Below, in pieces: positions 1 through 64,000 of a stretch of DNA of 64,000 nt. The first letter of the stretch is position 1; the number at the start of each line of letters is the position of its first letter. Below the pieces are notes generated by a model. That model ran no database searches, was not told the DNA's origin, and saw only the letters and a program-made list of their open reading frames with translations. Source of the stretch: Xanthomonas hyacinthi (GTDB taxonomy: Bacteria > Pseudomonadota > Gammaproteobacteria > Xanthomonadales > Xanthomonadaceae). The position numbers and the translations under genes were made by a program. The DNA is taken from assembly GCF_009769165.1 (NCBI RefSeq), contig NZ_CP043476.1, positions 124,001 through 188,000 of the forward strand, in the 5' to 3' direction.

Positions 1-62
1 TGGCCTCAGTGGATCAGGGCTAATCCACAGTCGCGCGATGGCGCATAAGGCAATGAAAAGAA

Positions 63-83
63 GGGCCACCTTCGCGGTGGCCC
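63..83 (-). terminator. rho-independent terminator
   Basis: A perfect 8-bp stem (GGGCCACC / GGTGGCCC) closes a 5-nt loop. Read on the minus strand it is followed by the T-rich stretch TTCTTTTC. It lies just past the stop of the minus-strand gene at 111-626 and is well placed to end that transcript. Confidence 0.75.
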
Positions 84-110
84 ATTCCTGTGTGCGGCGG
101 GAGAACAGCA

Positions 111-626
111 TCAGCCATCGGACGGCGCGGACTTGACAACGCGGACGGTGGACAGCACGTCGGCCGACTGCTCCTCGTTCATATCGGAGGGGTGGTGCTT
201 CTGTCGGGGCGGCACCTCGACGCCCTTCTTTCGCATGTCGTTCGCATACCAGCGTACCGACTTGGCCGTCGCGTGTGCGCCATCCACCTGCGCGTTGACC
301 ATCGCAGCAATGAGCGCGTGAGGATGGCCCACAGGGTCCATCAGGATCGCGCGTGCGAGCGCGCCGATACCCTTGCCATGGGGCTTCTTCTCGGTCGCCT
401 CGGGCGTCTCGGTGACCTCGGCCCGAGGCTGTGCGCGCTGTTCGGCTGTCTTGGGCTTCTTCGGCTGCCCGAACGAGGCGAGGTCAATGTTCTTGTCGGC
501 CGCGACTTGCTCGATCCGCGCGACGAGCTTGGCCCGGGTCGCGAACGTCTTGGGACCCGCCGGCTTATCGGCGATCCGGTTGTGCAGGGCCAGCAGGTCC
601 TTGGTGGGCATATCGTCCAGCTTCAT
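111..626 (-). CDS. hypothetical island protein, 171 aa
   Basis: I do not recognise this gene with certainty. The start at 626 is supported by AGGAG ten bases upstream, and the gene ends just before a good terminator. The first 50 residues look like a compact charged helical domain (KDLLALHNRIADKP). A Lys/Glu/Pro-rich linker follows at about residues 55-85. The C-terminal part (about 90-150) is a second predicted helical domain that includes AHATAKSVRWYANDMRKKG. The layout resembles small plasmid- or ICE-borne proteins with a DNA-binding-like C-terminus, but that is only an impression. It is a single-gene unit pointing away from the toxin-antitoxin module to its right. Confidence 0.65.
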   Translation of the reverse strand: MKLDDMPTKDLLALHNRIADKPAGPKTFATRAKLVARIEQVAADKNIDLASFGQPKKPKTAEQRAQPRAEVTETPEATEKKPHGKGIGALARAILMDPVGHPHALIAAMVNAQVDGAHATAKSVRWYANDMRKKGVEVPPRQKHHPSDMNEEQSADVLSTVRVVKSAPSDG

Positions 627-707
627 GGCGTTCTCCTACATGTTGGTGGGCACGTAGGCATTAGGTCGCGATTCCCTTGATCCGGGAGCCTGCCCTCCGG
701 CTAAATC

Positions 708-766
708 TCCCAAATTGGGATATTGACATCTCACTAGCACTCAGGGATGATCCTCCCAAAATGGGA
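708..766 (+). promoter_or_regulatory. promoter with twin operators for the higBA-like module
   Basis: Two near-identical 13-bp inverted repeats, TCCCAAATTGGGA (708-720) and TCCCAAAATGGGA (754-766), flank a promoter. The -35 is TTGACA at 723-728 and, after 17 bp, the -10 is GATGAT at 746-751. The operator centres are 46 bp apart and the second ends three bases before the toxin ATG. Autoregulation by the HTH domain of the downstream antitoxin, as known for HigA and other Xre antitoxins, is the obvious reading. Transcription would start about 10 nt before the ATG, so the mRNA would be nearly leaderless. Confidence 0.7.
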
Positions 767-768
767 AC

Positions 769-1047
769 ATGAACATGCGGCTACTGGGACGAAAACGGCT
801 AGACCGCCTGCGAGGCAGGAGCGAACAGGTCGAAAAATGGGTGCGCAGTTGGGCGACCGAGGTACTCGGTGCTCACTGGAAGCAACCATCGGACGTGCGT
901 GATCAGTTTCCGAATGCTCGCCATCAAGGCGAGGGCGTCTTCATGTTCCCTGTGGGCAACTGCAATTGGGTGATTTGTTTGCTCATCGCCTTTCCCCAAG
1001 GCGTTGCCCTCATTACGGATTTGAAGGTCGAAGATGAAAACAATTGA
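769..1047 (+). CDS. higB: HigB-like toxin (RelE superfamily mRNA interferase)
   Basis: This 92-residue protein matches the HigB pattern of an early basic helix, then a W-K-x-P-x-D-V-x-D-x-FP-A segment (residues about 37-50), then a beta-strand core (VFMFPVGNCNWVICLLIAF, about 57-75). Known family members are ribosome-dependent mRNA endonucleases. Placing the toxin before the antitoxin is the hallmark of higBA, and the toxin overlaps the next gene by 14 bp. The C-terminus (ITDLKVEDENN) departs from the usual THxEYD ending, so activity is uncertain. A second ATG lies at 775. No strong ribosome binding site is visible because operator 2 occupies that position. Confidence 0.7.
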   Translation: MNMRLLGRKRLDRLRGRSEQVEKWVRSWATEVLGAHWKQPSDVRDQFPNARHQGEGVFMFPVGNCNWVICLLIAFPQGVALITDLKVEDENN

Positions 1048-2263
1048 ACAACCCAGAGTTATCCGTACGAGGGAACAGTACGACGCGTACCTAGATGAGG
1101 TCCAATCGTTGATGGCGCAAGGCCTCTCGTTGAGTACGAGCGAGAGCGACAGGCTCGAACTTCTCACGGTCTTGCTGGAGGCATACGAAAACACGAAATA
1201 CCCGGTGGAAAGCCCCGACCCGATTGACGCAATTCTGTTTCGGATGCACGAGAAGGGGTTGAAGCAGGCAGACCTTATTCCCTACTTCGGGACGAGCAGT
1301 CGAGTATCGGAGGTGCTCCGTCGTAAGCGGCCGCTAACAGTCCAGATGATTCGAGCGCTGTCCATCGGGTTGGGCTTGTCGGCCGACACCTTGATTGGGT
1401 TATCGGTCGCCGACGACGCACCGAAGAAGGACGAGGTTGATTGGTCCAAGTTCCCGATCAAGGAGATGGCCAAGCGGGGCTGGTTGGAGAGCTTTGCGAC
1501 TAATACGAAGGCTGCTGTCGAAGACGTGGTGAGGGGCTTCATATCTGACGCTGGGCTGCACTTCGGCACGGCATCTTTTAAACGAACGATTGCGGGAGAG
1601 GCGCAGTCGCCTACCACGCAGTACGCACTTTACGCTTGGTTAGCCCGTGTTATTCAAACGTCCAGGGATAAGAAGTCCAAGCTCGGTCGATTTGACCAGG
1701 GCACACTGAATGCCGGTTTTTTGAAGGAGTTGGCGCAACTCAGCTGGTCCGAGCGCGGACCACTACTCGCGATCGAGTACCTCGAGAAGCATGGAATTGC
1801 CGTGGTCATCGAGCCACATCTGAAGGGCACGCTGCTGGATGGAGCGGCACTGAAGGATGCTGATGGCACACCTATCGTTGGGCTAACGCTCCGACACGAT
1901 CGCTTGGACAATTTCTGGTTCACCCTTCTCCACGAAGTCGCGCACCTGTGGAAGCACGTCAGCGATCAAGATGCGTTTCTGGATGATCTGGATGCCTCCT
2001 CGGAAGACCGCCGAGAGGCAGAGGCCAATCGTCTAGCACGTGAGGCGTTCATTCCGCGGCTGATCTGGAAGAGAAGCGACGCGTTCATTTCGCCAGGGAA
2101 AGAGTCTATTGATCGACTTTCCCGAGAATTGAAGATCCATCCAGCCATCATCGCCGGCAGGCTGCGTAAGGAAACCGGCAACTATCACCTGTTCAGCGAT
2201 CTTATTGGTCATAACCAGGTAAGAGCGATGTTCCACCAGTCAATTGTCGATAGCGAGGCCTGA
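1034..2263 (+). CDS. HigA-type antitoxin fused to an ImmA/IrrE-like zinc metallopeptidase
   Basis: The first ~125 residues are a recognisable HigA antitoxin: an acidic N-terminal region, PDPIDAILFRMHEKGL, then an Xre helix-turn-helix (SSRVSEVLRRKRPLTVQMIR). A linker leads to an ImmA/IrrE-type domain in which HEVAH at residues 300-304 is the HExxH zinc-binding motif, with a downstream acidic segment (SSEDRREAEANRLAREAF) that supplies the usual third ligand. Free HigA is ~100 aa; this protein is 409 aa. ImmA-type peptidases are known to cleave cognate Xre repressors on stress, so an in-cis regulator-protease is likely by inference. The gene overlaps higB by 14 bp. Confidence 0.85.
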   Translation: MKTIEQPRVIRTREQYDAYLDEVQSLMAQGLSLSTSESDRLELLTVLLEAYENTKYPVESPDPIDAILFRMHEKGLKQADLIPYFGTSSRVSEVLRRKRPLTVQMIRALSIGLGLSADTLIGLSVADDAPKKDEVDWSKFPIKEMAKRGWLESFATNTKAAVEDVVRGFISDAGLHFGTASFKRTIAGEAQSPTTQYALYAWLARVIQTSRDKKSKLGRFDQGTLNAGFLKELAQLSWSERGPLLAIEYLEKHGIAVVIEPHLKGTLLDGAALKDADGTPIVGLTLRHDRLDNFWFTLLHEVAHLWKHVSDQDAFLDDLDASSEDRREAEANRLAREAFIPRLIWKRSDAFISPGKESIDRLSRELKIHPAIIAGRLRKETGNYHLFSDLIGHNQVRAMFHQSIVDSEA

Positions 2264-2264
2264 G

Positions 2265-3392
2265 ATGACCGCCAACTACGTTCCGATCTACAAAGCGAAG
2301 CTTGGTGAATTCCAAGCCCTTGCTAAAGCAAAGAAAGCCCATGATCGCCGGACCTTGCCGCTCTTCGAAGTGTGCAGGATCGGGGAGGGAGTGCGGAAAG
2401 CCGCACGATTCAAGAATTGCAGTGCACTGACCTGCGCCTACTTGGATGAAACCGCTCAGCGCATTGCTGAAGTACGCAGCGGGAGGAGTGTCTTGGTGGA
2501 TGCCTTCCAATGGCACCCGGATTCGCTCACCGAAACTGGCGAACACGTACTCCCGTACATCTACTCTAAGCTCGAATCGATGGACGTAAATGTCGTGCCC
2601 GTCGTTGGATACGATCGATGGGATAGCGCCACTTACCGAATTGCAATGCAAGGCGTCGAGGTTTCCGAGGATGGCTATTACTGCATGCGGCTCGACTCGC
2701 ATGCCCTCGAAGATGCAGAAGACCCGGAGTTCTTTGAGGAACGCGTGCTCGGTATCCTTGATGACTTGAACATTGAGCCGGAACGCTGTGCCGTGCTGCT
2801 CGATTTCGGGGATGTAACTTCCCTGTCTATCGAAGATATGACGAATCAGGCGGATCGAGTGATGCAGGTCCTCGCGCCGATGAGATTCAGATTCTTTTCC
2901 ACCGCAGGATGCTCACTTCCGCCGAGTATCGATAAGGCGGTAAAGAAGCAAGATTCAACGGGAAAGGTCATCCGGAAGGAAATGCTCCTTTGGCAGGCAA
3001 TGCGTGTTACCTATCCGCATTTGAGGTTGCTTTTCGGTGATTACGGCGTTCGTGGTCCCAATACGGTCGAAGATGTGATTTCTCCACACACGAACGGAAA
3101 AATTCGGCACACGATAGGCCAGAGCTACTACATCGTGCGGGGCCACTCTGTGCAACAGCCTGGCAAGGGTGCACAGATGTATAAGCTAGCGAAGACCATC
3201 GTGGACTCCGTCCACTACATGGGCGAGGACTTCAGTTGGGGAGACGCGCGGATTCTGGCCTGTAGCCAGGAAGAGTTCAAAGGCAATCCCACGGATTGGA
3301 TCGCTATTGATACTAGTCACCATATGGCATGGGTGGTTGCAGAAGTTGAAGAGTTCGAGCTGAAGGTGACCGCTTCGGGTGTAAGTGCCTGA
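2265..3392 (+). CDS. beta family protein (T4 beta-protein-like)
   Basis: A 375-residue soluble protein whose N-terminus (NYVPIYKAKLGEFQAL) and central acidic barrel-like segments (VVPVVGYDRWDS, CAVLLDFGDV) fit the 'beta family protein' annotation, named after a phage T4 protein. Its biochemical function is unknown to me. ATG 2265 is one base past the antitoxin stop, so the two genes are almost certainly co-transcribed; an in-frame TTG at 2244 is less likely. Proteins of this family occur in genomic islands and prophages. Linkage to a peptidase-antitoxin suggests an effector or sensor in a defence module, which is inference. GC is lower than in the core genome to the right. Confidence 0.6.
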   Translation: MTANYVPIYKAKLGEFQALAKAKKAHDRRTLPLFEVCRIGEGVRKAARFKNCSALTCAYLDETAQRIAEVRSGRSVLVDAFQWHPDSLTETGEHVLPYIYSKLESMDVNVVPVVGYDRWDSATYRIAMQGVEVSEDGYYCMRLDSHALEDAEDPEFFEERVLGILDDLNIEPERCAVLLDFGDVTSLSIEDMTNQADRVMQVLAPMRFRFFSTAGCSLPPSIDKAVKKQDSTGKVIRKEMLLWQAMRVTYPHLRLLFGDYGVRGPNTVEDVISPHTNGKIRHTIGQSYYIVRGHSVQQPGKGAQMYKLAKTIVDSVHYMGEDFSWGDARILACSQEEFKGNPTDWIAIDTSHHMAWVVAEVEEFELKVTASGVSA

Positions 3393-3427
3393 GCGGGACT
3401 TTTCTAAAGACGATTTAGGAGACGATC

Positions 3428-3676
3428 ATGGGTAAGAACACGAAACAAACATCTAATCGCGTTGGAACTCTTGCTTCCGAGACCCTTCAGGACAAGCAGG
3501 CTTCTCAGGTGGCAAAGAGCCTTGCGGCATCGGCACTCGCGCAAAGAAGCGGCGCCAAGCAAACTGGTGCGCATATGGAGGATATTGCGTCCAAGGTGCT
3601 CCAAAGCGAGAAGTATTCCGATGCGACCAAGGAGCTAGCCGCATCTGTTCTGTCGCAATCCAACAAGGCGCGTTGA
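3428..3676 (+). CDS. 82-aa protein with two helical repeats, linked to the beta protein
   Basis: A ribosome binding site AGGAG at 3417-3421 sits 6 nt before the ATG, 35 nt after the beta-protein stop. The protein has no membrane segment. Residues 15-39 and 53-77 are two copies of one ~25-residue unit, (L/I)AS-x2-LQ-x4-S-x3-K-x-LAAS-x-L-(A/S)Q, joined by a short Gly/Lys/Gln linker. Such Ala/Ser/Lys-rich amphipathic repeats suggest a helical hairpin that binds a partner. I know of no named function. Its position as the last gene of the operon suggests it is a small accessory or regulator of the beta protein. Confidence 0.65.
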   Translation: MGKNTKQTSNRVGTLASETLQDKQASQVAKSLAASALAQRSGAKQTGAHMEDIASKVLQSEKYSDATKELAASVLSQSNKAR

Positions 3677-3800
3677 AACCTTCTAAACGCCGATAAGGCA
3701 GCCGGGGTGGCCTGAGCCCATGAAAAAGAAGGGGATGCCCTTGGGACATCTGAACCGCCCCGGGAATTCCGGAGGCTCCATTTCTTGAGAAGATGGAGCC

Positions 3801-4124
3801 ATGAGCAGAGCAAGCAAGTTCTCCCCGGAAATCCGGGAACGTTCGGTGAAGATGGTCCTGGAGCACCAATGCGAGTACGAATCGCAATGGGCGGCGATGG
3901 TGTCGGTGTCGGCCAAGGTGGGCTGCACGGCCGAGACGCTACGGGGTTGGGTGAGGCAGCACGAGCGCGACGTTGGCAAGCGCGACGGGATGACGACCCC
4001 CGAGAAGGAGCGCATCAAGGCACTTGAGCGCGAGGTTCGCGAGCTGCGCCAGGTCAACGAGATCCTGCGCAAGGCATCGGCGTATTTTGCGCAGGCGGAG
4101 CTCGACCGCCCCTTCAAGCGATGA
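3801..4124 (+). CDS. IS3-family transposase OrfA (DNA-binding subunit)
   Basis: 107 residues. An N-terminal helix-turn-helix of the IS3/IS911 type (KFSPEIRERSVKMVLEH, then AAMVSVSAKVGCTAETLRGW) is followed by a leucine-zipper-like segment (IKALEREVRELRQVNEILRK) near residues 75-95. It binds the element's inverted repeats and forms OrfAB with the downstream frame. The stop overlaps the ATG of orfB (ATGA at 4121-4124). The frame is intact. Confidence 0.9.
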   Translation: MSRASKFSPEIRERSVKMVLEHQCEYESQWAAMVSVSAKVGCTAETLRGWVRQHERDVGKRDGMTTPEKERIKALEREVRELRQVNEILRKASAYFAQAELDRPFKR

Positions 4125-5049
4125 AGCAGTTCATCGATGAGCATCGAGTCGTCCACGGGGTCGAGCCGATCTGCAGGGTGCTGCCGATCTCCCCGTCGAC
4201 CTACCACGCGCACGCGGCCAGGCTGGCCGATCCCGCGTTGCGCTGCGCGCGCGCGAAGACCGATGAGGCGTTGATGCCGGAAGTCCAGCGCGTGTGGGAC
4301 GACAACTTCAAGGTCTACGGTGTGCGCAAGGTCTGGCGGCAGATGCGACGCGAGCAGTTCGACGTGGCGCGATGCACCGTACAGCGGCTGATGAAGCGGC
4401 AGGGTTTGCGGGGCGTCATTCGAGGCAAGACCGTGCGAACGACGGTGAGCGATCCGAAGGCGCCGTGTCCGCTCGATCATGTGAATCGGCAATTCAAGGC
4501 CGATCGGCCGAACGCGCTGTGGGTCAGCGACTTCACCTACGTCTCGACGTGGCAAGGATGGGTTTACGTCGCCTTCGTCATCGACGTCTTCGCCCGTCGC
4601 ATCGTGGGCTGGAAGGCGTCGTCCTCGATGCAGACAGACTTCGTGCTCGACGCGCTCGAACAGGCGCTTTACGCGAGGCAGCCGGTCGGCCCGGATCGCC
4701 TGATTCACCACAGCGACCGAGGCGTTCAGTACGTGTCGATCCGCTACACGGAGCGGCTCGCTGAGGCCGGCCTGGAGCCCTCGGTAGGCAGCGTGGGGGA
4801 CTCCTATGAGCGCGAAGCCTGCCCTCGGGGCACAACGCGCTGGCCGAGACCATCAACGGCCTCTACAAGGCCGAGGTCATCCATCGCAGGTCGTCCTGGC
4901 GAACGCGCGAGGAGGTCGAGTGGGCCACGCTCACCTGGGTCGACTGGTTCAACAACCGCCGATTGCTGGAGCCGATTGGGAATATCCCGCCGACCGAGGC
5001 GGAGGCCAACTACTATTCGCACTCCCCTGAGTCCGTCATGTCGGCGTGA
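4121..5049 (+). pseudogene. IS3-family transposase OrfB, frameshifted by a 23-bp insertion
   Basis: The DDE integrase core is visible: ALWVSDFTYV (first Asp, about residue 134), then HHSDRGVQYVS (second Asp). The catalytic Glu region should continue from GDSY into DNALAETINGLYKAEV. Here 23 extra bases after GDSY (about 4,809-4,831) shift the frame. The correct C-terminus, starting NALAETINGLYKAEV and ending PESVMSA at 5049, survives in another frame. The intact product would be about 300 aa. The element is therefore probably unable to move itself. Confidence 0.85.
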
Positions 5050-5088
5050 CTCAAACCAAGGGGCCTCCGGAAAACCCGGGGCGGTTCA

Positions 5089-5556
5089 GTTTGCGTAATC
5101 GACACTGCGCCCACGCATGACATTCGCATGAAGTCGGCCATCATCAGCGCAGATTTCCTCGTTGCACCAACGCAGCTTGCACAAGAGGCTATCGACGGAA
5201 TCCGCTTCCTGGTGCAGAGCGTGACCCTTGCCAAAGGCTCCTTGAATCCGAACCTGACCTTCATCGGAATTTTGCCGAACCAGGTCATGGATACCCCGTT
5301 CCACAAAGAGAACTTGGCAATCATCGTTCAGCACTTCGCCAAGCTGCTCATTGCCTTGCCATCAGGTGGCTTTGCACTGATTCGCCGTACTACGGCCATA
5401 GAGGAATCCCAGGCCGAAGGTGTGCCGATCTGGAAACACGGCAAAACCAGCGCCCGCGATGCGTGGCGCAAGATTGAACCCAGCTTCGCCCATATCGCCG
5501 CAACGATGGGTGTCCTCAACAGCCAGGCACAAGGAGTTAATCATCATGGCAATTGA
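5089..5556 (+). pseudogene. parA: parA, 5'-truncated partition ATPase
   Basis: The reading frame enters directly from the IS end with VCVIDTAPTHDIR, the Walker B-like segment of a ParA ATPase. It continues through SADFLVAPTQLAQEAIDGI and SLNPNLTFIGILPN to the stop at 5556. The N-terminal third with the deviant Walker A (KGGxGKT) motif is absent, so no ATPase can be made; an internal ATG at 5128 could at most give a 142-residue fragment. The stop overlaps the parB start region, the usual parAB arrangement on plasmids and integrative elements. Its loss would cripple active segregation of an excised circle. Confidence 0.85.
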
Positions 5557-6346
5557 CCTGACCGCTTTGGACTTCGCGCAGAGCGCGCTTTCCGATGCTG
5601 CTAAGCCAACTGCAAAGCCGGATGGCAAAGCGGTTGAATTCAACACCGCCGACATACGCGAAGACCCCGACCAGCCGCGCAGGGAGTTCGACCAGGCTGC
5701 ACTTGAAGAACTGGCCGCAGACATTCGCCAGCGCGGTGTTTCGACGCCGATTTCTCTCCGGTCAGACCCGGAGGCGGCAGGTCGCTACATCATCAACCAC
5801 GGTCACCGTCGCTATCGGGCGTCGATTCTCGCCGGGAAGACCACCATCCCTGCACACATCGCCGACGCGCACGACCCCTACGGTCAGATGACCGAAAACA
5901 TGCAGCGCGAGGACATGAAGCCGCATGAAATCGCGGAGTTCATCAAAAAGCGCCGTGCGCTGGGAGAGAGCAATTCGTTCATTGCCAAGGGCCTGGGAAA
6001 GCCGCCGCGCTACATCACGGAGCATTTGGCGCTGGTGGACATGCCCGAACCACTGGCCACGGCCTATGCCGCCGGCAAGTCAACGTCACCCACGACCCAC
6101 TACTACTTGCGGAACCTCTACGAGAAGCACCCTGACCAGGTGGCGACCTGGGTGAGCGATCAGTTGGAGATTACCCGCAAGTCGGTTGACGACCTGGCCA
6201 ACGAACTCGGCGGCAAGAGCAACAAGGCGAAGCCAGAAGCGGCAGCACCGAAAGCACCCGATTCTTTACGCGTTGGCATCGACAGCGAACGCGGCAACCA
6301 AGGCAAAGCAGTTCAGCCGGCGAAGCCTGCTGGCGAGGCCGGTGCA
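5546..6346 (+). pseudogene. parB: parB/korB, N-terminal part, interrupted by an IS
   Basis: Starts at ATG 5546 (AAGGAG 10 nt upstream), overlapping the end of parA. Residues about 30-120 are the ParB/Srx domain with EDPDQPRREFD, the arginine-rich NHGHRRYRAS (the CTPase/DNA-spreading box) and TENMQREDMKPHEIAEFI. Residues about 135-200 form the helix-turn-helix that binds the centromere-like site (AKGLGKPPRYITEHLALVD). A Lys/Ala/Pro linker then runs into the second IS3-family element at about 6,347. The missing C-terminal dimerisation domain lies at 7,989-8,273 beyond the element. Read-through into the IS adds about a dozen unrelated residues. Confidence 0.85.
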
Positions 6347-6369
6347 TGTCAAGATAGTTGTCGCCTGAT

Positions 6370-7455
6370 TCATGCGGCTTCTTGAGTTTCAGTGGCTGCC
6401 GCGACGGCGGCCTCCTTCTCCGGATTCAACGCGACGGCAGTGATGCGCTCCCAGTTCCGGGTTCGACCGCTCCAGCGTGCCGGGTTGGCCTGACGTGCTT
6501 GCTGGTACAGCCCATGACGGGCCTGGAGGATGGCCAGGTCCTGTCCGGCGTGCCGCTGCTCGGGGCTGACATAGCCGATGCTGCTGTGGCGATGCTCGAC
6601 GTTGTACCAACGTACGAAGTTCGCTGCCCATTGGCGCGCGCCGTCGAGGTCGGCAAAGCCGGTGGCCGGGAACTCGGGGCGGTACTTGGCGGTGCGGAAC
6701 AGCGATTCGACGAAGGCATTGTCGTCGCTCACGCGCGGGCGCGAGTACGACGGCTTGATGCCCAGCCAGTACAGCATCGCCAGCACGGTGGTGGCCTTGA
6801 ACGAGGCGCCGTTGTCGCCGTGTAAGACCGGGCGGTGTGCGGGATCCTGAAGCACGATGTTCTCGGCCAGCGCCGTGCGCCTGACCAGGTGCGTGGCATG
6901 TTCTGCCCCATCGCTGTCGTGCACCTCCCAACCGATGATCTTGCGGCTGTACAGATCCATGATCAGGAACAGGTGGAACCAGCGACCTGCCACCTCGGCC
7001 GGCAAGTAGGTCATGTCCCAGCACCAGACCTGGCCCGGCGCCGTGGCGATATGCGTGCTCGGCGCCCGGCTGGGGCGCGGGGCGCGAGCACGGCCGCGGC
7101 GGGCGTTCTGGCCGTATTCGCGCAGGATGCGGGCAAAGCTCGATTCGCTGGCGATGTCGCGGCCTTCGTCGGCCAGCATCGGCACGATGCGCGCCGATGG
7201 CATGTCGGCAAAACGCGGTTCGTTGGCGACGTTCAGCACTTGAGCACGCTCGTCCTCGGTCAACGCATGCGCTGGGCGCTTTCGTACCGCGTGTGGACGT
7301 CGATCGCCAGTGACCAGACTGTCATTGGACCTCCATCGTTGCAGGCTGCGGACATCGATGCCGGCAATGCGACAGGCCTGTCCCAGCCGGGCACCATCAC
7401 GGGGGGCTTGTTCGATGTCGGCCACCAGGCTTTGACGATCTTCCAGAACGATCAT
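6370..7455 (-). CDS. IS3-family transposase OrfB (DDE integrase core)
   Basis: Starting at ATG 7455 (MIVLEDRQSLVADIEQA) the protein has 361 residues, normal for the family. A helical HTH_21-like region (PSARIVPMLADEGRDIASES) precedes the rve core. The catalytic triad is visible as CWDMTYLPAEVAGRW (Asp), LHGDNGASFKATT (Asp) and SDDNAFVESLFRTAKYRPEF (Glu). The C-terminus (HRHSSIGYVSPEQRHAGQD) is typical. This frame is intact, so OrfB could be made by reinitiation from the overlapping orfA stop. Confidence 0.9.
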   Translation of the reverse strand: MIVLEDRQSLVADIEQAPRDGARLGQACRIAGIDVRSLQRWRSNDSLVTGDRRPHAVRKRPAHALTEDERAQVLNVANEPRFADMPSARIVPMLADEGRDIASESSFARILREYGQNARRGRARAPRPSRAPSTHIATAPGQVWCWDMTYLPAEVAGRWFHLFLIMDLYSRKIIGWEVHDSDGAEHATHLVRRTALAENIVLQDPAHRPVLHGDNGASFKATTVLAMLYWLGIKPSYSRPRVSDDNAFVESLFRTAKYRPEFPATGFADLDGARQWAANFVRWYNVEHRHSSIGYVSPEQRHAGQDLAILQARHGLYQQARQANPARWSGRTRNWERITAVALNPEKEAAVAAATETQEAA

Positions 7456-7924
7456 TCGTCCTCGCCTTTGCTGAAGATCGTCTCGAGTTTTTTGACAGCA
7501 CCAGCAACGCGGCCGTCTCGGCCAGCGCCTTGTCCTTGCGCCGCAACTCGCGCTCAAGCTCCCGGATACGACGCCGGTCCTGTTTGTCCTGTCGAGTATC
7601 GGCTCCAATCTCGCCAGGCTCGGCCAAGCTGCGCTGGGCCGCCTCGCGCCACCGCGTCAGCTCTTGCGGGTACACCCCGTTGCTGCGGCACCATGCACCA
7701 CGCGAAGCCTCGTCCAGGCTGGCCGTCGTCAACACCGCATCGAACCGCGCCGCCGACGTCCACAGCCGCTCACGTTGCGGTTCGGCCAGCGACTGGCTCA
7801 GCCAACGCTCCAGCGTCGCTTCGGAGACGCCACTCTCCCGCGACACATCGCTTACCGCCGCGCTCTCCGGCGGCAGCAAACGCGCCACCGCCCTGTTCTT
7901 GAACTGTTGTCCGTATCGTGCCAC
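7452..7924 (-). pseudogene. IS3-family transposase OrfA with a 1-nt frameshift near its end
   Basis: From ATG 7924 an N-terminal helix-turn-helix (SDVSRESGVSEATLERWLSQ) and a second such unit (DEASRGAWCRSNGVYPQELTRWRE) are followed by a coiled coil (RRRIRELERELRRKDKALAETAALLVL). At the six-T run 7,489-7,494 (AAAAAA on the coding strand) the frame leaves the expected ending. With one more A it would read KKLETIFSKGEDE and stop at a TGA overlapping the orfB ATG. As sequenced it runs on with unrelated residues to 7397. A homopolymer deletion or a sequencing error are both possible. Confidence 0.75.
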
Positions 7925-7988
7925 TTCAACCTCTCGTCATCGCCCCTTGGCTTCGGATCCTATCGGGGCGACAACTATTCTGACGTAG

Positions 7989-8273
7989 GGGGAGGCCAAG
8001 CCGGCACGGCAAGGAATGGCGGACGAAAGCGCGCCCATAGCCAAGGCCAATTTCCGTCCGTTGTTGCTGATCGAGATTGACAGTCGGACTGCATCCGTCC
8101 GGTTGAAGAAGCTGCCTTCCCGGCCAGGCTTGTTGCGTATCCGGTACGAGGACGACGCCACCGAGGCCGAAGTCGAAGCCATCCGCTGCAAGATTTTGTC
8201 GCTGGAAGACGGCGGGGAGGCGGTTCTTCCCTTCGTAGGGGCAGATGCGGAGCCAGCCAGGGCCACCGGATGA
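7989..8273 (+). pseudogene. parB: parB/korB, C-terminal domain, severed by the IS
   Basis: The open frame leaving the IS reads GEAKPARQG, then from ATG 8016 an 85-residue stretch. Residues LLLIEIDSRTASVRLKKLPS and LLRIRYEDDATEAEVEA follow the KorB C-terminal beta-barrel pattern (R-x-A-x-L-x3-RP ... G-x-A-x-I-x-YEDDG). In IncP plasmid KorB and relatives this domain dimerises the repressor/partition protein. It continues the interrupted gene at 5,546-6,346 in orientation and order. Translation from 8016 could yield an isolated dimerisation domain, but no ribosome binding site is obvious. Confidence 0.75.
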
Positions 8274-8289
8274 CGGTTGCTCTGGCGCT

Positions 8290-8333
8290 GCTGGGTTGGG
8301 ATGGCCGCGCAGGGTGAACCATCCCAACCCAGC
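8290..8333. repeat. perfect 15-bp inverted repeat after parB/korB
   Basis: GCTGGGTTGGGATGG at 8290-8304 is repeated inverted at 8319-8333 around a 14-nt loop. It lies 17 bases after the parB/korB stop and 24 bases before the next start codon. No T-tract follows, so a classical terminator is unlikely; an RNA stem that partially attenuates or stabilises the message, or a protein site, fits better. Confidence 0.7.
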
Positions 8334-8356
8334 AACCCCAAACAGGAGTGCCCATC

Positions 8357-8596
8357 ATGAAGACCCTAGCCGCCTGGCTCTATGAATCCTTCCCCGTCTT
8401 TCAGGAATGGTTTCCGATTCCCGCCCTCTTCCTAATAGCCCTTTATGCTCTGGTTGCACTCATCGGGCTGGCTATCGCTGCATGGCTGTTCTGGAAGTGG
8501 TTCAACAGCGGCCTAGACGGGATTCCCGATCCGGTGTACCCGGTCATTCAGCGTGTCGTTGTTGTCCATGAGCATCGGCATAGCCGCGACGAGTAA
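8357..8596 (+). CDS. small inner-membrane protein, 79 aa, unknown function
   Basis: ATG 8357 is chosen over an upstream GTG at 8348 because AGGAG at 8344-8348 sits 8 nt before it. Residues about 20-48 form one long or two short transmembrane segments (PIPALFLIALYALVALIGL, AIAAWLFWKWF). The tail is short, soluble and ends basic/acidic (VVVVHEHRHSRDE). I do not recognise a family. It lies between a stem-loop and a strong terminator, as the last gene of the parAB(korB) operon. Confidence 0.65.
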   Translation: MKTLAAWLYESFPVFQEWFPIPALFLIALYALVALIGLAIAAWLFWKWFNSGLDGIPDPVYPVIQRVVVVHEHRHSRDE

Positions 8597-8643
8597 GGCC
8601 TAGCGATCACGTACAGATTCCGTGTTGTCAACCTGATGACCCG

Positions 8644-8668
8644 AACCGCCCGCAAGGGCGGTTTTGCT
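8644..8668 (+). terminator. rho-independent terminator of the par/kor operon
   Basis: AACCGCCC and GGGCGGTT pair perfectly around the tetraloop GCAA (8,652-8,655), followed by TTGCTTT. It closes the rightward transcript that ends with the 79-aa membrane protein. Confidence 0.85.
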
Positions 8669-8696
8669 TTGTGCGGTAAACTTTGGAAGCGCTGAA

Positions 8697-8768
8697 TTTC
8701 TACATGTAGAAAAGCGTTTGAGGACTATTGCAGGATAGGCCGAGGGCCGCAAAGTGGTACCACTTTGC
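8697..8768 (+). promoter_or_regulatory. two perfect palindromic operators upstream of an island gene
   Basis: TTTCTACATGTAGAAA (8,697-8,712, 16 bp) and GCAAAGTGGTACCACTTTGC (8,749-8,768, 20 bp) are both perfect palindromes. They occupy the control region of the gene starting at 8790. Plasmid backbone repressors of the Kor/Kfr type bind dyads of this kind, and two different dyads imply two different repressors. No gene for such a repressor other than the broken parB/korB is in view. No confident -35/-10 pair could be assigned. Confidence 0.65.
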
Positions 8769-8789
8769 ACGTTTCACGTGGAGGATCGA

Positions 8790-9059
8790 ATGACGTACAC
8801 CTACGAGCAGGTACTGGCCTACGAAGTGGCCAGCGAACTCGCCAATACCCACATCGCGGATTATTCGGCGGCGATTGGCGAGGAGGAAGAAAAAGCCTGT
8901 CCTGACCAGGCACGGATCGACCAGCTTCGGGACTCATCCCTAGCTATCGCATTAGAGCGCCGCAGCCTCTCCATGACAGACGATGAAGCTGTTGCTCGGT
9001 TCATCGCCAAGTACAGGCGCGAGCCGTCTTCACGGGCCGCAGAGGATGCGCCGAACTGA
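8790..9059 (+). CDS. small acidic island protein, 89 aa, unknown function
   Basis: ATG 8790 has GGAGG at 8,780-8,784 as its ribosome binding site. The protein is soluble, acidic and mostly helical (YEQVLAYEVASELANTHIAD, then GEEEEKACPDQARIDQLRD). Its C-terminal part (MTDDEAVARFIAKYRREP) resembles short accessory proteins of plasmid and ICE backbones. I do not assign a family. It stands alone behind the two palindromic operators, so it is probably tightly repressed and expressed on transfer or excision. Confidence 0.6.
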   Translation: MTYTYEQVLAYEVASELANTHIADYSAAIGEEEEKACPDQARIDQLRDSSLAIALERRSLSMTDDEAVARFIAKYRREPSSRAAEDAPN

Positions 9060-9102
9060 CCGCCAGCCATTCTTGAATTGGAACTGGCGGACGTGCGAGC
9101 GA

Positions 9103-9168
9103 GTTAGCACATCGCTTGGGATTAAACCGAGCCGCTGAGCGGCTTCGGCTTGAATGAATTGTTGGGGC
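9103..9168 (-). other. degenerate attC-like (integron cassette) end
   Basis: On the minus strand the end of the 9,122-9,634 gene encodes NNSFKPKPLSGSV. The DNA there (CCCAACAATTCATTCAAGCC, a GC-rich hairpin, then CGGTTTAATCCCAAGCG) resembles the attC sites of Xanthomonad chromosomal integrons, whose cassette proteins often end NSFKPxPLRG. The conserved right core GTTAGGC is not intact here. It is probably a decayed recombination site; no integron integrase is visible. Confidence 0.45.
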
Positions 9169-9634
9169 CCATCCAACGTGCCCACACGAGATAGAACACC
9201 GTGGCCCCGACTAAGCCGTGCAACGCAAAGCCGGCGATAGATTGTAAGTAACTGAGCCAGCCATAGAGAGTTGGCTCACCATCAATCACGAAGTCCACGT
9301 ACTTGCCGTACCAATTGCCGCCGGAGGAAAAACCCGTTCCATATCCGGGGCCGCGCCAGCCGATAAAAATGCCTCCGGCAATAGCACCTGCGAGAGCGAG
9401 CGGCCACAACCGCAGGCGCTGAGTGCGGTGTAGAAAGATGGTTAGAGGCACGCCAAGGACCAGCACGAACGGTGCCGCAAAGAGAACGGCCATGAGGCTC
9501 ATGAGCCCGACTTGGTCCCACGGAAGGTCAGCGCCCTGTGCCAGAGCCGGAACGAAGACCCAAACGAACAAGACCAGCGGTTGAACGACCAAGGCTGACA
9601 AGGAAGAAATCAAAGCGGCGAGAAAAATACGCAT
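9122..9634 (-). CDS. four-helix membrane protein, candidate immunity protein (paralogue 1)
   Basis: 170 residues with about four hydrophobic segments: an N-terminal one, LMSLMAVLFAAPFVLVLGV, LWPLALAGAIAGGIFIGW and SIAGFALHGLVGATVFYLVW. The central block (VLGVPLTIFLHRTQRLRLWP) is clearly related to the next gene upstream (VLGLPIHLLFQRIGWTSVWP), so the two are paralogues. The C-terminus NSFKPKPLSGSV is contributed by an attC-like sequence. It is the last gene of a leftward run below an exported RHS-type protein. By position it could be an immunity protein; an ordinary cassette membrane protein is the alternative. Confidence 0.65.
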   Translation of the reverse strand: MRIFLAALISSLSALVVQPLVLFVWVFVPALAQGADLPWDQVGLMSLMAVLFAAPFVLVLGVPLTIFLHRTQRLRLWPLALAGAIAGGIFIGWRGPGYGTGFSSGGNWYGKYVDFVIDGEPTLYGWLSYLQSIAGFALHGLVGATVFYLVWARWMGPNNSFKPKPLSGSV

Positions 9635-9646
9635 GGGCCCTAATAA

Positions 9647-10030
9647 TTAACTATCGCCAGCCCTTTGATTGTTCGGCCTAACAACCAACCAGAACGTCGC
9701 GGCGGCTATCGCGCCAAAGACGGCCGATATTGCAGCAATTGCGATGGAAGACGCGCTGGCTTGGCCAGCGTTTAGCGTCGGAAATACGAAATGGGTCACC
9801 ACAGCGCCCACAAACGCGCCCGCAATGGAGTAAGGCCACACACTCGTCCATCCGATCCGCTGAAACAGCAGATGGATTGGGAGCCCGAGAACGATCATTG
9901 CGGGATACGCAAACATCGCAATCAGTTTCAACGCCCAGAGACCTTTCCCGGCATTTCCCAAGAGCGATAGCGCCAGCATGAGTAGGCCGGGTGCCAGCGG
10001 GGCCAGCACAAGGCCGATTAGTACGCGCAT
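9647..10030 (-). CDS. membrane protein, candidate immunity protein (paralogue 2)
   Basis: Starting at ATG 10030 (MRVLIGLVLAPLAPGLLML) the protein has 127 residues and four predicted membrane helices; an in-frame ATG at 10060 would add ten polar residues and is less likely. It shares VLGLPIHLLFQR-x5-WPYSIAGA with the gene at 9,122-9,634. The stop is 12 bases from that gene's start, with an attC-like stretch ending in TTAGGGC between them. No enzymatic motif is visible. A role in protecting the inner membrane or sequestering a toxin is inferred only from context. Confidence 0.6.
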   Translation of the reverse strand: MRVLIGLVLAPLAPGLLMLALSLLGNAGKGLWALKLIAMFAYPAMIVLGLPIHLLFQRIGWTSVWPYSIAGAFVGAVVTHFVFPTLNAGQASASSIAIAAISAVFGAIAAATFWLVVRPNNQRAGDS

Positions 10031-10063
10031 ATTAGTTTCGTTGCCGAAAGCGTGTAGCAAGCA

Positions 10064-10396
10064 TTAGGTAGTAGCTTTTCGCCTGGCAGAAAGGAAGGCG
10101 AATGTCGCCAGGAAGTGGATCGCAGGGAATAGCACTACATAAATGTCGAACCCCGCACCACTCCGTAGGCGATGGGGAACGAACCCCAAGCCAAAAGCAG
10201 CCAAGCTGGAAAGGATGACGATGCCCGTGAGGGTTGTCCTGACTTGGGTGCTGAAAGCATTGAGGTACATGGCCATGTACCACAGCGCACCGAACACTCC
10301 ATACACGAGAATTTCTTGATCCTTCGTATAAAGGAATATCTGGGCCAGGTAGAGGGCGAGCGACGCCAGTAATGAACTGATTGCTAGCACTTTCAT
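10064..10396 (-). CDS. four-helix membrane protein translationally coupled to an RHS toxin candidate
   Basis: The start ATG 10396 overlaps the stop of the RHS-core gene (ATGA at 10,393-10,396), so the two are made together. The 110-residue product begins MKVLAISSLLASLALYLAQI and has four hydrophobic stretches, with short basic loops and a basic tail (SARRKATT). It shows no clear relation to the two paralogous membrane proteins downstream. Overlap with an exported polymorphic-toxin-like gene is the classic layout of a cognate immunity gene, and a membrane immunity protein suggests a toxin acting at or beyond the inner membrane. Confidence 0.7.
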   Translation of the reverse strand: MKVLAISSLLASLALYLAQIFLYTKDQEILVYGVFGALWYMAMYLNAFSTQVRTTLTGIVILSSLAAFGLGFVPHRLRSGAGFDIYVVLFPAIHFLATFAFLSARRKATT

Positions 10397-11118
10397 GGTT
10401 GCTGGGCTTTTCTGGTGATGTCTTCCGCGCTCTGCGTCCACACTTCTCTGGATTGGTTGTTCTTGGGATCAAAGGCGCGTTGCAGGAAAGAGTCGCCTTC
10501 GCCATACGTAACGATATTCTGCGCGCCGTTCTGGCCGGGCTGAACCATTCTCAACACGACGCCCCAGGTGGCGGCATGGTCGCCGGTAGTGACATTGAGA
10601 ACGGCGTTACCGCCGCTTTGCAGGGGCACTTGATACGACATTACGTTGTCCTGCCCCGTCATCCTGCTAATAGCGTTATTGGCGTTCACGTCGATCTTAT
10701 TGCCCTGCAAGGTGGCTGGTTTGTCTTGCATAGGCGTAGGGTTCTGCACCAAGGTGTTGTTCAACTTTTGGCCGTACGCAGCATCGCCACTCCCGCCTCC
10801 ATTGCTGAATCGATATGAGTGATGGAAGGTGGAGTCTTTCTCGCTGATACTCGCGGGAAAACCTTCAGGCCTGGGAAAGTTCACGGTGGGAAGGTTGCCG
10901 CCAATCGGAACCAACTGGCAGGTGTTGCCGGCACACTTGATGTCGCGTCCATCCGGGTCAACGAACTTGTAAGGGTTGTTCGCGGCGTAGCTGTAGCGGT
11001 TGAAGTTGGCGCCCGTATTCGGGTTGGCTTTTACGGGATCGTTTGATGCGCCAGCAGCGCCGGCGACCAGAACCAACGTCACCAGCATTGCGTTAGTCAG
11101 TGCTTTCAGCTTGTGCAT
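10393..11118 (-). CDS. exported orphan RHS-core protein with unknown C-terminal (toxin?) domain
   Basis: ATG 11118 overlaps the stop of the upstream gene (ATGA) and opens a Sec signal peptide (ALTNAMLVTLVLVAGAAGA). Residues about 37-58 are the RHS-repeat-associated core signature, NRYSYAANNPYKFVDPDGRD. The remaining ~180 residues form an unrecognised domain with notable segments STFHHSYRFSNGGGSGD and NVTTGDHAATWGVVLRM. Full RHS proteins have many YD repeats before this motif; here only the terminal core is present, so this is a stand-alone 'tip' with its own export signal. By family logic the C-terminus is a toxin, but no catalytic motif was identified. Confidence 0.7.
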   Translation of the reverse strand: MHKLKALTNAMLVTLVLVAGAAGASNDPVKANPNTGANFNRYSYAANNPYKFVDPDGRDIKCAGNTCQLVPIGGNLPTVNFPRPEGFPASISEKDSTFHHSYRFSNGGGSGDAAYGQKLNNTLVQNPTPMQDKPATLQGNKIDVNANNAISRMTGQDNVMSYQVPLQSGGNAVLNVTTGDHAATWGVVLRMVQPGQNGAQNIVTYGEGDSFLQRAFDPKNNQSREVWTQSAEDITRKAQQP

Positions 11119-12152
11119 CACCCGCCTCCTTGTGCTTTCGATTTCTCTTCTGCGAAGCGCTTCAGATATTTGTCCCAATCGGCTTTAGTCCACTCTCGCC
11201 AACCAAGTGTCTCGGCCTTGGAGCGCCACTCGCTGATGTTTCGGTTGTAGGAAAGAAATTCTGCTTGCTCTGCTGGTGGAATCTGCTCAGCCAGTGGATA
11301 CCTACTTCTAAAGCGCTGATCTACCAGGAGGGCGTATGCGTTCGCTTTGAGCGTCATAGCCGTCACATCCTTGGGGTCGGCTGCCAGGATCAAGTCGATC
11401 ACTTGTAGCGCCTGTTCGGGCTGGTGCGTTTGCAAGTAATACGGTGCCAGCACGGCAGTGGCAAATAGCGAAACCGATTCCTTCTGCGAGAAGGGCCGCA
11501 AGAAAACACCGTTTTCTAAGGCAACTTGCGAAATATTCAAGGCCTGCTCATAGCCGCCATCATCATGGAAGAGGCCACTGGTGGCGTCCAGATTCGTCCA
11601 GGTACCTTGTTCTTCATCGCCGTATTTGACGATCAAATGGTAGGGGGCCGTTGTCATCGTCATGGGCAACCCAAGCTTTTGCCCAAGCAGAACAACTGCG
11701 ATTGGCATGATGACGCATTGCCCTTTGCGCGTGACCAGGTAGGTGGACAACAGCGACTTATGGATGTCTTTGCCGTATGGATCGCTGTAGTCGTAGCCGA
11801 ACGGCCGATGGTCGTTCCAAGGCCCTGGCTTGTAGAGCGTCGAAACCAGGATATTCGCCTTGACCTTGTTGGAGGCACCAGGCGGAAAACGAGCGCGCAC
11901 CTTGGCCGCCAACGTATCGAGCTGGCGCAAGGTACCTTCCACGTCCACTTTGGGATCGACCATATGGTCGATGGTGACCTTGGCTCTGGCCAAGTCGATT
12001 TGACCTTCCCGCTGGCCTAGCAATTGCCGCAGCGTCTTAATATTTGCAGCGGCCGCGGTGCCGGCGGATTTGGTGGCCGCGATCGCAGGCACGCAAAGCA
12101 AAGCCAAGCATGAGCCCAGCATCCCTGCTATTAGAATGACCCGTTTCCCCAC
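11118..12152 (-). CDS. periplasmic SirB1-type transglutaminase-like protein with TPR-like tail
   Basis: 344 residues. The signal peptide is GMLGSCLALLCVPAIA. Residues about 50-220 match the SirB1 N-terminal transglutaminase-like fold: a motif with Cys (RKGQCVIMPIAVVLLGQKLG), then His in TAPYHLIVKYGDEE, and Asp in TWTNLDATSG, a plausible Cys-His-Asp triad. The C-terminal third has TPR-like helices (HQPEQALQVIDLILAADPKD). Its stop overlaps the RHS gene start, so it is the first gene of that operon. A role in processing or chaperoning the exported RHS protein is inference; it could equally be the enzymatic effector. Confidence 0.75.
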   Translation of the reverse strand: MGKRVILIAGMLGSCLALLCVPAIAATKSAGTAAAANIKTLRQLLGQREGQIDLARAKVTIDHMVDPKVDVEGTLRQLDTLAAKVRARFPPGASNKVKANILVSTLYKPGPWNDHRPFGYDYSDPYGKDIHKSLLSTYLVTRKGQCVIMPIAVVLLGQKLGLPMTMTTAPYHLIVKYGDEEQGTWTNLDATSGLFHDDGGYEQALNISQVALENGVFLRPFSQKESVSLFATAVLAPYYLQTHQPEQALQVIDLILAADPKDVTAMTLKANAYALLVDQRFRSRYPLAEQIPPAEQAEFLSYNRNISEWRSKAETLGWREWTKADWDKYLKRFAEEKSKAQGGG

Positions 12153-12365
12153 ATCCCCCTCCCTAACCCCTAGCCAACTCTAGCGCCAAGCGGGGCCTTC
12201 GCGCCACGCATTGGGAAGCCTCTGAAGGTACGAATGCGGTACAGCGCGCAACTTCTGCGCATTGGTATAGGTTGGCGTAAGTTGATGTTTCTAAAGTAAT
12301 TTGGCTTCACGCACCTTGGCGTGCCTTTTCGTTATTTATCAGTAACTTGTTGATTTGCAAGGAAA
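12153..12365. other. gene-free end of the island
   Basis: No coding region is supported here. It should contain the promoter of the leftward transglutaminase-RHS operon, but no confident -35/-10 pair was found. A weak CACGC...GCGTG stem followed by CCTTTT lies near 12,307-12,330. The stretch is more AT-rich than the core genome and abuts the tRNA fragment. Confidence 0.4.
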
Positions 12366-12410
12366 CTGTTAATCAGGGGGTCGTTGGTTCGAGTCCAACT
12401 TCGGGCGCCA
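12366..12410 (+). other. 3' fragment of tRNA-Asn(GTT), putative attachment site
   Basis: CTGTTAATC gives an anticodon loop with GTT (12,368-12,370). A proper T-arm follows (GTTGGTTCGAGTCCAAC) and the acceptor 3' half ends in TTCGGGCGCCA. No 5' half of a tRNA precedes it: upstream bases pair neither with the anticodon stem nor with the acceptor. Integrases often use the anticodon-loop-to-3'-end part of a tRNA gene as att, leaving the intact tRNA at one end and such a fragment at the other. The intact copy should therefore lie left of the window. Confidence 0.75.
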
Positions 12411-12420
12411 GAAATATCAA

Positions 12421-12451
12421 GGGCTTGCGGATCATCCGCAAGCCCTTTTTT
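12421..12451 (+). terminator. rho-independent terminator after the tRNA fragment
   Basis: GGGCTTGCGGA pairs perfectly with TCCGCAAGCCC around a 3-nt loop and is followed by six T. It is the natural tRNA-Asn terminator carried with the attachment site. Confidence 0.9.
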
Positions 12452-12580
12452 GTTGCGCCGGAAAAATTGCCGGAAAAATTCGCCCGTTTCAAGGGCCGTT
12501 GGCCGCGATGCTCGGATCAGCGAACGCCAGCTCGTCTTCTTCCGCCGGCGACGTCCCCCCGCCCTGAGTAGCAGCCAGGT

Positions 12581-13432
12581 TTAGAGTCCGGGGGTAATGC
12601 TATCGGTGTTGGCAAGATGTTGGGCATAGGCAGCCGGTGTCATGCCGCCGATTGCGTTCTTGGGTCGGTCCTCGTTGTATTCGCGTCGCCAGCGTTCGAT
12701 CTCGGTGCGCGCGTGCAGCAACGTCGGGAACCAGTGCTCGTTGAGGCATTCGTCGCGTAGCCGGCCGTTGAACGATTCAACGTAGGCGTTCTGGTTCGGC
12801 TTGCCGGGCTGGATGAGCCGTAGCTGCACACCATGGGCATGCGCCCAGGCGACCATCGCCCTGCCGCAAAACTCCTTGCCGTTGTCAGTGCGGATCACCT
12901 TCGGCAAACCGCGACTGTGTGCCAACCGATCCAGCACGCGCGTCACGCCGTGCCCGGAGATCGCGCGCTCCACGTCGATGGCGACCGCTTCGTGGGTTGC
13001 GTCGTCCACGATCACCAGGCACTTGAGCACTCGAGCTTCGGCGGTGCGGTCGAACACGAAGTCCATCGACCACACCTGGTTAGCCTGCGATGGCCGCAGC
13101 AGCGGTTGACGCTCGCCCACCGGTACCTTCTTGCGCTTGCGGCGGCGCACTTGCAGCTGCTGCTCGCGGTACAACCGCTCCACCCGCTTGTAGTTCACGA
13201 TGCGTCCTTCCTGTCGCAGTTTGAGATAGATCATCCCCACGCCATAACGGCGATGGCGATGCGCCAACGCAAGAATGCGCGCGCGCAGCTCAACGTTGCG
13301 GTCTTCGCGCGGGCAGTAGCGCAGCGCACTGGCGCTCATGCCGATCGCTGCCAAGGCGCGGCGCTCGCTGGCACCGCACCCGATCCACTCGCGCACCAGC
13401 GCACGACGCGCCGGTGCGCTCACCACTTTTTT
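12581..13432 (-). CDS. IS407-group transposase OrfB (DDE integrase core)
   Basis: Read from the slippery site at 13,427-13,432 by a -1 shift out of orfA (A AAA AAG on the coding strand), giving the joined OrfAB product. The HTH_21 region ([18 protein letters not shown]) precedes the rve domain with catalytic Asp in [11 protein letters not shown], Asp in [14 protein letters not shown] and Glu in [18 protein letters not shown]. The C-terminus [20 protein letters not shown] is characteristic. All three catalytic residues are present, so the transposase is probably active. Confidence 0.9.
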
Positions 13433-13689
13433 CGCAGCGCATCCTTGATCAGGTCGTTCTCGAACACCTGCTCGGCCAGCAACTTCTTCAGCCGCGCGTT
13501 CTCGGCCTCCAGGTCCTTGAGCCGTTTGGCATCGGGCACGCTCATCCCGCCGAACTTGCTGCGCCATAGGTAGTACGAGGCCTCACTAAAGCCATGGCGC
13601 CGGCATAGGTCCTTGATCGCCACGCCCGCTTCGGCCTCACGCAGGAAGCCAATGATCTGTTCTTCGGAAAAACGCTTCTTCACGTCCAA
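13420..13689 (-). CDS. IS407-group transposase OrfA
   Basis: 89 residues. The N-terminal helix-turn-helix ([20 protein letters not shown], then [20 protein letters not shown]) binds the inverted repeats. A leucine zipper ([20 protein letters not shown]) follows. The frame ends LRKKW right after the A6G slippery site from which OrfAB is produced by -1 frameshifting. AAGGAGATTGG precedes the ATG. Confidence 0.92.
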
Positions 13690-13820
13690 TCTCCTTGGGG
13701 TAGGGAATTGGACTCCAAACTGGGGCGCTACTCAAAGTTGGGGGGACGTCGGCTTCTTCTCCATCCCTAAAAATGTAACGGATGAATGTCGATTCGGCCT
13801 AGTAGCAGCAACCTACATCT

Positions 13821-14252
13821 TCACCAGCACTCGCTTGCGCTAGCGGTGCCGCTGGCAGTGCGAACCCCTGTCTGGTTCAGACCCAGGGTGCCGCACTTGG
13901 CATCGCGCTGGAGAGCGGTCGGCACCGCCTGGATTGTGAATGTCTTGGCGTCCGGCACTCCACTGAATTGCACTGTATAGAAATTCCCCAGCCCATCGCA
14001 GACGGCGGGAGCGGCGGCACCGACATAGGTCAGGCGCGTCGTGTAATAACGCTCCATCAGCTGCGCGCGCTCCTGCAGGCAGGCGGCCGCCGCGGAACGT
14101 CGCGACTTGATCACATGCTGGGTATAGCTGGCGTAAGCGATTCCGGCAAGGATGCCGATGATCGCAACCACGATCATCAGCTCCATAAGAGAAAAACCAT
14201 GCTGCACGCGTGTCGCCTCAGTTCGCCGCCGGATCCTATCTGATATCGCCAT
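13821..14252 (-). CDS. pilE: type IV pilus minor pilin PilE
   Basis: ATG 14252 lies 2 bases past the pilY1 stop. The leader is unusually long and basic (MAISDRIRRRTEATRVQHG) and is cut before FSLMELMIVVAIIGILAGIA, with Glu at mature position 5, by prepilin peptidase PilD. The mature domain has cysteines at both ends of a C-terminal loop (DAKCG ... SECW), as in PilE/PilA pseudopilins. It works with FimT, PilV, PilW, PilX and PilY1 as the tip/initiation complex of the pilus in the inner membrane. It is the last gene of the operon, next to the IS407-group element and the island border. Confidence 0.9.
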   Translation of the reverse strand: MAISDRIRRRTEATRVQHGFSLMELMIVVAIIGILAGIAYASYTQHVIKSRRSAAAACLQERAQLMERYYTTRLTYVGAAAPAVCDGLGNFYTVQFSGVPDAKTFTIQAVPTALQRDAKCGTLGLNQTGVRTASGTASASECW

Positions 14253-14254
14253 GA

Positions 14255-17200
14255 TCAATCCCCTTTCTTCACTTCGCGCCAAGAGACACGCCCGACATTG
14301 CGAGCCTCCGGGATTTTCAAATTCGCCATGCTGCCTGATGAACCGCCAACCGTCACCAAGCCATTCAGCAGGCTTGGCTGGGTTGTCATGCCTATGCCCG
14401 GATTGACTGAACCGACAGGAAGCTTGGTTCCGCTACCCGACGCCAGCGTGTCATCACTGAAATTACCATTGCCGTTGGCATCGAAGAACGGTGAACTTGT
14501 GCCAGTGCCAGTGAATGCGTCCAGCGCATTCAGATAACCGATGCCGTCTGGGGTGCACGCGCTGGCGGTCGGGATCACGCTGGAGAACACCAGCACATCG
14601 CTAAGGAGTTGCGGACCGCTGACGACGCGCTCCCCTTCAACCGTTCCGTTCGGTGGCGTCAACAGGTCCACATACCACCCCTTGGACCCGGCAGGCAACG
14701 CTGCGTTTGCCTGGAACGAGCGCAGCCCGCTCGAGGTCACCACCAACGAGCGTGATGTCAAGTTGGCTGCCGTGCCAGAACGCGACTTCGCCGTGCCATC
14801 GTCAACAAAGCCGTAGATGGTCTGTACCGCCTTGTTGGTCATGTCGCCGCTGGTCATCAGCCGGCCCGTGCCGAAGAACACCCATGTCTGGTACGTGGTC
14901 GGATGCATCGCAACGGTGAGCCCGCCGGTGATTGGCTGCCGAGTTGCGGGCGTGGCACCGGTGTAGGTCGCGCTGAAGATCGGCGCATTGCCGGAGACGC
15001 CCCAGCTGGCAGACGTTGTCGCGCTCAAGTTGAACTTCCAGACGTTGCCCAGCATGTCGCCCGCGTAAACGTAATCCACGGTACCGCTGCCGTCTGCATC
15101 CCAGCCAACCGATTCGGATAACCCATTGGAATCGGCAGAGTCGGTCACAGCCGAGCCGATACCGGTATCGATTTTCCTGATCAGCGCGCCCGTATCAAGA
15201 TTGTAGATGAACAGCACGGCGCGGCCGTTGGTGCTATTGAGCCCATTACTCACAATCAGCGCGGTAACGCCGTTGTTGAGCTTGGTGATGAAAGGCCTGG
15301 CCTGCACCAAGCCCATGTCGGCGTCGGAAGTCCCCGCTTCCCACTTGAAATTGGCGGCAGTGAAGGCAGCTGGATTGGTCACGTCTAGCGCGAACAATCC
15401 CTTGCCCCCCTTGCCGAGCGCTGCGACCAAGATGTTCTTGTTCGGCGTCTGGGTACGACTGGATGCCACGACCGGACCATCGACAAAGAACCGGTGCGCG
15501 TAATCGGGTCGACTCAAAGTGTTCAGATTGGCCAAACTGATGCCGCTTGGAATGAAGCCAAACAGCTCGACACCGGATGCTGCATTGAACGCGTGCAACA
15601 TGCCGTCGTTGGCGCCGACGTACAAGGTATCGGTGTCGCTGACGTATGCCGGCGATGAGCTCACGATATCGCCTAGCACCTGGACACGATTACGCAGGGA
15701 CCCGCCATTTTGTAGTTCCAGCGTGCGGGTACCACTGATGTAGGCTGCATTCTCAGCGCCGGTCACCGGGTAATTCGTGGTCCCTACCCGTTCCAATGCG
15801 GCAGTCTGTGCGGCGGTCGGAAAGACCGCGCCGGCGGTCCCGTCGGATGTGAATATCTTGCGATTGGTGGCCGGAATGCGCTCGGATGCTCGCCAGCTCG
15901 CCGTCGTGGCGACCCCACTGGCGCTCACTGCGTACGCGGCGACATCGCCGGTCCACAAACCGGACTTGTAGGTCGCCTGAAACAGGCGAGTGCCTGAATT
16001 CAGCGACGTGGAGCTGGCCGAAACGTTCGAGAACGAGCCGGTGCGCTCCGTAATCGCTGACAGCGCCGAGGTGATGCCCTGAACAAAGCCATCCGGATCA
16101 GTCGCCACCACAAAATCGCCGCGACCGTTAATCGTCGCATGCCACAGGTCGTCGATGTTGACGATACTATTGTTACTGGTCGCCGGCCACGACTTGGTAC
16201 CGGCGGTAATGGCAGGAAGGTCAGTTGCCGGATTCAACGTACCCTTCTCGCCGATCGAAATACCGAAGGTCACCATATGCTGCCAAAATGCCGGGTCGGC
16301 ATTAGTGGTCGGAACATTGTTCTCCATATCCGTGCGCAGGTCGTTTTTCCAGTAGCGCATGGCCACGTCGGCCAGATTGCCTTGCCCACCATAACTGTCC
16401 GCACTGGCATACGGGCGCACAGGCTCATAGGTATAGCTATCGTTGTTGGCGTTGGTAATCGTCGCGCCCGCGACATTATCCTGCTCGCCCGACTGGCCGG
16501 TGTAATTGGATTCGTTCCAGTAACCGTCAGTGGTGAGGATCGTGAAGTTTTGCCGGCAGGTGTACTGGTCAGCGCCGGACTGAGGGCCGTAGGCGCCACT
16601 TGCCGAGCCCGAGCTGAAGTACTCGCCTGCACGCGTCAGCGCACCGCGCAGCGGCGTCGTCGAACTGGTTCCTGGGACTGTATAGAGTCGATCGAACCAC
16701 TGGGTCCGATTATTATTATCCCCATTGACTCCGCTCGGGTCGTCGAACAATCCGTCGTTGCGAGAAACGGGAATCGGCGCGCTTTCGGTGATGCTATTGC
16801 TTGAAGCACCAGCACCCTTATTGATGGTACGAAAGCCGACACGAATATTGCTACCCAGCGAACTAAACGCCTTGCCGGCCCCCGCCTTGGCGATCTTGGC
16901 CCGGGTACGGTGATAGGAGTACCAGATGGCGTAGTTGGTGCGCTCCGCAGCTTCGGTACGAAGCCCACCCAATGGGGTGAGATTGATGCAGCCGCGCCAG
17001 GCAAGGGTGTTGGCCTTGGTATCGGTGGAGCACCCCATGCTCCCGGCGTTGCTGGGGGTATTGCTCTTGGTATAGGTCTCGTATGTCGCCTGGTAGATCT
17101 TGCTGTCCGTAAGAATCTGATAACGATAGTAGTTTGCGGGATTCGCCAAATAAGTCTCGCTTGTCGCCGACGTATCCTTCGGAACGTAGAACGTCTGAAC

Positions 17201-17623
17201 CGCACTGGCGAGGTTGATCGTCGTCCCCCTCGCCAGCGCGGCATCGCTGTAGACGCTGCCATATGTCGCGGCATCGGTTCTCAGCGTTCCGGTGGAATCC
17301 ACCCAGGGCGTGTAGGTCGTCGCGGGGTTGTAGTAAATCGTGTTGCGCGTATACGCCTGGCTGGCGATGTTCGGCGACGACGTCGCAGGCACGGCGTCCG
17401 GCATATACGTGCTCGACATCGAACCCGAATCATCGAGGATGAATAGAACGTTCGGCGGAATCCTGGCGCCCGTGGTAAGCGGCTCGGTTGGAAGCGTAAT
17501 GGCAGCATTTACTGGGATCGCCAGCAATGTCGCAAAGTAGGCGCACAGCACCGGAGTGACGCGTTTGAGCAGGCGCCGGTGCCATAAGCGCTGTGGGTTT
17601 TTGTTGGACCGAGGCCTACACAT
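14255..17623 (-). CDS. pilY1: type IV pilus tip adhesin/assembly factor PilY1
   Basis: ATG 17623 is preferred over upstream codons because it lies 11 bases past pilX and is followed by an export signal (VLCAYFATLLAIPVNAAI). The ~1,122-residue protein starts with a von Willebrand A-like region whose MIDAS motif is LFILDDSGSMSS (about residues 60-71). The C-terminal half is the PilY1 beta-propeller, with the calcium-binding loop DADGSGTVDYVYAGD and a later acidic loop FFDANGNGNFSDD. PilY1 sits at the pilus tip, promotes extension and antagonises retraction in a Ca-dependent way. It has the usual place between pilX and pilE. Confidence 0.93.
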   Translation of the reverse strand: MCRPRSNKNPQRLWHRRLLKRVTPVLCAYFATLLAIPVNAAITLPTEPLTTGARIPPNVLFILDDSGSMSSTYMPDAVPATSSPNIASQAYTRNTIYYNPATTYTPWVDSTGTLRTDAATYGSVYSDAALARGTTINLASAVQTFYVPKDTSATSETYLANPANYYRYQILTDSKIYQATYETYTKSNTPSNAGSMGCSTDTKANTLAWRGCINLTPLGGLRTEAAERTNYAIWYSYHRTRAKIAKAGAGKAFSSLGSNIRVGFRTINKGAGASSNSITESAPIPVSRNDGLFDDPSGVNGDNNNRTQWFDRLYTVPGTSSTTPLRGALTRAGEYFSSGSASGAYGPQSGADQYTCRQNFTILTTDGYWNESNYTGQSGEQDNVAGATITNANNDSYTYEPVRPYASADSYGGQGNLADVAMRYWKNDLRTDMENNVPTTNADPAFWQHMVTFGISIGEKGTLNPATDLPAITAGTKSWPATSNNSIVNIDDLWHATINGRGDFVVATDPDGFVQGITSALSAITERTGSFSNVSASSTSLNSGTRLFQATYKSGLWTGDVAAYAVSASGVATTASWRASERIPATNRKIFTSDGTAGAVFPTAAQTAALERVGTTNYPVTGAENAAYISGTRTLELQNGGSLRNRVQVLGDIVSSSPAYVSDTDTLYVGANDGMLHAFNAASGVELFGFIPSGISLANLNTLSRPDYAHRFFVDGPVVASSRTQTPNKNILVAALGKGGKGLFALDVTNPAAFTAANFKWEAGTSDADMGLVQARPFITKLNNGVTALIVSNGLNSTNGRAVLFIYNLDTGALIRKIDTGIGSAVTDSADSNGLSESVGWDADGSGTVDYVYAGDMLGNVWKFNLSATTSASWGVSGNAPIFSATYTGATPATRQPITGGLTVAMHPTTYQTWVFFGTGRLMTSGDMTNKAVQTIYGFVDDGTAKSRSGTAANLTSRSLVVTSSGLRSFQANAALPAGSKGWYVDLLTPPNGTVEGERVVSGPQLLSDVLVFSSVIPTASACTPDGIGYLNALDAFTGTGTSSPFFDANGNGNFSDDTLASGSGTKLPVGSVNPGIGMTTQPSLLNGLVTVGGSSGSMANLKIPEARNVGRVSWREVKKGD

Positions 17624-17634
17624 GGCGAACTCCG

Positions 17635-18165
17635 TTACTGAACGATGTAGTTGGTCTGCAGCATCACGGTCGCGCGTCCCTCTGCCTCGGCGAGTGCGGT
17701 GATGCGGAAGCGAGGCGCGAGACACTGCGCGTCGATCGGGATCTTGCGATCACAACCTGGCCACGTGGGTGCATCTCCTAGGTACTCGATGATGTACTTG
17801 GCGTTCGGCATCGGCACCCCGTCCTGCGCCAAGTTATTACTCGCGGCCTGCCAGTCGGTGAAGCTGGTATTGAGCCAACGATCGGCGTCGGTCGCGACAG
17901 GCGAGCTGCAAACTCCTTGCGCACAGCCCGAGGACGGCACCGCACTGCTGGCCGTGACTTTCGCTACAGCTTCCGCCTGCCGCAGCGCCGACTCCGCCGC
18001 CTGGAACCCCAAGCTGCGGTCGTAGAGGTTGGCACTCATGCGCTCCTCCAACGTGGTGTTGCGCAGCACCGCCAGGCCAAGCAGCGTCATCACCAGAAGC
18101 AAAATCAATACGACGACTAGTGAGGCACCACGCTCGGCGGCTAAAAAACGGAGGCTTGGGCTCAT
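17635..18165 (-). CDS. pilX: type IV pilus minor pilin PilX
   Basis: 176 residues. A short leader ending AERGASLVVVLILLLVMTLLG provides the class III signal/transmembrane helix; the hydrophobic stretch is followed by RNTTLEERMSANLYDRSLGF, typical of PilX. The conserved prepilin Glu-5 is absent, as in many PilX proteins. The start overlaps the pilW stop by 4 bp. PilX joins PilV, PilW and FimT in priming pilus assembly and helps display PilY1. Confidence 0.9.
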   Translation of the reverse strand: MSPSLRFLAAERGASLVVVLILLLVMTLLGLAVLRNTTLEERMSANLYDRSLGFQAAESALRQAEAVAKVTASSAVPSSGCAQGVCSSPVATDADRWLNTSFTDWQAASNNLAQDGVPMPNAKYIIEYLGDAPTWPGCDRKIPIDAQCLAPRFRITALAEAEGRATVMLQTNYIVQ

Positions 18166-19160
18166 GGATTGCGGTTCCGTAGGCTGACGACATGGATCAA
18201 CTGGCGTTGGATTGCCTGGCCGCCAGTTCCGGTCCCATCGGTACTGACAAGCTGCAGAGTGATGCGCGCGGCGGTGACATTCGCCCAGTCGCCGGCAGCG
18301 AGCGCCGTCGCCGCCCGGTAACTGCTCTGCCCACTAACCAGATACAGGACGCTAAGGTTGCTGACGCCTTCGGCGACCTCCTGTGTGGTCACCGTGCCAT
18401 TGGCGGTGGCAACCTGCTGATACAGCGATGGCCCGTTGGCGCCGTTGCCGATGTACCACCGCGTCGCGTGCAACCTGACCACCACGGCGCTCGGCGCGGC
18501 GTAGGTGAACACGGTACCCGCGCCACAGCTCAACGGCACTCCGAGTCCCGTGGTGCAATTGCCGGGGGTGCCCCCAGCAGCATGGAAAATGTTCTGCCCA
18601 GCGACGCTGGACACCTGGAAAATCGACGCCTGCCGAGAATCGCATGCCACCGCCAAGTCGCCAGAGGCAATGCCGTGGCTCGCGGTATTAACGGTGAATT
18701 TGGCCCCGACCGGGTCATGGACGGAGATCGTGGCGGCGTTTTCGTCCGCAGCGAACAACTGCAGGACCTCGGTATTCGTCACGCGTTGCGTACTGCCGCT
18801 ACCGGTAGCAAGACCGGTCGCCACCTCCGTTGGGCCGTAGCCGCGGAACGCATCGCCCCACTGGTTGATATTGCTCCACCAGTTCGACGCGGAGCTGTTG
18901 AGCACGTTCGCCAGCGGCAGGTTATTGACGCAGGGATTCCCTGCGGCCTCGCGCACGTCACGCGACATCAGTTCGAACGCGGTACGCACCCCCTCTTGCA
19001 CCCTGCCAAGGTTTTCGGTGGCGCTATAGGTTTGGCGGTTGGAAATGAATATGCCGATCGCCGCTCCGACCACAAGCAATCCGAGCACCATTGCAATCAT
19101 CAATTCCACCAGGCTGAAGCCGGCCCCCTTACACGGCAGTCCCCCACGCATCGCCCTCAT
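18162..19160 (-). CDS. pilW: type IV pilus minor pilin PilW
   Basis: 332 residues, normal for PilW. The leader ends GAGFSLVELMIAMVLGLLVV, with prepilin cleavage before FSLVE and Glu at +5, then SNRQTYSATENLGRVQEGVR typical of PilW. The large periplasmic domain contains several cysteines. It overlaps pilV and pilX by 4 bp each (ATGA), showing strict translational coupling within the minor-pilin operon. Confidence 0.92.
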   Translation of the reverse strand: MRAMRGGLPCKGAGFSLVELMIAMVLGLLVVGAAIGIFISNRQTYSATENLGRVQEGVRTAFELMSRDVREAAGNPCVNNLPLANVLNSSASNWWSNINQWGDAFRGYGPTEVATGLATGSGSTQRVTNTEVLQLFAADENAATISVHDPVGAKFTVNTASHGIASGDLAVACDSRQASIFQVSSVAGQNIFHAAGGTPGNCTTGLGVPLSCGAGTVFTYAAPSAVVVRLHATRWYIGNGANGPSLYQQVATANGTVTTQEVAEGVSNLSVLYLVSGQSSYRAATALAAGDWANVTAARITLQLVSTDGTGTGGQAIQRQLIHVVSLRNRNP

Positions 19161-19651
19161 AATTGAACCTTGGTCAAGAATGTCTGCGTGGCACTGCCCT
19201 GAGCGAGCTGGCCGTTACCTGCGTTGGTAGCGCGACTGTCGTCCCAACGCAGACCGATCTCGCAAACGCCGCCGTTGCAGTTGATGCTGCCGCAGGCGGC
19301 TTGATCGGCCGTACCGTCAACCCCCAGTGTCGCACGCCAGCCTTTGACCCATTGGGCCTGATCGAGCGCCGCCAGCGATCCGTTGCCGTTGGTCGCGCAC
19401 AGGTAACCGGCCGTGTTGTAGGTACCGGCAAGCGCCGCGTCGCGGTTGGCGCGCATCGCGTCCAGCATGGTGTAGGTGGAGATTACCGCCTGGCTACGCT
19501 CCAGCGAGCTTTGACTGTTGCGTAGGGCCGTGGCCTGCATTGCGGCAACGCCGAGCAGACCGATCGCCATGACCAGCACCGAGATCATCACTTCGATCAG
19601 GGAGGCACCGCTCTGGCTGGGCGCTCCCCTGGTGGAGAATGCGGATGTCAT
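19157..19651 (-). CDS. pilV: type IV pilus minor pilin PilV
   Basis: ATG 19651 (MTSAFSTRGAPSQSGASLIE) is 20 bases past the fimT stop; a longer frame upstream overlaps fimT and is not supported. The prepilin segment is GASLIEVMISVLVMAIGLLG with Glu at mature position 5, as in PilV. The mature domain of ~145 residues holds paired cysteines (ACGSINCNGGVC). PilV is a component of the minor-pilin priming complex in the inner membrane. Confidence 0.9.
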   Translation of the reverse strand: MTSAFSTRGAPSQSGASLIEVMISVLVMAIGLLGVAAMQATALRNSQSSLERSQAVISTYTMLDAMRANRDAALAGTYNTAGYLCATNGNGSLAALDQAQWVKGWRATLGVDGTADQAACGSINCNGGVCEIGLRWDDSRATNAGNGQLAQGSATQTFLTKVQL

Positions 19652-19671
19652 TTTTATCCTCTTGCGGGCAT

Positions 19672-20214
19672 TCACTGACAGGTGGCCGACTGCTGCCGCA
19701 CCGCTACGCGGGAGCCGTTGGCCAGAGTGACGACACGGGCATTTTCTGAAGGCCGCTGGGTGTTCATGCACACGGTGACCGCGGCGGTGGCCAGCATCCC
19801 GTCGCTACCGCGCGCCAAACCATCCGAACTGAAGGTAATTTCCGAGACGTCGCTGCTTATCGCGGTCCTGCCGCTGCTCGTCGTGTCGCGGAGCACTTCG
19901 CCACTGCCATTGATCCGCGTGATCCATCGCCCCCAACCGGCGGCAGCGGAACAGGCGGCACCATCGACCGACGGACACAGGGTGACCTTGCGGTTGAGCC
20001 GGATCGATTCGGAACGGGTGTACTGAAGCGAAGCGACCAACTCGTTGGCCTGGCTGGTCAGCCGGCTGCCGTTGATCAGCGCAGTAAAGCTGGGCACCGC
20101 GATCGCCAACAGCACCGCCGCCACCGCGATGGTGGTCATCAGCTCAATCAGACTGAAACCGACAGACCGCCTAGCCGACGGTCGCGGCGCCCCTCTGCCG
20201 CTACACTTGTGCAT
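19672..20214 (-). CDS. fimT: type IV pilus minor pilin FimT (GspH family)
   Basis: 180 residues. The leader is cut before FSLIELMTTIAVAAVLLAIA, followed by VPSFTALINGSRLTSQANEL, the GspH/FimT signature. The C-terminal region (NTQRPSENARVVTLANGSRV...TC) with a terminal cysteine fits FimT proteins, some of which bind DNA during natural transformation. A Trp/Arg pair (RWITRINGSG) is in the expected loop. First gene of the fimT-pilV-W-X-Y1-pilE operon; its promoter must lie in 20,215-20,354, shared with the divergent kinase. Confidence 0.9.
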   Translation of the reverse strand: MHKCSGRGAPRPSARRSVGFSLIELMTTIAVAAVLLAIAVPSFTALINGSRLTSQANELVASLQYTRSESIRLNRKVTLCPSVDGAACSAAAGWGRWITRINGSGEVLRDTTSSGRTAISSDVSEITFSSDGLARGSDGMLATAAVTVCMNTQRPSENARVVTLANGSRVAVRQQSATCQ

Positions 20215-20354
20215 AGGAGATCCCCGTCCCCATTATGATGCGCACACCGTAGTACCTACACGCTTGGCAGCGCCAGCACATACCGACAAGCGGCCCCATC
20301 TTTGTCATAGACGGAACGCCAGTCGGCATTGCCCCCTCTCGCCCGGTAACCCGC

Positions 20355-21407
20355 ATGCTCGACCAGTCCCACCCTGCCCGCCCGTCGCCAGCCACTCCGC
20401 TCGATTTGTTATGGCAGGCGCCGGTGATCTCGTCGGTAGTGCTGACGGGCGAGATGCTGGCGGCTGTCCTGGCCCTCGCCCCGGGAGTCGCGGGCAGCCG
20501 CTGGATCCACTTTGGCCTGACCTCGCTGCTGATCCAATGGATCAGCTTGCTGACGCTGGCCACGCTGTATCTGCTGCGCAGCAAACTCGGCCGGCTGCGC
20601 CCCAACGCGATCGCCAACCTCGCCCTGTTGATCTTGCTTGCGGTCACCGCCGCAGTCTGCACCCTTGCGTGGGCGGTGCTGCGCCATCTGCTTCCACGTC
20701 ATGCGGACAGCGGGCTGGCGCTATGGCTACAGTTCAGCGGGATCGCGCTGACCGTGGGCCTCCTGGGGCTGACGGCACTCCAAAGCCACTGGAAGGCGCA
20801 GCAGCTTGCGGTACGCACCAAACAGGCAGAACTGGACGCACTGCAAGCGCGCATCCATCCGCATTTTCTGTTCAACACGCTCAATACAGGAGTTGCGTTG
20901 GTACATCAGCAACCGGAGGCGGCCGAGCGCCTGCTGCTGGACTTGGCCGATCTATTCCGAGCAGCGCTCGGGGGGCCCAGCGAAGTCAGTCTGGAGCATG
21001 AGTTGTCGCTCACCCGCCGCTACCTGGAGATCGAAACGCTGCGCTTCGGCGCGCGCCTACAGGTGACATGGCTGCTGCCCGCGCCGCTGCCCTTGATCCA
21101 GGTGCCGACGCTGGGAATCCAGACGCTGGCGGAGAACGCGATCCGGCACGGCGTCGAGCCGTCGGCCACCGGTGGCGTGGTGACCATCACCGTGCGCCGC
21201 GTCGACGGCATGCTGCAGGTTCGGGTCGCCAACGATTTGCCGACTACGCCGTCCAAGGACAGTACCGGCCATCGCATCGGCCTGAAGGCGGTACGCAGCC
21301 GGCTGCAGCATCTTACCGGCGGCGCGGGCCGAGTCGACACCATGATAGAGGATGGTCGCTACATAGCGACCATCACGCTGCCTGTGCCTCAAGGCGTCAG
21401 GCCATGA
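20355..21407 (+). CDS. LytS/AlgZ-type sensor histidine kinase
   Basis: 350 residues. Four membrane helices fill the first ~140 residues (ISSVVLTGEMLAAVLALAPG, FGLTSLLIQWISLLTLATLY, LALLILLAVTAAVCTLAWAV, LALWLQFSGIALTVGLLGL). The phosphoacceptor box is ARIHPHFLFNTLN, the HPHFLFN motif of the LytS/AlgZ/FimS family. The ATPase domain has the N-box LAENAIRHGVEP. These kinases usually act with an AlgR-type LytTR regulator, and AlgZ/R controls fimU-pilVWXY1Y2E in Pseudomonas. Here it is divergent from the minor-pilin operon, but no regulator gene follows: the next gene is ppnN on the opposite strand. Confidence 0.85.
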   Translation: MLDQSHPARPSPATPLDLLWQAPVISSVVLTGEMLAAVLALAPGVAGSRWIHFGLTSLLIQWISLLTLATLYLLRSKLGRLRPNAIANLALLILLAVTAAVCTLAWAVLRHLLPRHADSGLALWLQFSGIALTVGLLGLTALQSHWKAQQLAVRTKQAELDALQARIHPHFLFNTLNTGVALVHQQPEAAERLLLDLADLFRAALGGPSEVSLEHELSLTRRYLEIETLRFGARLQVTWLLPAPLPLIQVPTLGIQTLAENAIRHGVEPSATGGVVTITVRRVDGMLQVRVANDLPTTPSKDSTGHRIGLKAVRSRLQHLTGGAGRVDTMIEDGRYIATITLPVPQGVRP

Positions 21408-22785
21408 CCCGATAACAAGGCCGATACTCGCCGGAAATCTTCATCCGGCGCTGTTCGACGAAGGCGCGCAGCAGTTCGTCCAGAGCCTGCATCATGTCCG
21501 CGTCGCCGTGGATCTCGAATGGGCCGTACTGTTCGATGCGGCGCATGCCGTCTTCCTTGACGTTGCCGGCGACGATGCCGGAGAAGGCGCGGCGCAGGTC
21601 CGCCGCCAGCGCGTGTGGCGGACGCCCGTGATGCAGGTCGAGCGCGGCCATCGCCTCGTGGGTGGGCACGAACGGACGCTGGTATTCCAGCGGAATGTCC
21701 ACCGACCAGTTGAAGTAGAACGCGTCCTTCTGCTCCTTGCGGTGCATGCGCACCTGCTGGATGCCCTCGGCCATCTTGCGCGCCACCGCGATCGGGTCGC
21801 CGACCACGATCTGGTAGCGCGAGGTGGCCGCCTCGCCCAGGGTCAGGCGCAGGAAGCGGTCGATCTGCTCGAAGTACGGCGCGGCGATGGTCGGGCCGGT
21901 CAGGATCAGCGGGAACGGCAGGCCGCGGTTCTCGTCGCGCAGCAGGATGCCGAGCAGGTACAGGATCTCCTCGGCGGTGCCGACGCCGCCAGGGAACACG
22001 ATGATGCCATGGCCGATGCGGACGAAGGCCTCCAGGCGCTTCTCGATGTCCGGCATGATCACCAGATGGTTGACGATCGGGTTCGGCGACTCGGCGGCGA
22101 TGATGCCCGGCTCGGTGACGCCGATGTAGCGGTTGTCGTGCTTGCGCTGCTTGGCATGGGCGATGGTGGCGCCCTTCATCGGCCCCTTCATCGCGCCCGG
22201 GCCGCAGCCGGTGCAGATGTCCAGCCCGCGCAGGCCCAGCTCGTAGCCGACCTGCTTGGTGTACAGGTACTCGTCGCGCGAGATCGAATGCCCGCCCCAG
22301 CACACCACCAGGTTCGGATCGGCAGGCTGCAGGATGCGCGCGTTGCGCAGCTGCCCGAACACGGCGTTGGTGATGCCTTCGCTGGATTCCAGGTCCGCCG
22401 CCGAGTCGGGACCCAGTTCGATGGCCATGTAGGCCAGGTCGCGGACCACGGCGAACAGCAATTCGGCCACACCGTTGATGATCTTCCCTTCCACGAACGC
22501 CATCGCCGGCGCGCTGAGCAGGTCGATGCGCACGCCGCGGTCGCGCTGGGCGACCTGGATGTCGAAGTCGGGGTACAGGTCGCGCGCGGCGCGCGGGTCG
22601 TCGGAGGCGCTGCCGCTGGTCAGCACCGCCAGCGCGCAGCGCCGCAGCAGTTCGTGCAGACCGCCGCTGGAGGCATCGCGCAGGCGCGCCACTTCCGCGC
22701 GCGAGAGGATGTCCAGGCCGCCGCGCGGATAGATCCGCGCATCCACTACCGGCAGCGCCCGCGCCGCCGTATTGCTCGTCGTCAT
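21397..22785 (-). CDS. ppnN: nucleotide 5'-monophosphate nucleosidase PpnN (YgdH/LOG family)
   Basis: 462 residues, close to E. coli PpnN (454). PpnN hydrolyses nucleotide monophosphates to base and ribose 5-phosphate and is stimulated by (p)ppGpp. The LOG-family signature is present as GLDICTGCGPGAMKGPMKG and PGGVGTAEEILYLLGILL. The N-terminal domain (RGGLDILSRAEVARLRDASS) and C-terminal domain (EQYGPFEIHGDADMMQALDE) match the pppGpp-binding PpnN architecture rather than short cytokinin-activating LOG proteins. It converges with the kinase gene, overlapping its end by 11 bp. Monocistronic. Confidence 0.93.
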   Translation of the reverse strand: MTTSNTAARALPVVDARIYPRGGLDILSRAEVARLRDASSGGLHELLRRCALAVLTSGSASDDPRAARDLYPDFDIQVAQRDRGVRIDLLSAPAMAFVEGKIINGVAELLFAVVRDLAYMAIELGPDSAADLESSEGITNAVFGQLRNARILQPADPNLVVCWGGHSISRDEYLYTKQVGYELGLRGLDICTGCGPGAMKGPMKGATIAHAKQRKHDNRYIGVTEPGIIAAESPNPIVNHLVIMPDIEKRLEAFVRIGHGIIVFPGGVGTAEEILYLLGILLRDENRGLPFPLILTGPTIAAPYFEQIDRFLRLTLGEAATSRYQIVVGDPIAVARKMAEGIQQVRMHRKEQKDAFYFNWSVDIPLEYQRPFVPTHEAMAALDLHHGRPPHALAADLRRAFSGIVAGNVKEDGMRRIEQYGPFEIHGDADMMQALDELLRAFVEQRRMKISGEYRPCYRVMA

Positions 22786-22839
22786 ATCGAAATTCTTGTC
22801 GTTGTCGTCAGCGGCGACTTTAGCGTCAGCCCCCGCAAA

Positions 22840-22867
22840 AGAAAACGGCCGGGTCGCCCCGGCCGTT
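22840..22867 (-). terminator. rho-independent terminator of the Oar-like receptor gene
   Basis: Read on the minus strand, AACGGCCGGGG and CCCGGCCGTT form a GC-rich stem followed by TTCTTTT. It lies about 30 bases past the receptor stop. Confidence 0.8.
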
Positions 22868-22895
22868 CGCTTTCATACATGCATCGGCGCCGCGC

Positions 22896-25800
22896 TTAGA
22901 ACTGGTAGCGGAAGCCCAACTGCATGGACCACTGCGACACACCGACGTTGAAGCCGTCGGCATCCGAATTCGCCGCGGTCGGCGAGCTTGCGCCCGTGTA
23001 GTTGTATACGTACTTGCCCTGGTAGATGCCGGCAAGACGCGCCACCGAGGCATCGGCGTAGAAGCCGTAGTCGACGATGTGGCCCCAGTCCTTGTTGATC
23101 AGGTTACCGACGTTCTGGATGTCCAACCAGATCTGGGACTTGTGACCCTTGAAGAAACCCGGCAACTCCTGGCTGATGCGAACGTCGAAGGTGTTGATCC
23201 AACCGGTGCGGAAGCCGTTGGCCGGCGCGTAGCTGCCGGCGTACTTGGCCAACTGCGGGTTCGCCGCCAGCCACTGGTTGAAGCGAGCTTCCATCGCCGC
23301 ATCCGCCGTGAACACCCCGGCCGCGCTCACGCTGCCGAACAGCACGTCGCCGTTCGGGACATAGAACAGGTCGTTGTAGGTGCGGCCGTCACCGTTGAAA
23401 TCGTTGTTGAACACGTAGCTGTAGGGACGGCCGCTACGGCCTTCATATACCAGGCCAACGCGGGTCTCGTAATCACCGAAGAACTTGTGCTTCCAGTCCA
23501 AAGAGCCACTGATGCGATCCTTGATCTCGTAGCGCGAGGTGCTCTCGGTGTTCGAGTTCACGTCGAAGGCGTACTGGTAAGCCCAGCCCGAACTGGCGGT
23601 GGAACTGGTCAGCGGACCGACTTCAGTCGCGTGGGTGTAGGTATAGCCCAGGGTCCAGGACCAGTCGCTGCTTTCGCTGAACGGCTTGGTCAGCGAGACC
23701 GTGAACTGCGAGGTCTTGCCCTTGTCGGTGTTGTCGATCAGGTAGACGGCGTCATAGTTGCTGTAACGGCCGGAGCGGCTGGCAGCCGAGTTGCTGCCGG
23801 TCTCCGACGAGGTCCAGCTGACCTTGGCCGGGGTCCAGTACAGGGTGCGGCCGTCCGGACCGGTGTAGCCATCACCGAGGTTCAGCGCCTGATAGTACAG
23901 GCCGTCCTTGACCTTGGTCAGCAGCACTTCGGCCGACGCGACGATGCCGTACCACGGCAGCTCGCTGTCGATGGCCAGATTCGCCTTCCACAGCGACGGC
24001 TGCTTGAAGTCATCGCCGACGAAGTTGACGCTCTGCAGCCTAGAACCCTGTGCGGTCGGGGTCGGCTGGTTCAGGCCATCCGGCGAGAACGGCACGGTCG
24101 GATCGTAGGTAGCCTGGTTGTACGAGGTGTAGTTCAGGCCGGTGCTGGAGTAGCTGTTGCCGACCCACACTTGCGGGGAGTCACCCTGGAACAGGCCCAC
24201 GCCACCACGCAGCTGCATCGGGCGCTCCGTGTCGAAGCTGTAGTTGAAGCCGAAGCGCGGCTGGATCAGGAAGTCGCCGTTGAAGAGCTTGCTGTTGTTG
24301 TAGCCGAAGGTGTTCGACGCCGCGGCGTTGTAGGTCGGCGACGGGGTGGTGTCCGGACGGTCACCACGCAGGCCCAGGGTCAGGGTCAGGTTGCTGTTGA
24401 CGTACCAGGTGTCCTGCACGAACAGGCCGAGGCTGTTGTACTTGTAGTCGGCCGGGATCGAGCCAGGCGAGGTCTCGGCAGCCAGGCGGTAACTGGACCA
24501 GGTGCCGGCGGCGAAGTTGTCCAGGCCCTGGAAGATGTAGCTGCCCCAGCCGTTCTGGGCGAAGTAGTTATAGATCTCGTTGGTGCTGTAGTCCACGCCG
24601 AACTTCAGGTCGTGGTCGCCCAGCGTCCAGGTACCGGCACCGTAGTAGTTCCAGGTCTTGGTCGTCAGGATGTTGTTCTGCGAGCTCAGCTCGGTACCGA
24701 GGTACAACGAATCGGTGCCCTGCTGGATCTGGATGCTTGGCGCGGTGGTCGGGGTGTTGCGAATGGCCGAGTAGTCGCGGTAGGACACCTTGAACTCGGT
24801 CGAGAAGTTGTCGCTCCAATCGGAGAACAGCTGGCCGACGTAGCTCTCGATCGACTTATCGTGCTGGTACCAGTACGAGCTCAGCGAAACCGAGCTGCTG
24901 TTCATGCCGTTGATGCGCAGCTTGCTCTGGTCGAGCTTGCTGTAACGGACGCTGGCGCGGTGGTTGTCGCTGATATTCCAGTCCAGCTTCAGCGCGTACT
25001 CTTCCAAGTCGGTGTTACCGTTGCTGTTCAGCGAGCCGGCATCGATGCCGTAGCTCTGGGCGATCTGCTGGGCGCGGGCGATATAGGCGTCATTGATGAC
25101 CGCATTGGTCTTGCCATACGCGGTGCTGGCCAGGTCGGCGCCCGGAGCGCCCTGCTCGAACTTCTCGTAGTTAGCGAAGAAGAACAGTTTGTCCTTGATG
25201 ACGGGGCCGCCCAGGGTCATGCCGTAGGTCTTTTCCTTGGTGAAACCGTTGAACGGGGTCCCGTCCGGGTTGTCACCAAACCAGTCGCCGTCGCGATAGC
25301 TGCCGTACACCGAACCGTGGAATTCGTTGGTACCGGACTTGGTCACCGCATTGACGGTGGCGCCGGCGGCGCTGGCGATGCTGACATCGTAGTTCGACAG
25401 GTTGATGTCGAGGGCTTCGATGGCTTCCATCGACACCGGCTGGCGACGGGTCGCCATATTGTTTCCTTCCAGGCCGAACGTGTCGCTCGCGGCCACGCCG
25501 TCGATGTTGACCGAGTTGTAGCGCGGGTTCAGGCCGCCGGCCGAGATGGAGCCCGAGGCGCGGTCAACGAAGGCCACGCGCGGATCGAGGCGCATGTAAT
25601 CCTGGATGTTGCCGTTGATCGACGGCAGCGCCGAGATCGTTTCCTGGCTGATCTGGGTGCCCGAGCCGGTGTTGGTGGCGCGGAACACTTCCGAACCACC
25701 GGCCACAGCAACTGCGTTGACCGTCTCCAGGGTGGTCAGGTCGCCGGTCAGCGCCGCATTGACGCTGGCGATCTGGTTGACGCCCAGATACACGCTGTCT

Positions 25801-26087
25801 TCGGTCTTGGTGCCTTCGCCGGGCTTGGTGATGGTGATGGAGTACGGGCCACCGACGCGCAGGCCGCGCGCGTTGTAGCGGCCGCTGGCATCCGTGGTGG
25901 CGCGGCTGACCGTTCCCGATTCGACGTGGGTGATGGTCACGTCGGCGCCGACGACCGGCTGGCCATCGTGGGTGACCAAACCGCCGACGCCGGCGGAGGT
26001 GCTCTGGGCGAACACGGGGGCGGCGGCGAGCGCAGCAACGAGGCCAAGGGTGAGCTTGGACATCCGGAGACGGCGGGGTTGGGTCAT
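22896..26087 (-). CDS. Oar-like TonB-dependent receptor with N-terminal carboxypeptidase-regulatory domain
   Basis: ATG 26087 starts MTQPRRLRMSKLTLGLV, followed by a signal peptide ending APVFAQ; the frame stays open further upstream but without coding character. Residues about 30-110 are a CarboxypepD_reg-like Ig fold (GLVTHDGQPVVGADVTITHV). A plug domain follows (INGNIQDYMRLDPRVAFVDR), then a ~800-residue beta-barrel ending in WSMQLGFRYQF, with the terminal Phe recognised by the BAM machinery. It imports an unknown large substrate across the outer membrane using TonB energy. Length 1,063 aa agrees with the Oar/OmpA-related group abundant in Xanthomonas. Confidence 0.92.
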   Translation of the reverse strand: MTQPRRLRMSKLTLGLVAALAAAPVFAQSTSAGVGGLVTHDGQPVVGADVTITHVESGTVSRATTDASGRYNARGLRVGGPYSITITKPGEGTKTEDSVYLGVNQIASVNAALTGDLTTLETVNAVAVAGGSEVFRATNTGSGTQISQETISALPSINGNIQDYMRLDPRVAFVDRASGSISAGGLNPRYNSVNIDGVAASDTFGLEGNNMATRRQPVSMEAIEALDINLSNYDVSIASAAGATVNAVTKSGTNEFHGSVYGSYRDGDWFGDNPDGTPFNGFTKEKTYGMTLGGPVIKDKLFFFANYEKFEQGAPGADLASTAYGKTNAVINDAYIARAQQIAQSYGIDAGSLNSNGNTDLEEYALKLDWNISDNHRASVRYSKLDQSKLRINGMNSSSVSLSSYWYQHDKSIESYVGQLFSDWSDNFSTEFKVSYRDYSAIRNTPTTAPSIQIQQGTDSLYLGTELSSQNNILTTKTWNYYGAGTWTLGDHDLKFGVDYSTNEIYNYFAQNGWGSYIFQGLDNFAAGTWSSYRLAAETSPGSIPADYKYNSLGLFVQDTWYVNSNLTLTLGLRGDRPDTTPSPTYNAAASNTFGYNNSKLFNGDFLIQPRFGFNYSFDTERPMQLRGGVGLFQGDSPQVWVGNSYSSTGLNYTSYNQATYDPTVPFSPDGLNQPTPTAQGSRLQSVNFVGDDFKQPSLWKANLAIDSELPWYGIVASAEVLLTKVKDGLYYQALNLGDGYTGPDGRTLYWTPAKVSWTSSETGSNSAASRSGRYSNYDAVYLIDNTDKGKTSQFTVSLTKPFSESSDWSWTLGYTYTHATEVGPLTSSTASSGWAYQYAFDVNSNTESTSRYEIKDRISGSLDWKHKFFGDYETRVGLVYEGRSGRPYSYVFNNDFNGDGRTYNDLFYVPNGDVLFGSVSAAGVFTADAAMEARFNQWLAANPQLAKYAGSYAPANGFRTGWINTFDVRISQELPGFFKGHKSQIWLDIQNVGNLINKDWGHIVDYGFYADASVARLAGIYQGKYVYNYTGASSPTAANSDADGFNVGVSQWSMQLGFRYQF

Positions 26088-26740
26088 TGCAATAGCCTCA
26101 ATGGAAGTTGACGAAATGCGCATAGCCCGCCGTCCTGGTAGGCGCACGGCAGCGGAATGCGGTTCGTGCCCCCTTGCTGGATCCCCCGCAAGGGTTAACG
26201 TGAGGTTAACACGATAGGGTCGATTTGTTGCCAAAACGTGACAGATTGGCACAAACGGACATGACACGACATGGGGCGCAGTTCCTATGGCGATGCCAGC
26301 CACTGCGTGACCACGCCGCACATGCCGTCGGACCTGTGCCGCGAGCGCAAGTGGCGCGTGCATTGGATGGTTTTGGCCGATGGCGGCGGGCGCGAAAGCC
26401 GCGCTCGCAATCGTTGGCTCGCGTCGGGAGCGGACACGGCAGTCCAGCGGCGCCTTCCGGACCGTCGGGTTTGTAATTCGGCAAGCGCATCGCTCGCCTG
26501 CCCCGGCCGGGCTTACGCGCTCGCAAGCCGGTTCCGCACCGTAACCGGCGGCGGCTCGCTCTCCGGCACCCCGCATGGTGCAGCGAGCCCCCTCCCAGCA
26601 AGCACCCGACTGCCCCGGAAGGCGGCTTGGCGAGGCCAGCCATGGACCACGATCCGATACGGATCCGATGCCGATATCCGCACACTGCGAAGCGTCCGCG
26701 CGGCCTTCGCGGCGACTTGGACTGGTGCAAGGCCGCAAAC
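26088..26740. other. gene-free region upstream of the Oar-like receptor
   Basis: About 650 bases with no supported gene. Both strands keep long open frames, but their translations are Arg/Pro/Ala-rich shadows without motifs. A repeated GGTTAAC (26,197-26,203 and 26,208-26,214) makes a dyad-like site just upstream of the receptor. On the minus strand TTGGCA near 26,226-26,231 could be a -35, but the -10 (TGTTAA) is weak. The size suggests a long 5' leader or a decayed gene. Confidence 0.45.
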
Positions 26741-26773
26741 GCAAACGGCCGGGGCTAGGCCCCGGCCGTTTGC
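26741..26773 (-). terminator. 15-bp stem terminator of the second TonB-dependent receptor
   Basis: GCAAACGGCCGGGGC pairs perfectly with GCCCCGGCCGTTTGC around TAG. It lies 41 bases past the receptor stop on the minus strand. The following T-tract is poor (GTTTGC), so efficiency is uncertain. The core CGGCCGGGG matches the terminator near 22,850. Confidence 0.65.
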
Positions 26774-26813
26774 GTTGCTTGCGTTGTCCAGCCCCGCGGG
26801 GCCTGGGCTCGCC

Positions 26814-29195
26814 TCAGAACGAGGCGCCGAAGGTCACCGCGAACGCGCGCGGCTCCAGCACCGAGTAGTACGGGGTGCCGGTGGACACCACGTCCGGGTA
26901 GTCGCTGGCGCCGGACGCCGCCAACACCTGCGTGGTGCTGGCCCAGGTGACCGCCTGCTTGTCGGTCAGGTTGTACAGATTGAGCTTGATCGACGGCTTC
27001 TTCAGCCAGCCCCAGTCGGCGAACGCGTAACCAGCGTCGGCGCCGAAGGTGGTGTAGCCCCCTACCCGCTCGGTATTCATGTAGTCGCCGTAGCGCGCGC
27101 CGGAGTAACGGCCCTTCAGCGCGACCCAGAAATCGCCGATGCCGTAGCTCAGGCGCAGGTTGGCCAGGTTCTTCGGCGTATTGGCCAGCTGCTTGCCGCC
27201 GACCGCGTAGTTGTAGATGCCGCGGGAGGTGCCCACCGCCAGCGTATCGCTCAGGATCTTGGCCTGGGTGTAGGTGTAGGAGCCGTACAGTTTGAGATTG
27301 TCGGTGATGTTGTAGCTGGCCTCGCTGTTGAAGCCGCGCATGCGCACCTTGCCGATCGAGATGTAGGTGGTCAGCGCCGTGGTCTGGTCGTAGCTGGACA
27401 TCTGCTTGTTGCTGTAGTTGCTCTGGTACAGCATGCTCGACAGCGAGAAGCGGTCGCCGTAGTAGCGCCAGCCGAGGTCGTGGGTCCAGGCCGATTCCGG
27501 CTCCGGGATCTCCTGCGCAGCCGACAGGTTCACCGAAATCGAATTGGTCGCCGGCACGCGGAAAGTCTTGGCCACGCCGTAATAGAACTGGTTGCGGCTG
27601 TCCGGCGCGTACTTGATGCCGAACGCCGGCAGCAGCTTGCTGTAGCTGCTGTCGAAGTCCACGCCGATCTCCTTGGTGCTGTCCGGCCACTGGTAGTTGT
27701 GGCCCTTGCGCGTGGCATGGATCCAGGACACGCCGTAGTTGACCGCCCAGTCGTCGGCCGGGGTCCAGTTGTCCTGGATGAAATACTTCTGCACGTCGGT
27801 CACGGTGTAGGTGCGGTAGCTCTGCTGCACCTGGCCGTCGGCGTAGGTCAGGAAGCAAGCGTCGCTGTCGGCCCAGACGTCGCAGGCCTCACCGTTGGTC
27901 TGGTCGGTCTTGACGATGCTGTTGTTCTGGCTCTTGCGCGAACGGTCGTACCACAGGCCGTAGACCAGGTTGTGGTCCATGCCGATGTCCTGGAAGAACT
28001 TGGCGACCACGCCCGGCCGCACGGTGCTGGAATAGGAATAGGTGTAGTCGACGTCGCGGCTGCCGCTCACGCTGCTGGAGTAGCCATAGACGTTGCTGCT
28101 GCTGGTGGACGGGTACACCGACGCGGCGCTGGAACCGCCGCCCTTGCCCCACCACAGATACGGCACCACCGACAGGCGCAGGCTGTCGCTGAAGGTGAAC
28201 TCGCCGTCCAGGCTGACCAGCAGGCTCTTGTACGGGTTGCGCCGCAACTTCCAGTAGGACTGGTCGGCCGAGGTGCCGCCGCCGCCCCAGGTATCGTTGT
28301 AGTCGTAGTCGTAGTCGCTGGCCAGCTGCGCCTTGCTCGCGGTGTTGTACGAGTAGTTCGACTGGCGGTTGTACTGGAACGAGGCGCTGATCGAGTTGCC
28401 CGGGCTGATGTCCCACACGCTCTTGCCGTCGATCTTGTTGACCGACATGTCGCCGTTGCCCTTCCACTTGTCGGCGCTGTTGGTCGAGTACGACAGCCAC
28501 GAGCGCAGCGGGCCGGTATCGCCGGTGTTCACGCGCACGAAGGTGCGCCGGTAGTCGTTGCTGCCGAAGCTCTGGTTGAAGTCCACGCCGAACGCGTGGC
28601 TCGGATCGATCGTCGCCCAGGCGATCTGGCCGCCGGTGGCGCCCATCTCCGGCTGGTCCACGTTCGGCGTGCCCTGGGTGACGGTGATGTCGTTGTAGTT
28701 CTCGGCGTCGCCGTATTCGGTGGCATAGACCGAGTAGCTGCCGCTGTCGGTCACCGGCGCGCCGTTGACGGTGATGCCGATCGCCGAGGAGTCGAAGCCG
28801 CGCAGGCTGTAGTTGCCGTTGTTCAGTCCGGTCACGTCGCTGGTGGCCGCGTCCACGCCCGGGATCGCATCGATCATCTGGGTGAAGTTGCTGCCGCCGG
28901 AGGCCTGCGCGATCGCCTCGCGGGTCACCGTGGAAATCGCCTTGCTGGCGGTCTGCACGGTCATGTTGCCGCCGCCGAGCACGTAGCTGCTCTTGTCGGC
29001 GCTGACGTTGATCTTGTCCAGCTGCTGCACGCGCTTTGTCTCGTAGGCGGCGGTGGTGTTGGAGGTGCTGGAGGCGGTGACGCGCTGCTCCGCATTGTCG
29101 GTGCCGGCGTCCTGGGCCAGGGCCGGATGCGCCGAAAGCGCGGTCGCCAGCGCCAGGGAAAGAGTGGAAATACGGTGTGCGGAACGGGACTTCAT
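26814..29195 (-). CDS. TonB-dependent receptor
   Basis: ATG 29195 (MKSRSAHRISTLSLALATAL) begins a signal peptide ending SAHPALAQ. The plug domain spans about residues 50-190 (TASKAISTVTREAIAQASGG, FTQMIDAIPGVDAATSDV, NYSLRGFDSSAIGITVNGAP). The remaining ~600 residues form a Tyr/Ser-rich beta-barrel ending FAVTFGASF. 793 aa in total, normal for a siderophore- or carbohydrate-type receptor. The cognate substrate is not evident: no siderophore or sugar genes adjoin it. Two cysteines (GEACDVWADSDACF) in an extracellular loop may form a disulphide. Confidence 0.92.
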   Translation of the reverse strand: MKSRSAHRISTLSLALATALSAHPALAQDAGTDNAEQRVTASSTSNTTAAYETKRVQQLDKINVSADKSSYVLGGGNMTVQTASKAISTVTREAIAQASGGSNFTQMIDAIPGVDAATSDVTGLNNGNYSLRGFDSSAIGITVNGAPVTDSGSYSVYATEYGDAENYNDITVTQGTPNVDQPEMGATGGQIAWATIDPSHAFGVDFNQSFGSNDYRRTFVRVNTGDTGPLRSWLSYSTNSADKWKGNGDMSVNKIDGKSVWDISPGNSISASFQYNRQSNYSYNTASKAQLASDYDYDYNDTWGGGGTSADQSYWKLRRNPYKSLLVSLDGEFTFSDSLRLSVVPYLWWGKGGGSSAASVYPSTSSSNVYGYSSSVSGSRDVDYTYSYSSTVRPGVVAKFFQDIGMDHNLVYGLWYDRSRKSQNNSIVKTDQTNGEACDVWADSDACFLTYADGQVQQSYRTYTVTDVQKYFIQDNWTPADDWAVNYGVSWIHATRKGHNYQWPDSTKEIGVDFDSSYSKLLPAFGIKYAPDSRNQFYYGVAKTFRVPATNSISVNLSAAQEIPEPESAWTHDLGWRYYGDRFSLSSMLYQSNYSNKQMSSYDQTTALTTYISIGKVRMRGFNSEASYNITDNLKLYGSYTYTQAKILSDTLAVGTSRGIYNYAVGGKQLANTPKNLANLRLSYGIGDFWVALKGRYSGARYGDYMNTERVGGYTTFGADAGYAFADWGWLKKPSIKLNLYNLTDKQAVTWASTTQVLAASGASDYPDVVSTGTPYYSVLEPRAFAVTFGASF

Positions 29196-29511
29196 CGGGC
29201 GAACGCCTCTGTGGCTAACGTGGGAGCGGCAGAGAGCGGTGGAGCGATTGGCATGGACACGGCGCACGCGTGCCCACCGCTTCGGAAGGCGCTACGGTAG
29301 GCGGGCTATTTCGCCCGCGTATGCCTCGGGCGTTTACAAGAACTTAATATGGCGCCACGCACCGACACGCGGCGGCACAAAAAAGCGCCGCAAATGTCAT
29401 CGAATTGCCGCAAACGCCCGGGATGTCGCAGCGCTGGCGCGTATCGACAGGCCGTGCACAGGCGCAGCGCAGCGCGGACGCACGGCGCATGGCCGCGGCA
29501 GGGATTGCCGC
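29196..29511. other. intergenic region between marC and the TonB-dependent receptor
   Basis: Contains the 3' flank of marC and the leader of the receptor, both on the minus strand. A GCGGGC/GCCCGC inverted repeat lies at 29,301-29,318. A less GC-rich patch (29,337-29,351, ACAAGAACTTAATAT) is the likeliest promoter zone. No gene is supported. Confidence 0.4.
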
Positions 29512-30111
29512 TCAGCCGGCGACCGGCAGCTTCAGATAGGCGCTGAGGCCGTCCAGGAACATCTGCACCGAGATCGCCACCAGCAGCATGCCCATCAGTC
29601 GTTCGACCGCGATCAGCACGCGCATGCCGAGCAGCTTGTACAGCAGCGTGCCGGAGAACAGTAGCACCGAGGTGCCGATCCAGGCCAGGATCAGCGCCAG
29701 GCTCCATTCGCCCAGGCGAGTGGGTTCGTTGCTGCCCATCAGCATCACCGCGGCCATGCCCGAGGGCCCGGCCACCAGCGGAATCGCCAGCGGCACGATG
29801 AACGGCTCGCCGTCGGGAATCTCGCCCATCAAGCCTTCCGGGCGCGGGAAGATCATGCGGATGCCGATCAGGAACAGCACGATGCCGCCGGCGATCGCCA
29901 CCGATTCCTGGCGCAGATGCATCACTTCCAGTGCGTACTTGCCGCCCCACAGGAACGCCATCAGCACGCCCAGCGCGATCAGCAGTTCGCGCGCCAGCAC
30001 CACGCGCTGGCGCTTGGCCGGCAACGGCTTGAGCACGCTGAGGAACACCGGGATGTTGCCCAGCGGGTCGAGGATCAGGAACAGCAGCAGGGCTGCCGAC
30101 AGGATGGTCAT
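29512..30111 (-). CDS. MarC-family integral membrane protein
   Basis: 199 residues with six predicted membrane helices. The start TILSAALLLFLILDPLGNIP and the later FIVPLAIPLVAGPSGMAAV are the two conserved DP/GN and GP motifs of the MarC/YhgN family. Members were once thought to be multidrug-resistance proteins but their transport function is unproven. The ATG overlaps the stop of the SDR gene upstream by 4 bp, so it is the third gene of a grxD-SDR-marC operon. Confidence 0.88.
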   Translation of the reverse strand: MTILSAALLLFLILDPLGNIPVFLSVLKPLPAKRQRVVLARELLIALGVLMAFLWGGKYALEVMHLRQESVAIAGGIVLFLIGIRMIFPRPEGLMGEIPDGEPFIVPLAIPLVAGPSGMAAVMLMGSNEPTRLGEWSLALILAWIGTSVLLFSGTLLYKLLGMRVLIAVERLMGMLLVAISVQMFLDGLSAYLKLPVAG

Positions 30112-30851
30112 GCCAGGGGATTCCAGATCGCGCCGCGGTGCGCGGCACCGGCAGGCGACAGCAGTTCCACGCAGGCGGCGGCGTAGTGCGCCGGATCGAC
30201 CGCGTCGAAGTCTTCCTGGTGGGTGTAGGCGCGGGCGCGCAGCGCGCTACGCATCGGCCCGGGCTGCAGCCCGGCCACGCGTACCGTCGAGGCCGCCAGT
30301 TCGCCGTGCAGGGTCGCCAGCAGGCCGCGGCGGCCGTGCTGGGCCGCGCCGTAGCCGCCCCAGTAGGCCTGGCCGACGCGCGCCGGGTCGTCCAGCGCGA
30401 ACACGATCGCCGCATCGGGCGCCTGCTTCAGCAGCGGCAGGCAGGCCTGGGTCAGCCAGCCCGGGGCGGTCAGGTTGACGTGGATGGCGCGCGCGAACTG
30501 CGCCGGGTCGGCGTGTTCGAACGGGGTCAGGCCGACGAAATCGGCGGCGCAGTGCAGCAGGCCGTCCAGTCGTCCGAGCTCGGCCTGCACCCGCTCGGCC
30601 AGCGTTGCGTAGTCTTCCGGGGTGGCGCCGAGCAGGTCCAGCGGATACAGCAGCGGCTGCGCGCCGATGGCGGCGATCGCATCGTAGACCCGGTTCAAGC
30701 GCGCCGGCTTGTGCCCGAGCAGCAGCACCGTGGCGCCGGCCTCGGCGCAGGCCAGCGCCGCGGCGGCGCCCAGCCCGCCGGCAGCCCCGCACACCAGCAC
30801 CACGCGCTGCGCCAACGCGCCCGCGTGCGGCGTCGCCTGCACCGCTGTCAC
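30108..30851 (-). CDS. short-chain dehydrogenase/reductase (YciK-like)
   Basis: GTG 30851 overlaps the glutaredoxin stop (GTGA), giving 247 residues; longer upstream frames overlap grxD and are rejected. The Rossmann NAD(P) motif is VLVCGAAGGLGAAAA near residue 20. Further marks are DLLGATPEDY and the active-site Tyr region YWGGYGAAQHGRRGLL (YxxxK replaced by YxxxQ, with no Lys at the usual spacing). The expected catalytic Ser is not clear either. It resembles YciK-type oxidoreductases, substrate unknown. The altered active site is worth noting. Confidence 0.8.
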   Translation of the reverse strand: MTAVQATPHAGALAQRVVLVCGAAGGLGAAAALACAEAGATVLLLGHKPARLNRVYDAIAAIGAQPLLYPLDLLGATPEDYATLAERVQAELGRLDGLLHCAADFVGLTPFEHADPAQFARAIHVNLTAPGWLTQACLPLLKQAPDAAIVFALDDPARVGQAYWGGYGAAQHGRRGLLATLHGELAASTVRVAGLQPGPMRSALRARAYTHQEDFDAVDPAHYAAACVELLSPAGAAHRGAIWNPLA

Positions 30852-31168
30852 GGCTGGTAGGCCTCGGCCACGATGCGCTGCAATTCGCCGGATTCGAACA
30901 GTTCCATGGTGATGTCGCAGCCGCCGATCAGTTCGCCGTGGATGAACAGCTGCGGGAACGTCGGCCAGTTCGAATGACGCGGCAGATTGGCGCGGATCTC
31001 GGGCTCGTCGAGCACGTTGACGGTGTGCAGCCGATCGGCACCGGCGGCCAGCAGGGCCTGCAGCGCGCGGCTGGAAAACCCGCACATCGGGTACTGCGGC
31101 GTGCCCTTCATGAACAACACGATGGGGTGGCGTTCGACGTCGGCCTGGATGCGCTCCATCACCTGCAT
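30848..31168 (-). CDS. grxD: monothiol glutaredoxin Grx4/GrxD
   Basis: 106 residues from MQVMERIQADVERHP, with a GGAG-like ribosome binding site upstream; the longer frame overlaps the divergent sodB and is not credible. The active site CGFS (TPQYPMCGFSSRALQALL), the glutathione-binding TFPQLFIHGELIGGCD and WPTFPQ motifs identify a class II monothiol glutaredoxin. These proteins bind a [2Fe-2S] cluster with glutathione and BolA and deliver it in Fe-S biogenesis. First gene of the operon with the SDR and marC, divergent from sodB. Confidence 0.95.
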   Translation of the reverse strand: MQVMERIQADVERHPIVLFMKGTPQYPMCGFSSRALQALLAAGADRLHTVNVLDEPEIRANLPRHSNWPTFPQLFIHGELIGGCDITMELFESGELQRIVAEAYQP

Positions 31169-31295
31169 GCGGGTTTTCTCCTGCTGGGGCGAAAGAACGG
31201 ACCTCGGCGGTCGGCTAGACTTTCGCGTAGCCGCATAGTGTAAGCCCTGCGCATGGCAGTACCGATACGCGCCCCAAAACCGCTCCCGAGGATCC

Positions 31296-31874
31296 ATGGC
31301 CATCGAACTCGCTCCCCTGCCGTACGACCGCGCGGCGCTGGCGCCGCACCTGTCCGCCGAGACCCTGGACCAGCACCACGGCCAACATCAGCGCGCGCTG
31401 GTGGAACGGCTCAATGCGCAGATCGCCGACAGCGAATTCGCCGAACTGCCGCTGCAGGACCTGGTGCGCCGCGCCCAGGGCCGCCTGTTCCAGCACGCGG
31501 CCGAGGTCTGGAACCACGAGTTCTACTGGCGCGGACTGCGCCCGCGCGGCGGCGGCGAACCGGGCGGCGCGCTCGCCGAGCGCATCGCCAGGAGCTTCGG
31601 CGACGTCGCCCGCTTCAAGGCCGAGTTCGAACGCATGGCGCTGGCCGTGTTCGGCTCGGGCTGGGTGTGGCTGGTGCAGCGCCCGGACGCCACGCTGGCG
31701 CTGCTCGCCACCGTCAACGCCGGCTCGCCGCTGACCGGCGAGGACCTCCCGCTGCTGGCCTGCGACCTGTGGGAACACGCCTACTACATCGATTACCGCG
31801 ACGACCGTGGGCGCTACCTGGAAGCGTTCTGGAAGCTGGTGAACTGGGAGTTCGTGGCGGCCAATCTGCGGTGA
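31296..31874 (+). CDS. sodB: superoxide dismutase, Fe/Mn family
   Basis: 192 residues, the normal size. The N-terminal helix carries the first His ligand (LDQHHGQHQRALVERLN). The second is in EVWNHEFYWRGL, and the Asp/His pair in ACDLWEHAYYIDYRD completes the metal site. Dismutates superoxide in the cytoplasm. Features favour an iron or cambialistic enzyme but metal choice cannot be settled from sequence alone. It is divergent from grxD with a 127-bp gap, so the two redox genes may share regulation. Confidence 0.93.
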   Translation: MAIELAPLPYDRAALAPHLSAETLDQHHGQHQRALVERLNAQIADSEFAELPLQDLVRRAQGRLFQHAAEVWNHEFYWRGLRPRGGGEPGGALAERIARSFGDVARFKAEFERMALAVFGSGWVWLVQRPDATLALLATVNAGSPLTGEDLPLLACDLWEHAYYIDYRDDRGRYLEAFWKLVNWEFVAANLR

Positions 31875-31878
31875 GGCC

Positions 31879-31979
31879 GGGATTGGGGATGACCAGCCTG
31901 CGGCTGTTGTAAAGCGCTTCGGGATTGGGGATGACCGGCCTGCGGTCGTTGTGGAGCGCTTCGGGATTGGGCGAATGAC
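31879..31979. repeat. 42-bp tandem repeat downstream of sodB
   Basis: Two full copies (31,879-31,920 and 31,921-31,962) of a unit GGGATTGGGGATGACC-x-GCCTGCGG...AGCGCTTC are followed by a third partial copy. The copies differ at a few bases. GGGATTGGG units are frequent in Xanthomonas intergenic repeats. No coding role is seen. Confidence 0.8.
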
Positions 31980-32062
31980 GGCTGCCGCGTAGTCGCGCGC
32001 GGCGCTGGCACCCTTTTCATGCCACGCCCAGGCGCGGCCTAGGCGCGACCTCCTCAGCCGGC

Positions 32063-33210
32063 TCAGCCCTGCGCGCGCAGGGTCTCGATCACCGGGGCGA
32101 CCTGGTCGCCGCGCTGCAACTGCGCGCCGACCGTCTGCAACGCCTGCACCAGTGCCGTCGGCGTATCCTCGCGCAGCGTGGCGTGGCCGACCTTGCGGCC
32201 CTCGCGCGCTTCCTTGCCGTAGTCGTGCCAATGCCCGCCGGGCTGCGCCAGCACCGGCGCGGCGTCGGGCATCTGCCCGATCCAGTTGAGCATGCAGGCA
32301 TGGCCGAGCATGCGCGTGGCCCCCAACGGCAGGCCCAGCACCGCGCGCAGGTGGTTCTCGAACTGCGAGGTCTCCGCGCCTTCGATGGTCCAGTGGCCGG
32401 AGTTGTGCACGCGCGGCGCCATCTCGTTGGCGAGCAGTTCGCCGTCGCGGCAGAACAGTTCCAGTGCGAACACGCCCACATACTGCAGGCGCTCGGCCAA
32501 CGCCTGCGCGTGGGCGATGGCGGCCCGCTGCAGCGCGGCGTCGGCCTGCGCCGGGGCCAGGCTGGCCGAGAGCACGCCCTGCACATGCCAGTTCTCGGTC
32601 AGCGGCCAGGTGCGGAACTCGCCGTCGCGGCCGCGCACCGCGACCACGCTGATCTCGCGCTGGAACGGCACGAAGGCCTCCACGATCAGGCCCACGCTGT
32701 GCGCCTGTGCGCCCAGCGCGGCCCACGCCGCATCGGCATCGGCCGCGGACTTGATCCGGAACTGGCCCTTGCCGTCGTAGCCCAGGCGCCGGGTCTTGAG
32801 AATGCACGGGGTGCCGATCTGCGCCAGCGCCGTGTCCAATTCCTCGCGGCTGCCGATCGCGGCGAAATCCGGCACCGGGATGCCCAGTTCGCGGAACAGG
32901 GTCTTCTCGGCCAGCCGATCCTGCGCCACCGCCAGCGCGCGCGGATTCGGGAACACCGGCACCTGCCCGGCCAGCCATTCGGCGCTGGCCGCCGGCACGT
33001 TCTCGAAATCGAAGGTGGCCACATCGACCTTGGCCGCGAACGCGGCCAGCGCCGCCTCGTCGCGGTAATCGCCGACCTGCAGCGGCGCGACCTGGCCGGC
33101 GCAGGCGTCGGCCACCGTATCCAGCATCACGAAACGCAGGCCCAGCGGCGCGCCGGCCACGGCCATCATGCGCGCCAGCTGGCCGCCGCCCAGGATTCCG
33201 ACGGTGGTGG

Positions 33211-33214
<4 letters not shown>
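32063..33214 (-). CDS. purK: N5-carboxyaminoimidazole ribonucleotide synthase PurK
   Basis: 383 residues of the ATP-grasp family. It carboxylates AIR with ATP and bicarbonate to N5-CAIR in purine synthesis. The N-terminus [20 protein letters not shown] is the nucleotide-fold signature. The ATP-grasp core has [16 protein letters not shown] and [16 protein letters not shown]. Late motifs [20 protein letters not shown] and [20 protein letters not shown] are diagnostic. The ATG overlaps the purE stop by 4 bp; PurE acts next on its product. Confidence 0.96.
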
Positions 33215-33714
<500 letters not shown>

Positions 33715-33772
33715 GGCCGTCCCCTGCCTGAAAGACGTATTCTAGCCGTCTTCCACGCAAGACGAAGACCGG

Positions 33773-34042
33773 ATGGATCGCAAACTGCTCGACCTGCTGT
33801 GCTCGCCCGACACCCGCCAACCGCTGGCCCTGCTGGATGCGCGCGGCCTGGAGGCGCTGAACCGCGCCATCGCCGCCGGCGGCGTGCAGCGCGCCGACGG
33901 CAGCCCGCAGGCGCAAGCGCTGCGCGAGGCGCTGATCACCCGCGACCGCAAGCAGTTGTTCCGCGTCGACGACGGCATCCCGGTGCTGTTGGCCGAAGAA
34001 GCGATCGGCACCGCCCAGCTCGCCGACTTCCCGGCCAAATGA
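33773..34042 (+). CDS. Trm112-like protein, 89 aa
   Basis: The start MDRKLLDLLCSPDTRQPLAL and end FRVDDGIPVLLAEEAI match the Trm112/YcaR family (DUF343), small zinc-ribbon-like proteins. The usual four cysteines are reduced here to one (LLCSPD), so zinc binding is doubtful. Insertions around residues 25-55 lengthen it relative to the ~60-residue E. coli YcaR. Function in bacteria is unclear. The stop overlaps nadC (ATGA). Confidence 0.8.
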   Translation: MDRKLLDLLCSPDTRQPLALLDARGLEALNRAIAAGGVQRADGSPQAQALREALITRDRKQLFRVDDGIPVLLAEEAIGTAQLADFPAK

Positions 34043-34917
34043 GCGGCGCAGCGGCGCCGCTGCAGCCGCCAGCGCAGGAATCGATCGACGCCGACGTGGC
34101 GCGCGCGCTGGCCGAGGACATCGGCAGCGGCGACGTCACCGCCGCGTTGCTGCCCGATCGCGCCGACAGCGCCTATTTGCTGTGCAAGCAGGACGCGGTG
34201 ATCGCCGGCCGGCCCTGGTTCGACGCCTGTCACCGCGCGCTCGACCCGCAGGTACGGATCGACTGGCGCATCGCCGAGGGCGAGCGCGTCGCCGCCGGCA
34301 CGGTGCTGGCGCTGCTGCACGGACGCAGCCGCGCGCTGGTCAGCGCCGAGCGCGCCTCGCTGAACTTCCTGCAGACCCTGTCCGCCACCGCTACCGCCAC
34401 CGCCGCCTACGTGGCCGCGGTCGCCGGCACCGGCGCGCGCATCCTCGACACGCGCAAGACCCTGCCCGGCCTGCGCCTGGCGCAGAAGTACGCGGTGCGT
34501 TGCGGCGGCGGCAGCAACCACCGCTTCGGCCTGTACGACACGGTGATGCTGAAGGAAAACCACATCCACGCCGCCGGTTCGCTGAGCGTGGCGGTGCAGG
34601 CCGCGCGCGCGCAATGGCCGGACCTGCCGCTGGTGGTCGAGGTAGAAACGCTGGCGCAACTGCGCGAAGCCTTGACGGTCGGCTGCGACCGCATCCTGAT
34701 CGACGATTTCGACGCGGCGCAGCGCCGCGAGGCGGTGGCGATCGCCGCGGCGGCGCCATTCCACCGCGCGATTCCGCTAGAGGTCTCCGGCGGCGTCGAT
34801 CTTGACAGCGTGCGCGCGATTGCCGCCGACGGCGTGGACTGCATCTCCATCGGCGCACTGACCAAGCACGTGCAAGCCGTGGATCTGTCCCTGAAACTTG
34901 GACCGCCGCCGCACTGA
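34039..34917 (+). CDS. nadC: nicotinate-nucleotide pyrophosphorylase (quinolinate phosphoribosyltransferase)
   Basis: 292 residues. Makes nicotinate mononucleotide from quinolinate and PRPP in NAD synthesis. N-terminal ALAEDIGSGDVTAALLPD, the substrate-binding arginine motifs RILDTRKTLPGLRLAQKYAV and CGGGSNHRFGLYDTVMLKEN, and C-terminal PLEVSGGVDLDSVRAIAADG are all present. ATG 34039 overlaps the Trm112-like stop, indicating coupling. Confidence 0.96.
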   Translation: MSGAAAPLQPPAQESIDADVARALAEDIGSGDVTAALLPDRADSAYLLCKQDAVIAGRPWFDACHRALDPQVRIDWRIAEGERVAAGTVLALLHGRSRALVSAERASLNFLQTLSATATATAAYVAAVAGTGARILDTRKTLPGLRLAQKYAVRCGGGSNHRFGLYDTVMLKENHIHAAGSLSVAVQAARAQWPDLPLVVEVETLAQLREALTVGCDRILIDDFDAAQRREAVAIAAAAPFHRAIPLEVSGGVDLDSVRAIAADGVDCISIGALTKHVQAVDLSLKLGPPPH

Positions 34918-34982
34918 CTTCACGGCCGCGGCCACACCGCTCTGCGACGCTGCACGCATCCCCCTGTTCACCGAGTTCGCCG

Positions 34983-36092
34983 ATGGCCCGCCCCTGGTTC
35001 GCGTTGTTGTGTGCCGCCGCCCTGTTTCCCGCCGGCCGCGCGGCCGCCGCGGAGGTGTGCGACCTGCCGCCGCGCTTCGGCCTGACTCCCGCCGCCGTTG
35101 CCATCGTGCGCACCGCCTGCAACGAGCATCGCCTGTGGTGGCGGCCGTTCATCGATACCGACGGCCGGCTCGCCGGCCTGCGCGCGACCGAGGCCGAGCG
35201 CAGCTATCTCGCCGATCACGGCATCGAGGCCTGGCAGCGCGTGGCCGCCTATTGGCGCGATAGCGGCGCGCTGGGCGCGATGGGCGGCAGCGACGGCGCC
35301 GCCAGCTGCCAGCAGTTGGACGGCTCGCGCTACCGACAAGCGGACTGCCGCGCGTTCATCGTCGACAACCCGTGGTCGGCGGCGTTCGTGTCCTGGGTGA
35401 TGGTGCGCGCCGGCGTCGATGGCTTCCACAGCTCGGTGCGGCATATCGACTACATCCGCGCCGCCTACCAGGCCGGTACCGACGGCCTGCCCTACCGCTA
35501 TGCCGACCCGCAGCAGGACAAGCCCGCGCCGGGCGACCTGCTGTGCTTCCTGCGCGGGCGCAAGCAGCCGCTGGGCGCGGCCGGGCTGCGCGAGGCGCTG
35601 GCGCGCGGCGGCGCGCTGCCGTGGGAATCGCATTGCGACATCGTGGTCGCGGCCAACGTCGGCGGCGACCACACGCTGTACCTGATCGGCGGCAACGTGC
35701 TCAACGCGGTGACCATGCGCAAACTGCCGCTGGACCGCGCCGGCCGCCTGCAACTGCAGGCGCCGCTGGCGCAGGACCAGGTCGGCGACGACGGCGCCGG
35801 CCTGGAGTGCACGCCGGGCCACGAGGAGCTGTGCGACTTCAATCGCCAGGACTGGGCGGCGCTGCTGCAGCTGCAACCGCAGGCGCAGCTGTGGCCGCCG
35901 GTGACGCCGGGCGTCGTTCCCGCAGTGGATCCGGCCGCGCCGCAGGTCCCGCCGCCGGCCGCCGCGCCGATGGCGCCACCGGCTGCATCCGGCACTGCGC
36001 CAGCCACACCGGCCATACCGACCGCGCCGTCCCCAGCATCGGCGGCACCGGTGGCGCAACCGCAAGCGACCGAACCGCCGCCGGGACGCTAA
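34983..36092 (+). CDS. secreted DUF2272 protein with Pro-rich tail
   Basis: 369 residues with a signal peptide ending ALFPAGRAAAA. The DUF2272 domain (about 30-290) has the NlpC/P60-like features of a Cys/Ser-like position before VDNPWSAAFVSWVMVRAGVD, a His in SSVRHIDYIRAAY and ESHCDIVVAANVGGDHTLYL. Members are presumed cell-wall-associated hydrolases, unproven. The tail from about residue 300 (PGVVPAVDPAAPQVPPPAAA) is Pro/Ala-rich, probably a flexible or wall-spanning segment. Monocistronic. Confidence 0.8.
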   Translation: MARPWFALLCAAALFPAGRAAAAEVCDLPPRFGLTPAAVAIVRTACNEHRLWWRPFIDTDGRLAGLRATEAERSYLADHGIEAWQRVAAYWRDSGALGAMGGSDGAASCQQLDGSRYRQADCRAFIVDNPWSAAFVSWVMVRAGVDGFHSSVRHIDYIRAAYQAGTDGLPYRYADPQQDKPAPGDLLCFLRGRKQPLGAAGLREALARGGALPWESHCDIVVAANVGGDHTLYLIGGNVLNAVTMRKLPLDRAGRLQLQAPLAQDQVGDDGAGLECTPGHEELCDFNRQDWAALLQLQPQAQLWPPVTPGVVPAVDPAAPQVPPPAAAPMAPPAASGTAPATPAIPTAPSPASAAPVAQPQATEPPPGR

Positions 36093-36177
36093 CATTTTAT
36101 CGACTGCTTGCGACCTCCAGGATCCACGCCGGCTCGCCTCGGGCCATCGGTCGCAGCGGGCTTTGTCGGTGAAGCCC

Positions 36178-36202
36178 GTCGCGACTGAAGTCGCTCCCAC
36201 AA
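36178..36202. repeat. REP-like element (single arm)
   Basis: GTCGCGACTGAAGTCGCTCC-CACAA, 25 bases, identical to the right arm of the hairpin at 52,549-52,573. Preceded by GGTGAAGCCC. This is the Xanthomonas intergenic repeat family whose arms often occur as inverted pairs; a relative is at 36,789-36,812. Confidence 0.8.
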
Positions 36203-36272
36203 GAGGCCCTGAGCCGCACACGAAAACTTCGCGCTCGCCATCCGCGCCGCTCGAGTCTCGGCCTCGGCCTCG

Positions 36273-36320
36273 GTCCCGAGTCCCGAGTCCCGAGTCCCGA
36301 GTCCCGAGTCCCGAGTCCCC
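36273..36320. repeat. heptamer tandem repeat (GTCCCGA)n
   Basis: Nearly seven uninterrupted copies of GTCCCGA lie upstream of the DUF3301 gene. Heptamer arrays of this kind are frequent between genes in Xanthomonas and vary in copy number. It is too short-period to be CRISPR and lies outside any reading frame. Confidence 0.9.
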
Positions 36321-36364
36321 AACCAAGCATTGCCGCTCCACCCCGCGTCTCGCTACAGTGACGC

Positions 36365-36709
36365 ATGCCTAGCCTGATCCTGTTGATGATTGCCGGCGCC
36401 GCGGTGTTCGCGTTCTGGAACGCGTCGCGCGCGGCCGCCGAACGCGCCGAGAGCCTCGGCCGCAATGCCTGCAAGGCCGCCGATGTGCAGTGGCTGGACC
36501 AGAGCGTGCACGGCACCGGCCTGCGCCTGCGGCGCCTGCCCAGCGGCTGGCTCGGCTTCGAGCGGACGTTCCGCTTCGATTATTCCTACGATGGCGTCGA
36601 TCGCCACAGCGGCCGCCTGGTGCTGCTCGGCGAGCAGTTGATCGCCTTCACCGGCCCCTCGGTGGCCACGGTGACGGCGCTGCACGAAGGGCGCGCGCCG
36701 CGCGAGTGA
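36365..36709 (+). CDS. DUF3301 membrane-anchored protein
   Basis: 114 residues. A single N-terminal membrane helix (LILLMIAGAAVFAFWNASRA) is followed by a soluble domain with ACKAADVQWLDQSVHGTGLR and ERTFRFDYSYDG, which matches DUF3301 (unknown function, found in many gammaproteobacteria). No catalytic residues are evident. It stands alone between a heptamer array and a REP-like stretch. Confidence 0.85.
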   Translation: MPSLILLMIAGAAVFAFWNASRAAAERAESLGRNACKAADVQWLDQSVHGTGLRLRRLPSGWLGFERTFRFDYSYDGVDRHSGRLVLLGEQLIAFTGPSVATVTALHEGRAPRE

Positions 36710-36788
36710 GGCGCCGCCTGGTCGTTCGCGAAGACGCGCACCGCAAGGGCTCTCGCAGGGTAGATAAGATGTTTCACATGCATGTCGG

Positions 36789-36812
36789 TCGCGCCTGAAG
36801 GCGCTCCTACAG
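36789..36812. repeat. REP-like element, divergent copy
   Basis: GGTCGCGCCTGAAGGCGCTC-CTAC, a stem-forming variant of the GTCGCGACTGAAGTCGC arm, lies in the gap between the DUF3301 gene and sspB. The surrounding 36,710-36,962 holds no gene. Confidence 0.65.
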
Positions 36813-36962
36813 AGACTCGATCCAACCTGGCATTGGCGCGCGGGAACCGTGGCGAATGATGCGCAGCGCCTGACGATGCGCGCGATCCGCCGGGCATCGA
36901 TGCCAACAGCGGATCGGACTATCGCTCCGGCCACGCCCGCGCCGGCGCAGGCCCGACGTTTG

Positions 36963-37397
36963 CTACTTCACCACGCGCAGATGCGGACGCTTGCCGCCGG
37001 CCGCGTCATCGGAGCCGCTGGGCCGCGGCGGCGGGGTGTCATCGCCCGGCGGCTCGCCGGCGCCGTGGATATCGTCCGGCAGCGCCATGCCCTGCCCGGT
37101 CTCGCGCGCATACACCGCCAGCACCGCGGCCATCGGCACCTGCACCGGATAGCTGACGCCGCCGAAGCGGGCTGTGAAACTGACCCCGTCGTTGTCGATC
37201 TGCAACCGCACCACCGCGCGCTCGGCGATGTTCAGCACCACCCGGCCGTCCTTGACCGCACTCGGCGGCACCTGCACGTTGGGCAGGCCCGCGTCCACCA
37301 GGATGTGCGGGGTCATGCCGTTGTCGTTGATCCACTCCACCAGCGCCCGCAGCAAATACGGGCGATGGCTGGTCATGCGGGAAATATCGTCGGTCAT
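36963..37397 (-). CDS. sspB: ClpXP specificity-enhancing factor SspB
   Basis: 144 residues. SspB binds the ssrA tag and delivers tagged proteins to ClpXP. The N-terminal half (SHRPYLLRALVEWINDNGMT, PHILVDAGLPNVQVPPSAVK) is the dimeric peptide-binding domain. After a Pro/Gly/Asp-rich linker (about 110-135) the last residues RPHLRVVK form the conserved ClpX-binding tail. The neighbour sspA is upstream on the same strand, as in E. coli. Confidence 0.95.
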   Translation of the reverse strand: MTDDISRMTSHRPYLLRALVEWINDNGMTPHILVDAGLPNVQVPPSAVKDGRVVLNIAERAVVRLQIDNDGVSFTARFGGVSYPVQVPMAAVLAVYARETGQGMALPDDIHGAGEPPGDDTPPPRPSGSDDAAGGKRPHLRVVK

Positions 37398-37476
37398 GCG
37401 TCAATTCTACGCGCCGGCACGCGAAGGCGCCGGCGCAACTCGGGAAACAGCGGATGCGCCACGCGCGGCCGGGGCA

Positions 37477-38094
37477 TCACACCGGCAGGTCGCGCAGTTT
37501 CTTTTCCTGATCCGTCAGGCTGCGGATGAAACCGGGATTGCGGAAGATGCGGTTGCCGTAGTCCTCGATCGCCTTGCCGTCCTTGGGCAGCGGAATGTCC
37601 AGCGCCTGCAGGCGCCAGATGATCGGCGCCATCGCGCAATCGGCCAGGCTCATTTCCGGATTGAGGAAGAACTTGCTGGCCTTGAACAGCGGCACCGACG
37701 CGGTCAGCAGCTCCTTGAGCCGCTTGCGCCCGGCCTCGGCCTGGGCCTTGTTGCCAAGCTGGATCGCCTGCACCTGCGGCACCCAGTCGTGCTCGATGCG
37801 CAGCATGGCCAGGCGCAGGCGCGCGCGCGAGAGCGGGTCGACCGGCATCAACGGCGGATGCGGATAGCGCTCGTCCAGGTATTCGCTGACCACGGAGGCG
37901 GCATACAGCACCAGCTCGCGTTCCACCAGGGTCGGCACCGAGTGGTAGGGATTGAGGTCGATCAGGTCTTCCGGAGGATTCTGCGGATCCACCGCCACGA
38001 AATCGTAAGTCACGCCCTTCGCGGCCAGCACCAGACGGACGCGGTGGCACAGCACATCATCCGTGGAAGAAAACAACGTCAAGGTATTTCGCAT
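37477..38094 (-). CDS. sspA: stringent starvation protein A (GST fold, RNA polymerase-associated)
   Basis: Start placed at ATG 38094 (MRNTLTLFSSTDDVLCHRVR); six residues more are possible. 205 residues with the GST-like thioredoxin domain (QNPPEDLIDLNPYHSVPTLV) and the all-helical C-terminal domain with ALDIPLPK and FRNPGFIRSLTDQEK. Known SspA binds RNA polymerase and aids acid and stationary-phase survival. It precedes sspB and follows the petABC operon. Confidence 0.93.
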   Translation of the reverse strand: MRNTLTLFSSTDDVLCHRVRLVLAAKGVTYDFVAVDPQNPPEDLIDLNPYHSVPTLVERELVLYAASVVSEYLDERYPHPPLMPVDPLSRARLRLAMLRIEHDWVPQVQAIQLGNKAQAEAGRKRLKELLTASVPLFKASKFFLNPEMSLADCAMAPIIWRLQALDIPLPKDGKAIEDYGNRIFRNPGFIRSLTDQEKKLRDLPV

Positions 38095-38282
38095 GCGTAA
38101 ACTCGCCGCCATTCAAGGCTCTCCGACGACCGGAATCCGCCGGCCGCATCGACGCCGCCAGCACCTTGCTGACAGTCATCACGGCCCCTGAGTGTGCAAC
38201 CCTCGCTCGCAAAAGCCAATAGGATGAACAGGGGATCAGGTCAGCAACGATGCAGCCAATGCGTCGGCCGCGCGGCCGACGC

Positions 38283-39029
38283 TCAATGCACGTCCTTCCA
38301 GTATTCCTTCTTCAGCAGATAGGCGAGGAAGGTCAGCAGCGCCAGGAACAGCACCACCCACACGCCCAGGCTCTGCCGCTTCAGCGCCGCCGGTTCGCCG
38401 GCGTACTCGAGGAAATTGCTGATGTCGCGGACCGTCTGGTCGAACTGCGCCAGCGTTTCCCGGCCCGGCGCAGCCAGCTGCAGCCGCTCCACCGGCTTGT
38501 CCACGCCGGGCTGCTCGGCCTTGCCGTAGATCGGCTGCTGCAGGCCCTGCAGCTCCCACAGCGGATTGGGCATGGAGGCGTTGGCGAACAGCTTGTTGTT
38601 CCAGCCCAACGGGCGCGACTGGTCCAGGTAGAACGACTTGAGGTAGGTGTAGACCCAGTCGGTGCCGCGCACGCGCGCGATCAGGCTCAGGTCCGGCGGC
38701 GCCTTGCCGAACCACTTGCTCGCCGCATCGTGCGGCATCGCCGCCTCGATGTGCTCGCCGACCTTGGCGCCGGTGAAGTTGAGGTTGGCCATCACCTCGT
38801 CCTCGCTCAGGCCCAGGTCCTCGGCCATGCGCGAGTAGCGCAGGTATTTCAGCGAATGGCAGCCGGAGCAGTAGTTCATGAACAGCTTGGCGCCGCGCTG
38901 CAGCGAGGCGCGGTCGCCGAGGTCGTTGCCGGCCTGCTGGGTGGCGCCGCCCTCGGCGGCCAGCGCCGCGGCGGACAGCAGCAAGGCGGATGCGAAGCAG
39001 GCCAGGACGGCGAGTAGGCGCTTAGTCAT
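38283..39029 (-). CDS. petC: cytochrome c1 of the bc1 complex
   Basis: 248 residues. Signal peptide ending SAAALAAEG, haem c motif CSGCH (FMNYCSGCHSLKYLRYSRMA), axial Met in NASMPNPLWELQG, and a C-terminal anchor (LGVWVVLFLALLTFLAYLLK). Transfers electrons from the Rieske protein to soluble cytochrome c. It overlaps petB by 8 bp in the order petA-petB-petC. Confidence 0.96.
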   Translation of the reverse strand: MTKRLLAVLACFASALLLSAAALAAEGGATQQAGNDLGDRASLQRGAKLFMNYCSGCHSLKYLRYSRMAEDLGLSEDEVMANLNFTGAKVGEHIEAAMPHDAASKWFGKAPPDLSLIARVRGTDWVYTYLKSFYLDQSRPLGWNNKLFANASMPNPLWELQGLQQPIYGKAEQPGVDKPVERLQLAAPGRETLAQFDQTVRDISNFLEYAGEPAALKRQSLGVWVVLFLALLTFLAYLLKKEYWKDVH

Positions 39030-40284
39030 GGGTGGTTACCCGCTCCGGCACCGGCTTGGTCCGGTCCAGCGTGGTCCAGATCGGCATGGTCAGGAAGAAT
39101 CCGAAGTACAGCACGGTCAGCACGCGGCCGATGTAGGTCTCGCTGGCATCGGTGCCGGGACCGGAGCCGATCACGCCGAGCCAGACGAAGCACACCGCCA
39201 GCACGCCCAGCATCACCTTGGAGATCCAGCCGCGGTAGCGGATCGACTTGACCTTGGCGCGGTCCAGCCAGGGCACCAGGAACAGGATCGCGATCGCCGA
39301 GAACATCACCAGCACGCCGCCGAGCTTGTTCGGCACCACCCGCAGCATCGCGTAGTACGGCGTGTAGTACCACACCGGCTTGATGTGCTCGGGCGTGACC
39401 AGGCGGTTGGCCTCGGTGAAGTTGTCGTGCTCCAGGAACAGCCCGCCGAACGCGGGCACGAAGAAGATGATGAAGGCGCCGATCAGCAGCAGGAAGCCGA
39501 CCCCGACCAGATCCTTGACCGTGTAGTAAGGATGGAACGGAATGCCGTCGGCCGGCTTGTTCGGATCCCAGCGGTTGCCCTTGGGTCCCTTCTTGATCTC
39601 CACGCCGTCGGGGTTGTTGGAGCCGACCTCGTGCAGCGCGCCCAGGTGCAGCACCACCAGCAGCAACAGCACCAGCGGCAGCGCGATCACGTGCAGCGCG
39701 AAGAAGCGGTTGAGGGTGGCGTCGGACGGCAGGTAGTCGCCCATGATCCACTCGGTCAGGCCGTTGCCGATCACCGGGATCGCGCCGAACAGCGAGATGA
39801 TCACCTTCGCGCCCCAGAACGACATCTGCCCCCACGGCAGCACGTAACCCATGAAGGCCTCGGCCATCAGCACCAGGTAGATCAGCATGCCGAGGATCCA
39901 CACCAGTTCGCGCGGCTTCTTGTAGCTGCCGTAGAGCAGGCCGCGGAACATGTGCAGGTACACCACGATGAAGAACAGCGACGCGCCGGTGGAGTGCATG
40001 TAGCGGATCAGCCAGCCCCACTCGACGTCGCGCATGATGTACTCGACCGAGTTGAACGCCTCGGCCGCGCTGGTCTTGTAGTGCATCGTCAGGAAGATGC
40101 CGGTGACGATCTGGTTGACCAGCACCACCATCGCCAGCGAACCGAAGTAGTACCAGAGGTTGAAATTCTTCGGCGCGTAGTACTCGCTGACGTGCTTGCG
40201 GTAGAACGGCATCAGCCCCGGCGCGCGTTCGTTGACCCAGTCGAACACGTTGCCCGCGGTGCGGGTAAGGAGATTGTCGGCCAT
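39022..40284 (-). CDS. petB: cytochrome b of the bc1 complex
   Basis: 420 residues with eight membrane helices. The two haem b are held by His pairs visible in HSTGASLFFIVVYLHMFRGL and in ALHVIALPLVLLLLVVLHLG. The Qo-site loop motif is KPVWYYTPYYAMLRVVPN, the gammaproteobacterial form of PEWY. It carries the quinol-oxidising Q-cycle core in the inner membrane. Three bases separate it from petA. Confidence 0.96.
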   Translation of the reverse strand: MADNLLTRTAGNVFDWVNERAPGLMPFYRKHVSEYYAPKNFNLWYYFGSLAMVVLVNQIVTGIFLTMHYKTSAAEAFNSVEYIMRDVEWGWLIRYMHSTGASLFFIVVYLHMFRGLLYGSYKKPRELVWILGMLIYLVLMAEAFMGYVLPWGQMSFWGAKVIISLFGAIPVIGNGLTEWIMGDYLPSDATLNRFFALHVIALPLVLLLLVVLHLGALHEVGSNNPDGVEIKKGPKGNRWDPNKPADGIPFHPYYTVKDLVGVGFLLLIGAFIIFFVPAFGGLFLEHDNFTEANRLVTPEHIKPVWYYTPYYAMLRVVPNKLGGVLVMFSAIAILFLVPWLDRAKVKSIRYRGWISKVMLGVLAVCFVWLGVIGSGPGTDASETYIGRVLTVLYFGFFLTMPIWTTLDRTKPVPERVTTHD

Positions 40285-40287
40285 GGC

Positions 40288-40911
40288 TTACGCTGCCCCT
40301 TTCGCGGACGAACTGGGATCGACGCCGATGATCAGCGTGTTGTCGTCCTGGTAGTGATGCGGCGGCACCAGCAGGTTGATCGGCGCAGGCACGCCCTGGA
40401 ACACGCGGCCGGCCATGTCGAAGCGCGATTTGTGGCAGGGGCAGAAATAGCCGCCCTTCCACTCAGGATCATAGGGCTCGGGGCGGATCTCGGCGACCAT
40501 CTCCGGCGAGCAGCCCAGGTGCGTGCACAGCCCGACCAGCACCGAGATGTCGGGCTTGATCGAGCGGCCCTCGCCCTTGATGTAGGCCGGCTGCTGGTCG
40601 GTGACCTCGGACTTGGGGTCCTTGAGCCGCCCGTCCAGCGTCGGCAGCGCATCCAGGATCGCCTTGGAGCGCTTGACGATCCAGATCGGCTGACCACGCC
40701 ACTCCATGATCAGGCGCTGACCTTCTTGCAAAGCGCTGATGTCGGCGGTGACCGGCGCACCGGCCAGTTTGGCCTTGGCGCTGGGGTTCCAGGACTTGAT
40801 GAAAGGAACCGCGACGAAACCCGCACCCACCGCGCCTACCACCGCCGTGGTGGCGGTGAGAAAGCGGCGGCGTCCTGCATTTACAGAATCGTTGACCCCA
40901 TCGTTGGCCAT
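40288..40911 (-). CDS. petA: Rieske iron-sulphur subunit of the bc1 complex
   Basis: ATG 40911 gives 207 residues, the normal size. The twin-arginine-like leader RRRFLTATTAVVGAVGAGFV also acts as the membrane anchor. The [2Fe-2S] ligands are in LCTHLGCSPEMV and FCPCHKSRFDMAG (CTHLGC and CPCHKS). First gene of petABC; the 115 bases upstream must hold the promoter. Confidence 0.96.
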   Translation of the reverse strand: MANDGVNDSVNAGRRRFLTATTAVVGAVGAGFVAVPFIKSWNPSAKAKLAGAPVTADISALQEGQRLIMEWRGQPIWIVKRSKAILDALPTLDGRLKDPKSEVTDQQPAYIKGEGRSIKPDISVLVGLCTHLGCSPEMVAEIRPEPYDPEWKGGYFCPCHKSRFDMAGRVFQGVPAPINLLVPPHHYQDDNTLIIGVDPSSSAKGAA

Positions 40912-41047
40912 CCGGCACTCCGATCTTGATTGGGTAGCGTGAGGCTGCCAGCGGCTCGGTGGGGGTCGAGCCGCATAAAATCCACTGCAGTGTAGCGGAA
41001 CCCTTAACGCGCAGACAATGCATCGCCGCAACGGCGACCCCAATGCC

Positions 41048-42004
41048 TCACTGCGCCGTCGCCAGCACGCCGCGGTAGCGATCGGCGAGCACGCCGACGC
41101 GCTGCACATAGCGCTGCGTCTCGCTGTACGGCGGCACCCCGCCGTGTTTGTCTACCGCGCCTTCGCCGGCGTTGTAGCCGGCGGCGGCCAGGCTCAGGTT
41201 GCCGTTGAAGCGCTTCAATAGCCAGGCCAGGTACTGCACGCCGCCGCGGATGTTCTGGGTGGCATCGAACGAATCGCCAACCCCGAAACGCCGCGCGGTC
41301 GGCGGCATCAGCTGCATCAGGCCCTGCGCGCCGGCGCGGCTCAGCGCCATCGGGTTGTACGCCGATTCGGCATGGATGATCGCGCGCACCACCGCTTCGT
41401 CGACGCCGTACTCGCGCGCGGCGGCGGCGATCTCGCTCTGGTAGGCGGTGGTGTTCAGCCGCACCGCGCCGAAGTTCAGCCCGGGGTTGGCACAGGCGTA
41501 GCAGGTCTCGATGAAGCTGTAGTGGATGGTGCGCACCGTGCCGAGGCTGGCCACCTGGGTCGGCCGCGCGCTGCTGTAGTGGCGCACGCCGTCCTGCATA
41601 TAGGCATAGACCTGGCCGCTGACCACCCGCCGCGGCGCGGTGCCGGTCACGGCAGGCACGGGCGCCACGCGCTTCGGCGCCACGCTGGCGGCGACCGGCG
41701 CCGGGGCCGCGACCGAGGGGCTGATGATGGTGGCCGGAGCGCCGGACTGCGGCGCCGCCAGGGTGACGACACCGCGATTGGACGCACGCTCGGCGGAGAC
41801 TGCGGCAAGCGCCGGTGCAGCGCGTGCGGAGCGGCGGTCGGGCACATAACTGCTGACCACGCTGCAGCTGGCGCCGGCCACGCGCTTGCTGACGTAGCTG
41901 GGCACGCCGTCGCCACCGATGCACTTGTACAGGGTGCCCGCGCTGGCCGGCATTGCCGACAACGTTGCGATTGCAAGCCCCAGAAGCCCCACCATCCCCT
42001 TCAT
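41048..42004 (-). CDS. periplasmic lytic transglycosylase with DUF4124-like N-terminus
   Basis: ATG 42004 (MKGMVGLLGLAIATLSAMPA) begins a signal peptide ending ASA. Residues about 25-50 (GTLYKCIGGDGVPSYVSKRV) resemble a DUF4124 module. After an Ala/Pro linker the SLT domain follows: catalytic Glu in RAIIHAESAYNPMALSRAGA, then QGLMQLMPPTARRFGVGDSF and LAAAGYNAGEGAVDKHGGVP. It cleaves peptidoglycan with formation of 1,6-anhydro ends. 318 aa. Monocistronic. Confidence 0.92.
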   Translation of the reverse strand: MKGMVGLLGLAIATLSAMPASAGTLYKCIGGDGVPSYVSKRVAGASCSVVSSYVPDRRSARAAPALAAVSAERASNRGVVTLAAPQSGAPATIISPSVAAPAPVAASVAPKRVAPVPAVTGTAPRRVVSGQVYAYMQDGVRHYSSARPTQVASLGTVRTIHYSFIETCYACANPGLNFGAVRLNTTAYQSEIAAAAREYGVDEAVVRAIIHAESAYNPMALSRAGAQGLMQLMPPTARRFGVGDSFDATQNIRGGVQYLAWLLKRFNGNLSLAAAGYNAGEGAVDKHGGVPPYSETQRYVQRVGVLADRYRGVLATAQ

Positions 42005-42104
42005 GGCGGCGAGTGTCCCAACTTCGCCGGCGCTTGCCAAGTGCGCGGCGGCGGCGGGACCGGCCGCCCGTTTCGCCACCCGGCCCGCCTCGCGCCTGGC
42101 CGGC

Positions 42105-43073
42105 TCATTCGGGGGTGGCCGGCAGCTGCGTCAGCAGGTCGGCCAGCGCGCTGCGCAGTCCGGCCGTCACCGCCGCGTCGGCCTGCAGCGCTGCGAACGG
42201 CACGCCCAGGGTGAGCAGTTGCGCCGCCAGCCAGGGCAGCGTGTCGGCCAGCATGGTCAGCCGGCAATGGCCGTCCTGCTCGGCCTCCAGGGTTCCGCAC
42301 CAGGACGGAATGCGCGGCCCCAGGTCGGCCATGCTGCCGCGCAGCCGCACACTCAGTCCAAACTGCTGCGGCAGCGGGCTGTGCTGGATCGCGTCGCGCA
42401 CCATCGCGGCCGGATCGCGCGGCGGCAGGCGCAGCGCGATCGCCTCGCCCGCCTGCAGCGGCGATTGCATGCGCTCGACCCGGAACGTCCGCCAGTCGGC
42501 GCGATCGCGGTCCCAGCCCAGCAGATACCAGCGGCGCCCGTAGTTGACCAGGCGCAGCGGCTCGATCAGGCGCTGGCTGCCGCGTCCGCCGTAGTCGCGA
42601 TAGCCGAAGCCAAGCAGGCGCCGGTCGCGGCAGGCGCTGGCGATGCCGATCAGCACCTGGGTGTCCGGCAGCGCCGGGTCCTGGCCGAGCGACACGGTGA
42701 CCGCCTGCAGCGCCCCGGCGCGCTGCCGCACCCGCGCCGGCAGCAGCGGGTCGAGCTTGGCCAGCACCCGCAGCGCGGTGTCCTCCAGGCCGCCCATGCT
42801 CGCGGCGGCCGCGTGCAGCGCCACCGCGACCGTCACCGCCTCGTCGTCGTCGAACAGCAGCGGCAGCATCTGCGCACCGGCGCCCAGCCGGTAGCCGCCG
42901 CCGACCCCGGACGAGGCCTGCACCGCATACCCCAGGGCGCGCAGGCGCTCGACATCGCGGCGCAGGCTGCGCCGGTCCACGCCCAGGCGTTCGGCCAACT
43001 CCGCGCCGGCCCAGACCCGGCGGGTCTGCAGCAAGCCGATCAGGCGCAACGTACGGGAGGCGGGGGAAGCCAT
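42105..43073 (-). CDS. YafY-type transcriptional regulator (HTH-WYL)
   Basis: 322 residues. An N-terminal winged helix (RTLRLIGLLQTRRVWAGAEL, RLGVDRRSLRRDVERLRALG) is followed by a WYL ligand-binding domain (FGYRDYGGRGSQRLIEPLRL, YGRRWYLLGWDRDRADWRTF). WYL domains bind nucleic acids or small ligands. It is divergent from the GST gene with a 75-bp gap, so it likely controls that gene and itself. Confidence 0.9.
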   Translation of the reverse strand: MASPASRTLRLIGLLQTRRVWAGAELAERLGVDRRSLRRDVERLRALGYAVQASSGVGGGYRLGAGAQMLPLLFDDDEAVTVAVALHAAAASMGGLEDTALRVLAKLDPLLPARVRQRAGALQAVTVSLGQDPALPDTQVLIGIASACRDRRLLGFGYRDYGGRGSQRLIEPLRLVNYGRRWYLLGWDRDRADWRTFRVERMQSPLQAGEAIALRLPPRDPAAMVRDAIQHSPLPQQFGLSVRLRGSMADLGPRIPSWCGTLEAEQDGHCRLTMLADTLPWLAAQLLTLGVPFAALQADAAVTAGLRSALADLLTQLPATPE

Positions 43074-43148
43074 GGCGCACGGTATTGCGGACAGAACCCG
43101 TCCGCAATAGCGCCTAGCATGGGTGCTCGATCACCGAGGAGAGCCGCC

Positions 43149-43775
43149 ATGCCCATCGCCGACCGCCATGTGACCCTGTACCACAACCCCAAATCCCGCT
43201 CCAAGGGCGTGCTGATCCTGCTCGAGGAACTGGGCGCCGACTATGCGCTGGAACGCATCGACTTCGACAGCGGCGAACAGTTGGCGCCGGAGTACCTGGC
43301 GATCAACCCGATGGGCAAGGTGCCGGCGATCGACCACGCCGGCGCGGTGGTCACCGAACAGGTGGCGATCTACCAATACCTGGCCGATCTGTACCCGGAA
43401 GCCGGGCTGGCCCCGGCGATGGGCGATCCGCGCCGCGGCCCCTACCTGCGCTGGCTGGCGTTCTACGGTTCGGCGTTCGAGCCGGCCATCATCGACCGCG
43501 CGCTCAAGCGCGAGGCGCCGCCGCGGGCGATGTCGCCGTACGCCGACTGCGACACGGTGATGGGCGTGGTCGACGACCAGCTGGCGCGCGGCGACTACCT
43601 GCTCGGCGACCGCTGTACCGCGGCCGACGTGCTGTGGGGCAGCGCCCTGGGCTGGATGGTCGGCTTCGGCCTGATGGATCCGCCGGCACCGACCCGCGCC
43701 TACGTCGAACGCATGGCGGCGCGGGCGGCGGTGCAGCGCGCGCAGGCGATCGACGCGGCCGCCGACGCGGCCTGA
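43149..43775 (+). CDS. glutathione S-transferase family protein
   Basis: 208 residues with a two-domain GST layout. The thioredoxin-like part contains TLYHNPKSRSKGVLILLEEL and the cis-Pro motif MGKVPAIDHAGAVVTEQVAI (glutathione-binding ES replaced by EQ). The helical domain includes YLLGDRCTAADVLWGSALG, the N-capping GDxxTxAD box. Substrate unknown. A good GGAGAG ribosome binding site precedes the ATG. The divergent WYL regulator is the likely control. Confidence 0.9.
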   Translation: MPIADRHVTLYHNPKSRSKGVLILLEELGADYALERIDFDSGEQLAPEYLAINPMGKVPAIDHAGAVVTEQVAIYQYLADLYPEAGLAPAMGDPRRGPYLRWLAFYGSAFEPAIIDRALKREAPPRAMSPYADCDTVMGVVDDQLARGDYLLGDRCTAADVLWGSALGWMVGFGLMDPPAPTRAYVERMAARAAVQRAQAIDAAADAA

Positions 43776-43847
43776 GCGGCCTGCGCCGCGCAGCCGGCCC
43801 AGGTAGACTAGCCGGCTCCCCTCAGCCACCCGCCTGGATTAAGCGCC

Positions 43848-45278
43848 ATGACCGGGAACGCCCTGCATCCCCTGCCCTCCGCCGGCACCCCGGCCGCCGC
43901 CGCGCCCGCGGTGCGCGGCAAGCTGTACATCAAGACCCACGGTTGCCAGATGAACGAGTACGACTCGGCCAAGATGGCCGACGTGCTCGCCGCCGCCGAG
44001 GGCCTGGAACTGACCGACAACCCCGAAGAAGCCGACGTGGTGCTGGTCAACACCTGCTCGATCCGCGAGAAGGCGCAGGAGAAGGTGTTCAGCCAGCTCG
44101 GCCGCTGGCGCGTGCTCAAGGAGAGCAGGTTGAAGGCCGGCGGCAGGCCGGTGATCATCGGCGTCGGCGGCTGCGTGGCGTCGCAGGAGGGCGAGGCGAT
44201 CGTCAAGCGTGCGCCCTACGTGGACCTGGTGTTCGGCCCGCAGACCCTGCACCGGCTGCCGGAGCTGATCCGCGCGCGGCGCGCATCGGGCAAGTCGCAG
44301 GTGGACATCAGCTTCCCCGAGGTGGAGAAGTTCGACCGCCTGCCGGAGCCGCGCGCCGACGGCCCGTCGGCGTTCGTGTCGATCATGGAGGGCTGCTCCA
44401 AGTACTGCTCGTTCTGCGTGGTGCCCTACACCCGGGGCGAGGAGATCAGCCGGCCGTTCGAGGACGTGCTGGTGGAAGTGGCGCAGCTGGCCGCGCAGGG
44501 CGTGCGCGAGATCAACCTGCTCGGCCAGAACGTCAACGCCTACCGCGGGCCGTACGCCGACGCCGAGGCCGGCGAGCAGCCGCAGTACGCCGATCTGGGC
44601 CTGCTGATCCGCAGCATCGCGCAGATCGACGGCGTCGGCCGCATCCGCTTCACCACCTCGCATCCGCTGGAGTTCAGCGATTCGCTGGTGGACGCCTATC
44701 GCGACGTGCCGCAGCTGGCGAACTACCTGCATTTGCCGGTGCAGGCCGGCAGCGACCGCATCCTCAGCGCGATGAAGCGCGGCTACACCGCGCTGGAATT
44801 CAAGCAGAAGATCCGCAAGCTGCGCGCGGTGCGCCCGGACATCTCGATCAGCTCGGACTTCATCGTCGGCTTCCCCGGCGAGACCGATGCCGACTTCGAC
44901 AAGACCATGAAGCTGATCGAGGACGTGGGCTTCGACCAGAGCTTCTCCTTCATCTACTCGCGGCGCCCGGGCACGCCCGCCGCCGACCTGGAAGACGAGA
45001 CCCCCGACGCGGTCAAGCACGCGCGGCTGGCGCGGCTGCAAGCGCACATCAACGCGCATTCGCTGCAGATCTCGCGCGACATGGTCGGCAGCGTGCAGAC
45101 GGTGCTGGTCGAAGGCCCGTCGAAGAAGGACCCGGCCGAGCTGACCGGCAAGACCGAGAACATGCGCTCGGTGAATTTCCCCGGGCACCCGCGCCTGGTC
45201 GGCCAGTTCGTCGCGGTGGCGATCACCGAGGCGCTGAGCAATTCCTTGCGCGGGCGCGTGGTCGCCGACGCCGCTTGA
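43848..45278 (+). CDS. miaB: tRNA-2-methylthio-N6-dimethylallyladenosine synthase MiaB
   Basis: 476 residues. A radical-SAM methylthiotransferase that modifies A37 of tRNAs reading UNN codons. N-terminal domain with the second-cluster cysteines ([36 protein letters not shown]). The radical SAM motif CxxxCxxC is in [24 protein letters not shown] domain ends the protein ([20 protein letters not shown]). First of the miaB-phoH-ybeY block. Confidence 0.96.
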
Positions 45279-45405
45279 GCGCGGCGCGAGCCGCCAGCAC
45301 GGCCCGCGCCAACGCCGACTGGCCCTTCTCCGCCACGCGCGCTACGCTTCCACCCCCGTACTGAACGACCCCGGCGGCGCCACGCGCGCGCCGCGTCCGC
45401 ACCGA

Positions 45406-46392
45406 ATGAGCCTACCCGCGCAACGCGATTTCACCCTGGACCCCGCCGACAGCGAACGCCTGGCCAACCTGGCCGGGCCGTTCGATGCGCATCTGCGCCA
45501 GATCGAGCTGCGCCTGGGCGTGGAGATCTCCAACCGCGGCAACGTGTTCCGGGCGACCGGCCCGGCCACCGCGGTCGCCGCCGCCGAAACCGTGCTGCAG
45601 GCCCTGTACGCCGAGGCCGACAGCGTCGTGTTCGACGACCAGGCCATCCATCTGCGCTTGAACCAGGCCAATGTGGACCTGGTCGCGCAGCGCGCCTACG
45701 CACCGCAGGAGGTGGCGATCAAGGTCAAGCGCGGCACCGTGCGCGGCCGCGGCGCCAACCAGGCCAGGTACCTGCACCAGATCGCCACTCACGACATCAA
45801 CTTCGGCGTCGGCCCGGCCGGCACCGGCAAGACCTTCCTGGCGGTGGCCAGCGCAGTCGAGGCGCTGAACGAATCGCGCGTGCAGCGCTTGATCCTGGTG
45901 CGCCCGGCGGTGGAGGCCGGCGAGAAGCTGGGCTTCCTGCCCGGCGACCTGAGCCAGAAGGTCGATCCCTACCTGCGCCCGCTGTACGACGCGCTGTACG
46001 AGATGCTCGGCGTGGAAAAGGTGGTCAAGCTGCTGGAAAAGAACGTCATCGAGATCGCGCCGCTGGCCTACATGCGCGGGCGCACGCTCAACGACGCCTA
46101 CGTGATCCTGGACGAGGCGCAGAACACCACCATCGAACAGATGAAGATGTTCCTGACCCGGCTCGGCTTCGGCTCCACCGCGGTGGTCACCGGCGACCTG
46201 ACCCAGATCGACCTGCCCAAGCACGTCAAGTCCGGCCTGCGCGACGCGATCGAGGTGCTGCACGAGGTCGAGGGCGTCAGCTTCACCTTCTTCGAGGCGC
46301 GCGACGTGGTGCGGCACCCGCTGGTGGCGCGCATCGTCACCGCCTACGAAAAGCGCGACCTCACCGACAAGGCGAGCGGCCCGGCGCCATGA
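45406..46392 (+). CDS. PhoH-like ATPase (PhoH/YbeZ)
   Basis: 328 residues. KH-like N-terminal region, then Walker [21 protein letters not shown] and Walker [20 protein letters not shown]. YbeZ cooperates with YbeY in RNA metabolism. The stop overlaps ybeY by 4 bp (ATGA), the standard coupling. ATG 45406 gives the product [17 protein letters not shown]. Confidence 0.95.
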
Positions 46393-46874
46393 CCAGAGGT
46401 CCGGTCCGCCTCGATGTCGGCGTCAGCTACGCCCTGCCCCGTGCCGGGCTGCCGGCGGCGGCGAGCTTCCGCAAGTGGGTGGCGGCGGCGCTGAAGGGCC
46501 GCATCCGCGAAGCCGACCTGGCGATCCGCCTGGTCGATGCCAAGGAAGGCTGCTCGCTCAATCATCACTACCGCGGCAAGGACTACGCCACCAACGTGCT
46601 CAGTTTTCCCGCCGAGCTGCCCGAGGGCCTGCCCAAGGGGATCAAGCTGCCGCTGCTCGGCGACCTGGTGATCTGCGCGCCGGTGGTGGCGCGTGAGGCC
46701 GCCGAACAGGGCAAGCCGCTCAACGCCCACTACGCGCACCTGACCGTGCACGGCGTGCTGCACCTGCTCGGCTGGGACCACGAGGACGACAAGGAAGCCG
46801 AGGCGATGGAGCAGTTGGAACGCGAGATCCTGGCCGACCTGGGCGTGGGCGACCCCTACGCCGGGGAACGCTGA
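46389..46874 (+). CDS. ybeY: endoribonuclease YbeY (rRNA maturation factor)
   Basis: 161 residues. The zinc site is [11 protein letters not shown] (HGxxHLxGxDH) near residue 125. Earlier, [20 protein letters not shown] is the conserved YbeY block. A single-strand-specific RNase needed for 16S rRNA 3'-end maturation and ribosome quality control. Overlaps phoH upstream. Confidence 0.96.
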
Positions 46875-46971
46875 GGCCGGCAATGGCTGGCCAAGCGCGG
46901 GCGCCGGCGCTAACGTTGCCGCGCGGCCGCTGCGCCGCGCCACTCCGCTCTCCGGCCCGAGGTCCAGCGCG

Positions 46972-47544
46972 TTGATCCGTCCATCGTTGCTTCTGCTCGC
47001 GCTCGCGGCCGCGCTGCCCGCGGCGGCCGCCCCCACCCCCGCCATCGATCTGCCGGCGCTGCTCGAATGCCGCCAGCGCGTGGCCGACTTCGCCGCGCTG
47101 GGGCCGTTGCTGGCCGATCCGCTGAAGGCGGTGGCGCAGGGCTGGCGGCCGCTGCCGCAATCCAACCTGTTCATGCGCGAATACGAGCTGCTGCGGCCGA
47201 TCCAGGTGTTCGGCCACAGCGCCACGCGCATCGGCGTGGCCGGCGCCAGCGTGATGGCGATCCTGGACTTGGCCGATCCGCGCCCGCTGGCCAGGCAGTT
47301 GCAGTTGGAAGCGGCAGTGGATACGCCGGGAAAGGCGATGTTCGGCCGCGAGCTGGTCAGCCGCGACGTGATCGACCCCAAGACCGGCGCGCCGATGATC
47401 GAATCGATCATCCTCAGCCTGTCCACGGTGCAGTCGCATCCGGGCAAGACCCTGGCCGGCTGCAGCTACAGCCTGGACCTGCCGGAGGATCCGGACGCCG
47501 CGCCGGCGCCGGACCCGCTGCACGCGCCCGCCGGCGGCGGCTGA
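46972..47544 (+). CDS. secreted hypothetical protein, 190 aa
   Basis: I do not recognise the family. TTG 46972 is the only start that gives a complete signal peptide (RPSLLLLALAAALPAAAAPT). The mature part has DLPALLECRQRVADFAALGP and an immunoglobulin-like run (FMREYELLRPIQVFGHSATR). Two cysteines (LECRQ and LAGCSYSLD) may pair. It lies between ybeY and corC, co-directional. Likely periplasmic. Confidence 0.7.
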   Translation: MIRPSLLLLALAAALPAAAAPTPAIDLPALLECRQRVADFAALGPLLADPLKAVAQGWRPLPQSNLFMREYELLRPIQVFGHSATRIGVAGASVMAILDLADPRPLARQLQLEAAVDTPGKAMFGRELVSRDVIDPKTGAPMIESIILSLSTVQSHPGKTLAGCSYSLDLPEDPDAAPAPDPLHAPAGGG

Positions 47545-47654
47545 GGCCGTGCCCGCGCGCCGCCGCGGCCGCGGCCGGCGTCGCGGCTCTGTCCCATTGG
47601 CCCTGCTAGACTTGCGCACATCGCCCGGCAGACCGGGTGCCGTATCCATAGAAC

Positions 47655-48536
47655 ATGTCAGAAGACGACGCTAGCAGCCCCCTTCCGGAAACCCATGAAA
47701 AACGCCGCGGCTGGCTGGAACGCCTCGGCGCGGTCTTCTCCGGCGACCCGCACACCCGCGACGACCTGGTCGAGGTGCTGCGCGACGCCCAGCAGCACGG
47801 GCTGATCGCCGCCGACACCTTGCGCATGATGGAGGGCGCGCTGTCGGTGTCCGAACTCACCGTCGGCGATGTGATGATCTCGCGTTCGCAGATGGTGTCG
47901 CTGTCGGCGGAATCGCGCTTTCTCGACCTGATGAAGCAGGTGGTCGAATCCGGCCACTCGCGCTTCCCGGTGCATGGCGAGAACAAGGACGACATCCTCG
48001 GCATCCTGCTGGCCAAGGACCTGCTGCGCGGCGTGGTTGCCGACCACGGTCCGGGCACGGTGCGCGAGCTGCTGCGCCCGGCGGTGCTGATCCCCGAGTC
48101 GAAGAAGCTCAACGTGCTGCTCAAGGAGTTCCGGCTCTCGCGCAACCACATGGCGATCGTGGTCGACGAGTACGGCGGCGTCGCCGGCCTGGTCACCATC
48201 GAGGACGTGCTGGAGCAGATCGTCGGCGAGATCGACGACGAGCACGACGATGCCGAGGACGAAGCCTCGCTGATCGCCGCGCAGGCCGACGGCCAGTACG
48301 TGGTCGATGCGCTGACCCCGATCGAGGATTTCAACGAGCGGTTCGGTGCCGACTTCTCCGACGACGACTACGACACCGTCGGCGGTCTGGTCACCGAGGC
48401 CATCGGCCACCTGCCGGAAACCGGCGAGGAGCTGACCCTGGGCCGCTTCGCGTTCCGCGTGGCGCGCGCCGACGCGCGCCGGGTGCAGGCCTTCCACGTC
48501 ACCATCCTGCCGCCCGACCCGCAGGAAGACGCTTGA
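47655..48536 (+). CDS. corC: CorC/HlyC-type CBS-domain protein (Mg/Co efflux accessory)
   Basis: 293 residues without the N-terminal membrane domain of larger relatives. Two CBS domains (VGDVMISRSQMVSLSAESRF about 65-125; RELLRPAVLIPESKKLNVLL about 135-190) with NHMAIVVDEYGGVAGLVTIE between them, then the CorC_HlyC domain (LTPIEDFNERFGADFSDDDY, TVGGLVTEAIGHLPETGEEL). The usual chromosomal partner set miaB-ybeZ-ybeY-ybeX is preserved; this is ybeX. Stop overlaps the DUF4105 gene (TTGA). Confidence 0.93.
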   Translation: MSEDDASSPLPETHEKRRGWLERLGAVFSGDPHTRDDLVEVLRDAQQHGLIAADTLRMMEGALSVSELTVGDVMISRSQMVSLSAESRFLDLMKQVVESGHSRFPVHGENKDDILGILLAKDLLRGVVADHGPGTVRELLRPAVLIPESKKLNVLLKEFRLSRNHMAIVVDEYGGVAGLVTIEDVLEQIVGEIDDEHDDAEDEASLIAAQADGQYVVDALTPIEDFNERFGADFSDDDYDTVGGLVTEAIGHLPETGEELTLGRFAFRVARADARRVQAFHVTILPPDPQEDA

Positions 48537-49834
48537 TCGCTCGCCCGCTGTGGCGGATGCCGGCACGCGGCTGGCCGCAGTGGCTGCTGGGCACGCTGCT
48601 GGCCTGCTGCGCGGCGCTGGCCTTCGCACAGGCCGGCGCCGCGGACCCGGCGCCGCCGGCGCTGGCGCCCGCCTCCGCCGCGGCGCCCGTTGCCGGCCGG
48701 TCAAGCGACGACGCGTCGGCACCGGCGCCGCGCATCGGCGTGGCCACGATGCAGCCGGGCGAGGTGTTCTTCGAACGCTTCGGCCACGATGCGATCGTGG
48801 TGGTGGATCCGCGCAGCGGCCAGGCCACGTCGTACAACTTCGGTTTCTTCGACCCCGGCGAACCGGACTTCGTCAGCCGCTTCGCCGCCGGCGACATGAT
48901 GTATTACCTGGTCGCCCTGCCGCTGCAGGACGACTTGACGCAGTACCGCGACGCCGGCCGCGGCGTGGACATCCAGTGGCTGGACATGCAACCGGCGCAG
49001 GCGCGCGCGCTGCAGCAGGCGCTGGCCTGGCGCGCGCGCCCGGAAAACGCGCGCTACCGCTACGACTACTACACCGCCAACTGCGCCACGATGGTCCGCG
49101 ACGCGCTGGACCGCGCGCTGGACGGCGCGCTGCACGCGCAGCTGTCCGGGCGTTCGCGCGGCAACACCTACCGCAGCGAATCGGTGCGCCTGGCCTCGCC
49201 GGCGCCGTGGATGTGGCTGGGCTTCGACCTGGGCCTGGGCCCGTTCGCCGACAAGCCGCTGTCGCGCTGGGAAGAGGCGTTCGTGCCGATGCGCCTGGCC
49301 GAGAGCCTGGGCGAGGTGCGCAACCGCGCCGGCCGGCCGCTGGTGCAGGCGCGTCAGCAGTTGCTGCCGCAGCGGCTGGCGCCGGAACCGAGCGAACAGG
49401 CGCGGCATTGGTGGCCGTGGCTGCTGGCCGGGCTGCTGGCCGCCGCCGGGGTGCTCGCCCTGGCCCGGCGGCCGCGCTGGCTGGCAGCGCTGGCGCTGCC
49501 GTTCTGGCTGCTGTGCGTGCTCGGCGGCGGCGTGCTGCTATACCTGTGGGGCTGCAGCGATCACCGTGCGGCCTGGGCCAATCGCAACCTGCTGCTGCTC
49601 GACCCGCTGTGCCTGCTGCTGGTCGGCGGGGCCATCGCGCACCTGCGCGGCCGCCCGCCCGGACGCTGGTTCGGCATCGCGCTGTGGCTGGTGGTCGCCC
49701 TGGCCGGCGCGGCGCTGCTGATCCATTGGCTGTCGATGCTGCAGCCGCAGTTCAACCTGCAGTGGATCGCCCTGCTGCTGCCGCTGCATGCGGCGCTGGC
49801 CTGGGCGTTCACACGGCGCCGCTTGCAGCGCTGA
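48533..49834 (+). CDS. DUF4105 membrane protein with Lnb-like periplasmic domain
   Basis: 433 residues. TTG 48533 overlaps the corC stop. A signal peptide (LLGTLLACCAALAFAQA) precedes a periplasmic domain of the DUF4105/Lnb-N type with ERFGHDAIVVVDPRSGQATS and the Cys motif YDYYTANCATMVRDALDRAL, resembling a papain-like thiol site (His/Cys). Four to five membrane helices follow from about residue 290 (WWPWLLAGLLAAAGVLALAR onward). In enterococcal Lnb this domain acts in lipoprotein N-acylation; transfer of that role here is inference. Confidence 0.85.
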   Translation: MIARPLWRMPARGWPQWLLGTLLACCAALAFAQAGAADPAPPALAPASAAAPVAGRSSDDASAPAPRIGVATMQPGEVFFERFGHDAIVVVDPRSGQATSYNFGFFDPGEPDFVSRFAAGDMMYYLVALPLQDDLTQYRDAGRGVDIQWLDMQPAQARALQQALAWRARPENARYRYDYYTANCATMVRDALDRALDGALHAQLSGRSRGNTYRSESVRLASPAPWMWLGFDLGLGPFADKPLSRWEEAFVPMRLAESLGEVRNRAGRPLVQARQQLLPQRLAPEPSEQARHWWPWLLAGLLAAAGVLALARRPRWLAALALPFWLLCVLGGGVLLYLWGCSDHRAAWANRNLLLLDPLCLLLVGGAIAHLRGRPPGRWFGIALWLVVALAGAALLIHWLSMLQPQFNLQWIALLLPLHAALAWAFTRRRLQR

Positions 49835-49859
49835 TCCTGCCCGCGCACCATTCCCGCCC

Positions 49860-50852
49860 ATGGCTTCCGTCCCCGCAAATCCCGCCTGTGTCATCAACTG
49901 CGTGCACTACGACGGCCACGGCCGCCGCCACGACATCGCCCTGGAGCAGATCAGCGACGTACTGGCCGAGTCCGACGGCTTCGTCTGGGTCGGCATGTAC
50001 GAACCCGCCGACCATGTGCTGCAGCAGCTGCAGGAAGAATTCCAGCTGCACGACCTGGCGATCGAGGACACGCGCAAGGCGCACCAGCGGCCCAAGGTCG
50101 AGGCCTACGGCAATTCGCTGTTCCTGGCCGTGCACACCGCGCAGGTGATCGACGAGCGCATCGTCTACGGCGAGACCCACGCCTTCCTCGGCGTGCGCTT
50201 CCTGCTGACCGTGCGCCACGGCGCCTCGCTGCCGTATGCGCCGGTGCGCGCGCGGCTGGAGCGCGAGGTGGCGCTGATGCAGCTCGGCCCGTCCTACGCG
50301 CTGTACGCGGTGCTGGACTACATCGTCGACAACTACCAGCCGATCCTGGACGAGTTCCGGCAGGGCCTGGAACGCCTGGAGAAGGACATCTTCGCCGAAG
50401 CCTACCGGCGCGACACCGCGATCCGCCTGTACGAACTCAAGCGCGAACTCAACCAGATGCGCCTGGGCGTGGCGCCGCTGCAGGACGTGCTGGCCCACCT
50501 CAAGCGCAACCCCGGCCCGCTGATCCCCGACGAAGTGCGGCTGTACCTGCGCGACGTGCTCGACCACGCGGTGCGCACCAACGAGGCGATCGACACCTTG
50601 CGCGAGATGCTCGGCGCCGCGCTGAGCGTGAACCTGTCGCTGGTGACCCTGGCCCAGGGCGAAACGGTCAAGCGCCTCGGCGCCTGGGCCGCGCTACTCG
50701 CCGCCCCGACCCTGATCACCAGCTGGTACGGCATGAATTTCAAGCAGATGCCGGAACTGGAATGGCCCTGGGCCTACCCGCTGATGATCGGCGGCGTGGG
50801 TGCGGTGTGTTTGGGGCTGTATCTGGGGTTCAAGCGAGCGCGGTGGCTGTGA
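49860..50852 (+). CDS. corA: CorA-type magnesium/cobalt channel
   Basis: ATG 49860 gives 330 residues. The pore signature YGMNF is in TSWYGMNFKQMPELEWPWAY, between the two C-terminal membrane helices (LGAWAALLAAPTLITSWYGM; PLMIGGVGAVCLGLYLGFKR). The soluble funnel has LQEEFQLHDLAIEDTRKAHQ and RVLDYIVDNYQ-like helices. Pentameric Mg channel of the inner membrane, functionally linked to corC/ybeX two genes upstream. Confidence 0.95.
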   Translation: MASVPANPACVINCVHYDGHGRRHDIALEQISDVLAESDGFVWVGMYEPADHVLQQLQEEFQLHDLAIEDTRKAHQRPKVEAYGNSLFLAVHTAQVIDERIVYGETHAFLGVRFLLTVRHGASLPYAPVRARLEREVALMQLGPSYALYAVLDYIVDNYQPILDEFRQGLERLEKDIFAEAYRRDTAIRLYELKRELNQMRLGVAPLQDVLAHLKRNPGPLIPDEVRLYLRDVLDHAVRTNEAIDTLREMLGAALSVNLSLVTLAQGETVKRLGAWAALLAAPTLITSWYGMNFKQMPELEWPWAYPLMIGGVGAVCLGLYLGFKRARWL

Positions 50853-50868
50853 GCCGCCGCGGTGCGGC

Positions 50869-51014
50869 GGCGGGAATGGGGAATGGGGAAACGGGAATGG
50901 CAACAGCACAGCGCGCTACTGGCCGGTAGTTGCGCCGACATCAAGGCGCATCGCCAGGAAACTGACCGCGTAGCGCGGCTTTTCCGATTCCCCATTCTCC
51001 ATTCCCGATTCCCA
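50869..51014. repeat. GGGAATGG-type intergenic inverted repeat
   Basis: GGGAATGGGGAATGGGGAAA (from 50,872) and its inverted relatives GATTCCCCATTCTCCATTCC near 50,985-51,010 flank a ~75-bp spacer. Such arms are a known class of Xanthomonas intergenic repeat and may act as bidirectional transcription end between corA and the dehydrogenase. Confidence 0.7.
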
Positions 51015-51017
51015 GCC

Positions 51018-52382
51018 TCACCCCACATACACCGACTTGATATTCATGAACTCATGAATGCCATGCTCGGCCAGTTCGCGACCGAAGCCGGAGCGCTTGA
51101 TGCCGCCGAACGGCAGGCGCACGTCGCTCTTGACGATGGCGTTGACGAAGGCCGCGCCGCATTGCAGCTGGCGTGCGACACGCTCGCCGCGGGCGCGGTC
51201 GGCGCTCCACACGCTGCCGCCCAGGCCGAAGCTGGTGTCGTTGGCCACCCGCACCGCTTCTGCTTCGTCGGCCACGCGCAGGATCGCGGCGACCGGGCCG
51301 AACAGTTCCTCGTCGTAGGCCGGCATGCCCGGCACCACGTGGTCTAGGATCGAGGCCGGATAGCCGGCGTGGGTGGAGCTGTCGGGCGCGGCGCCGAGCA
51401 GCGGCCTGGCGCCTTTGGCGATGCTGGCCTGCACCTGCCTGTGCAGTTCGTCGCGCAGGTCCTGCCGCGCCAGCGGCGCCAGCGTGGTCGCCGCGTCCTG
51501 CGGGTCGCCGAGCCGGCGCGCGCTGGCCGCGGCGACGAAGCGGCGCACGAAGTCGTCGGCGATCGCCGCGACCACCACGAAACGCTTGGCCGCGATGCAG
51601 GTCTGCCCGGCATTGTCGAAGCGCGACTTCACCGCCGCGGCCACGGTGAGCTCCAGGTCGGCGTCGTCCAGCACCACGAAGGCATCGCTGCCGCCGAGTT
51701 CCATCACGCACTTCTTCAGCTGATCGCCGGCGTTGGCGGCGATGGAACGGCCGGCGCGCTCGCTGCCGGTCAGGGTCACCGCGGCGATGCGCGCATCGCG
51801 CAGCACCGCGGCGGCCTGGTCGTTGTCGATGTGCAGCACGTCGAACACGCCGGCCGGTACGCCGGCGGCGGCGAGCACCGCGTGGATCGCGTCGGCGCAG
51901 CGCGGCACGTTGCTGGCGTGCTTGAGCAGGGCCACGTTGCCGGCCATCAGCGCCGGCGCCAGGAACCGGAACACCTGCCACAGCGGGAAGTTCCACGGCA
52001 TCACCGCCAGCACGCAGCCCAGCGGTTCGTAGCGCACGTAGCTGCGCTGCGCATCGGTCGTCACCGGCACGTCGCGCAGGTAATCGGCGGCATGTTCGGC
52101 ATAGTAGTCGCAGGCATCGGCGCACTTGTCGATCTCGGCCAACGCCTCCTTGCGCAGCTTGCCCATCTCCGCGGTCATCAGCCGCTGGAGGTCTTCGCGG
52201 CGCGCGCGCAACTGCGCGCCGACCTGCCGCAACAGCGCGCCGCGCTGCTGCAGCGGCGTTTCCGCCCATGCGGGAAACGCCTGCGCGGACGCGGCCAGGC
52301 GCTGCTCGACGGCGGCGGCATCCATCAGCTCCAGGCTGTAGTCGACCTGGCCGGTGGCGGGATTGACGGTGTCGTAAGCCAT
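51018..52382 (-). CDS. NAD(P)-dependent aldehyde dehydrogenase (succinate-semialdehyde type)
   Basis: 454 residues from ATG 52382 (MAYDTVNPATGQVDYSLELM). ALDH fold: NAD binding LAVMPWNFPLWQVFRFLAPA, catalytic Glu in CVMELGGSDAFVVLDDADLE, catalytic Cys in FDNAGQTCIAAKRFVVVA, and EELFGPVAAILRVADEAEAV. The GSNAG-type motif and length fit SSADH/GabD-like enzymes, but substrate cannot be proven. Succinate semialdehyde is also formed in putrescine breakdown, and the adjacent pot genes make that link attractive (inference). Confidence 0.85.
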   Translation of the reverse strand: MAYDTVNPATGQVDYSLELMDAAAVEQRLAASAQAFPAWAETPLQQRGALLRQVGAQLRARREDLQRLMTAEMGKLRKEALAEIDKCADACDYYAEHAADYLRDVPVTTDAQRSYVRYEPLGCVLAVMPWNFPLWQVFRFLAPALMAGNVALLKHASNVPRCADAIHAVLAAAGVPAGVFDVLHIDNDQAAAVLRDARIAAVTLTGSERAGRSIAANAGDQLKKCVMELGGSDAFVVLDDADLELTVAAAVKSRFDNAGQTCIAAKRFVVVAAIADDFVRRFVAAASARRLGDPQDAATTLAPLARQDLRDELHRQVQASIAKGARPLLGAAPDSSTHAGYPASILDHVVPGMPAYDEELFGPVAAILRVADEAEAVRVANDTSFGLGGSVWSADRARGERVARQLQCGAAFVNAIVKSDVRLPFGGIKRSGFGRELAEHGIHEFMNIKSVYVG

Positions 52383-52503
52383 CGCGACGGACTCCTGGGA
52401 AAAGTCCGGCAAGCCTAGCGCCGCGAAGGTTGCGGCGGCGTGGCGACAGCGCCGAAGCGATGGACCACAGCGTTCTGCGGCGGCTAAGGCCTTTGTAGGA
52501 CTT

Positions 52504-52573
52504 TTGTGGGAGCGACATCAGTCGCGACAGGCCTTCCCGGTAACGCCCGTCGCGACTGAAGTCGCTCCCACAA
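52504..52573. repeat. REP-like hairpin, complete inverted pair
   Basis: 25-base arms at 52,504-52,528 and 52,549-52,573 (right arm GTCGCGACTGAAGTCGCTCC-CACAA) pair with one mismatch around a 20-base loop. The same right arm occurs singly at 36,178-36,202. It lies in the gap between the dehydrogenase and potI. Possible roles are transcription end, mRNA stabiliser or REP-transposase substrate. Confidence 0.85.
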
Positions 52574-52609
52574 TAAGCAGCCGACCGCAAGACCCGGGTC
52601 GAAGACCCG

Positions 52610-53455
52610 TCAGCCGCCCTGCTGCAGCGCCAGCTGGATGTCGCGCTGGCGTCGCTTCTCGCTGCGTGCCATCAGCCACCAGCCGACGCAGGCGGCGATC
52701 GACACCGCCAACACCATCAGCGTAGCCAGTGCGTTGATCTTCGGCTTCAGCCCCATCCGCACCGAGGAGAACACGGTCATCGGCAGCGTGGTCGAGTTGG
52801 GCCCGGCCACGAAGTTGGCGATCACCACGTCGTCCAGCGACAGGGTGAAGGCCAGCAGCCAGCCGGACACCAGCGCCGGGGCGATGATCGGCAAGGTGAT
52901 CAGGAAGAACACCTTGAGCCGGTTCGCGCCCAGGTCCATCGCCGCTTCTTCCAGCGAGCGGTCCAGTTCCTGCAGGCGCGAGGACACCACCACGGTGACG
53001 AAGGACAGGGTGAAGGTGACGTGCGCGGCCCAGATCGCGGTCACGCCCTTGGGCGGGATGCCGATCAGCCCGCCCATCGACACCAGCATCATCATGATCG
53101 ACAGGCCGATGATCACCTCCGGCATCACCAGCGGCGCGGTCACCAGCGCGCCGAACAGGCTCTTGCTGGGGAAACGGCGGAAGCGGGTCATCACCATCGC
53201 CGCCAGCGTGCCGATCACCATCGCGGCGGTCGCGGTCCAGAACGCCACCTTCAGGCTGATCCACGCCGCCTGCAGGATCTGCCGGTCGCGCAGCAGCTCG
53301 CCATACCACTTGGTGGAGAACCCGGCCCACACCGTGGCCAGCTTGGAGGCATTGAACGAGTACACCATCAGCAGCAGGATCGGCAGGTACAGGAAGGCGA
53401 AGCCGCCGCTCAGCACCGTCCAGCGCAGCACCCGCCCGCCGCGCAGCGCGCTCAT
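52610..53455 (-). CDS. potI: putrescine ABC transporter permease PotI
   Basis: 281 residues, six membrane helices. ATG 53455 overlaps the potH stop by 4 bp. MSALRGGRVLRWTVLSGGFA begins the protein and the ABC permease EAA loop is EEAAMDLGANRLKVFFLITL. Together with PotH it forms the channel for putrescine import driven by PotG. Last gene of the leftward pot operon; a REP-like hairpin follows. Confidence 0.94.
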   Translation of the reverse strand: MSALRGGRVLRWTVLSGGFAFLYLPILLLMVYSFNASKLATVWAGFSTKWYGELLRDRQILQAAWISLKVAFWTATAAMVIGTLAAMVMTRFRRFPSKSLFGALVTAPLVMPEVIIGLSIMMMLVSMGGLIGIPPKGVTAIWAAHVTFTLSFVTVVVSSRLQELDRSLEEAAMDLGANRLKVFFLITLPIIAPALVSGWLLAFTLSLDDVVIANFVAGPNSTTLPMTVFSSVRMGLKPKINALATLMVLAVSIAACVGWWLMARSEKRRQRDIQLALQQGG

Positions 53456-54423
53456 GCCTGGCCGCCTGCGAGCTGGCGTTGCTGGTAGCGGTTGAAGATC
53501 AGGATCGGCACCATCAGCAGCATCAGCATCGCGATCGCCACCGCCGAGGCCGCCGGCCAGTCGCGGTTGTTGAAGAACTCGCCCCACAGCACCCGGCCGA
53601 TCATCAGCGTGTCCGGCCCGCCGAGCATTTCCGGGATCACGAACTCGCCCACCGCCGGGATCATCACCAGCATGCAGCCGGCGACGATGCCCGGGCGCGA
53701 CATCGGCAGGGTGATGGTCGCAAACGCCTTCCACGGCCGCGCGCCGAGATCGTAGGCGGCTTCCAGCAGGCGCTGGTCCTGTTTCACCAGCGTGGCGTAC
53801 AGCGGCAGCACCATGAACGGCAGATAGCAGTAGACGATGCCGATGTAGGCGGCGATCGGCGTGTACAGGATGCGCAGCGGCTGCTCGATCAGCCCCAGCG
53901 CCAGCAGCGCGCGGTTGAGCACGCCGTTGCTGTCGAGGATGCCGATCCAGGCGTAGACGCGGATCAGGAACGAGGTCCACGACGGCAGCACCACCAGCAT
54001 CATCGCGATGTTGCGCGCCGACGGCGACAGCCGCGCGATCACGTAGGCCATCGGATAGCCGATCAGCAGGGTCAGCAGGGTCGAGATCCCGGCGATCTTG
54101 ATCGAACCCCAGTAGGCTTCGATGTACTGGTTGTCGCGCACCAGCGCCAGGTAGTTCTGCAGGGTGAACTTCAACGTCAGCACGCCGTCCGTGTAGTCCA
54201 GCAGCGAACTGTACGGCGGGCTGCTGATCGCCTGCTCGGCGAAGGAGATACGCAGCACGATCAGGAACGGGATCGCGAAGAACAGCAGCAGCCACAGATA
54301 CGGCGCGGCGATCACCGCCCAGCGCGCGCCGGGCAGGCGCCGCTTGCGCAAGCGCTGCAGCAGCGTGCGCCGCGGCGGCGCGGGTTGCGCGGCGGGCACG
54401 CTGGCGGCGGCGGGCGCGCTCAT
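53452..54423 (-). CDS. potH: putrescine ABC transporter permease PotH
   Basis: 323 residues from ATG 54423, overlapping the potG stop (ATGA). First helix VIAAPYLWLLLFFAIPFLIV, EAA loop LEAAYDLGARPWKAFATITL, then VAGCMLVMIPAVGEFVIPEM. These match PotH/PotB-type permeases. It pairs with PotI in the membrane. Confidence 0.94.
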   Translation of the reverse strand: MSAPAAASVPAAQPAPPRRTLLQRLRKRRLPGARWAVIAAPYLWLLLFFAIPFLIVLRISFAEQAISSPPYSSLLDYTDGVLTLKFTLQNYLALVRDNQYIEAYWGSIKIAGISTLLTLLIGYPMAYVIARLSPSARNIAMMLVVLPSWTSFLIRVYAWIGILDSNGVLNRALLALGLIEQPLRILYTPIAAYIGIVYCYLPFMVLPLYATLVKQDQRLLEAAYDLGARPWKAFATITLPMSRPGIVAGCMLVMIPAVGEFVIPEMLGGPDTLMIGRVLWGEFFNNRDWPAASAVAIAMLMLLMVPILIFNRYQQRQLAGGQA

Positions 54424-55580
54424 GCGGTCAGCACCACGCCGTCGTTGTCGCTCCACCACACCCACACCGCATCGCCCCAGGTCAGGTTGTCGCTGGCCCA
54501 GCGCTGCTGGTTGGCGAAGTTGGCCATCAGCTTGACGCCGCTGGGCAGGCGCACGTGGTAGACCGAATGGCTGCCGAAGTAGGCGATGTCCTCGATCGTG
54601 CCCTGCGCCTTGTTGTAGGCCTGCGCCGGCGCGTCCTTGCCGATGCCCAGCTTCTCCGGGCGCACCGCGAACGACACCGGCTGCCCGGTGATGCCGGTGA
54701 TGCCGTGGCCGACGTAGATGCTGTCGGCGAAGGCGCCGGCGCGCAGGGTCACATAGTCCGGCATGTCCTCGTCGATGGTGGCGTCGATCAGGTTCACCGA
54801 GCCGATGAACTCGGCGGCGAAGCGGTTGGCCGGCTGCTCGTAGATCTCGTCCGGGGTGCCGATCTGCTGGATCCAGCCGGCATCCATCAGCGCGATGCGG
54901 GTGGCCATGGTCATCGCCTCCTCCTGGTCGTGGGTGACCATCACGCAGGTCACCCCGGAGGTTTCGATGATGTTGACCAGCTCCAGCTGCATCTGCGAGC
55001 GCAGCTTCTTGTCCAGCGCGCCCATCGGCTCGTCCAGCAGCAGCAGCTTCGGCCCCTTGGCCAGCGAACGCGCCAAGGCCACGCGCTGCTGCTGGCCGCC
55101 GGAGAGCTGGTGCGGCTTGCGCTTGCCGAGCTTGCCCAGTTGCACCAGCTCCAGCATCTCGCCGACGCGCTTGGCGATGGCCGCGCGCGGTAGCCCGTCC
55201 TGCTTCAGCCCGAAGGCGATGTTCTGCGCCACGGTCATGTGCGGGAACAGCGCGTAGGACTGGAACATCATGTTGAGCGGGCGCTCGTACGGCGGCAGAT
55301 CGTCCAGCGGCTGGCCGTCGAGCACGATGCGGCCGCGGCTGGGTTGCTCGAACCCGCCCAGGCAGCGCAGCAGCGTGGACTTGCCGCTGCCGGAACCGCC
55401 GAGCAGGGCGAAGATCTCGCCCTTGCGGATATCCAGGTCGACGTCGTCGAGCGCGACAAAGCCGTCGAATTCCTTGCGCAGGCCGGCGATGGACAGGTAA
55501 CCGCTACCCTTGGCCGGCGGCGCCGCCGCAGCCGCGATCGCGGCCGGCGGAAGATCGGGTCTCGCTTCGCTCAACGCCAT
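54420..55580 (-). CDS. potG: putrescine ABC transporter ATPase PotG
   Basis: 386 residues. Walker A ALLGGSGSGKSTLLRCLGGF, Q-loop MFQSYALFPHMTVAQNIAFG, ABC signature LSGGQQQRVALARSLAKGPK, Walker B LLLLDEPMGALDKKLRSQMQ and H-loop MVTHDQEEAMTMA are intact. A C-terminal TOBE domain (about 290-386) is typical of PotA/PotG. An Ala-rich N-terminal extension of ~25 residues precedes the ABC domain. It is the first pot gene, 95 bases after the efflux outer-membrane gene on the same strand. Confidence 0.95.
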   Translation of the reverse strand: MALSEARPDLPPAAIAAAAAPPAKGSGYLSIAGLRKEFDGFVALDDVDLDIRKGEIFALLGGSGSGKSTLLRCLGGFEQPSRGRIVLDGQPLDDLPPYERPLNMMFQSYALFPHMTVAQNIAFGLKQDGLPRAAIAKRVGEMLELVQLGKLGKRKPHQLSGGQQQRVALARSLAKGPKLLLLDEPMGALDKKLRSQMQLELVNIIETSGVTCVMVTHDQEEAMTMATRIALMDAGWIQQIGTPDEIYEQPANRFAAEFIGSVNLIDATIDEDMPDYVTLRAGAFADSIYVGHGITGITGQPVSFAVRPEKLGIGKDAPAQAYNKAQGTIEDIAYFGSHSVYHVRLPSGVKLMANFANQQRWASDNLTWGDAVWVWWSDNDGVVLTA

Positions 55581-55675
55581 CTGTTGCTCCCCGTGGAAGA
55601 CGATGCTGCCGGGATTGCGCGGCCGACCCCAGTGTAGCCGCGGCCGCCGCATCGGCGATACCGCGGCGCAGGCGT

Positions 55676-57172
55676 TTATTGCGCCTGCGTTTGCGCTGCC
55701 GATGGCGGCGGCGCCCAGCCCAGGCCCAGGCTCTTCTGCAGCGCCACGTAGCGCAGCAGCACCTGGGTGCGCGCCTGCACCGCGCTGTCCTGCGCCGAGG
55801 CCTGCTGGCGCTGTACGTCCAGCGCATCGATCAGCGAAGAGGCGCCGGCGGCGTAACGCTGTTGCAACAAGGCCGCGGAACGGTCCGCCGAGGCTTCGGC
55901 CTTGGCCGCGGCCAGCGCCTGCTGGCGGGCAGCGCCGAACCGCGCCAGCGCGCTGTTGGCGTCCTGCAGCGCCGCCAACACGGTGCCTTCGTAGGCGGCC
56001 AGGCGCGCGGCATTGCCGGCGCGAGCCTGCGCGACCTTGGCCCTGGTCGCGCCGAAATCCAAGATCGACCAGCGCAGGAACGGCGCGACCACGCGGTTGA
56101 CCGCATCGCTGCCGAGCTCGCCCGGCGAGGGCGCGGCCATGCCGATGTTGCCGAGCAGGGTCACCTGTGGGAAGTACGCGCTCAGCGCCTGCCCGATCTG
56201 CGCCGACGAGGACGCCAGCTGGCGTTCGGCGCGGCGCACGTCGGGGCGGCGGCGGATCAACGATCCTGCATCGTCCACCGGCACCACCGCCGGCAGCGTC
56301 GGCAGCGGCCGGTCCGCGGCCAGCGCGGCGTCGAGCGCGCCCGGCTCGCGGCCGATCATCAGCGCCAGCTGGTCCAGCGCCTCCTTCGCCTGCGCCTGCA
56401 GGTCGGGCAACACCGCCTCCTGCTGCTGCAGCTGCGCCTGCGCGCGCTCCACCTGCAGGTCGGCGTCGGCGCCGCGCTCGCGGCGTTGCCGGGTCAGTTG
56501 CAGGGTCTGCCGCGCCGCTTCCAGGTTGCGCTGGGCGATGGCGATGCGCGCGCGGGTGCCGCGATAGCCCAGATAGGCCTGTCCCACTTCGGCGGCGAGC
56601 TGCACCTGGGTGTCGGCCAGCTCGGCCTCGTCGGCCTGCGCGTCGGCCAGCGCGCCTTCGCTGGCGCGGCGGCGGCGGCCGAAGAAATCCAGCTCCCAGC
56701 TGGCGTCGAAGCCGACGCTGTACAGCTGCGCATGCGGGTCGATGTCCAATGGCTGGCCGCTGCCGGCGGCAATGCCGCCCAGGCCATCGACCAGCGCGTC
56801 CGGCGCCCTGGCGTTGAGGTAGGCGGCATTGGCGCCGACACTGGGTAGCTGCTCGGCATGGCGCTGCTGCACCAGCGCGCGCGAGGCGCGCAGCCTGGCC
56901 TGCGCCGCGCGCAGGTTCGGGCTGTTCTGCAGCGCCTGTTCGACCAGGCTGTTCAACTGCGGATCCTGCAGCGCCTCCCACCAGCGCTGCGGCGGCGCGG
57001 CCGGCACCACCCCGGCCGCCGCGGCCACCGCATCGGCGCGATGCAGCTGCGGCTGCGCCTGCGCCGCCACGGCCACCGGCGGCGGCTTCACGTAGTCCGG
57101 GCCGAGCACACAGGCCGCCAGCAGCAGCGGCAGCGCGGCGGGGACGAGCACACGGGACCAACGCTGAGCCAT
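55676..57172 (-). CDS. RND/MFS-type efflux outer membrane lipoprotein (NodT/OprM family)
   Basis: 498 residues. Lipoprotein signal with lipobox LLLAACVLGPDYVKPPP (Cys at about residue 21). Two OEP repeats follow: ALQNSPNLRAAQARLRASRA and later YLGYRGTRARIAIAQRNLEA; LASSSAQIGQALSAYFPQVT marks the second. It forms the TolC-like exit duct for the adjacent EmrAB pair. The gap to emrB is 7 bases. Confidence 0.93.
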   Translation of the reverse strand: MAQRWSRVLVPAALPLLLAACVLGPDYVKPPPVAVAAQAQPQLHRADAVAAAAGVVPAAPPQRWWEALQDPQLNSLVEQALQNSPNLRAAQARLRASRALVQQRHAEQLPSVGANAAYLNARAPDALVDGLGGIAAGSGQPLDIDPHAQLYSVGFDASWELDFFGRRRRASEGALADAQADEAELADTQVQLAAEVGQAYLGYRGTRARIAIAQRNLEAARQTLQLTRQRRERGADADLQVERAQAQLQQQEAVLPDLQAQAKEALDQLALMIGREPGALDAALAADRPLPTLPAVVPVDDAGSLIRRRPDVRRAERQLASSSAQIGQALSAYFPQVTLLGNIGMAAPSPGELGSDAVNRVVAPFLRWSILDFGATRAKVAQARAGNAARLAAYEGTVLAALQDANSALARFGAARQQALAAAKAEASADRSAALLQQRYAAGASSLIDALDVQRQQASAQDSAVQARTQVLLRYVALQKSLGLGWAPPPSAAQTQAQ

Positions 57173-57179
57173 GGAATCC

Positions 57180-58763
57180 TCAATGCATCGCGAGCGGAGC
57201 GCCGCCCTTGGGCAGCGGTTTGAGCAGGAACGCCAGCGGGATCGTGCACACCACGATCACCCCGAAGATCCAGAACAAGTCGTTGTAGGTCATCACCAGC
57301 GCCTGCTGCTGCACCATCCGCGCCAGCTGCGCCAGCGATTGCAGCGCCGCGCCGGCGCCGGTCACCGACTGCAGCTGCGCCGCCAGGCCGTGCAGATAGT
57401 CCTGCGCCAGCGGCGAATTGGCGCTGGTGCCGCTGCCGATCATCTGCGTGTGGAACACCATGCGCCGCTCCTGGAAGGTGGAGATCAGCGCCAGGCCGAT
57501 CGAGCCGCCCATGTTGCGCGCGGCGTTGAACAGCCCGGAGGCATCGCCGGCCAGCTCCGGCGGCACCGAGGAGATCGCCGCCTGGTTCAGCGACATCATC
57601 GCCAGCGCCAGGCCGCAACCCTGCAGCAACTGGCCGATCACGAAATGCATGCCGACCGAATCGGCACTGAGATTCATGTTGACGAAGCAGGCGGTGGCGA
57701 AGCAGCTCAGCCCGCCGATCACCAGGATGCGCACGTCCACGCGCATCAGCATCTTCGGCATCAACGGCATCAGCAGCACGGTCGGTACGCCGGACAGCAG
57801 TACCACGTAGCCGGACTGCTCGGTGTTGTAGCCGGAGATCGTGGCCAGGAACTGCGGGATCATGTACATGACCCCGAACAGGATCATGCCCACCGCCATC
57901 ACCATCACGAACACCGCGCCGAAACTGCGCTGCAGCAGGATCGACAGGCGGATCACCGGCTGCCGGCTGAGGAACTGCGAGGCGACCAGGGCGATGAAGC
58001 CCAGCGCCGAGAGCAGGCTCAGCAGCACGATCTGCGAGGATTCGAACCAGCGCTCGCGCTGGCCTTCCTCCAGCACCACGGTCAGCGCGCCGAGCCCGGC
58101 GGTGAGGCCGAAGATGCCGAGCCAGTCGGCGTCGAGCAGCCCGCGCAGGTTCATCCGCTCGTGCGCCAGGCCGAGCAGCAGCAGCGCCACCAGCCCGGCG
58201 CAGATCGGCACGTTGATGAAGAACGCGTAGTGCCAGCTGACGTTCTCGGTGAGCCAGCCGCCGAGCAGCGGCCCGATCACCGGCCCCAGGATCACGGTCA
58301 TGCCGAACAGCGCGGTGCCCATGGTCTGCTGCGCCGGCGGCAGCCGCGTGGCGACGATGGTCAGCGCGGTGGGGATCAGCGCGCCGCCGGCGAAGCCCTG
58401 GCCGACGCGGCCGAGGATCATCATGGTCAGGCTGTTGGACAGCCCGCAGACCACCGAGAAGAAGGTGAACAGCAGCGCGCAGATCAGCAGGAAGTTGCGC
58501 AAGCCCAGGGTGCGCACGAACCAGCCGGTCAGCGGGATCATCACGATCTCGGCGACCAGATAGGAGGTCGAGATCCAGGTGCCCTCGGTGCCGCTGGCGC
58601 CGACCTCGCCCTGGATGGTCGGCAGCGCGGCGTTGACGATGGAGATGTCCAGCGTCGCCATGAACGAGCCGATGGTGCCGGCGGCGACCGCCAGCCACGC
58701 GCCGGCATCGGCCTTCTGCCGTGCGCCAGCGCCCGCCGCCGGGGCAGCGGCGGCCTCGCTCAC
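57180..58763 (-). CDS. emrB: EmrB-type MFS drug efflux transporter (DHA2 family)
   Basis: GTG 58763 overlaps the emrA stop (GTGA); 527 residues, 14 predicted helices. Motifs: TLDISIVNAALPTIQGEVGA (helix 1), FVRTLGLRNFLL and LGRVGQGFAGGALIPTALTI, GPVIGPLLGGWLTENVSWHY (motif C). These identify the DHA2/EmrB antiporter subfamily, driven by the proton gradient. Forms a tripartite pump with EmrA and the outer-membrane factor. Confidence 0.94.
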   Translation of the reverse strand: MSEAAAAPAAGAGARQKADAGAWLAVAAGTIGSFMATLDISIVNAALPTIQGEVGASGTEGTWISTSYLVAEIVMIPLTGWFVRTLGLRNFLLICALLFTFFSVVCGLSNSLTMMILGRVGQGFAGGALIPTALTIVATRLPPAQQTMGTALFGMTVILGPVIGPLLGGWLTENVSWHYAFFINVPICAGLVALLLLGLAHERMNLRGLLDADWLGIFGLTAGLGALTVVLEEGQRERWFESSQIVLLSLLSALGFIALVASQFLSRQPVIRLSILLQRSFGAVFVMVMAVGMILFGVMYMIPQFLATISGYNTEQSGYVVLLSGVPTVLLMPLMPKMLMRVDVRILVIGGLSCFATACFVNMNLSADSVGMHFVIGQLLQGCGLALAMMSLNQAAISSVPPELAGDASGLFNAARNMGGSIGLALISTFQERRMVFHTQMIGSGTSANSPLAQDYLHGLAAQLQSVTGAGAALQSLAQLARMVQQQALVMTYNDLFWIFGVIVVCTIPLAFLLKPLPKGGAPLAMH

Positions 58764-59974
58764 GGTGCGCCCTCGCCCTGCTTGCTTTCCTGCTGCACGC
58801 GGTCCCTGGCGTCCTTGGCCGCACGCGTGTCCACGGTGACCGTCACCGACATGCCCGGCACCAGCACCTTGCGCGCCTCCGCGCCGGCCTTGAGCCGGAT
58901 CCGCACCGGCACCCGCTGCACCACCTTGGTGAAGTTGCCGGTGGCGTTCTCCGGCGGCAGCAGTGCGAACTGCGAGCCGGTGCCCGGCGCGATGCTTTCG
59001 ACCACGCCGTCCAGTTCGACCCCGGACAGCGCATCGACCTCGATCCGCGCCGGCTGCCCGGGCCGCATCAGCCCGACCTGGGTTTCCTTGAAATTGGCGC
59101 TCAGGTACAGCGCGTCGACCGGCACCACGCTCATCAGCCGGGTGCCGGCGGCGACGAACTGGCCGACCTGCACGGTCTTGTCGCCGATGCGGCCGTCGAT
59201 GCGCGCGGTCAGCCGCGTGTCCTCCATCGCCACCTGCGCCTGGTCGGCGTCGGCCTGCGCCTGCTGCAGCCCGGCGCGGGCCTGGTCGAGCTGCGCGCCG
59301 GCGCCCTGCACCTGGCTTTCGGCGGCGACGACCTGCGCCTTGGCCGCGTCGTACTGGGCCTGCGCGCGATCGCGGTCGTGGACGATGCTCTCGTAGTGCT
59401 CGTGGGTATCGGCGCCGGACGCGGCCAGCGGCGCGAAGCGCTTGGCCTCGGCCTGGGCGAAGCGCAGGCTGGCCGCGACCGCGGTGACCTGGGTGCGCGC
59501 CTGCAGCAGGGTGGCGCGCTGCGCCTGCAGCCCGGCCGCGGCGGCGGCGATGTCGGCCTGGCGCACCGCGACCACGGCCTGCGCCTGTTGCTGCGTGGCG
59601 CGGTAGGTGCGCTCGTCGATCTGCAGCAGCGGCTGCCCGGCCGTGACCGTCTGGTTGTCGCCGACGTACACCGCGGTCACGTAGCCGTTGACCCGCGGCG
59701 CCACCGCCACCGCATCGGCCTGCAGATAGGCGTTGTTGGTTTCCTGAAGGTAGCGGCCGGTGGTCAGGTAATGGATCAGCCACCCCACCAGGGCGATCAG
59801 CACGACCAGGCCGATCAGCAGCAGCGTCCATTTCACCTTGGGATGCTTCAGCGGCGACGGTTTGTCGGCTTGCTTGCCGTCGTCCTTGCCATCGTCCTGG
59901 GCCGGCGCGGCCCGCGCCTCGTCCGAAGCCGCCTGCCGTTGCGTCTGCGTGGGATCTGGGTCGTGGGTGCTCAA
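58760..59974 (-). CDS. emrA: EmrA-type membrane fusion protein
   Basis: TTG 59974 (translates LSTHDPDPTQ) is chosen because AGGAA lies about 10 bases upstream and the region before it is non-coding-like; ~404 residues. One membrane helix (KWTLLLIGLVVLIALVGWLI, after residue ~45), then the biotinyl-lipoyl half motifs NAYLQADAVAVAPRVNGYVT and TRLTARIDGRIGDKTVQVGQ around a long coiled coil. The periplasmic adaptor bridges EmrB and the outer-membrane duct. First gene of the efflux operon. Confidence 0.9.
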   Translation of the reverse strand: MSTHDPDPTQTQRQAASDEARAAPAQDDGKDDGKQADKPSPLKHPKVKWTLLLIGLVVLIALVGWLIHYLTTGRYLQETNNAYLQADAVAVAPRVNGYVTAVYVGDNQTVTAGQPLLQIDERTYRATQQQAQAVVAVRQADIAAAAAGLQAQRATLLQARTQVTAVAASLRFAQAEAKRFAPLAASGADTHEHYESIVHDRDRAQAQYDAAKAQVVAAESQVQGAGAQLDQARAGLQQAQADADQAQVAMEDTRLTARIDGRIGDKTVQVGQFVAAGTRLMSVVPVDALYLSANFKETQVGLMRPGQPARIEVDALSGVELDGVVESIAPGTGSQFALLPPENATGNFTKVVQRVPVRIRLKAGAEARKVLVPGMSVTVTVDTRAAKDARDRVQQESKQGEGAP

Positions 59975-60191
59975 GTCGCAGGTTCCTGGGGGTGGGGGAC
60001 CATCGTCGCCTGTGCGCCTGACGATGCAGGGACAGGGACGCGCCGCCTGGCGCGCATTCACCAGACGGCAGCGTACGGCGACTTTACATGTATCTGTCAT
60101 GGCACGCCGCCCTGGCAGTCCGCGTCCCGCTTTTGCGGATGTCGGTGTACAGGGCCCATGCCTGCCGGCCCGTCAGCGGAGCAAGCGAATC

Positions 60192-61271
60192 ATGAAGCGT
60201 TTCCACAGAACGACCGGATTGGCGTGGCGGGTGATGCTGCTGGCCTGCTGGGTTTGGACGGTTCCGGCAAGCGCGCAATTGTTGGACGGAAGTGATGTGC
60301 GCCAGGAGGACGAGTTGATGCTCACGTGCCGGGGATTGTTAGAGGCCTTTCCAAAATCAGGCGATTCGAAGCAGGACAAGTCCATCGACGAGAGCCGCGA
60401 GATGTTCGTTTTTTTGACCGATAGTCCCGATTTTCGAAAGCGCAATCCCTCCGAGAAGGAGCGCAACCAATATATCGGCCAAGGGCGGAAAGTCTGGCAA
60501 TCCGCAGATCGAAAACAGTTCGACCAGCAAGTGGATAACTGCGCGGCTCTCATTGATTCTATCAATGAGATAATGCCCGTTATGGCGCTCAATGCCGCCA
60601 TTACGCCGCCGCTCGCTGGCGAAGCGCAGGCCCAATCCCAGGCGGCCGGGGCTGCAATCACGGATGACGAAATATTTGAAATATGGATGGGAGGAATTTT
60701 CAAAAAGAGCATGGAATATGCTTCTGAAATGTCCAGATCGGCTGATGACGACATGCGATCTGCTTTCAAGGGAAATGAAGAGAAATACGCCTCATGCATG
60801 AAAGGGAGGGTTGCAAAGACGCCGATCCCATTGAGAAATAAGCTTATTTCGTATCTAAGAAACACCTTCATGGCTGGCAAGTCTGAATCTCTTTTCCCAG
60901 ATATCTACAATGATTATTGGCTTGGCTCCCAAAGCCAATGCACCGGATATTTGGCGAACGAAATGCTTGCAAGAGAGAATGTCGCAAGCGATGCCTCTGC
61001 GCCGCGCCTGCTGAGCAGGCCGTCCGATATCTCGATCTACTATCCCAAATCGGCATTGAAGTCCGGCGTGGAAGGACGGACAGTGGCGCGCTGCGCGTTG
61101 GATGCAGCGGGCCGGGCCAGGAAATGCGCCATCGCGTCGTCCAGCGGATCGGCCGCGCTCGATGCGGCGACGCTCAAGGTTATCGATGACATGCTGTGGG
61201 AGCCCGCGACCGCCGCAGGCGGGAATACCGAAAGGCTTGTCGCTGTGCCAATGACCTGGAAGCAGCAATAG
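60192..61271 (+). CDS. secreted orphan protein with TonB C-terminal domain
   Basis: ATG 60192 (MKRFHRTTGLAWRVMLLACW) gives 359 residues with a signal peptide ending VPASA. The middle (about 30-250) is an unrecognised Lys/Glu-rich helical domain with cysteines in MLTCRGLLEAF, VDNCAALIDS and KYASCMKGRV. Residues about 275-359 form a TonB C-terminal fold (PKSALKSGVEGRTVARCALD, AALDAATLKVIDDMLWEP), but no TonB membrane anchor or Pro-rich spacer is present. The middle domain is visibly AT-richer than its flanks, suggesting transfer. Function unknown; perhaps an energy-independent periplasmic binding domain. Confidence 0.75.
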   Translation: MKRFHRTTGLAWRVMLLACWVWTVPASAQLLDGSDVRQEDELMLTCRGLLEAFPKSGDSKQDKSIDESREMFVFLTDSPDFRKRNPSEKERNQYIGQGRKVWQSADRKQFDQQVDNCAALIDSINEIMPVMALNAAITPPLAGEAQAQSQAAGAAITDDEIFEIWMGGIFKKSMEYASEMSRSADDDMRSAFKGNEEKYASCMKGRVAKTPIPLRNKLISYLRNTFMAGKSESLFPDIYNDYWLGSQSQCTGYLANEMLARENVASDASAPRLLSRPSDISIYYPKSALKSGVEGRTVARCALDAAGRARKCAIASSSGSAALDAATLKVIDDMLWEPATAAGGNTERLVAVPMTWKQQ

Positions 61272-61848
61272 CCATTTCAGCGTCGAACCGACCCTATTCG
61301 GCCCTACCCCCGCCACGTTGAGCTTGCCGAGCCGGGAATCGCCTACAACCAAGCCATACTGGGCGCTGCGGCACTGCCGATCAGCGTGGCGGTTAATCCC
61401 GCGCAGCCGTGGGGCCTGCCGTGGCCATCAGTGGCACCGACTGCCTCGCAGTGATCGACACGTAGTCGTGGAAGGCATCGACCACTGGGGCGCGGGTCGT
61501 GAACCGGCCGGATGCGATGGGCGTGGTGCCCGATCGCTGACCCTGGCGCGTGGCCTGCGATGGGTGGCAGCCCCGCCGGCTGGCCTCGGCGCCCGCATCA
61601 GTCAATACCGTTGCTGCACTGGCGGGTCCAGATTGTGTGAGCGCCGGTCGGCGGGGCGTTCAGGCGTCTGCGCGCCTGCGCTCGTGGCGGGGTGGCGCCC
61701 CTCTTTCCTCGCCTTCGCGGTGGCGGCCGCTGGCTTGCGGCGTGGCGCATCTGGTATGGCCTGCTGTTCGGGCCTTCCACCTGCGCCGTACCCTCACCCC
61801 TACCCCTCTCTCCCGCAGGGAGAGGGGAATCGTGTGCGGCGATGTCGC
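61272..61848. other. gene-free region with a GAGAGGGG stem-loop repeat
   Basis: No coding region is supported; both strands have Arg/Pro-rich open frames without motifs. CCTCTCTCCC-GCA-GGGAGAGGGG at about 61,806-61,829, preceded by CCCTCACCCC, is a widespread gammaproteobacterial intergenic repeat that could end transcription from both sides (the genes on each side converge). Confidence 0.5.
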
Positions 61849-62979
61849 TCAGCGCCCGGTCTTCAGCTCGGTCCACAGCCGCGTGTACTGGCGATCCACC
61901 TCCGGCGGCATCACCGCCAGCGCGAACAGCTTGGCCTGCACCTCGGCCGGCGGGTAGATGGTGCGGTCGCCGCTGATGGCCGCATCGATCAGCGGCAGCG
62001 ACTTGGGCACCGCGTTCGGATAGCTGACGAAGTTGGTGTTGGCCGCGGCCACTTCCGGGGTCAGCAGGTAGTTGATGAACTGGTAGGCGTTCTCCGGATG
62101 CTTGGCGTCCTTGGGAATGGCCAGCATGTCGAAGAACTGCAGCGCGCCTTCCTTGGGAATCGCATAGGCGATGTGCACGCCGTTCTTGGCTTCCTCGGCG
62201 CGGTCGCGCGCCTGCAGGATGTCGCCAGACCAGCCCACCACCAGGCAGGTGCTGCCCTTGGCCAGCGCGTCGATGTACTGCGAGGAATGGAAGTTCTGGA
62301 TGTAGGGGCGGATTTCCTTGAGCTTGGCCGCGGCCTTCTCGATCACCTTCGGGTCGGTGCTGTTCGGGTCCTCGCCCAGGTAATGCAGCACGGTCGGCAC
62401 GATCTCCGAGGCGGTGTCGAGAAAGGTCACCCCGCAGTCCTTGAGCTTGGCCAGGTTCTCCGGCTTGAACACCAGGTCCCAGCTGCCGACCACGTCGGTG
62501 CTGCCGAACGCGGCCTGGATCTTGTCGACGTTGTAGCCGATGCCAGTGGTGCCCCACAGGTACGGCACCGCGTAGGTATTGCCCGGATCCTGCTGGGCGA
62601 TGCGCTGCATCATCGCCGGGTCCAGATTGGCCAGGTTGGGGATCTTGCGCTTGTCCAGCGGCAGGAACACGCCAGTCTGGATCTGCCGGCCGAGGAAACT
62701 CAGCGACGGCACCACCAAATCGTAGCCGCTGCCGCCGGCCAGCAGCTTGGCTTCCAGCACTTCGTTGCTGTCGAACACGTCGTAGGTGACGTGGATACCG
62801 CTGTGCCGCTCGAAGCCGGGCACGGTGCCCTCGGCGATGTAGTCCGACCAGTTGTAGACGTTCAGTTGCTGCGCATCGCCGCCGCCCGCCGCCTGCGTCG
62901 CGCCCCCGCCCTGGCCCGATCCGCCACAGCCCGCCAGGCACAGCACCGCCACCATCCCCGCTATCGCTCGCCGCTTCAT
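61849..62979 (-). CDS. potF: putrescine-binding lipoprotein PotF-like (copy 2)
   Basis: ATG 62979 with GGAG 6 bases upstream; 376 residues. Lipobox in AVLCLAGCGGSGQGGG. Mature start LNVYNWSDYIAEGTVPGFER is the PotF/PotD signature, with YNVDKIQAAFGS and SWDLVFKPENLAKLKDCGVT later. A substrate-binding protein for putrescine-type polyamines delivering to PotGHI. Very similar to the partial gene to its right, a tandem duplication. Confidence 0.92.
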   Translation of the reverse strand: MKRRAIAGMVAVLCLAGCGGSGQGGGATQAAGGGDAQQLNVYNWSDYIAEGTVPGFERHSGIHVTYDVFDSNEVLEAKLLAGGSGYDLVVPSLSFLGRQIQTGVFLPLDKRKIPNLANLDPAMMQRIAQQDPGNTYAVPYLWGTTGIGYNVDKIQAAFGSTDVVGSWDLVFKPENLAKLKDCGVTFLDTASEIVPTVLHYLGEDPNSTDPKVIEKAAAKLKEIRPYIQNFHSSQYIDALAKGSTCLVVGWSGDILQARDRAEEAKNGVHIAYAIPKEGALQFFDMLAIPKDAKHPENAYQFINYLLTPEVAAANTNFVSYPNAVPKSLPLIDAAISGDRTIYPPAEVQAKLFALAVMPPEVDRQYTRLWTELKTGR

Positions 62980-63133
62980 CGTCGTCTCCATGCCGCCCGT
63001 TGCGGGCAGCGGTTGGCGGGACGCCGCGCTGGCGCGCGTCCCGGTGGTCCTCCCCTTCGGCGGCCGCGCGCGGCGCGGCCGTACTGCGTGCAGGCGCCGC
63101 GTCGCCGCGCCATGGACCACGGACGCGACCGGC

Positions 63134-64000
63134 TCAGCGGCCGGTCTTGATCTCCGTCCACAGGCGGGTATACAGCTTGTCCACCTCGGGCGGGTTGATC
63201 GAATAGGTGAACATCTTCGCCGCCACGTCCGGCGGCGGGTAGATGGTCGGGTCGTTGCGGATCGCCGCATCCACCAGCGGCGTCGCCTTCGGCACCGGAT
63301 TGGCGTAGTGGATGAAGTTGGAATTGGCCGCGGCCACGTCCGGCGTCAGCAGGTAGTTGATGAACTTGTAGGCGTTCTCCGGATGCTTGGCATCCTTCGG
63401 GATCGCCAGCATGTCGAACCACTGCGGCGCGCCTTCCTTGGGAATCGAATAGGCCACGTGCACGCCGTTGTTGGCTTCCTCGGCGCGGTCGCGCGCCTGG
63501 ATGATGTCGCCGGACCAGCCCACCGCCAGGCAGGTGCTGCCGTTGGCCAGCGAGGTCACGTACTGCGAGGAGTGGAAGTTCTGCACGTATGGGCGAATGC
63601 GCTTGATCAGCGCCGCGGCCTGCTCGATCTTGGCGCTGTCGGTAGTGTGCGGATCCTCGCCCTGGTAGTGCAGCGCGATCGGGATCAGGTCCGAGGGCGT
63701 ATCGAGGATGGTGACGCCGCAGTCCTTGAGCTTGGCGATGTTCTCCGGCTTGAACACCAGGTCCCAGCTGTTGGCGATGTCGGTGCTGCCGAACGCGGCC
63801 TTGACCTTGTCCACGTTGTAGCCGATGCCGGTGGTGCCGACCATGTACGGCACGCCGTACTTGTTGCCCGGGTCCTGCTGCGCGATGCGCTGCATGATCT
63901 CCGGGTCCAGGTTGGCCAGGTTCGGGATCTTGCTCTTGTCCAGCGGCAGGAACACGCCGGCCTGGATCTGCCGGCCGAAGAAGTTCAGCGTCGGCACCAC
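63134..64000 (-). CDS. potF: putrescine-binding protein PotF-like (copy 1, cut by the window edge)
   Basis: About 288 C-terminal residues are visible; the signal peptide and N-terminal lobe lie beyond position 64,000. FLPLDKSKIPNLANLDPEIM, YMVGTTGIGYNVDKVKAAFG, NFHSSQYVTSLANGSTCLAV and YTRLWTEIKTGR match copy 2 nearly residue for residue. It is upstream of copy 2 on the same strand with a ~150-bp gap. Confidence 0.9.
   Translation of the reverse strand: MVPTLNFFGRQIQAGVFLPLDKSKIPNLANLDPEIMQRIAQQDPGNKYGVPYMVGTTGIGYNVDKVKAAFGSTDIANSWDLVFKPENIAKLKDCGVTILDTPSDLIPIALHYQGEDPHTTDSAKIEQAAALIKRIRPYVQNFHSSQYVTSLANGSTCLAVGWSGDIIQARDRAEEANNGVHVAYSIPKEGAPQWFDMLAIPKDAKHPENAYKFINYLLTPDVAAANSNFIHYANPVPKATPLVDAAIRNDPTIYPPPDVAAKMFTYSINPPEVDKLYTRLWTEIKTGR

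Follow-up and report, generated by a model that had tools for sequence, protein, structure and literature searches.

The genes at one end of the window, a 64,000-nucleotide stretch of Xanthomonas hyacinthi contig NZ_CP043476.1, raise the question of whether they form an undescribed defence module and, if they do not, which of their products would harm the cell. Four co-directional genes, here called A to D (Table 1), were found with intact reading frames (4/4; 92, 409, 375 and 82 aa, respectively). Their tight packing was as initially annotated, with a 14-base overlap between A and B, a 1-base gap between B and C and a 35-base gap between C and D. The G+C content of the four genes was 0.535–0.551 against 0.654 for the window, and because this low value is common to all four, they look to have been acquired together. 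Genes for VirB8 and TraG/VirD4, and also for ParB/KorB, lie near the module.

Table 1. Positions of genes, motif and control elements in the window
Feature	Position	Strand	Basis
A: PD-λ-2_A, HigB-like, without the C-terminal TH..Y motif	769..1047	+	PADLOC, Pfam, motif test
B: PD-λ-2_B, HigA-type HTH fused to M78/ImmA peptidase	1034..2263	+	PADLOC, Pfam, PHROG regulators
HExxH zinc-peptidase motif of B, HEVAH, residues 300-304	1931..1945	+	
C: PD-λ-2_C, Beta protein PF14350, predicted TIM-barrel-like	2265..3392	+	
D: helical protein of 82 aa with two repeats, PHROG 5079 family, putative accessory	3428..3676	+	
Operator palindrome 1, TCCCAAATTGGGA	708..720	.	Exact palindrome, partner copy at 754
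Operator palindrome 2, TCCCAAAATGGGA	754..766	.	Exact palindrome, partner copy at 708
Sigma-70-like promoter TTGACA-17-GATGAT, between the operators	723..751	+	10/12 matches

Comparison with the PADLOC models showed that, on sequence grounds, A to C are a copy of the named anti-phage system PD-λ-2. A matched PD-Lambda-2_A (E 6.4e-35, residues 3-86 on 1-84 of 87), B matched PD-Lambda-2_B (E 9.3e-190, residues 6-402 on 3-398 of 402) and C matched PD-Lambda-2_C (E 5.8e-163, residues 1-371 on 1-371 of 377), and the remaining named PADLOC matches were far weaker. The genes were adjacent, co-directional and in the order A-B-C, as in three E. coli PD-λ-2 loci inspected, which were taken from five E. 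coli genomes with one place covering at least 80% of the query. The three genes, their order and their domain set are as given in the consulted part of the published description (PMC9519451), and the models covered nearly the full length of the proteins; the locus differs in its fourth gene, D, which was seen in none of the three E. coli loci. A defence-type module was supported by matches to all three component models, while its description as undescribed was ruled out, as each of A, B and C belongs to a named set.

PD-λ-2 was validated in E. coli in 2022 (Vassallo et al., PMC9519451). According to the portions of that report drawn on here, B was toxic by itself and A rescued the cells, C was required to stop λvir but not for neutralisation, and defence was by abortive infection; the toxicity of the antitoxin-like gene was termed unexpected. 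These results bear on a simpler view of the locus, as nothing more than an addiction module, there to stabilise the conjugative element around it and without a phage role in the host. The nearby VirB8, TraG/VirD4 and ParB/KorB genes and the toxin-antitoxin-like gene order would suit it, but it is rendered improbable by the complete set of matches to a system that blocks λvir in E. coli, and by the need for E. coli C in defence and not in neutralisation (PMC9519451, same portions).

The sequence of A was examined for signs of toxin function. A matched the Pfam family HigB_toxin (PF09907, E 1.4e-6) over model positions 3-63 of 74; alignments of six further A proteins likewise ended at 62-65 of 74, whereas four ordinary HigBs reached 73. 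The C-terminal TH..Y motif was present in 0/32 PD-λ-2-type A proteins (that of the window, which lacks it, 24 database homologues and 7 loci), as against 9/9 HigBs encoded beside ordinary or peptidase-fused HigA. A of the viral contigs L183 and L184 lacks it too, and E. coli K-12 HigB in the PDB retains THKEYD. A PDB sequence search with A gave a best E of 0.079, with unrelated names. A thus appears, by its sequence, to be a HigB that has lost its active end, and for this reason it probably acts as a safety catch, or neutraliser, and not as a weapon. The toxicity of E. coli B and its rescue by A likely arise because A lacks the C-terminal TH..Y of HigB.

The initial annotation had proposed the opposite arrangement, in which stress or phage causes the B peptidase to cut its own HTH antitoxin part, so that HigB (A) is freed and cleaves mRNA. 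The gene order and domain fusion are those of HigBA, and a similar scheme was put forward by Makarova in 2009 for fusions of COG2856 with Xre that adjoin RelE or PIN toxins, with an Xre-linked peptidase cleaving the antitoxin (PMC2701414, in the part consulted). At this locus the scheme is improbable. A is without the HigB C-terminal motif, for which reason HigB was rejected as the freed toxin, and in the consulted part of the E. coli study B alone was toxic and A was the neutraliser (PMC9519451). The mechanism first suggested probably has the roles the wrong way round. It may hold for motif-keeping sister loci, namely 12/16 without C, plus L155, which has C.

Other known systems shared some features with the locus. 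As in HigBA, A belongs to the HigB family, the toxin-like gene comes first, palindromic operators surround the promoter and a HigA-type HTH is found in the downstream B, though its alignment to 5ycl is weak (E 0.023); in contrast to HigBA with an RNase toxin, the TH..Y region is not intact in A (9/9 ordinary HigBs have it), B carries an M78 peptidase and a Beta gene is added. The COG2856-Xre fusions likewise join Xre and peptidase and share an operon with a gene of the RelE superfamily, under a three-component toxin-antitoxin idea, but their account is a prediction in which the toxin is assumed to be of RelE type, here looking dead, and the part consulted mentions no Beta protein (PMC2701414). 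C is distantly related to the Beta family of satellite P4 (PADLOC 'beta', E 5.3e-6). In the consulted parts of the sources, gop-beta-cII protects against λ and P1 (PMC9122126) and PD-λ-2 against λvir (PMC9519451), but P4 Beta is likely an antitoxin to Gop (PMC9122126), whereas C of PD-λ-2 is unneeded for neutralising (PMC9519451). No gop or cII name occurred among the PADLOC matches of five proteins, the inclusion of such models being unconfirmed. HigBAC and CmdTAC also couple a toxin-antitoxin pair to phage infection through a third gene; that gene is SecB-like there and encodes a Beta protein here. In a Pfam search for a SecB-like chaperone at E up to 1, C matched PF14350 alone and D gave no SecB match.

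The peptidase on the antitoxin-like B was confirmed from the sequence. HEVAH lies within a match to Peptidase_M78 (E 4.2e-9, residues 251-342), and HExxH was kept in 25/25 B sequences compared. Residues 59-122 aligned weakly to E. coli HigA 5ycl in the PDB, and B matched PHROG families with E down to 1.6e-28, one of them named as a transcriptional regulator. A search of viral contigs with B gave no confirmed match.

Loci encoding B were used to relate the TH..Y motif to the presence of C. Twenty-eight loci, less L062 (a near copy of L060), L017 (at a contig edge, with A not seen) and L150 (A missed by the script), left 25 usable ones. The motif was absent from A in 8/9 loci with C and present in 12/16 without C (Fisher p 0.0036, C against motif), the loci being non-independent in that the eight motif-less loci with C form one clade. 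Motif loss may for that reason have been a single event. The motif was likewise missing from the C-less loci L022, L023, L147 and L148, so C is not a precondition for losing it. A tree of B with 25 rows (L150 included; L017, L062 and L148, whose B is divided between two frames, left out; match starting at residue 35-38 in L023, L149 and L151) grouped the nine C-bearing loci together (support 99/93). L155, the one among them that combines C with the motif, fell outside a group of the remaining eight (100/99). By this tree, the gain of Beta seems to have preceded the loss of the motif. L155 forms a long branch of unlike composition, and its placement is unsure.

Analysis of the region upstream of A identified the perfect 13-base palindrome TCCCAAAWTGGGA at 708 and 754 (mean 0.0 in 100 window resamples). 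Comparable operator pairs, as judged by eye, were found 5′ of A in L002, L016, L015, L060 and L061; L011 and L012 came without upstream sequence. TTGACA-17-GATGAT was the sole sigma-70-like match in 600-3900 (chance mean 1.3). With this one candidate between the two palindromes, the operon is probably autoregulated, as first supposed, and a single promoter for A to D is plausible from the sequence but not proven.

C matched Beta_protein (PF14350, E 1.4e-73), and its predicted structure, a model of high confidence, is TIM-barrel-like. The TIM-barrel call was drawn from structure alignments, on a second look, and from the strand-helix pattern, and it names no enzyme. Rank 1 alone was named a TIM barrel in the alignments; the other aligned structures are enzymes that we take to be TIM barrels. 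Foldseek returned one match at E ≤0.001, with a TM-score of just 0.27, and a PDB sequence search with C returned none. Conserved charged residues were present in the model, several of them at strand ends, and C is proposed to be a sensor or a licensing enzyme. Of Beta and its small partner, suggested at first to act as a second effector or sensor, Beta was found to be required for defence in the consulted part of the E. coli study (PMC9519451); the partner was not seen in the three E. coli loci.

D, as had been annotated, is a repeat protein: its halves, cut by eye, are one repeat occurring twice, with an alignment score reached by 0/2000 shuffles. Searches of Pfam, NCBIfam and PADLOC with D gave nothing above cut-off, but it matched PHROG 5079 (E 3.2e-22, with two stretches aligned to a model of 49 positions) and had 784 homologues. 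Its model consists of four helices (pLDDT 71); a fold search gave 0 matches at E ≤0.001, with UPF0147 2qsb at probability 0.84 and E 1.2.

If D were a true fourth component, C and D together would form the sensor or second effector of a four-gene PD-λ-2. The 35-base gap, a Shine-Dalgarno-like AGGAGA of its own and a low G+C equal to that of A to C point in this direction. Among the 120 C and 120 D homologues listed, 8 contig sizes were common (null mean 0.70, highest 4), and some contigs from metagenomes probably carry D next to Beta again. In the Castellaniella locus (L002), D directly follows C, but it is broken there while the A, B and C frames are open. D was not found 3′ of C in seven other PD-λ-2-type loci (L011, L012, L015, L060, L061, L155 and L184), with room for merely 332 bases in L015 and 386 in L155; L016, L183 and L003 end too early to judge. 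A, B and C, the only genes looked for, were absent from 48/48 D loci in viral contigs, and in the consulted part of the E. coli report the tests were made with three genes (PMC9519451). D as an obligatory partner was rejected, and a four-gene system is doubtful; as to a recurrent partner of about 80 aa, which the initial annotation would have counted as support, a probable recurrence beside Beta in a subset of loci is what stands.

Elsewhere, genes of CBASS, type I RM and Qat systems are found in the vicinity of D. In 150 open frames around 20 D loci (the 18 best places besides the window's own and two from another search), 317 PADLOC model matches were obtained at E 1e-10, many of them to redundant type I RM models and with genes called as longest frames only. 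The control, 107 frames in 18/20 stretches at arbitrary places and not in matched accessory regions, gave 7. Twenty neighbours from 15 D loci were also scanned singly, with a PADLOC match at E 1e-5 in 8 loci, one of them weak (L116) and one TniQ (L107), and none for the neighbours tested in L109, L110, L111, L113, L114, L115 and L117. L120, L122, L123 and L125 were recognised as D solely through the profile; tblastn gave E 3.9 for L120 and 0.033 for L125, and no match for the other two. Of the D-bearing records inspected, 12/63 plasmid records, picked for diversity, and 4/11 phage records were covered. D could conceivably be a portable accessory of unrelated defence systems, one that immediately follows PD-λ-2 as well as CBASS SAVED effectors and sits close to type I RM, Qat and TIR genes, with one common job such as restraining a toxic effector or blocking phage counter-defence. 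Single-repeat versions would stand near cro and antirepressor genes in temperate phages, and in PD-λ-2 D would join a role-swapped module. We regard this as a tentative and somewhat unlikely reading; if several systems do share D, it would represent a novel type of cross-system accessory.

For the locus as a whole, we favour, with moderate confidence, an anti-phage module of the PD-λ-2 type, carried by a mobile element and working as an inverted toxin-antitoxin system. A, a HigB catalytically dead as judged by motif conservation, would be retained as the partner that holds B inactive, and perhaps as a co-repressor at the two operators. C would sense infection, upon which B, both effector and repressor, would be released and would damage the cell, most simply via its peptidase, so that infection aborts. 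D would tune the module or travel along, and no step depends on it. No prior account of a role swap in PD-λ-2 was found in the open-access papers searched, nor any that joins ImmA/Xre metalloprotease, toxin-antitoxin and phage defence.

The core of the module is a known system; the role swap and D are the parts worth testing. The TIM-barrel-like model offers residues to mutate in the Beta family, the P4 antitoxin Beta included; in C, the candidates are D79, D180, D259 and K279. A dead HigB predicts that A is harmless and binds B, and that the B peptidase is the weapon. A HigB without its conserved end, in a clade that apparently gained Beta first, would explain the toxicity of B in E. coli. 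If true, a toxin-antitoxin pair would have swapped roles en route to phage defence.

PADLOC profiles matched three of the four genes over nearly the whole protein: the HigB-like A as PD-Lambda-2_A (E = 6.4e-35), the HigA-type HTH and HExxH peptidase fusion B as PD-Lambda-2_B (E = 9.3e-190), and the Beta protein (PF14350) C as PD-Lambda-2_C (E = 5.8e-163). These matches ruled out an undescribed system, the label used in the initial annotation, and on the basis of sequence the module belongs to PD-λ-2 as a new member. The published account (PMC9519451) describes PD-λ-2 as discovered by functional selection in E. coli, with a HigB-like first gene, a HigA-type HTH-peptidase fusion and a relative of a P4 phage antitoxin, and its defence in E. 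coli as abortive. A DNA search with comparison locus L015 found matches in 8 of 5426 E. coli genomes; in 5 of 5426, a single region spanned 80% or more of the locus. In all three E. coli loci opened (strains C, MRE162 UK and PS2Canimalfeces3), A-B-C lay near an integrase gene and the fourth gene, D, was absent.

The genes were packed as initially annotated (see table). The single promoter also proposed is plausible, as a sigma-70-like sequence between palindromes, and autoregulation is likely, because operator pairs, read by eye, recur at the equivalent position in five loci (L002, L016, L015, L060 and L061). The G+C content of A-D was 0.535–0.551, versus 0.654 for the window, and by gene content the module looks to be located in a conjugative element. 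Within 10 kb to the left of the window, L182 carries genes for VirB8 and for a coupling protein of the TraG/VirD4 type. Directly after D lies an IS3-type element, with inverted ends of 40 bases that are 83% complementary. The AAA_31-like piece and partition gene further right would be plasmid-type maintenance genes, within a contig of 4.9 Mb.

Features of the module and its right flank, in window coordinates
Feature	Position	Length	Remarks
Pair of palindromes, same type	at 708 and 754	13 bases	flank promoter
Sigma-70-like promoter	723-751		lies between the palindromes
A-D	769-3676		four intact co-directional genes
A		92 aa	overlaps B by 14 bases
B		409 aa	1-base gap to C
C		375 aa	35-base gap to D
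D		82 aa	last of the four
IS3-type element	3750-5089		HTH_Tnp_1 and rve genes
AAA_31 (ParA-type) match	5128-5556		weak, below cut-off
ParB/KorB partition gene	5546-6385		after AAA_31-like piece

In this Pfam family, an ordinary HigB has a TH..Y stretch at its C-terminal end, such as GTHAEYD, or THKEYD in the E. coli K-12 HigB in PDB; window A differs in being without this end. Among A proteins of the PD-λ-2 type, taken from the window, seven loci and 24 database homologues, 0 of 32 had the motif, compared with 9 of 9 ordinary HigBs taken from further loci; the 24 homologues are not independent, because they were retrieved with window A as query and are related to it (57–92% identity). In four of the seven loci, A was 37–49% identical to window A. 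TH..Y was also missing from A of the viral contigs L183 and L184. The Pfam match ended at position 62–65 of 74 in seven A proteins and reached 73 in four ordinary HigBs. Conservation suggests that TH..Y is catalytic.

Loci containing B were compared further (28 examined, 25 usable). TH..Y was missing in 8 of 9 loci with C and kept in 12 of 16 without, the other four having lost it too (Fisher p = 0.0036, a statistic that ignores relatedness). In a maximum-likelihood tree built from 25 B sequences, all nine loci with C clustered (support 99/93), with L155, which has both C and TH..Y, outside the other eight (100/99). The simplest history would start from an active HigB with a HigA-peptidase, followed by gain of Beta and lastly loss of the HigB end. 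This order is tentative, because L155 sits on a long branch and deviates in composition, and because the midpoint root serves for drawing only. Motif-bearing HigB with a HigA-peptidase fusion, and no Beta found, occurred in L018–L021, L146, L149, L151 and L156–L160, which are candidates for an older mechanism, a peptidase-controlled antitoxin. Beta was also seen directly after other Xre-ImmA proteins in plasmid matches H5–H11 with H58–H64, with a 'sce7726 family' gene also covered by the match, giving a second Beta architecture.

D is not an invariable component of PD-λ-2, because it was not found after C in seven loci (L011, L012, L015, L155, L060, L061 and L184; the stretch after C is only 332 bases in L015 and 386 in L155) and is broken in the Castellaniella locus, where A-C are 89–90% identical and D remnants lie in two frames, the second half gone. 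It nevertheless probably recurs beside Beta: 8 contig sizes occurred in both lists of 120 homologues, that of C and that of D (chance mean 0.70, maximum 4, from 112 shifts of sizes), although two homologues with matching sizes need not share a contig; the known operon pair A and C gave 14 of 24. Locus L022/L112 (G701) carried a motif-less HigB, a HigA-peptidase and then D, without Beta, adjoining an open frame resembling DNA adenine methylase by eye.

D matched PHROG 5079, with nothing above cut-off in Pfam, NCBIfam or PADLOC, and had 784 homologues, 120 of them listed. It comprises two copies of a helical repeat and is predicted to form four helices (structure model, pLDDT 71). Single-repeat D was seen near cro, repressor or antirepressor genes in three opened temperate phages of Streptococcus and Staphylococcus (L045–L047). 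Elsewhere, D followed a CBASS SAVED effector gene by about 25 bases, ahead of JetA (L106), and a SAVED gene by 24 bases on a Pseudoalteromonas plasmid. Type I RM specificity genes lay some hundreds of bases from D in L121, and likewise in two loci in which D was matched by the profile only, L120 and L123; QatC was one gene apart in L124. B-like Xre-peptidases occurred near D in L022/L112, L029/L115 and L006/L124, and TIR genes, by annotation, among its plasmid neighbours. No defence gene was recognised in other opened D loci, such as L044 and L059, and the defence-gene neighbourhood of D is suggestive only.

The initial annotation had proposed that self-cleavage of B frees HigB as the toxin; this mechanism is probably inverted. 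According to PMC9519451, E. coli B is toxic on its own and A rescues, with C required against λvir and dispensable for neutralisation. All B sequences compared (25 of 25) kept HExxH. The missing TH..Y of A, the HExxH retained in B and the toxicity reported for B favour a pair with swapped roles, in which A would act as inhibitor and B as effector. The reading of A as a dead HigB, and D, are the points that a specialist would want tested.
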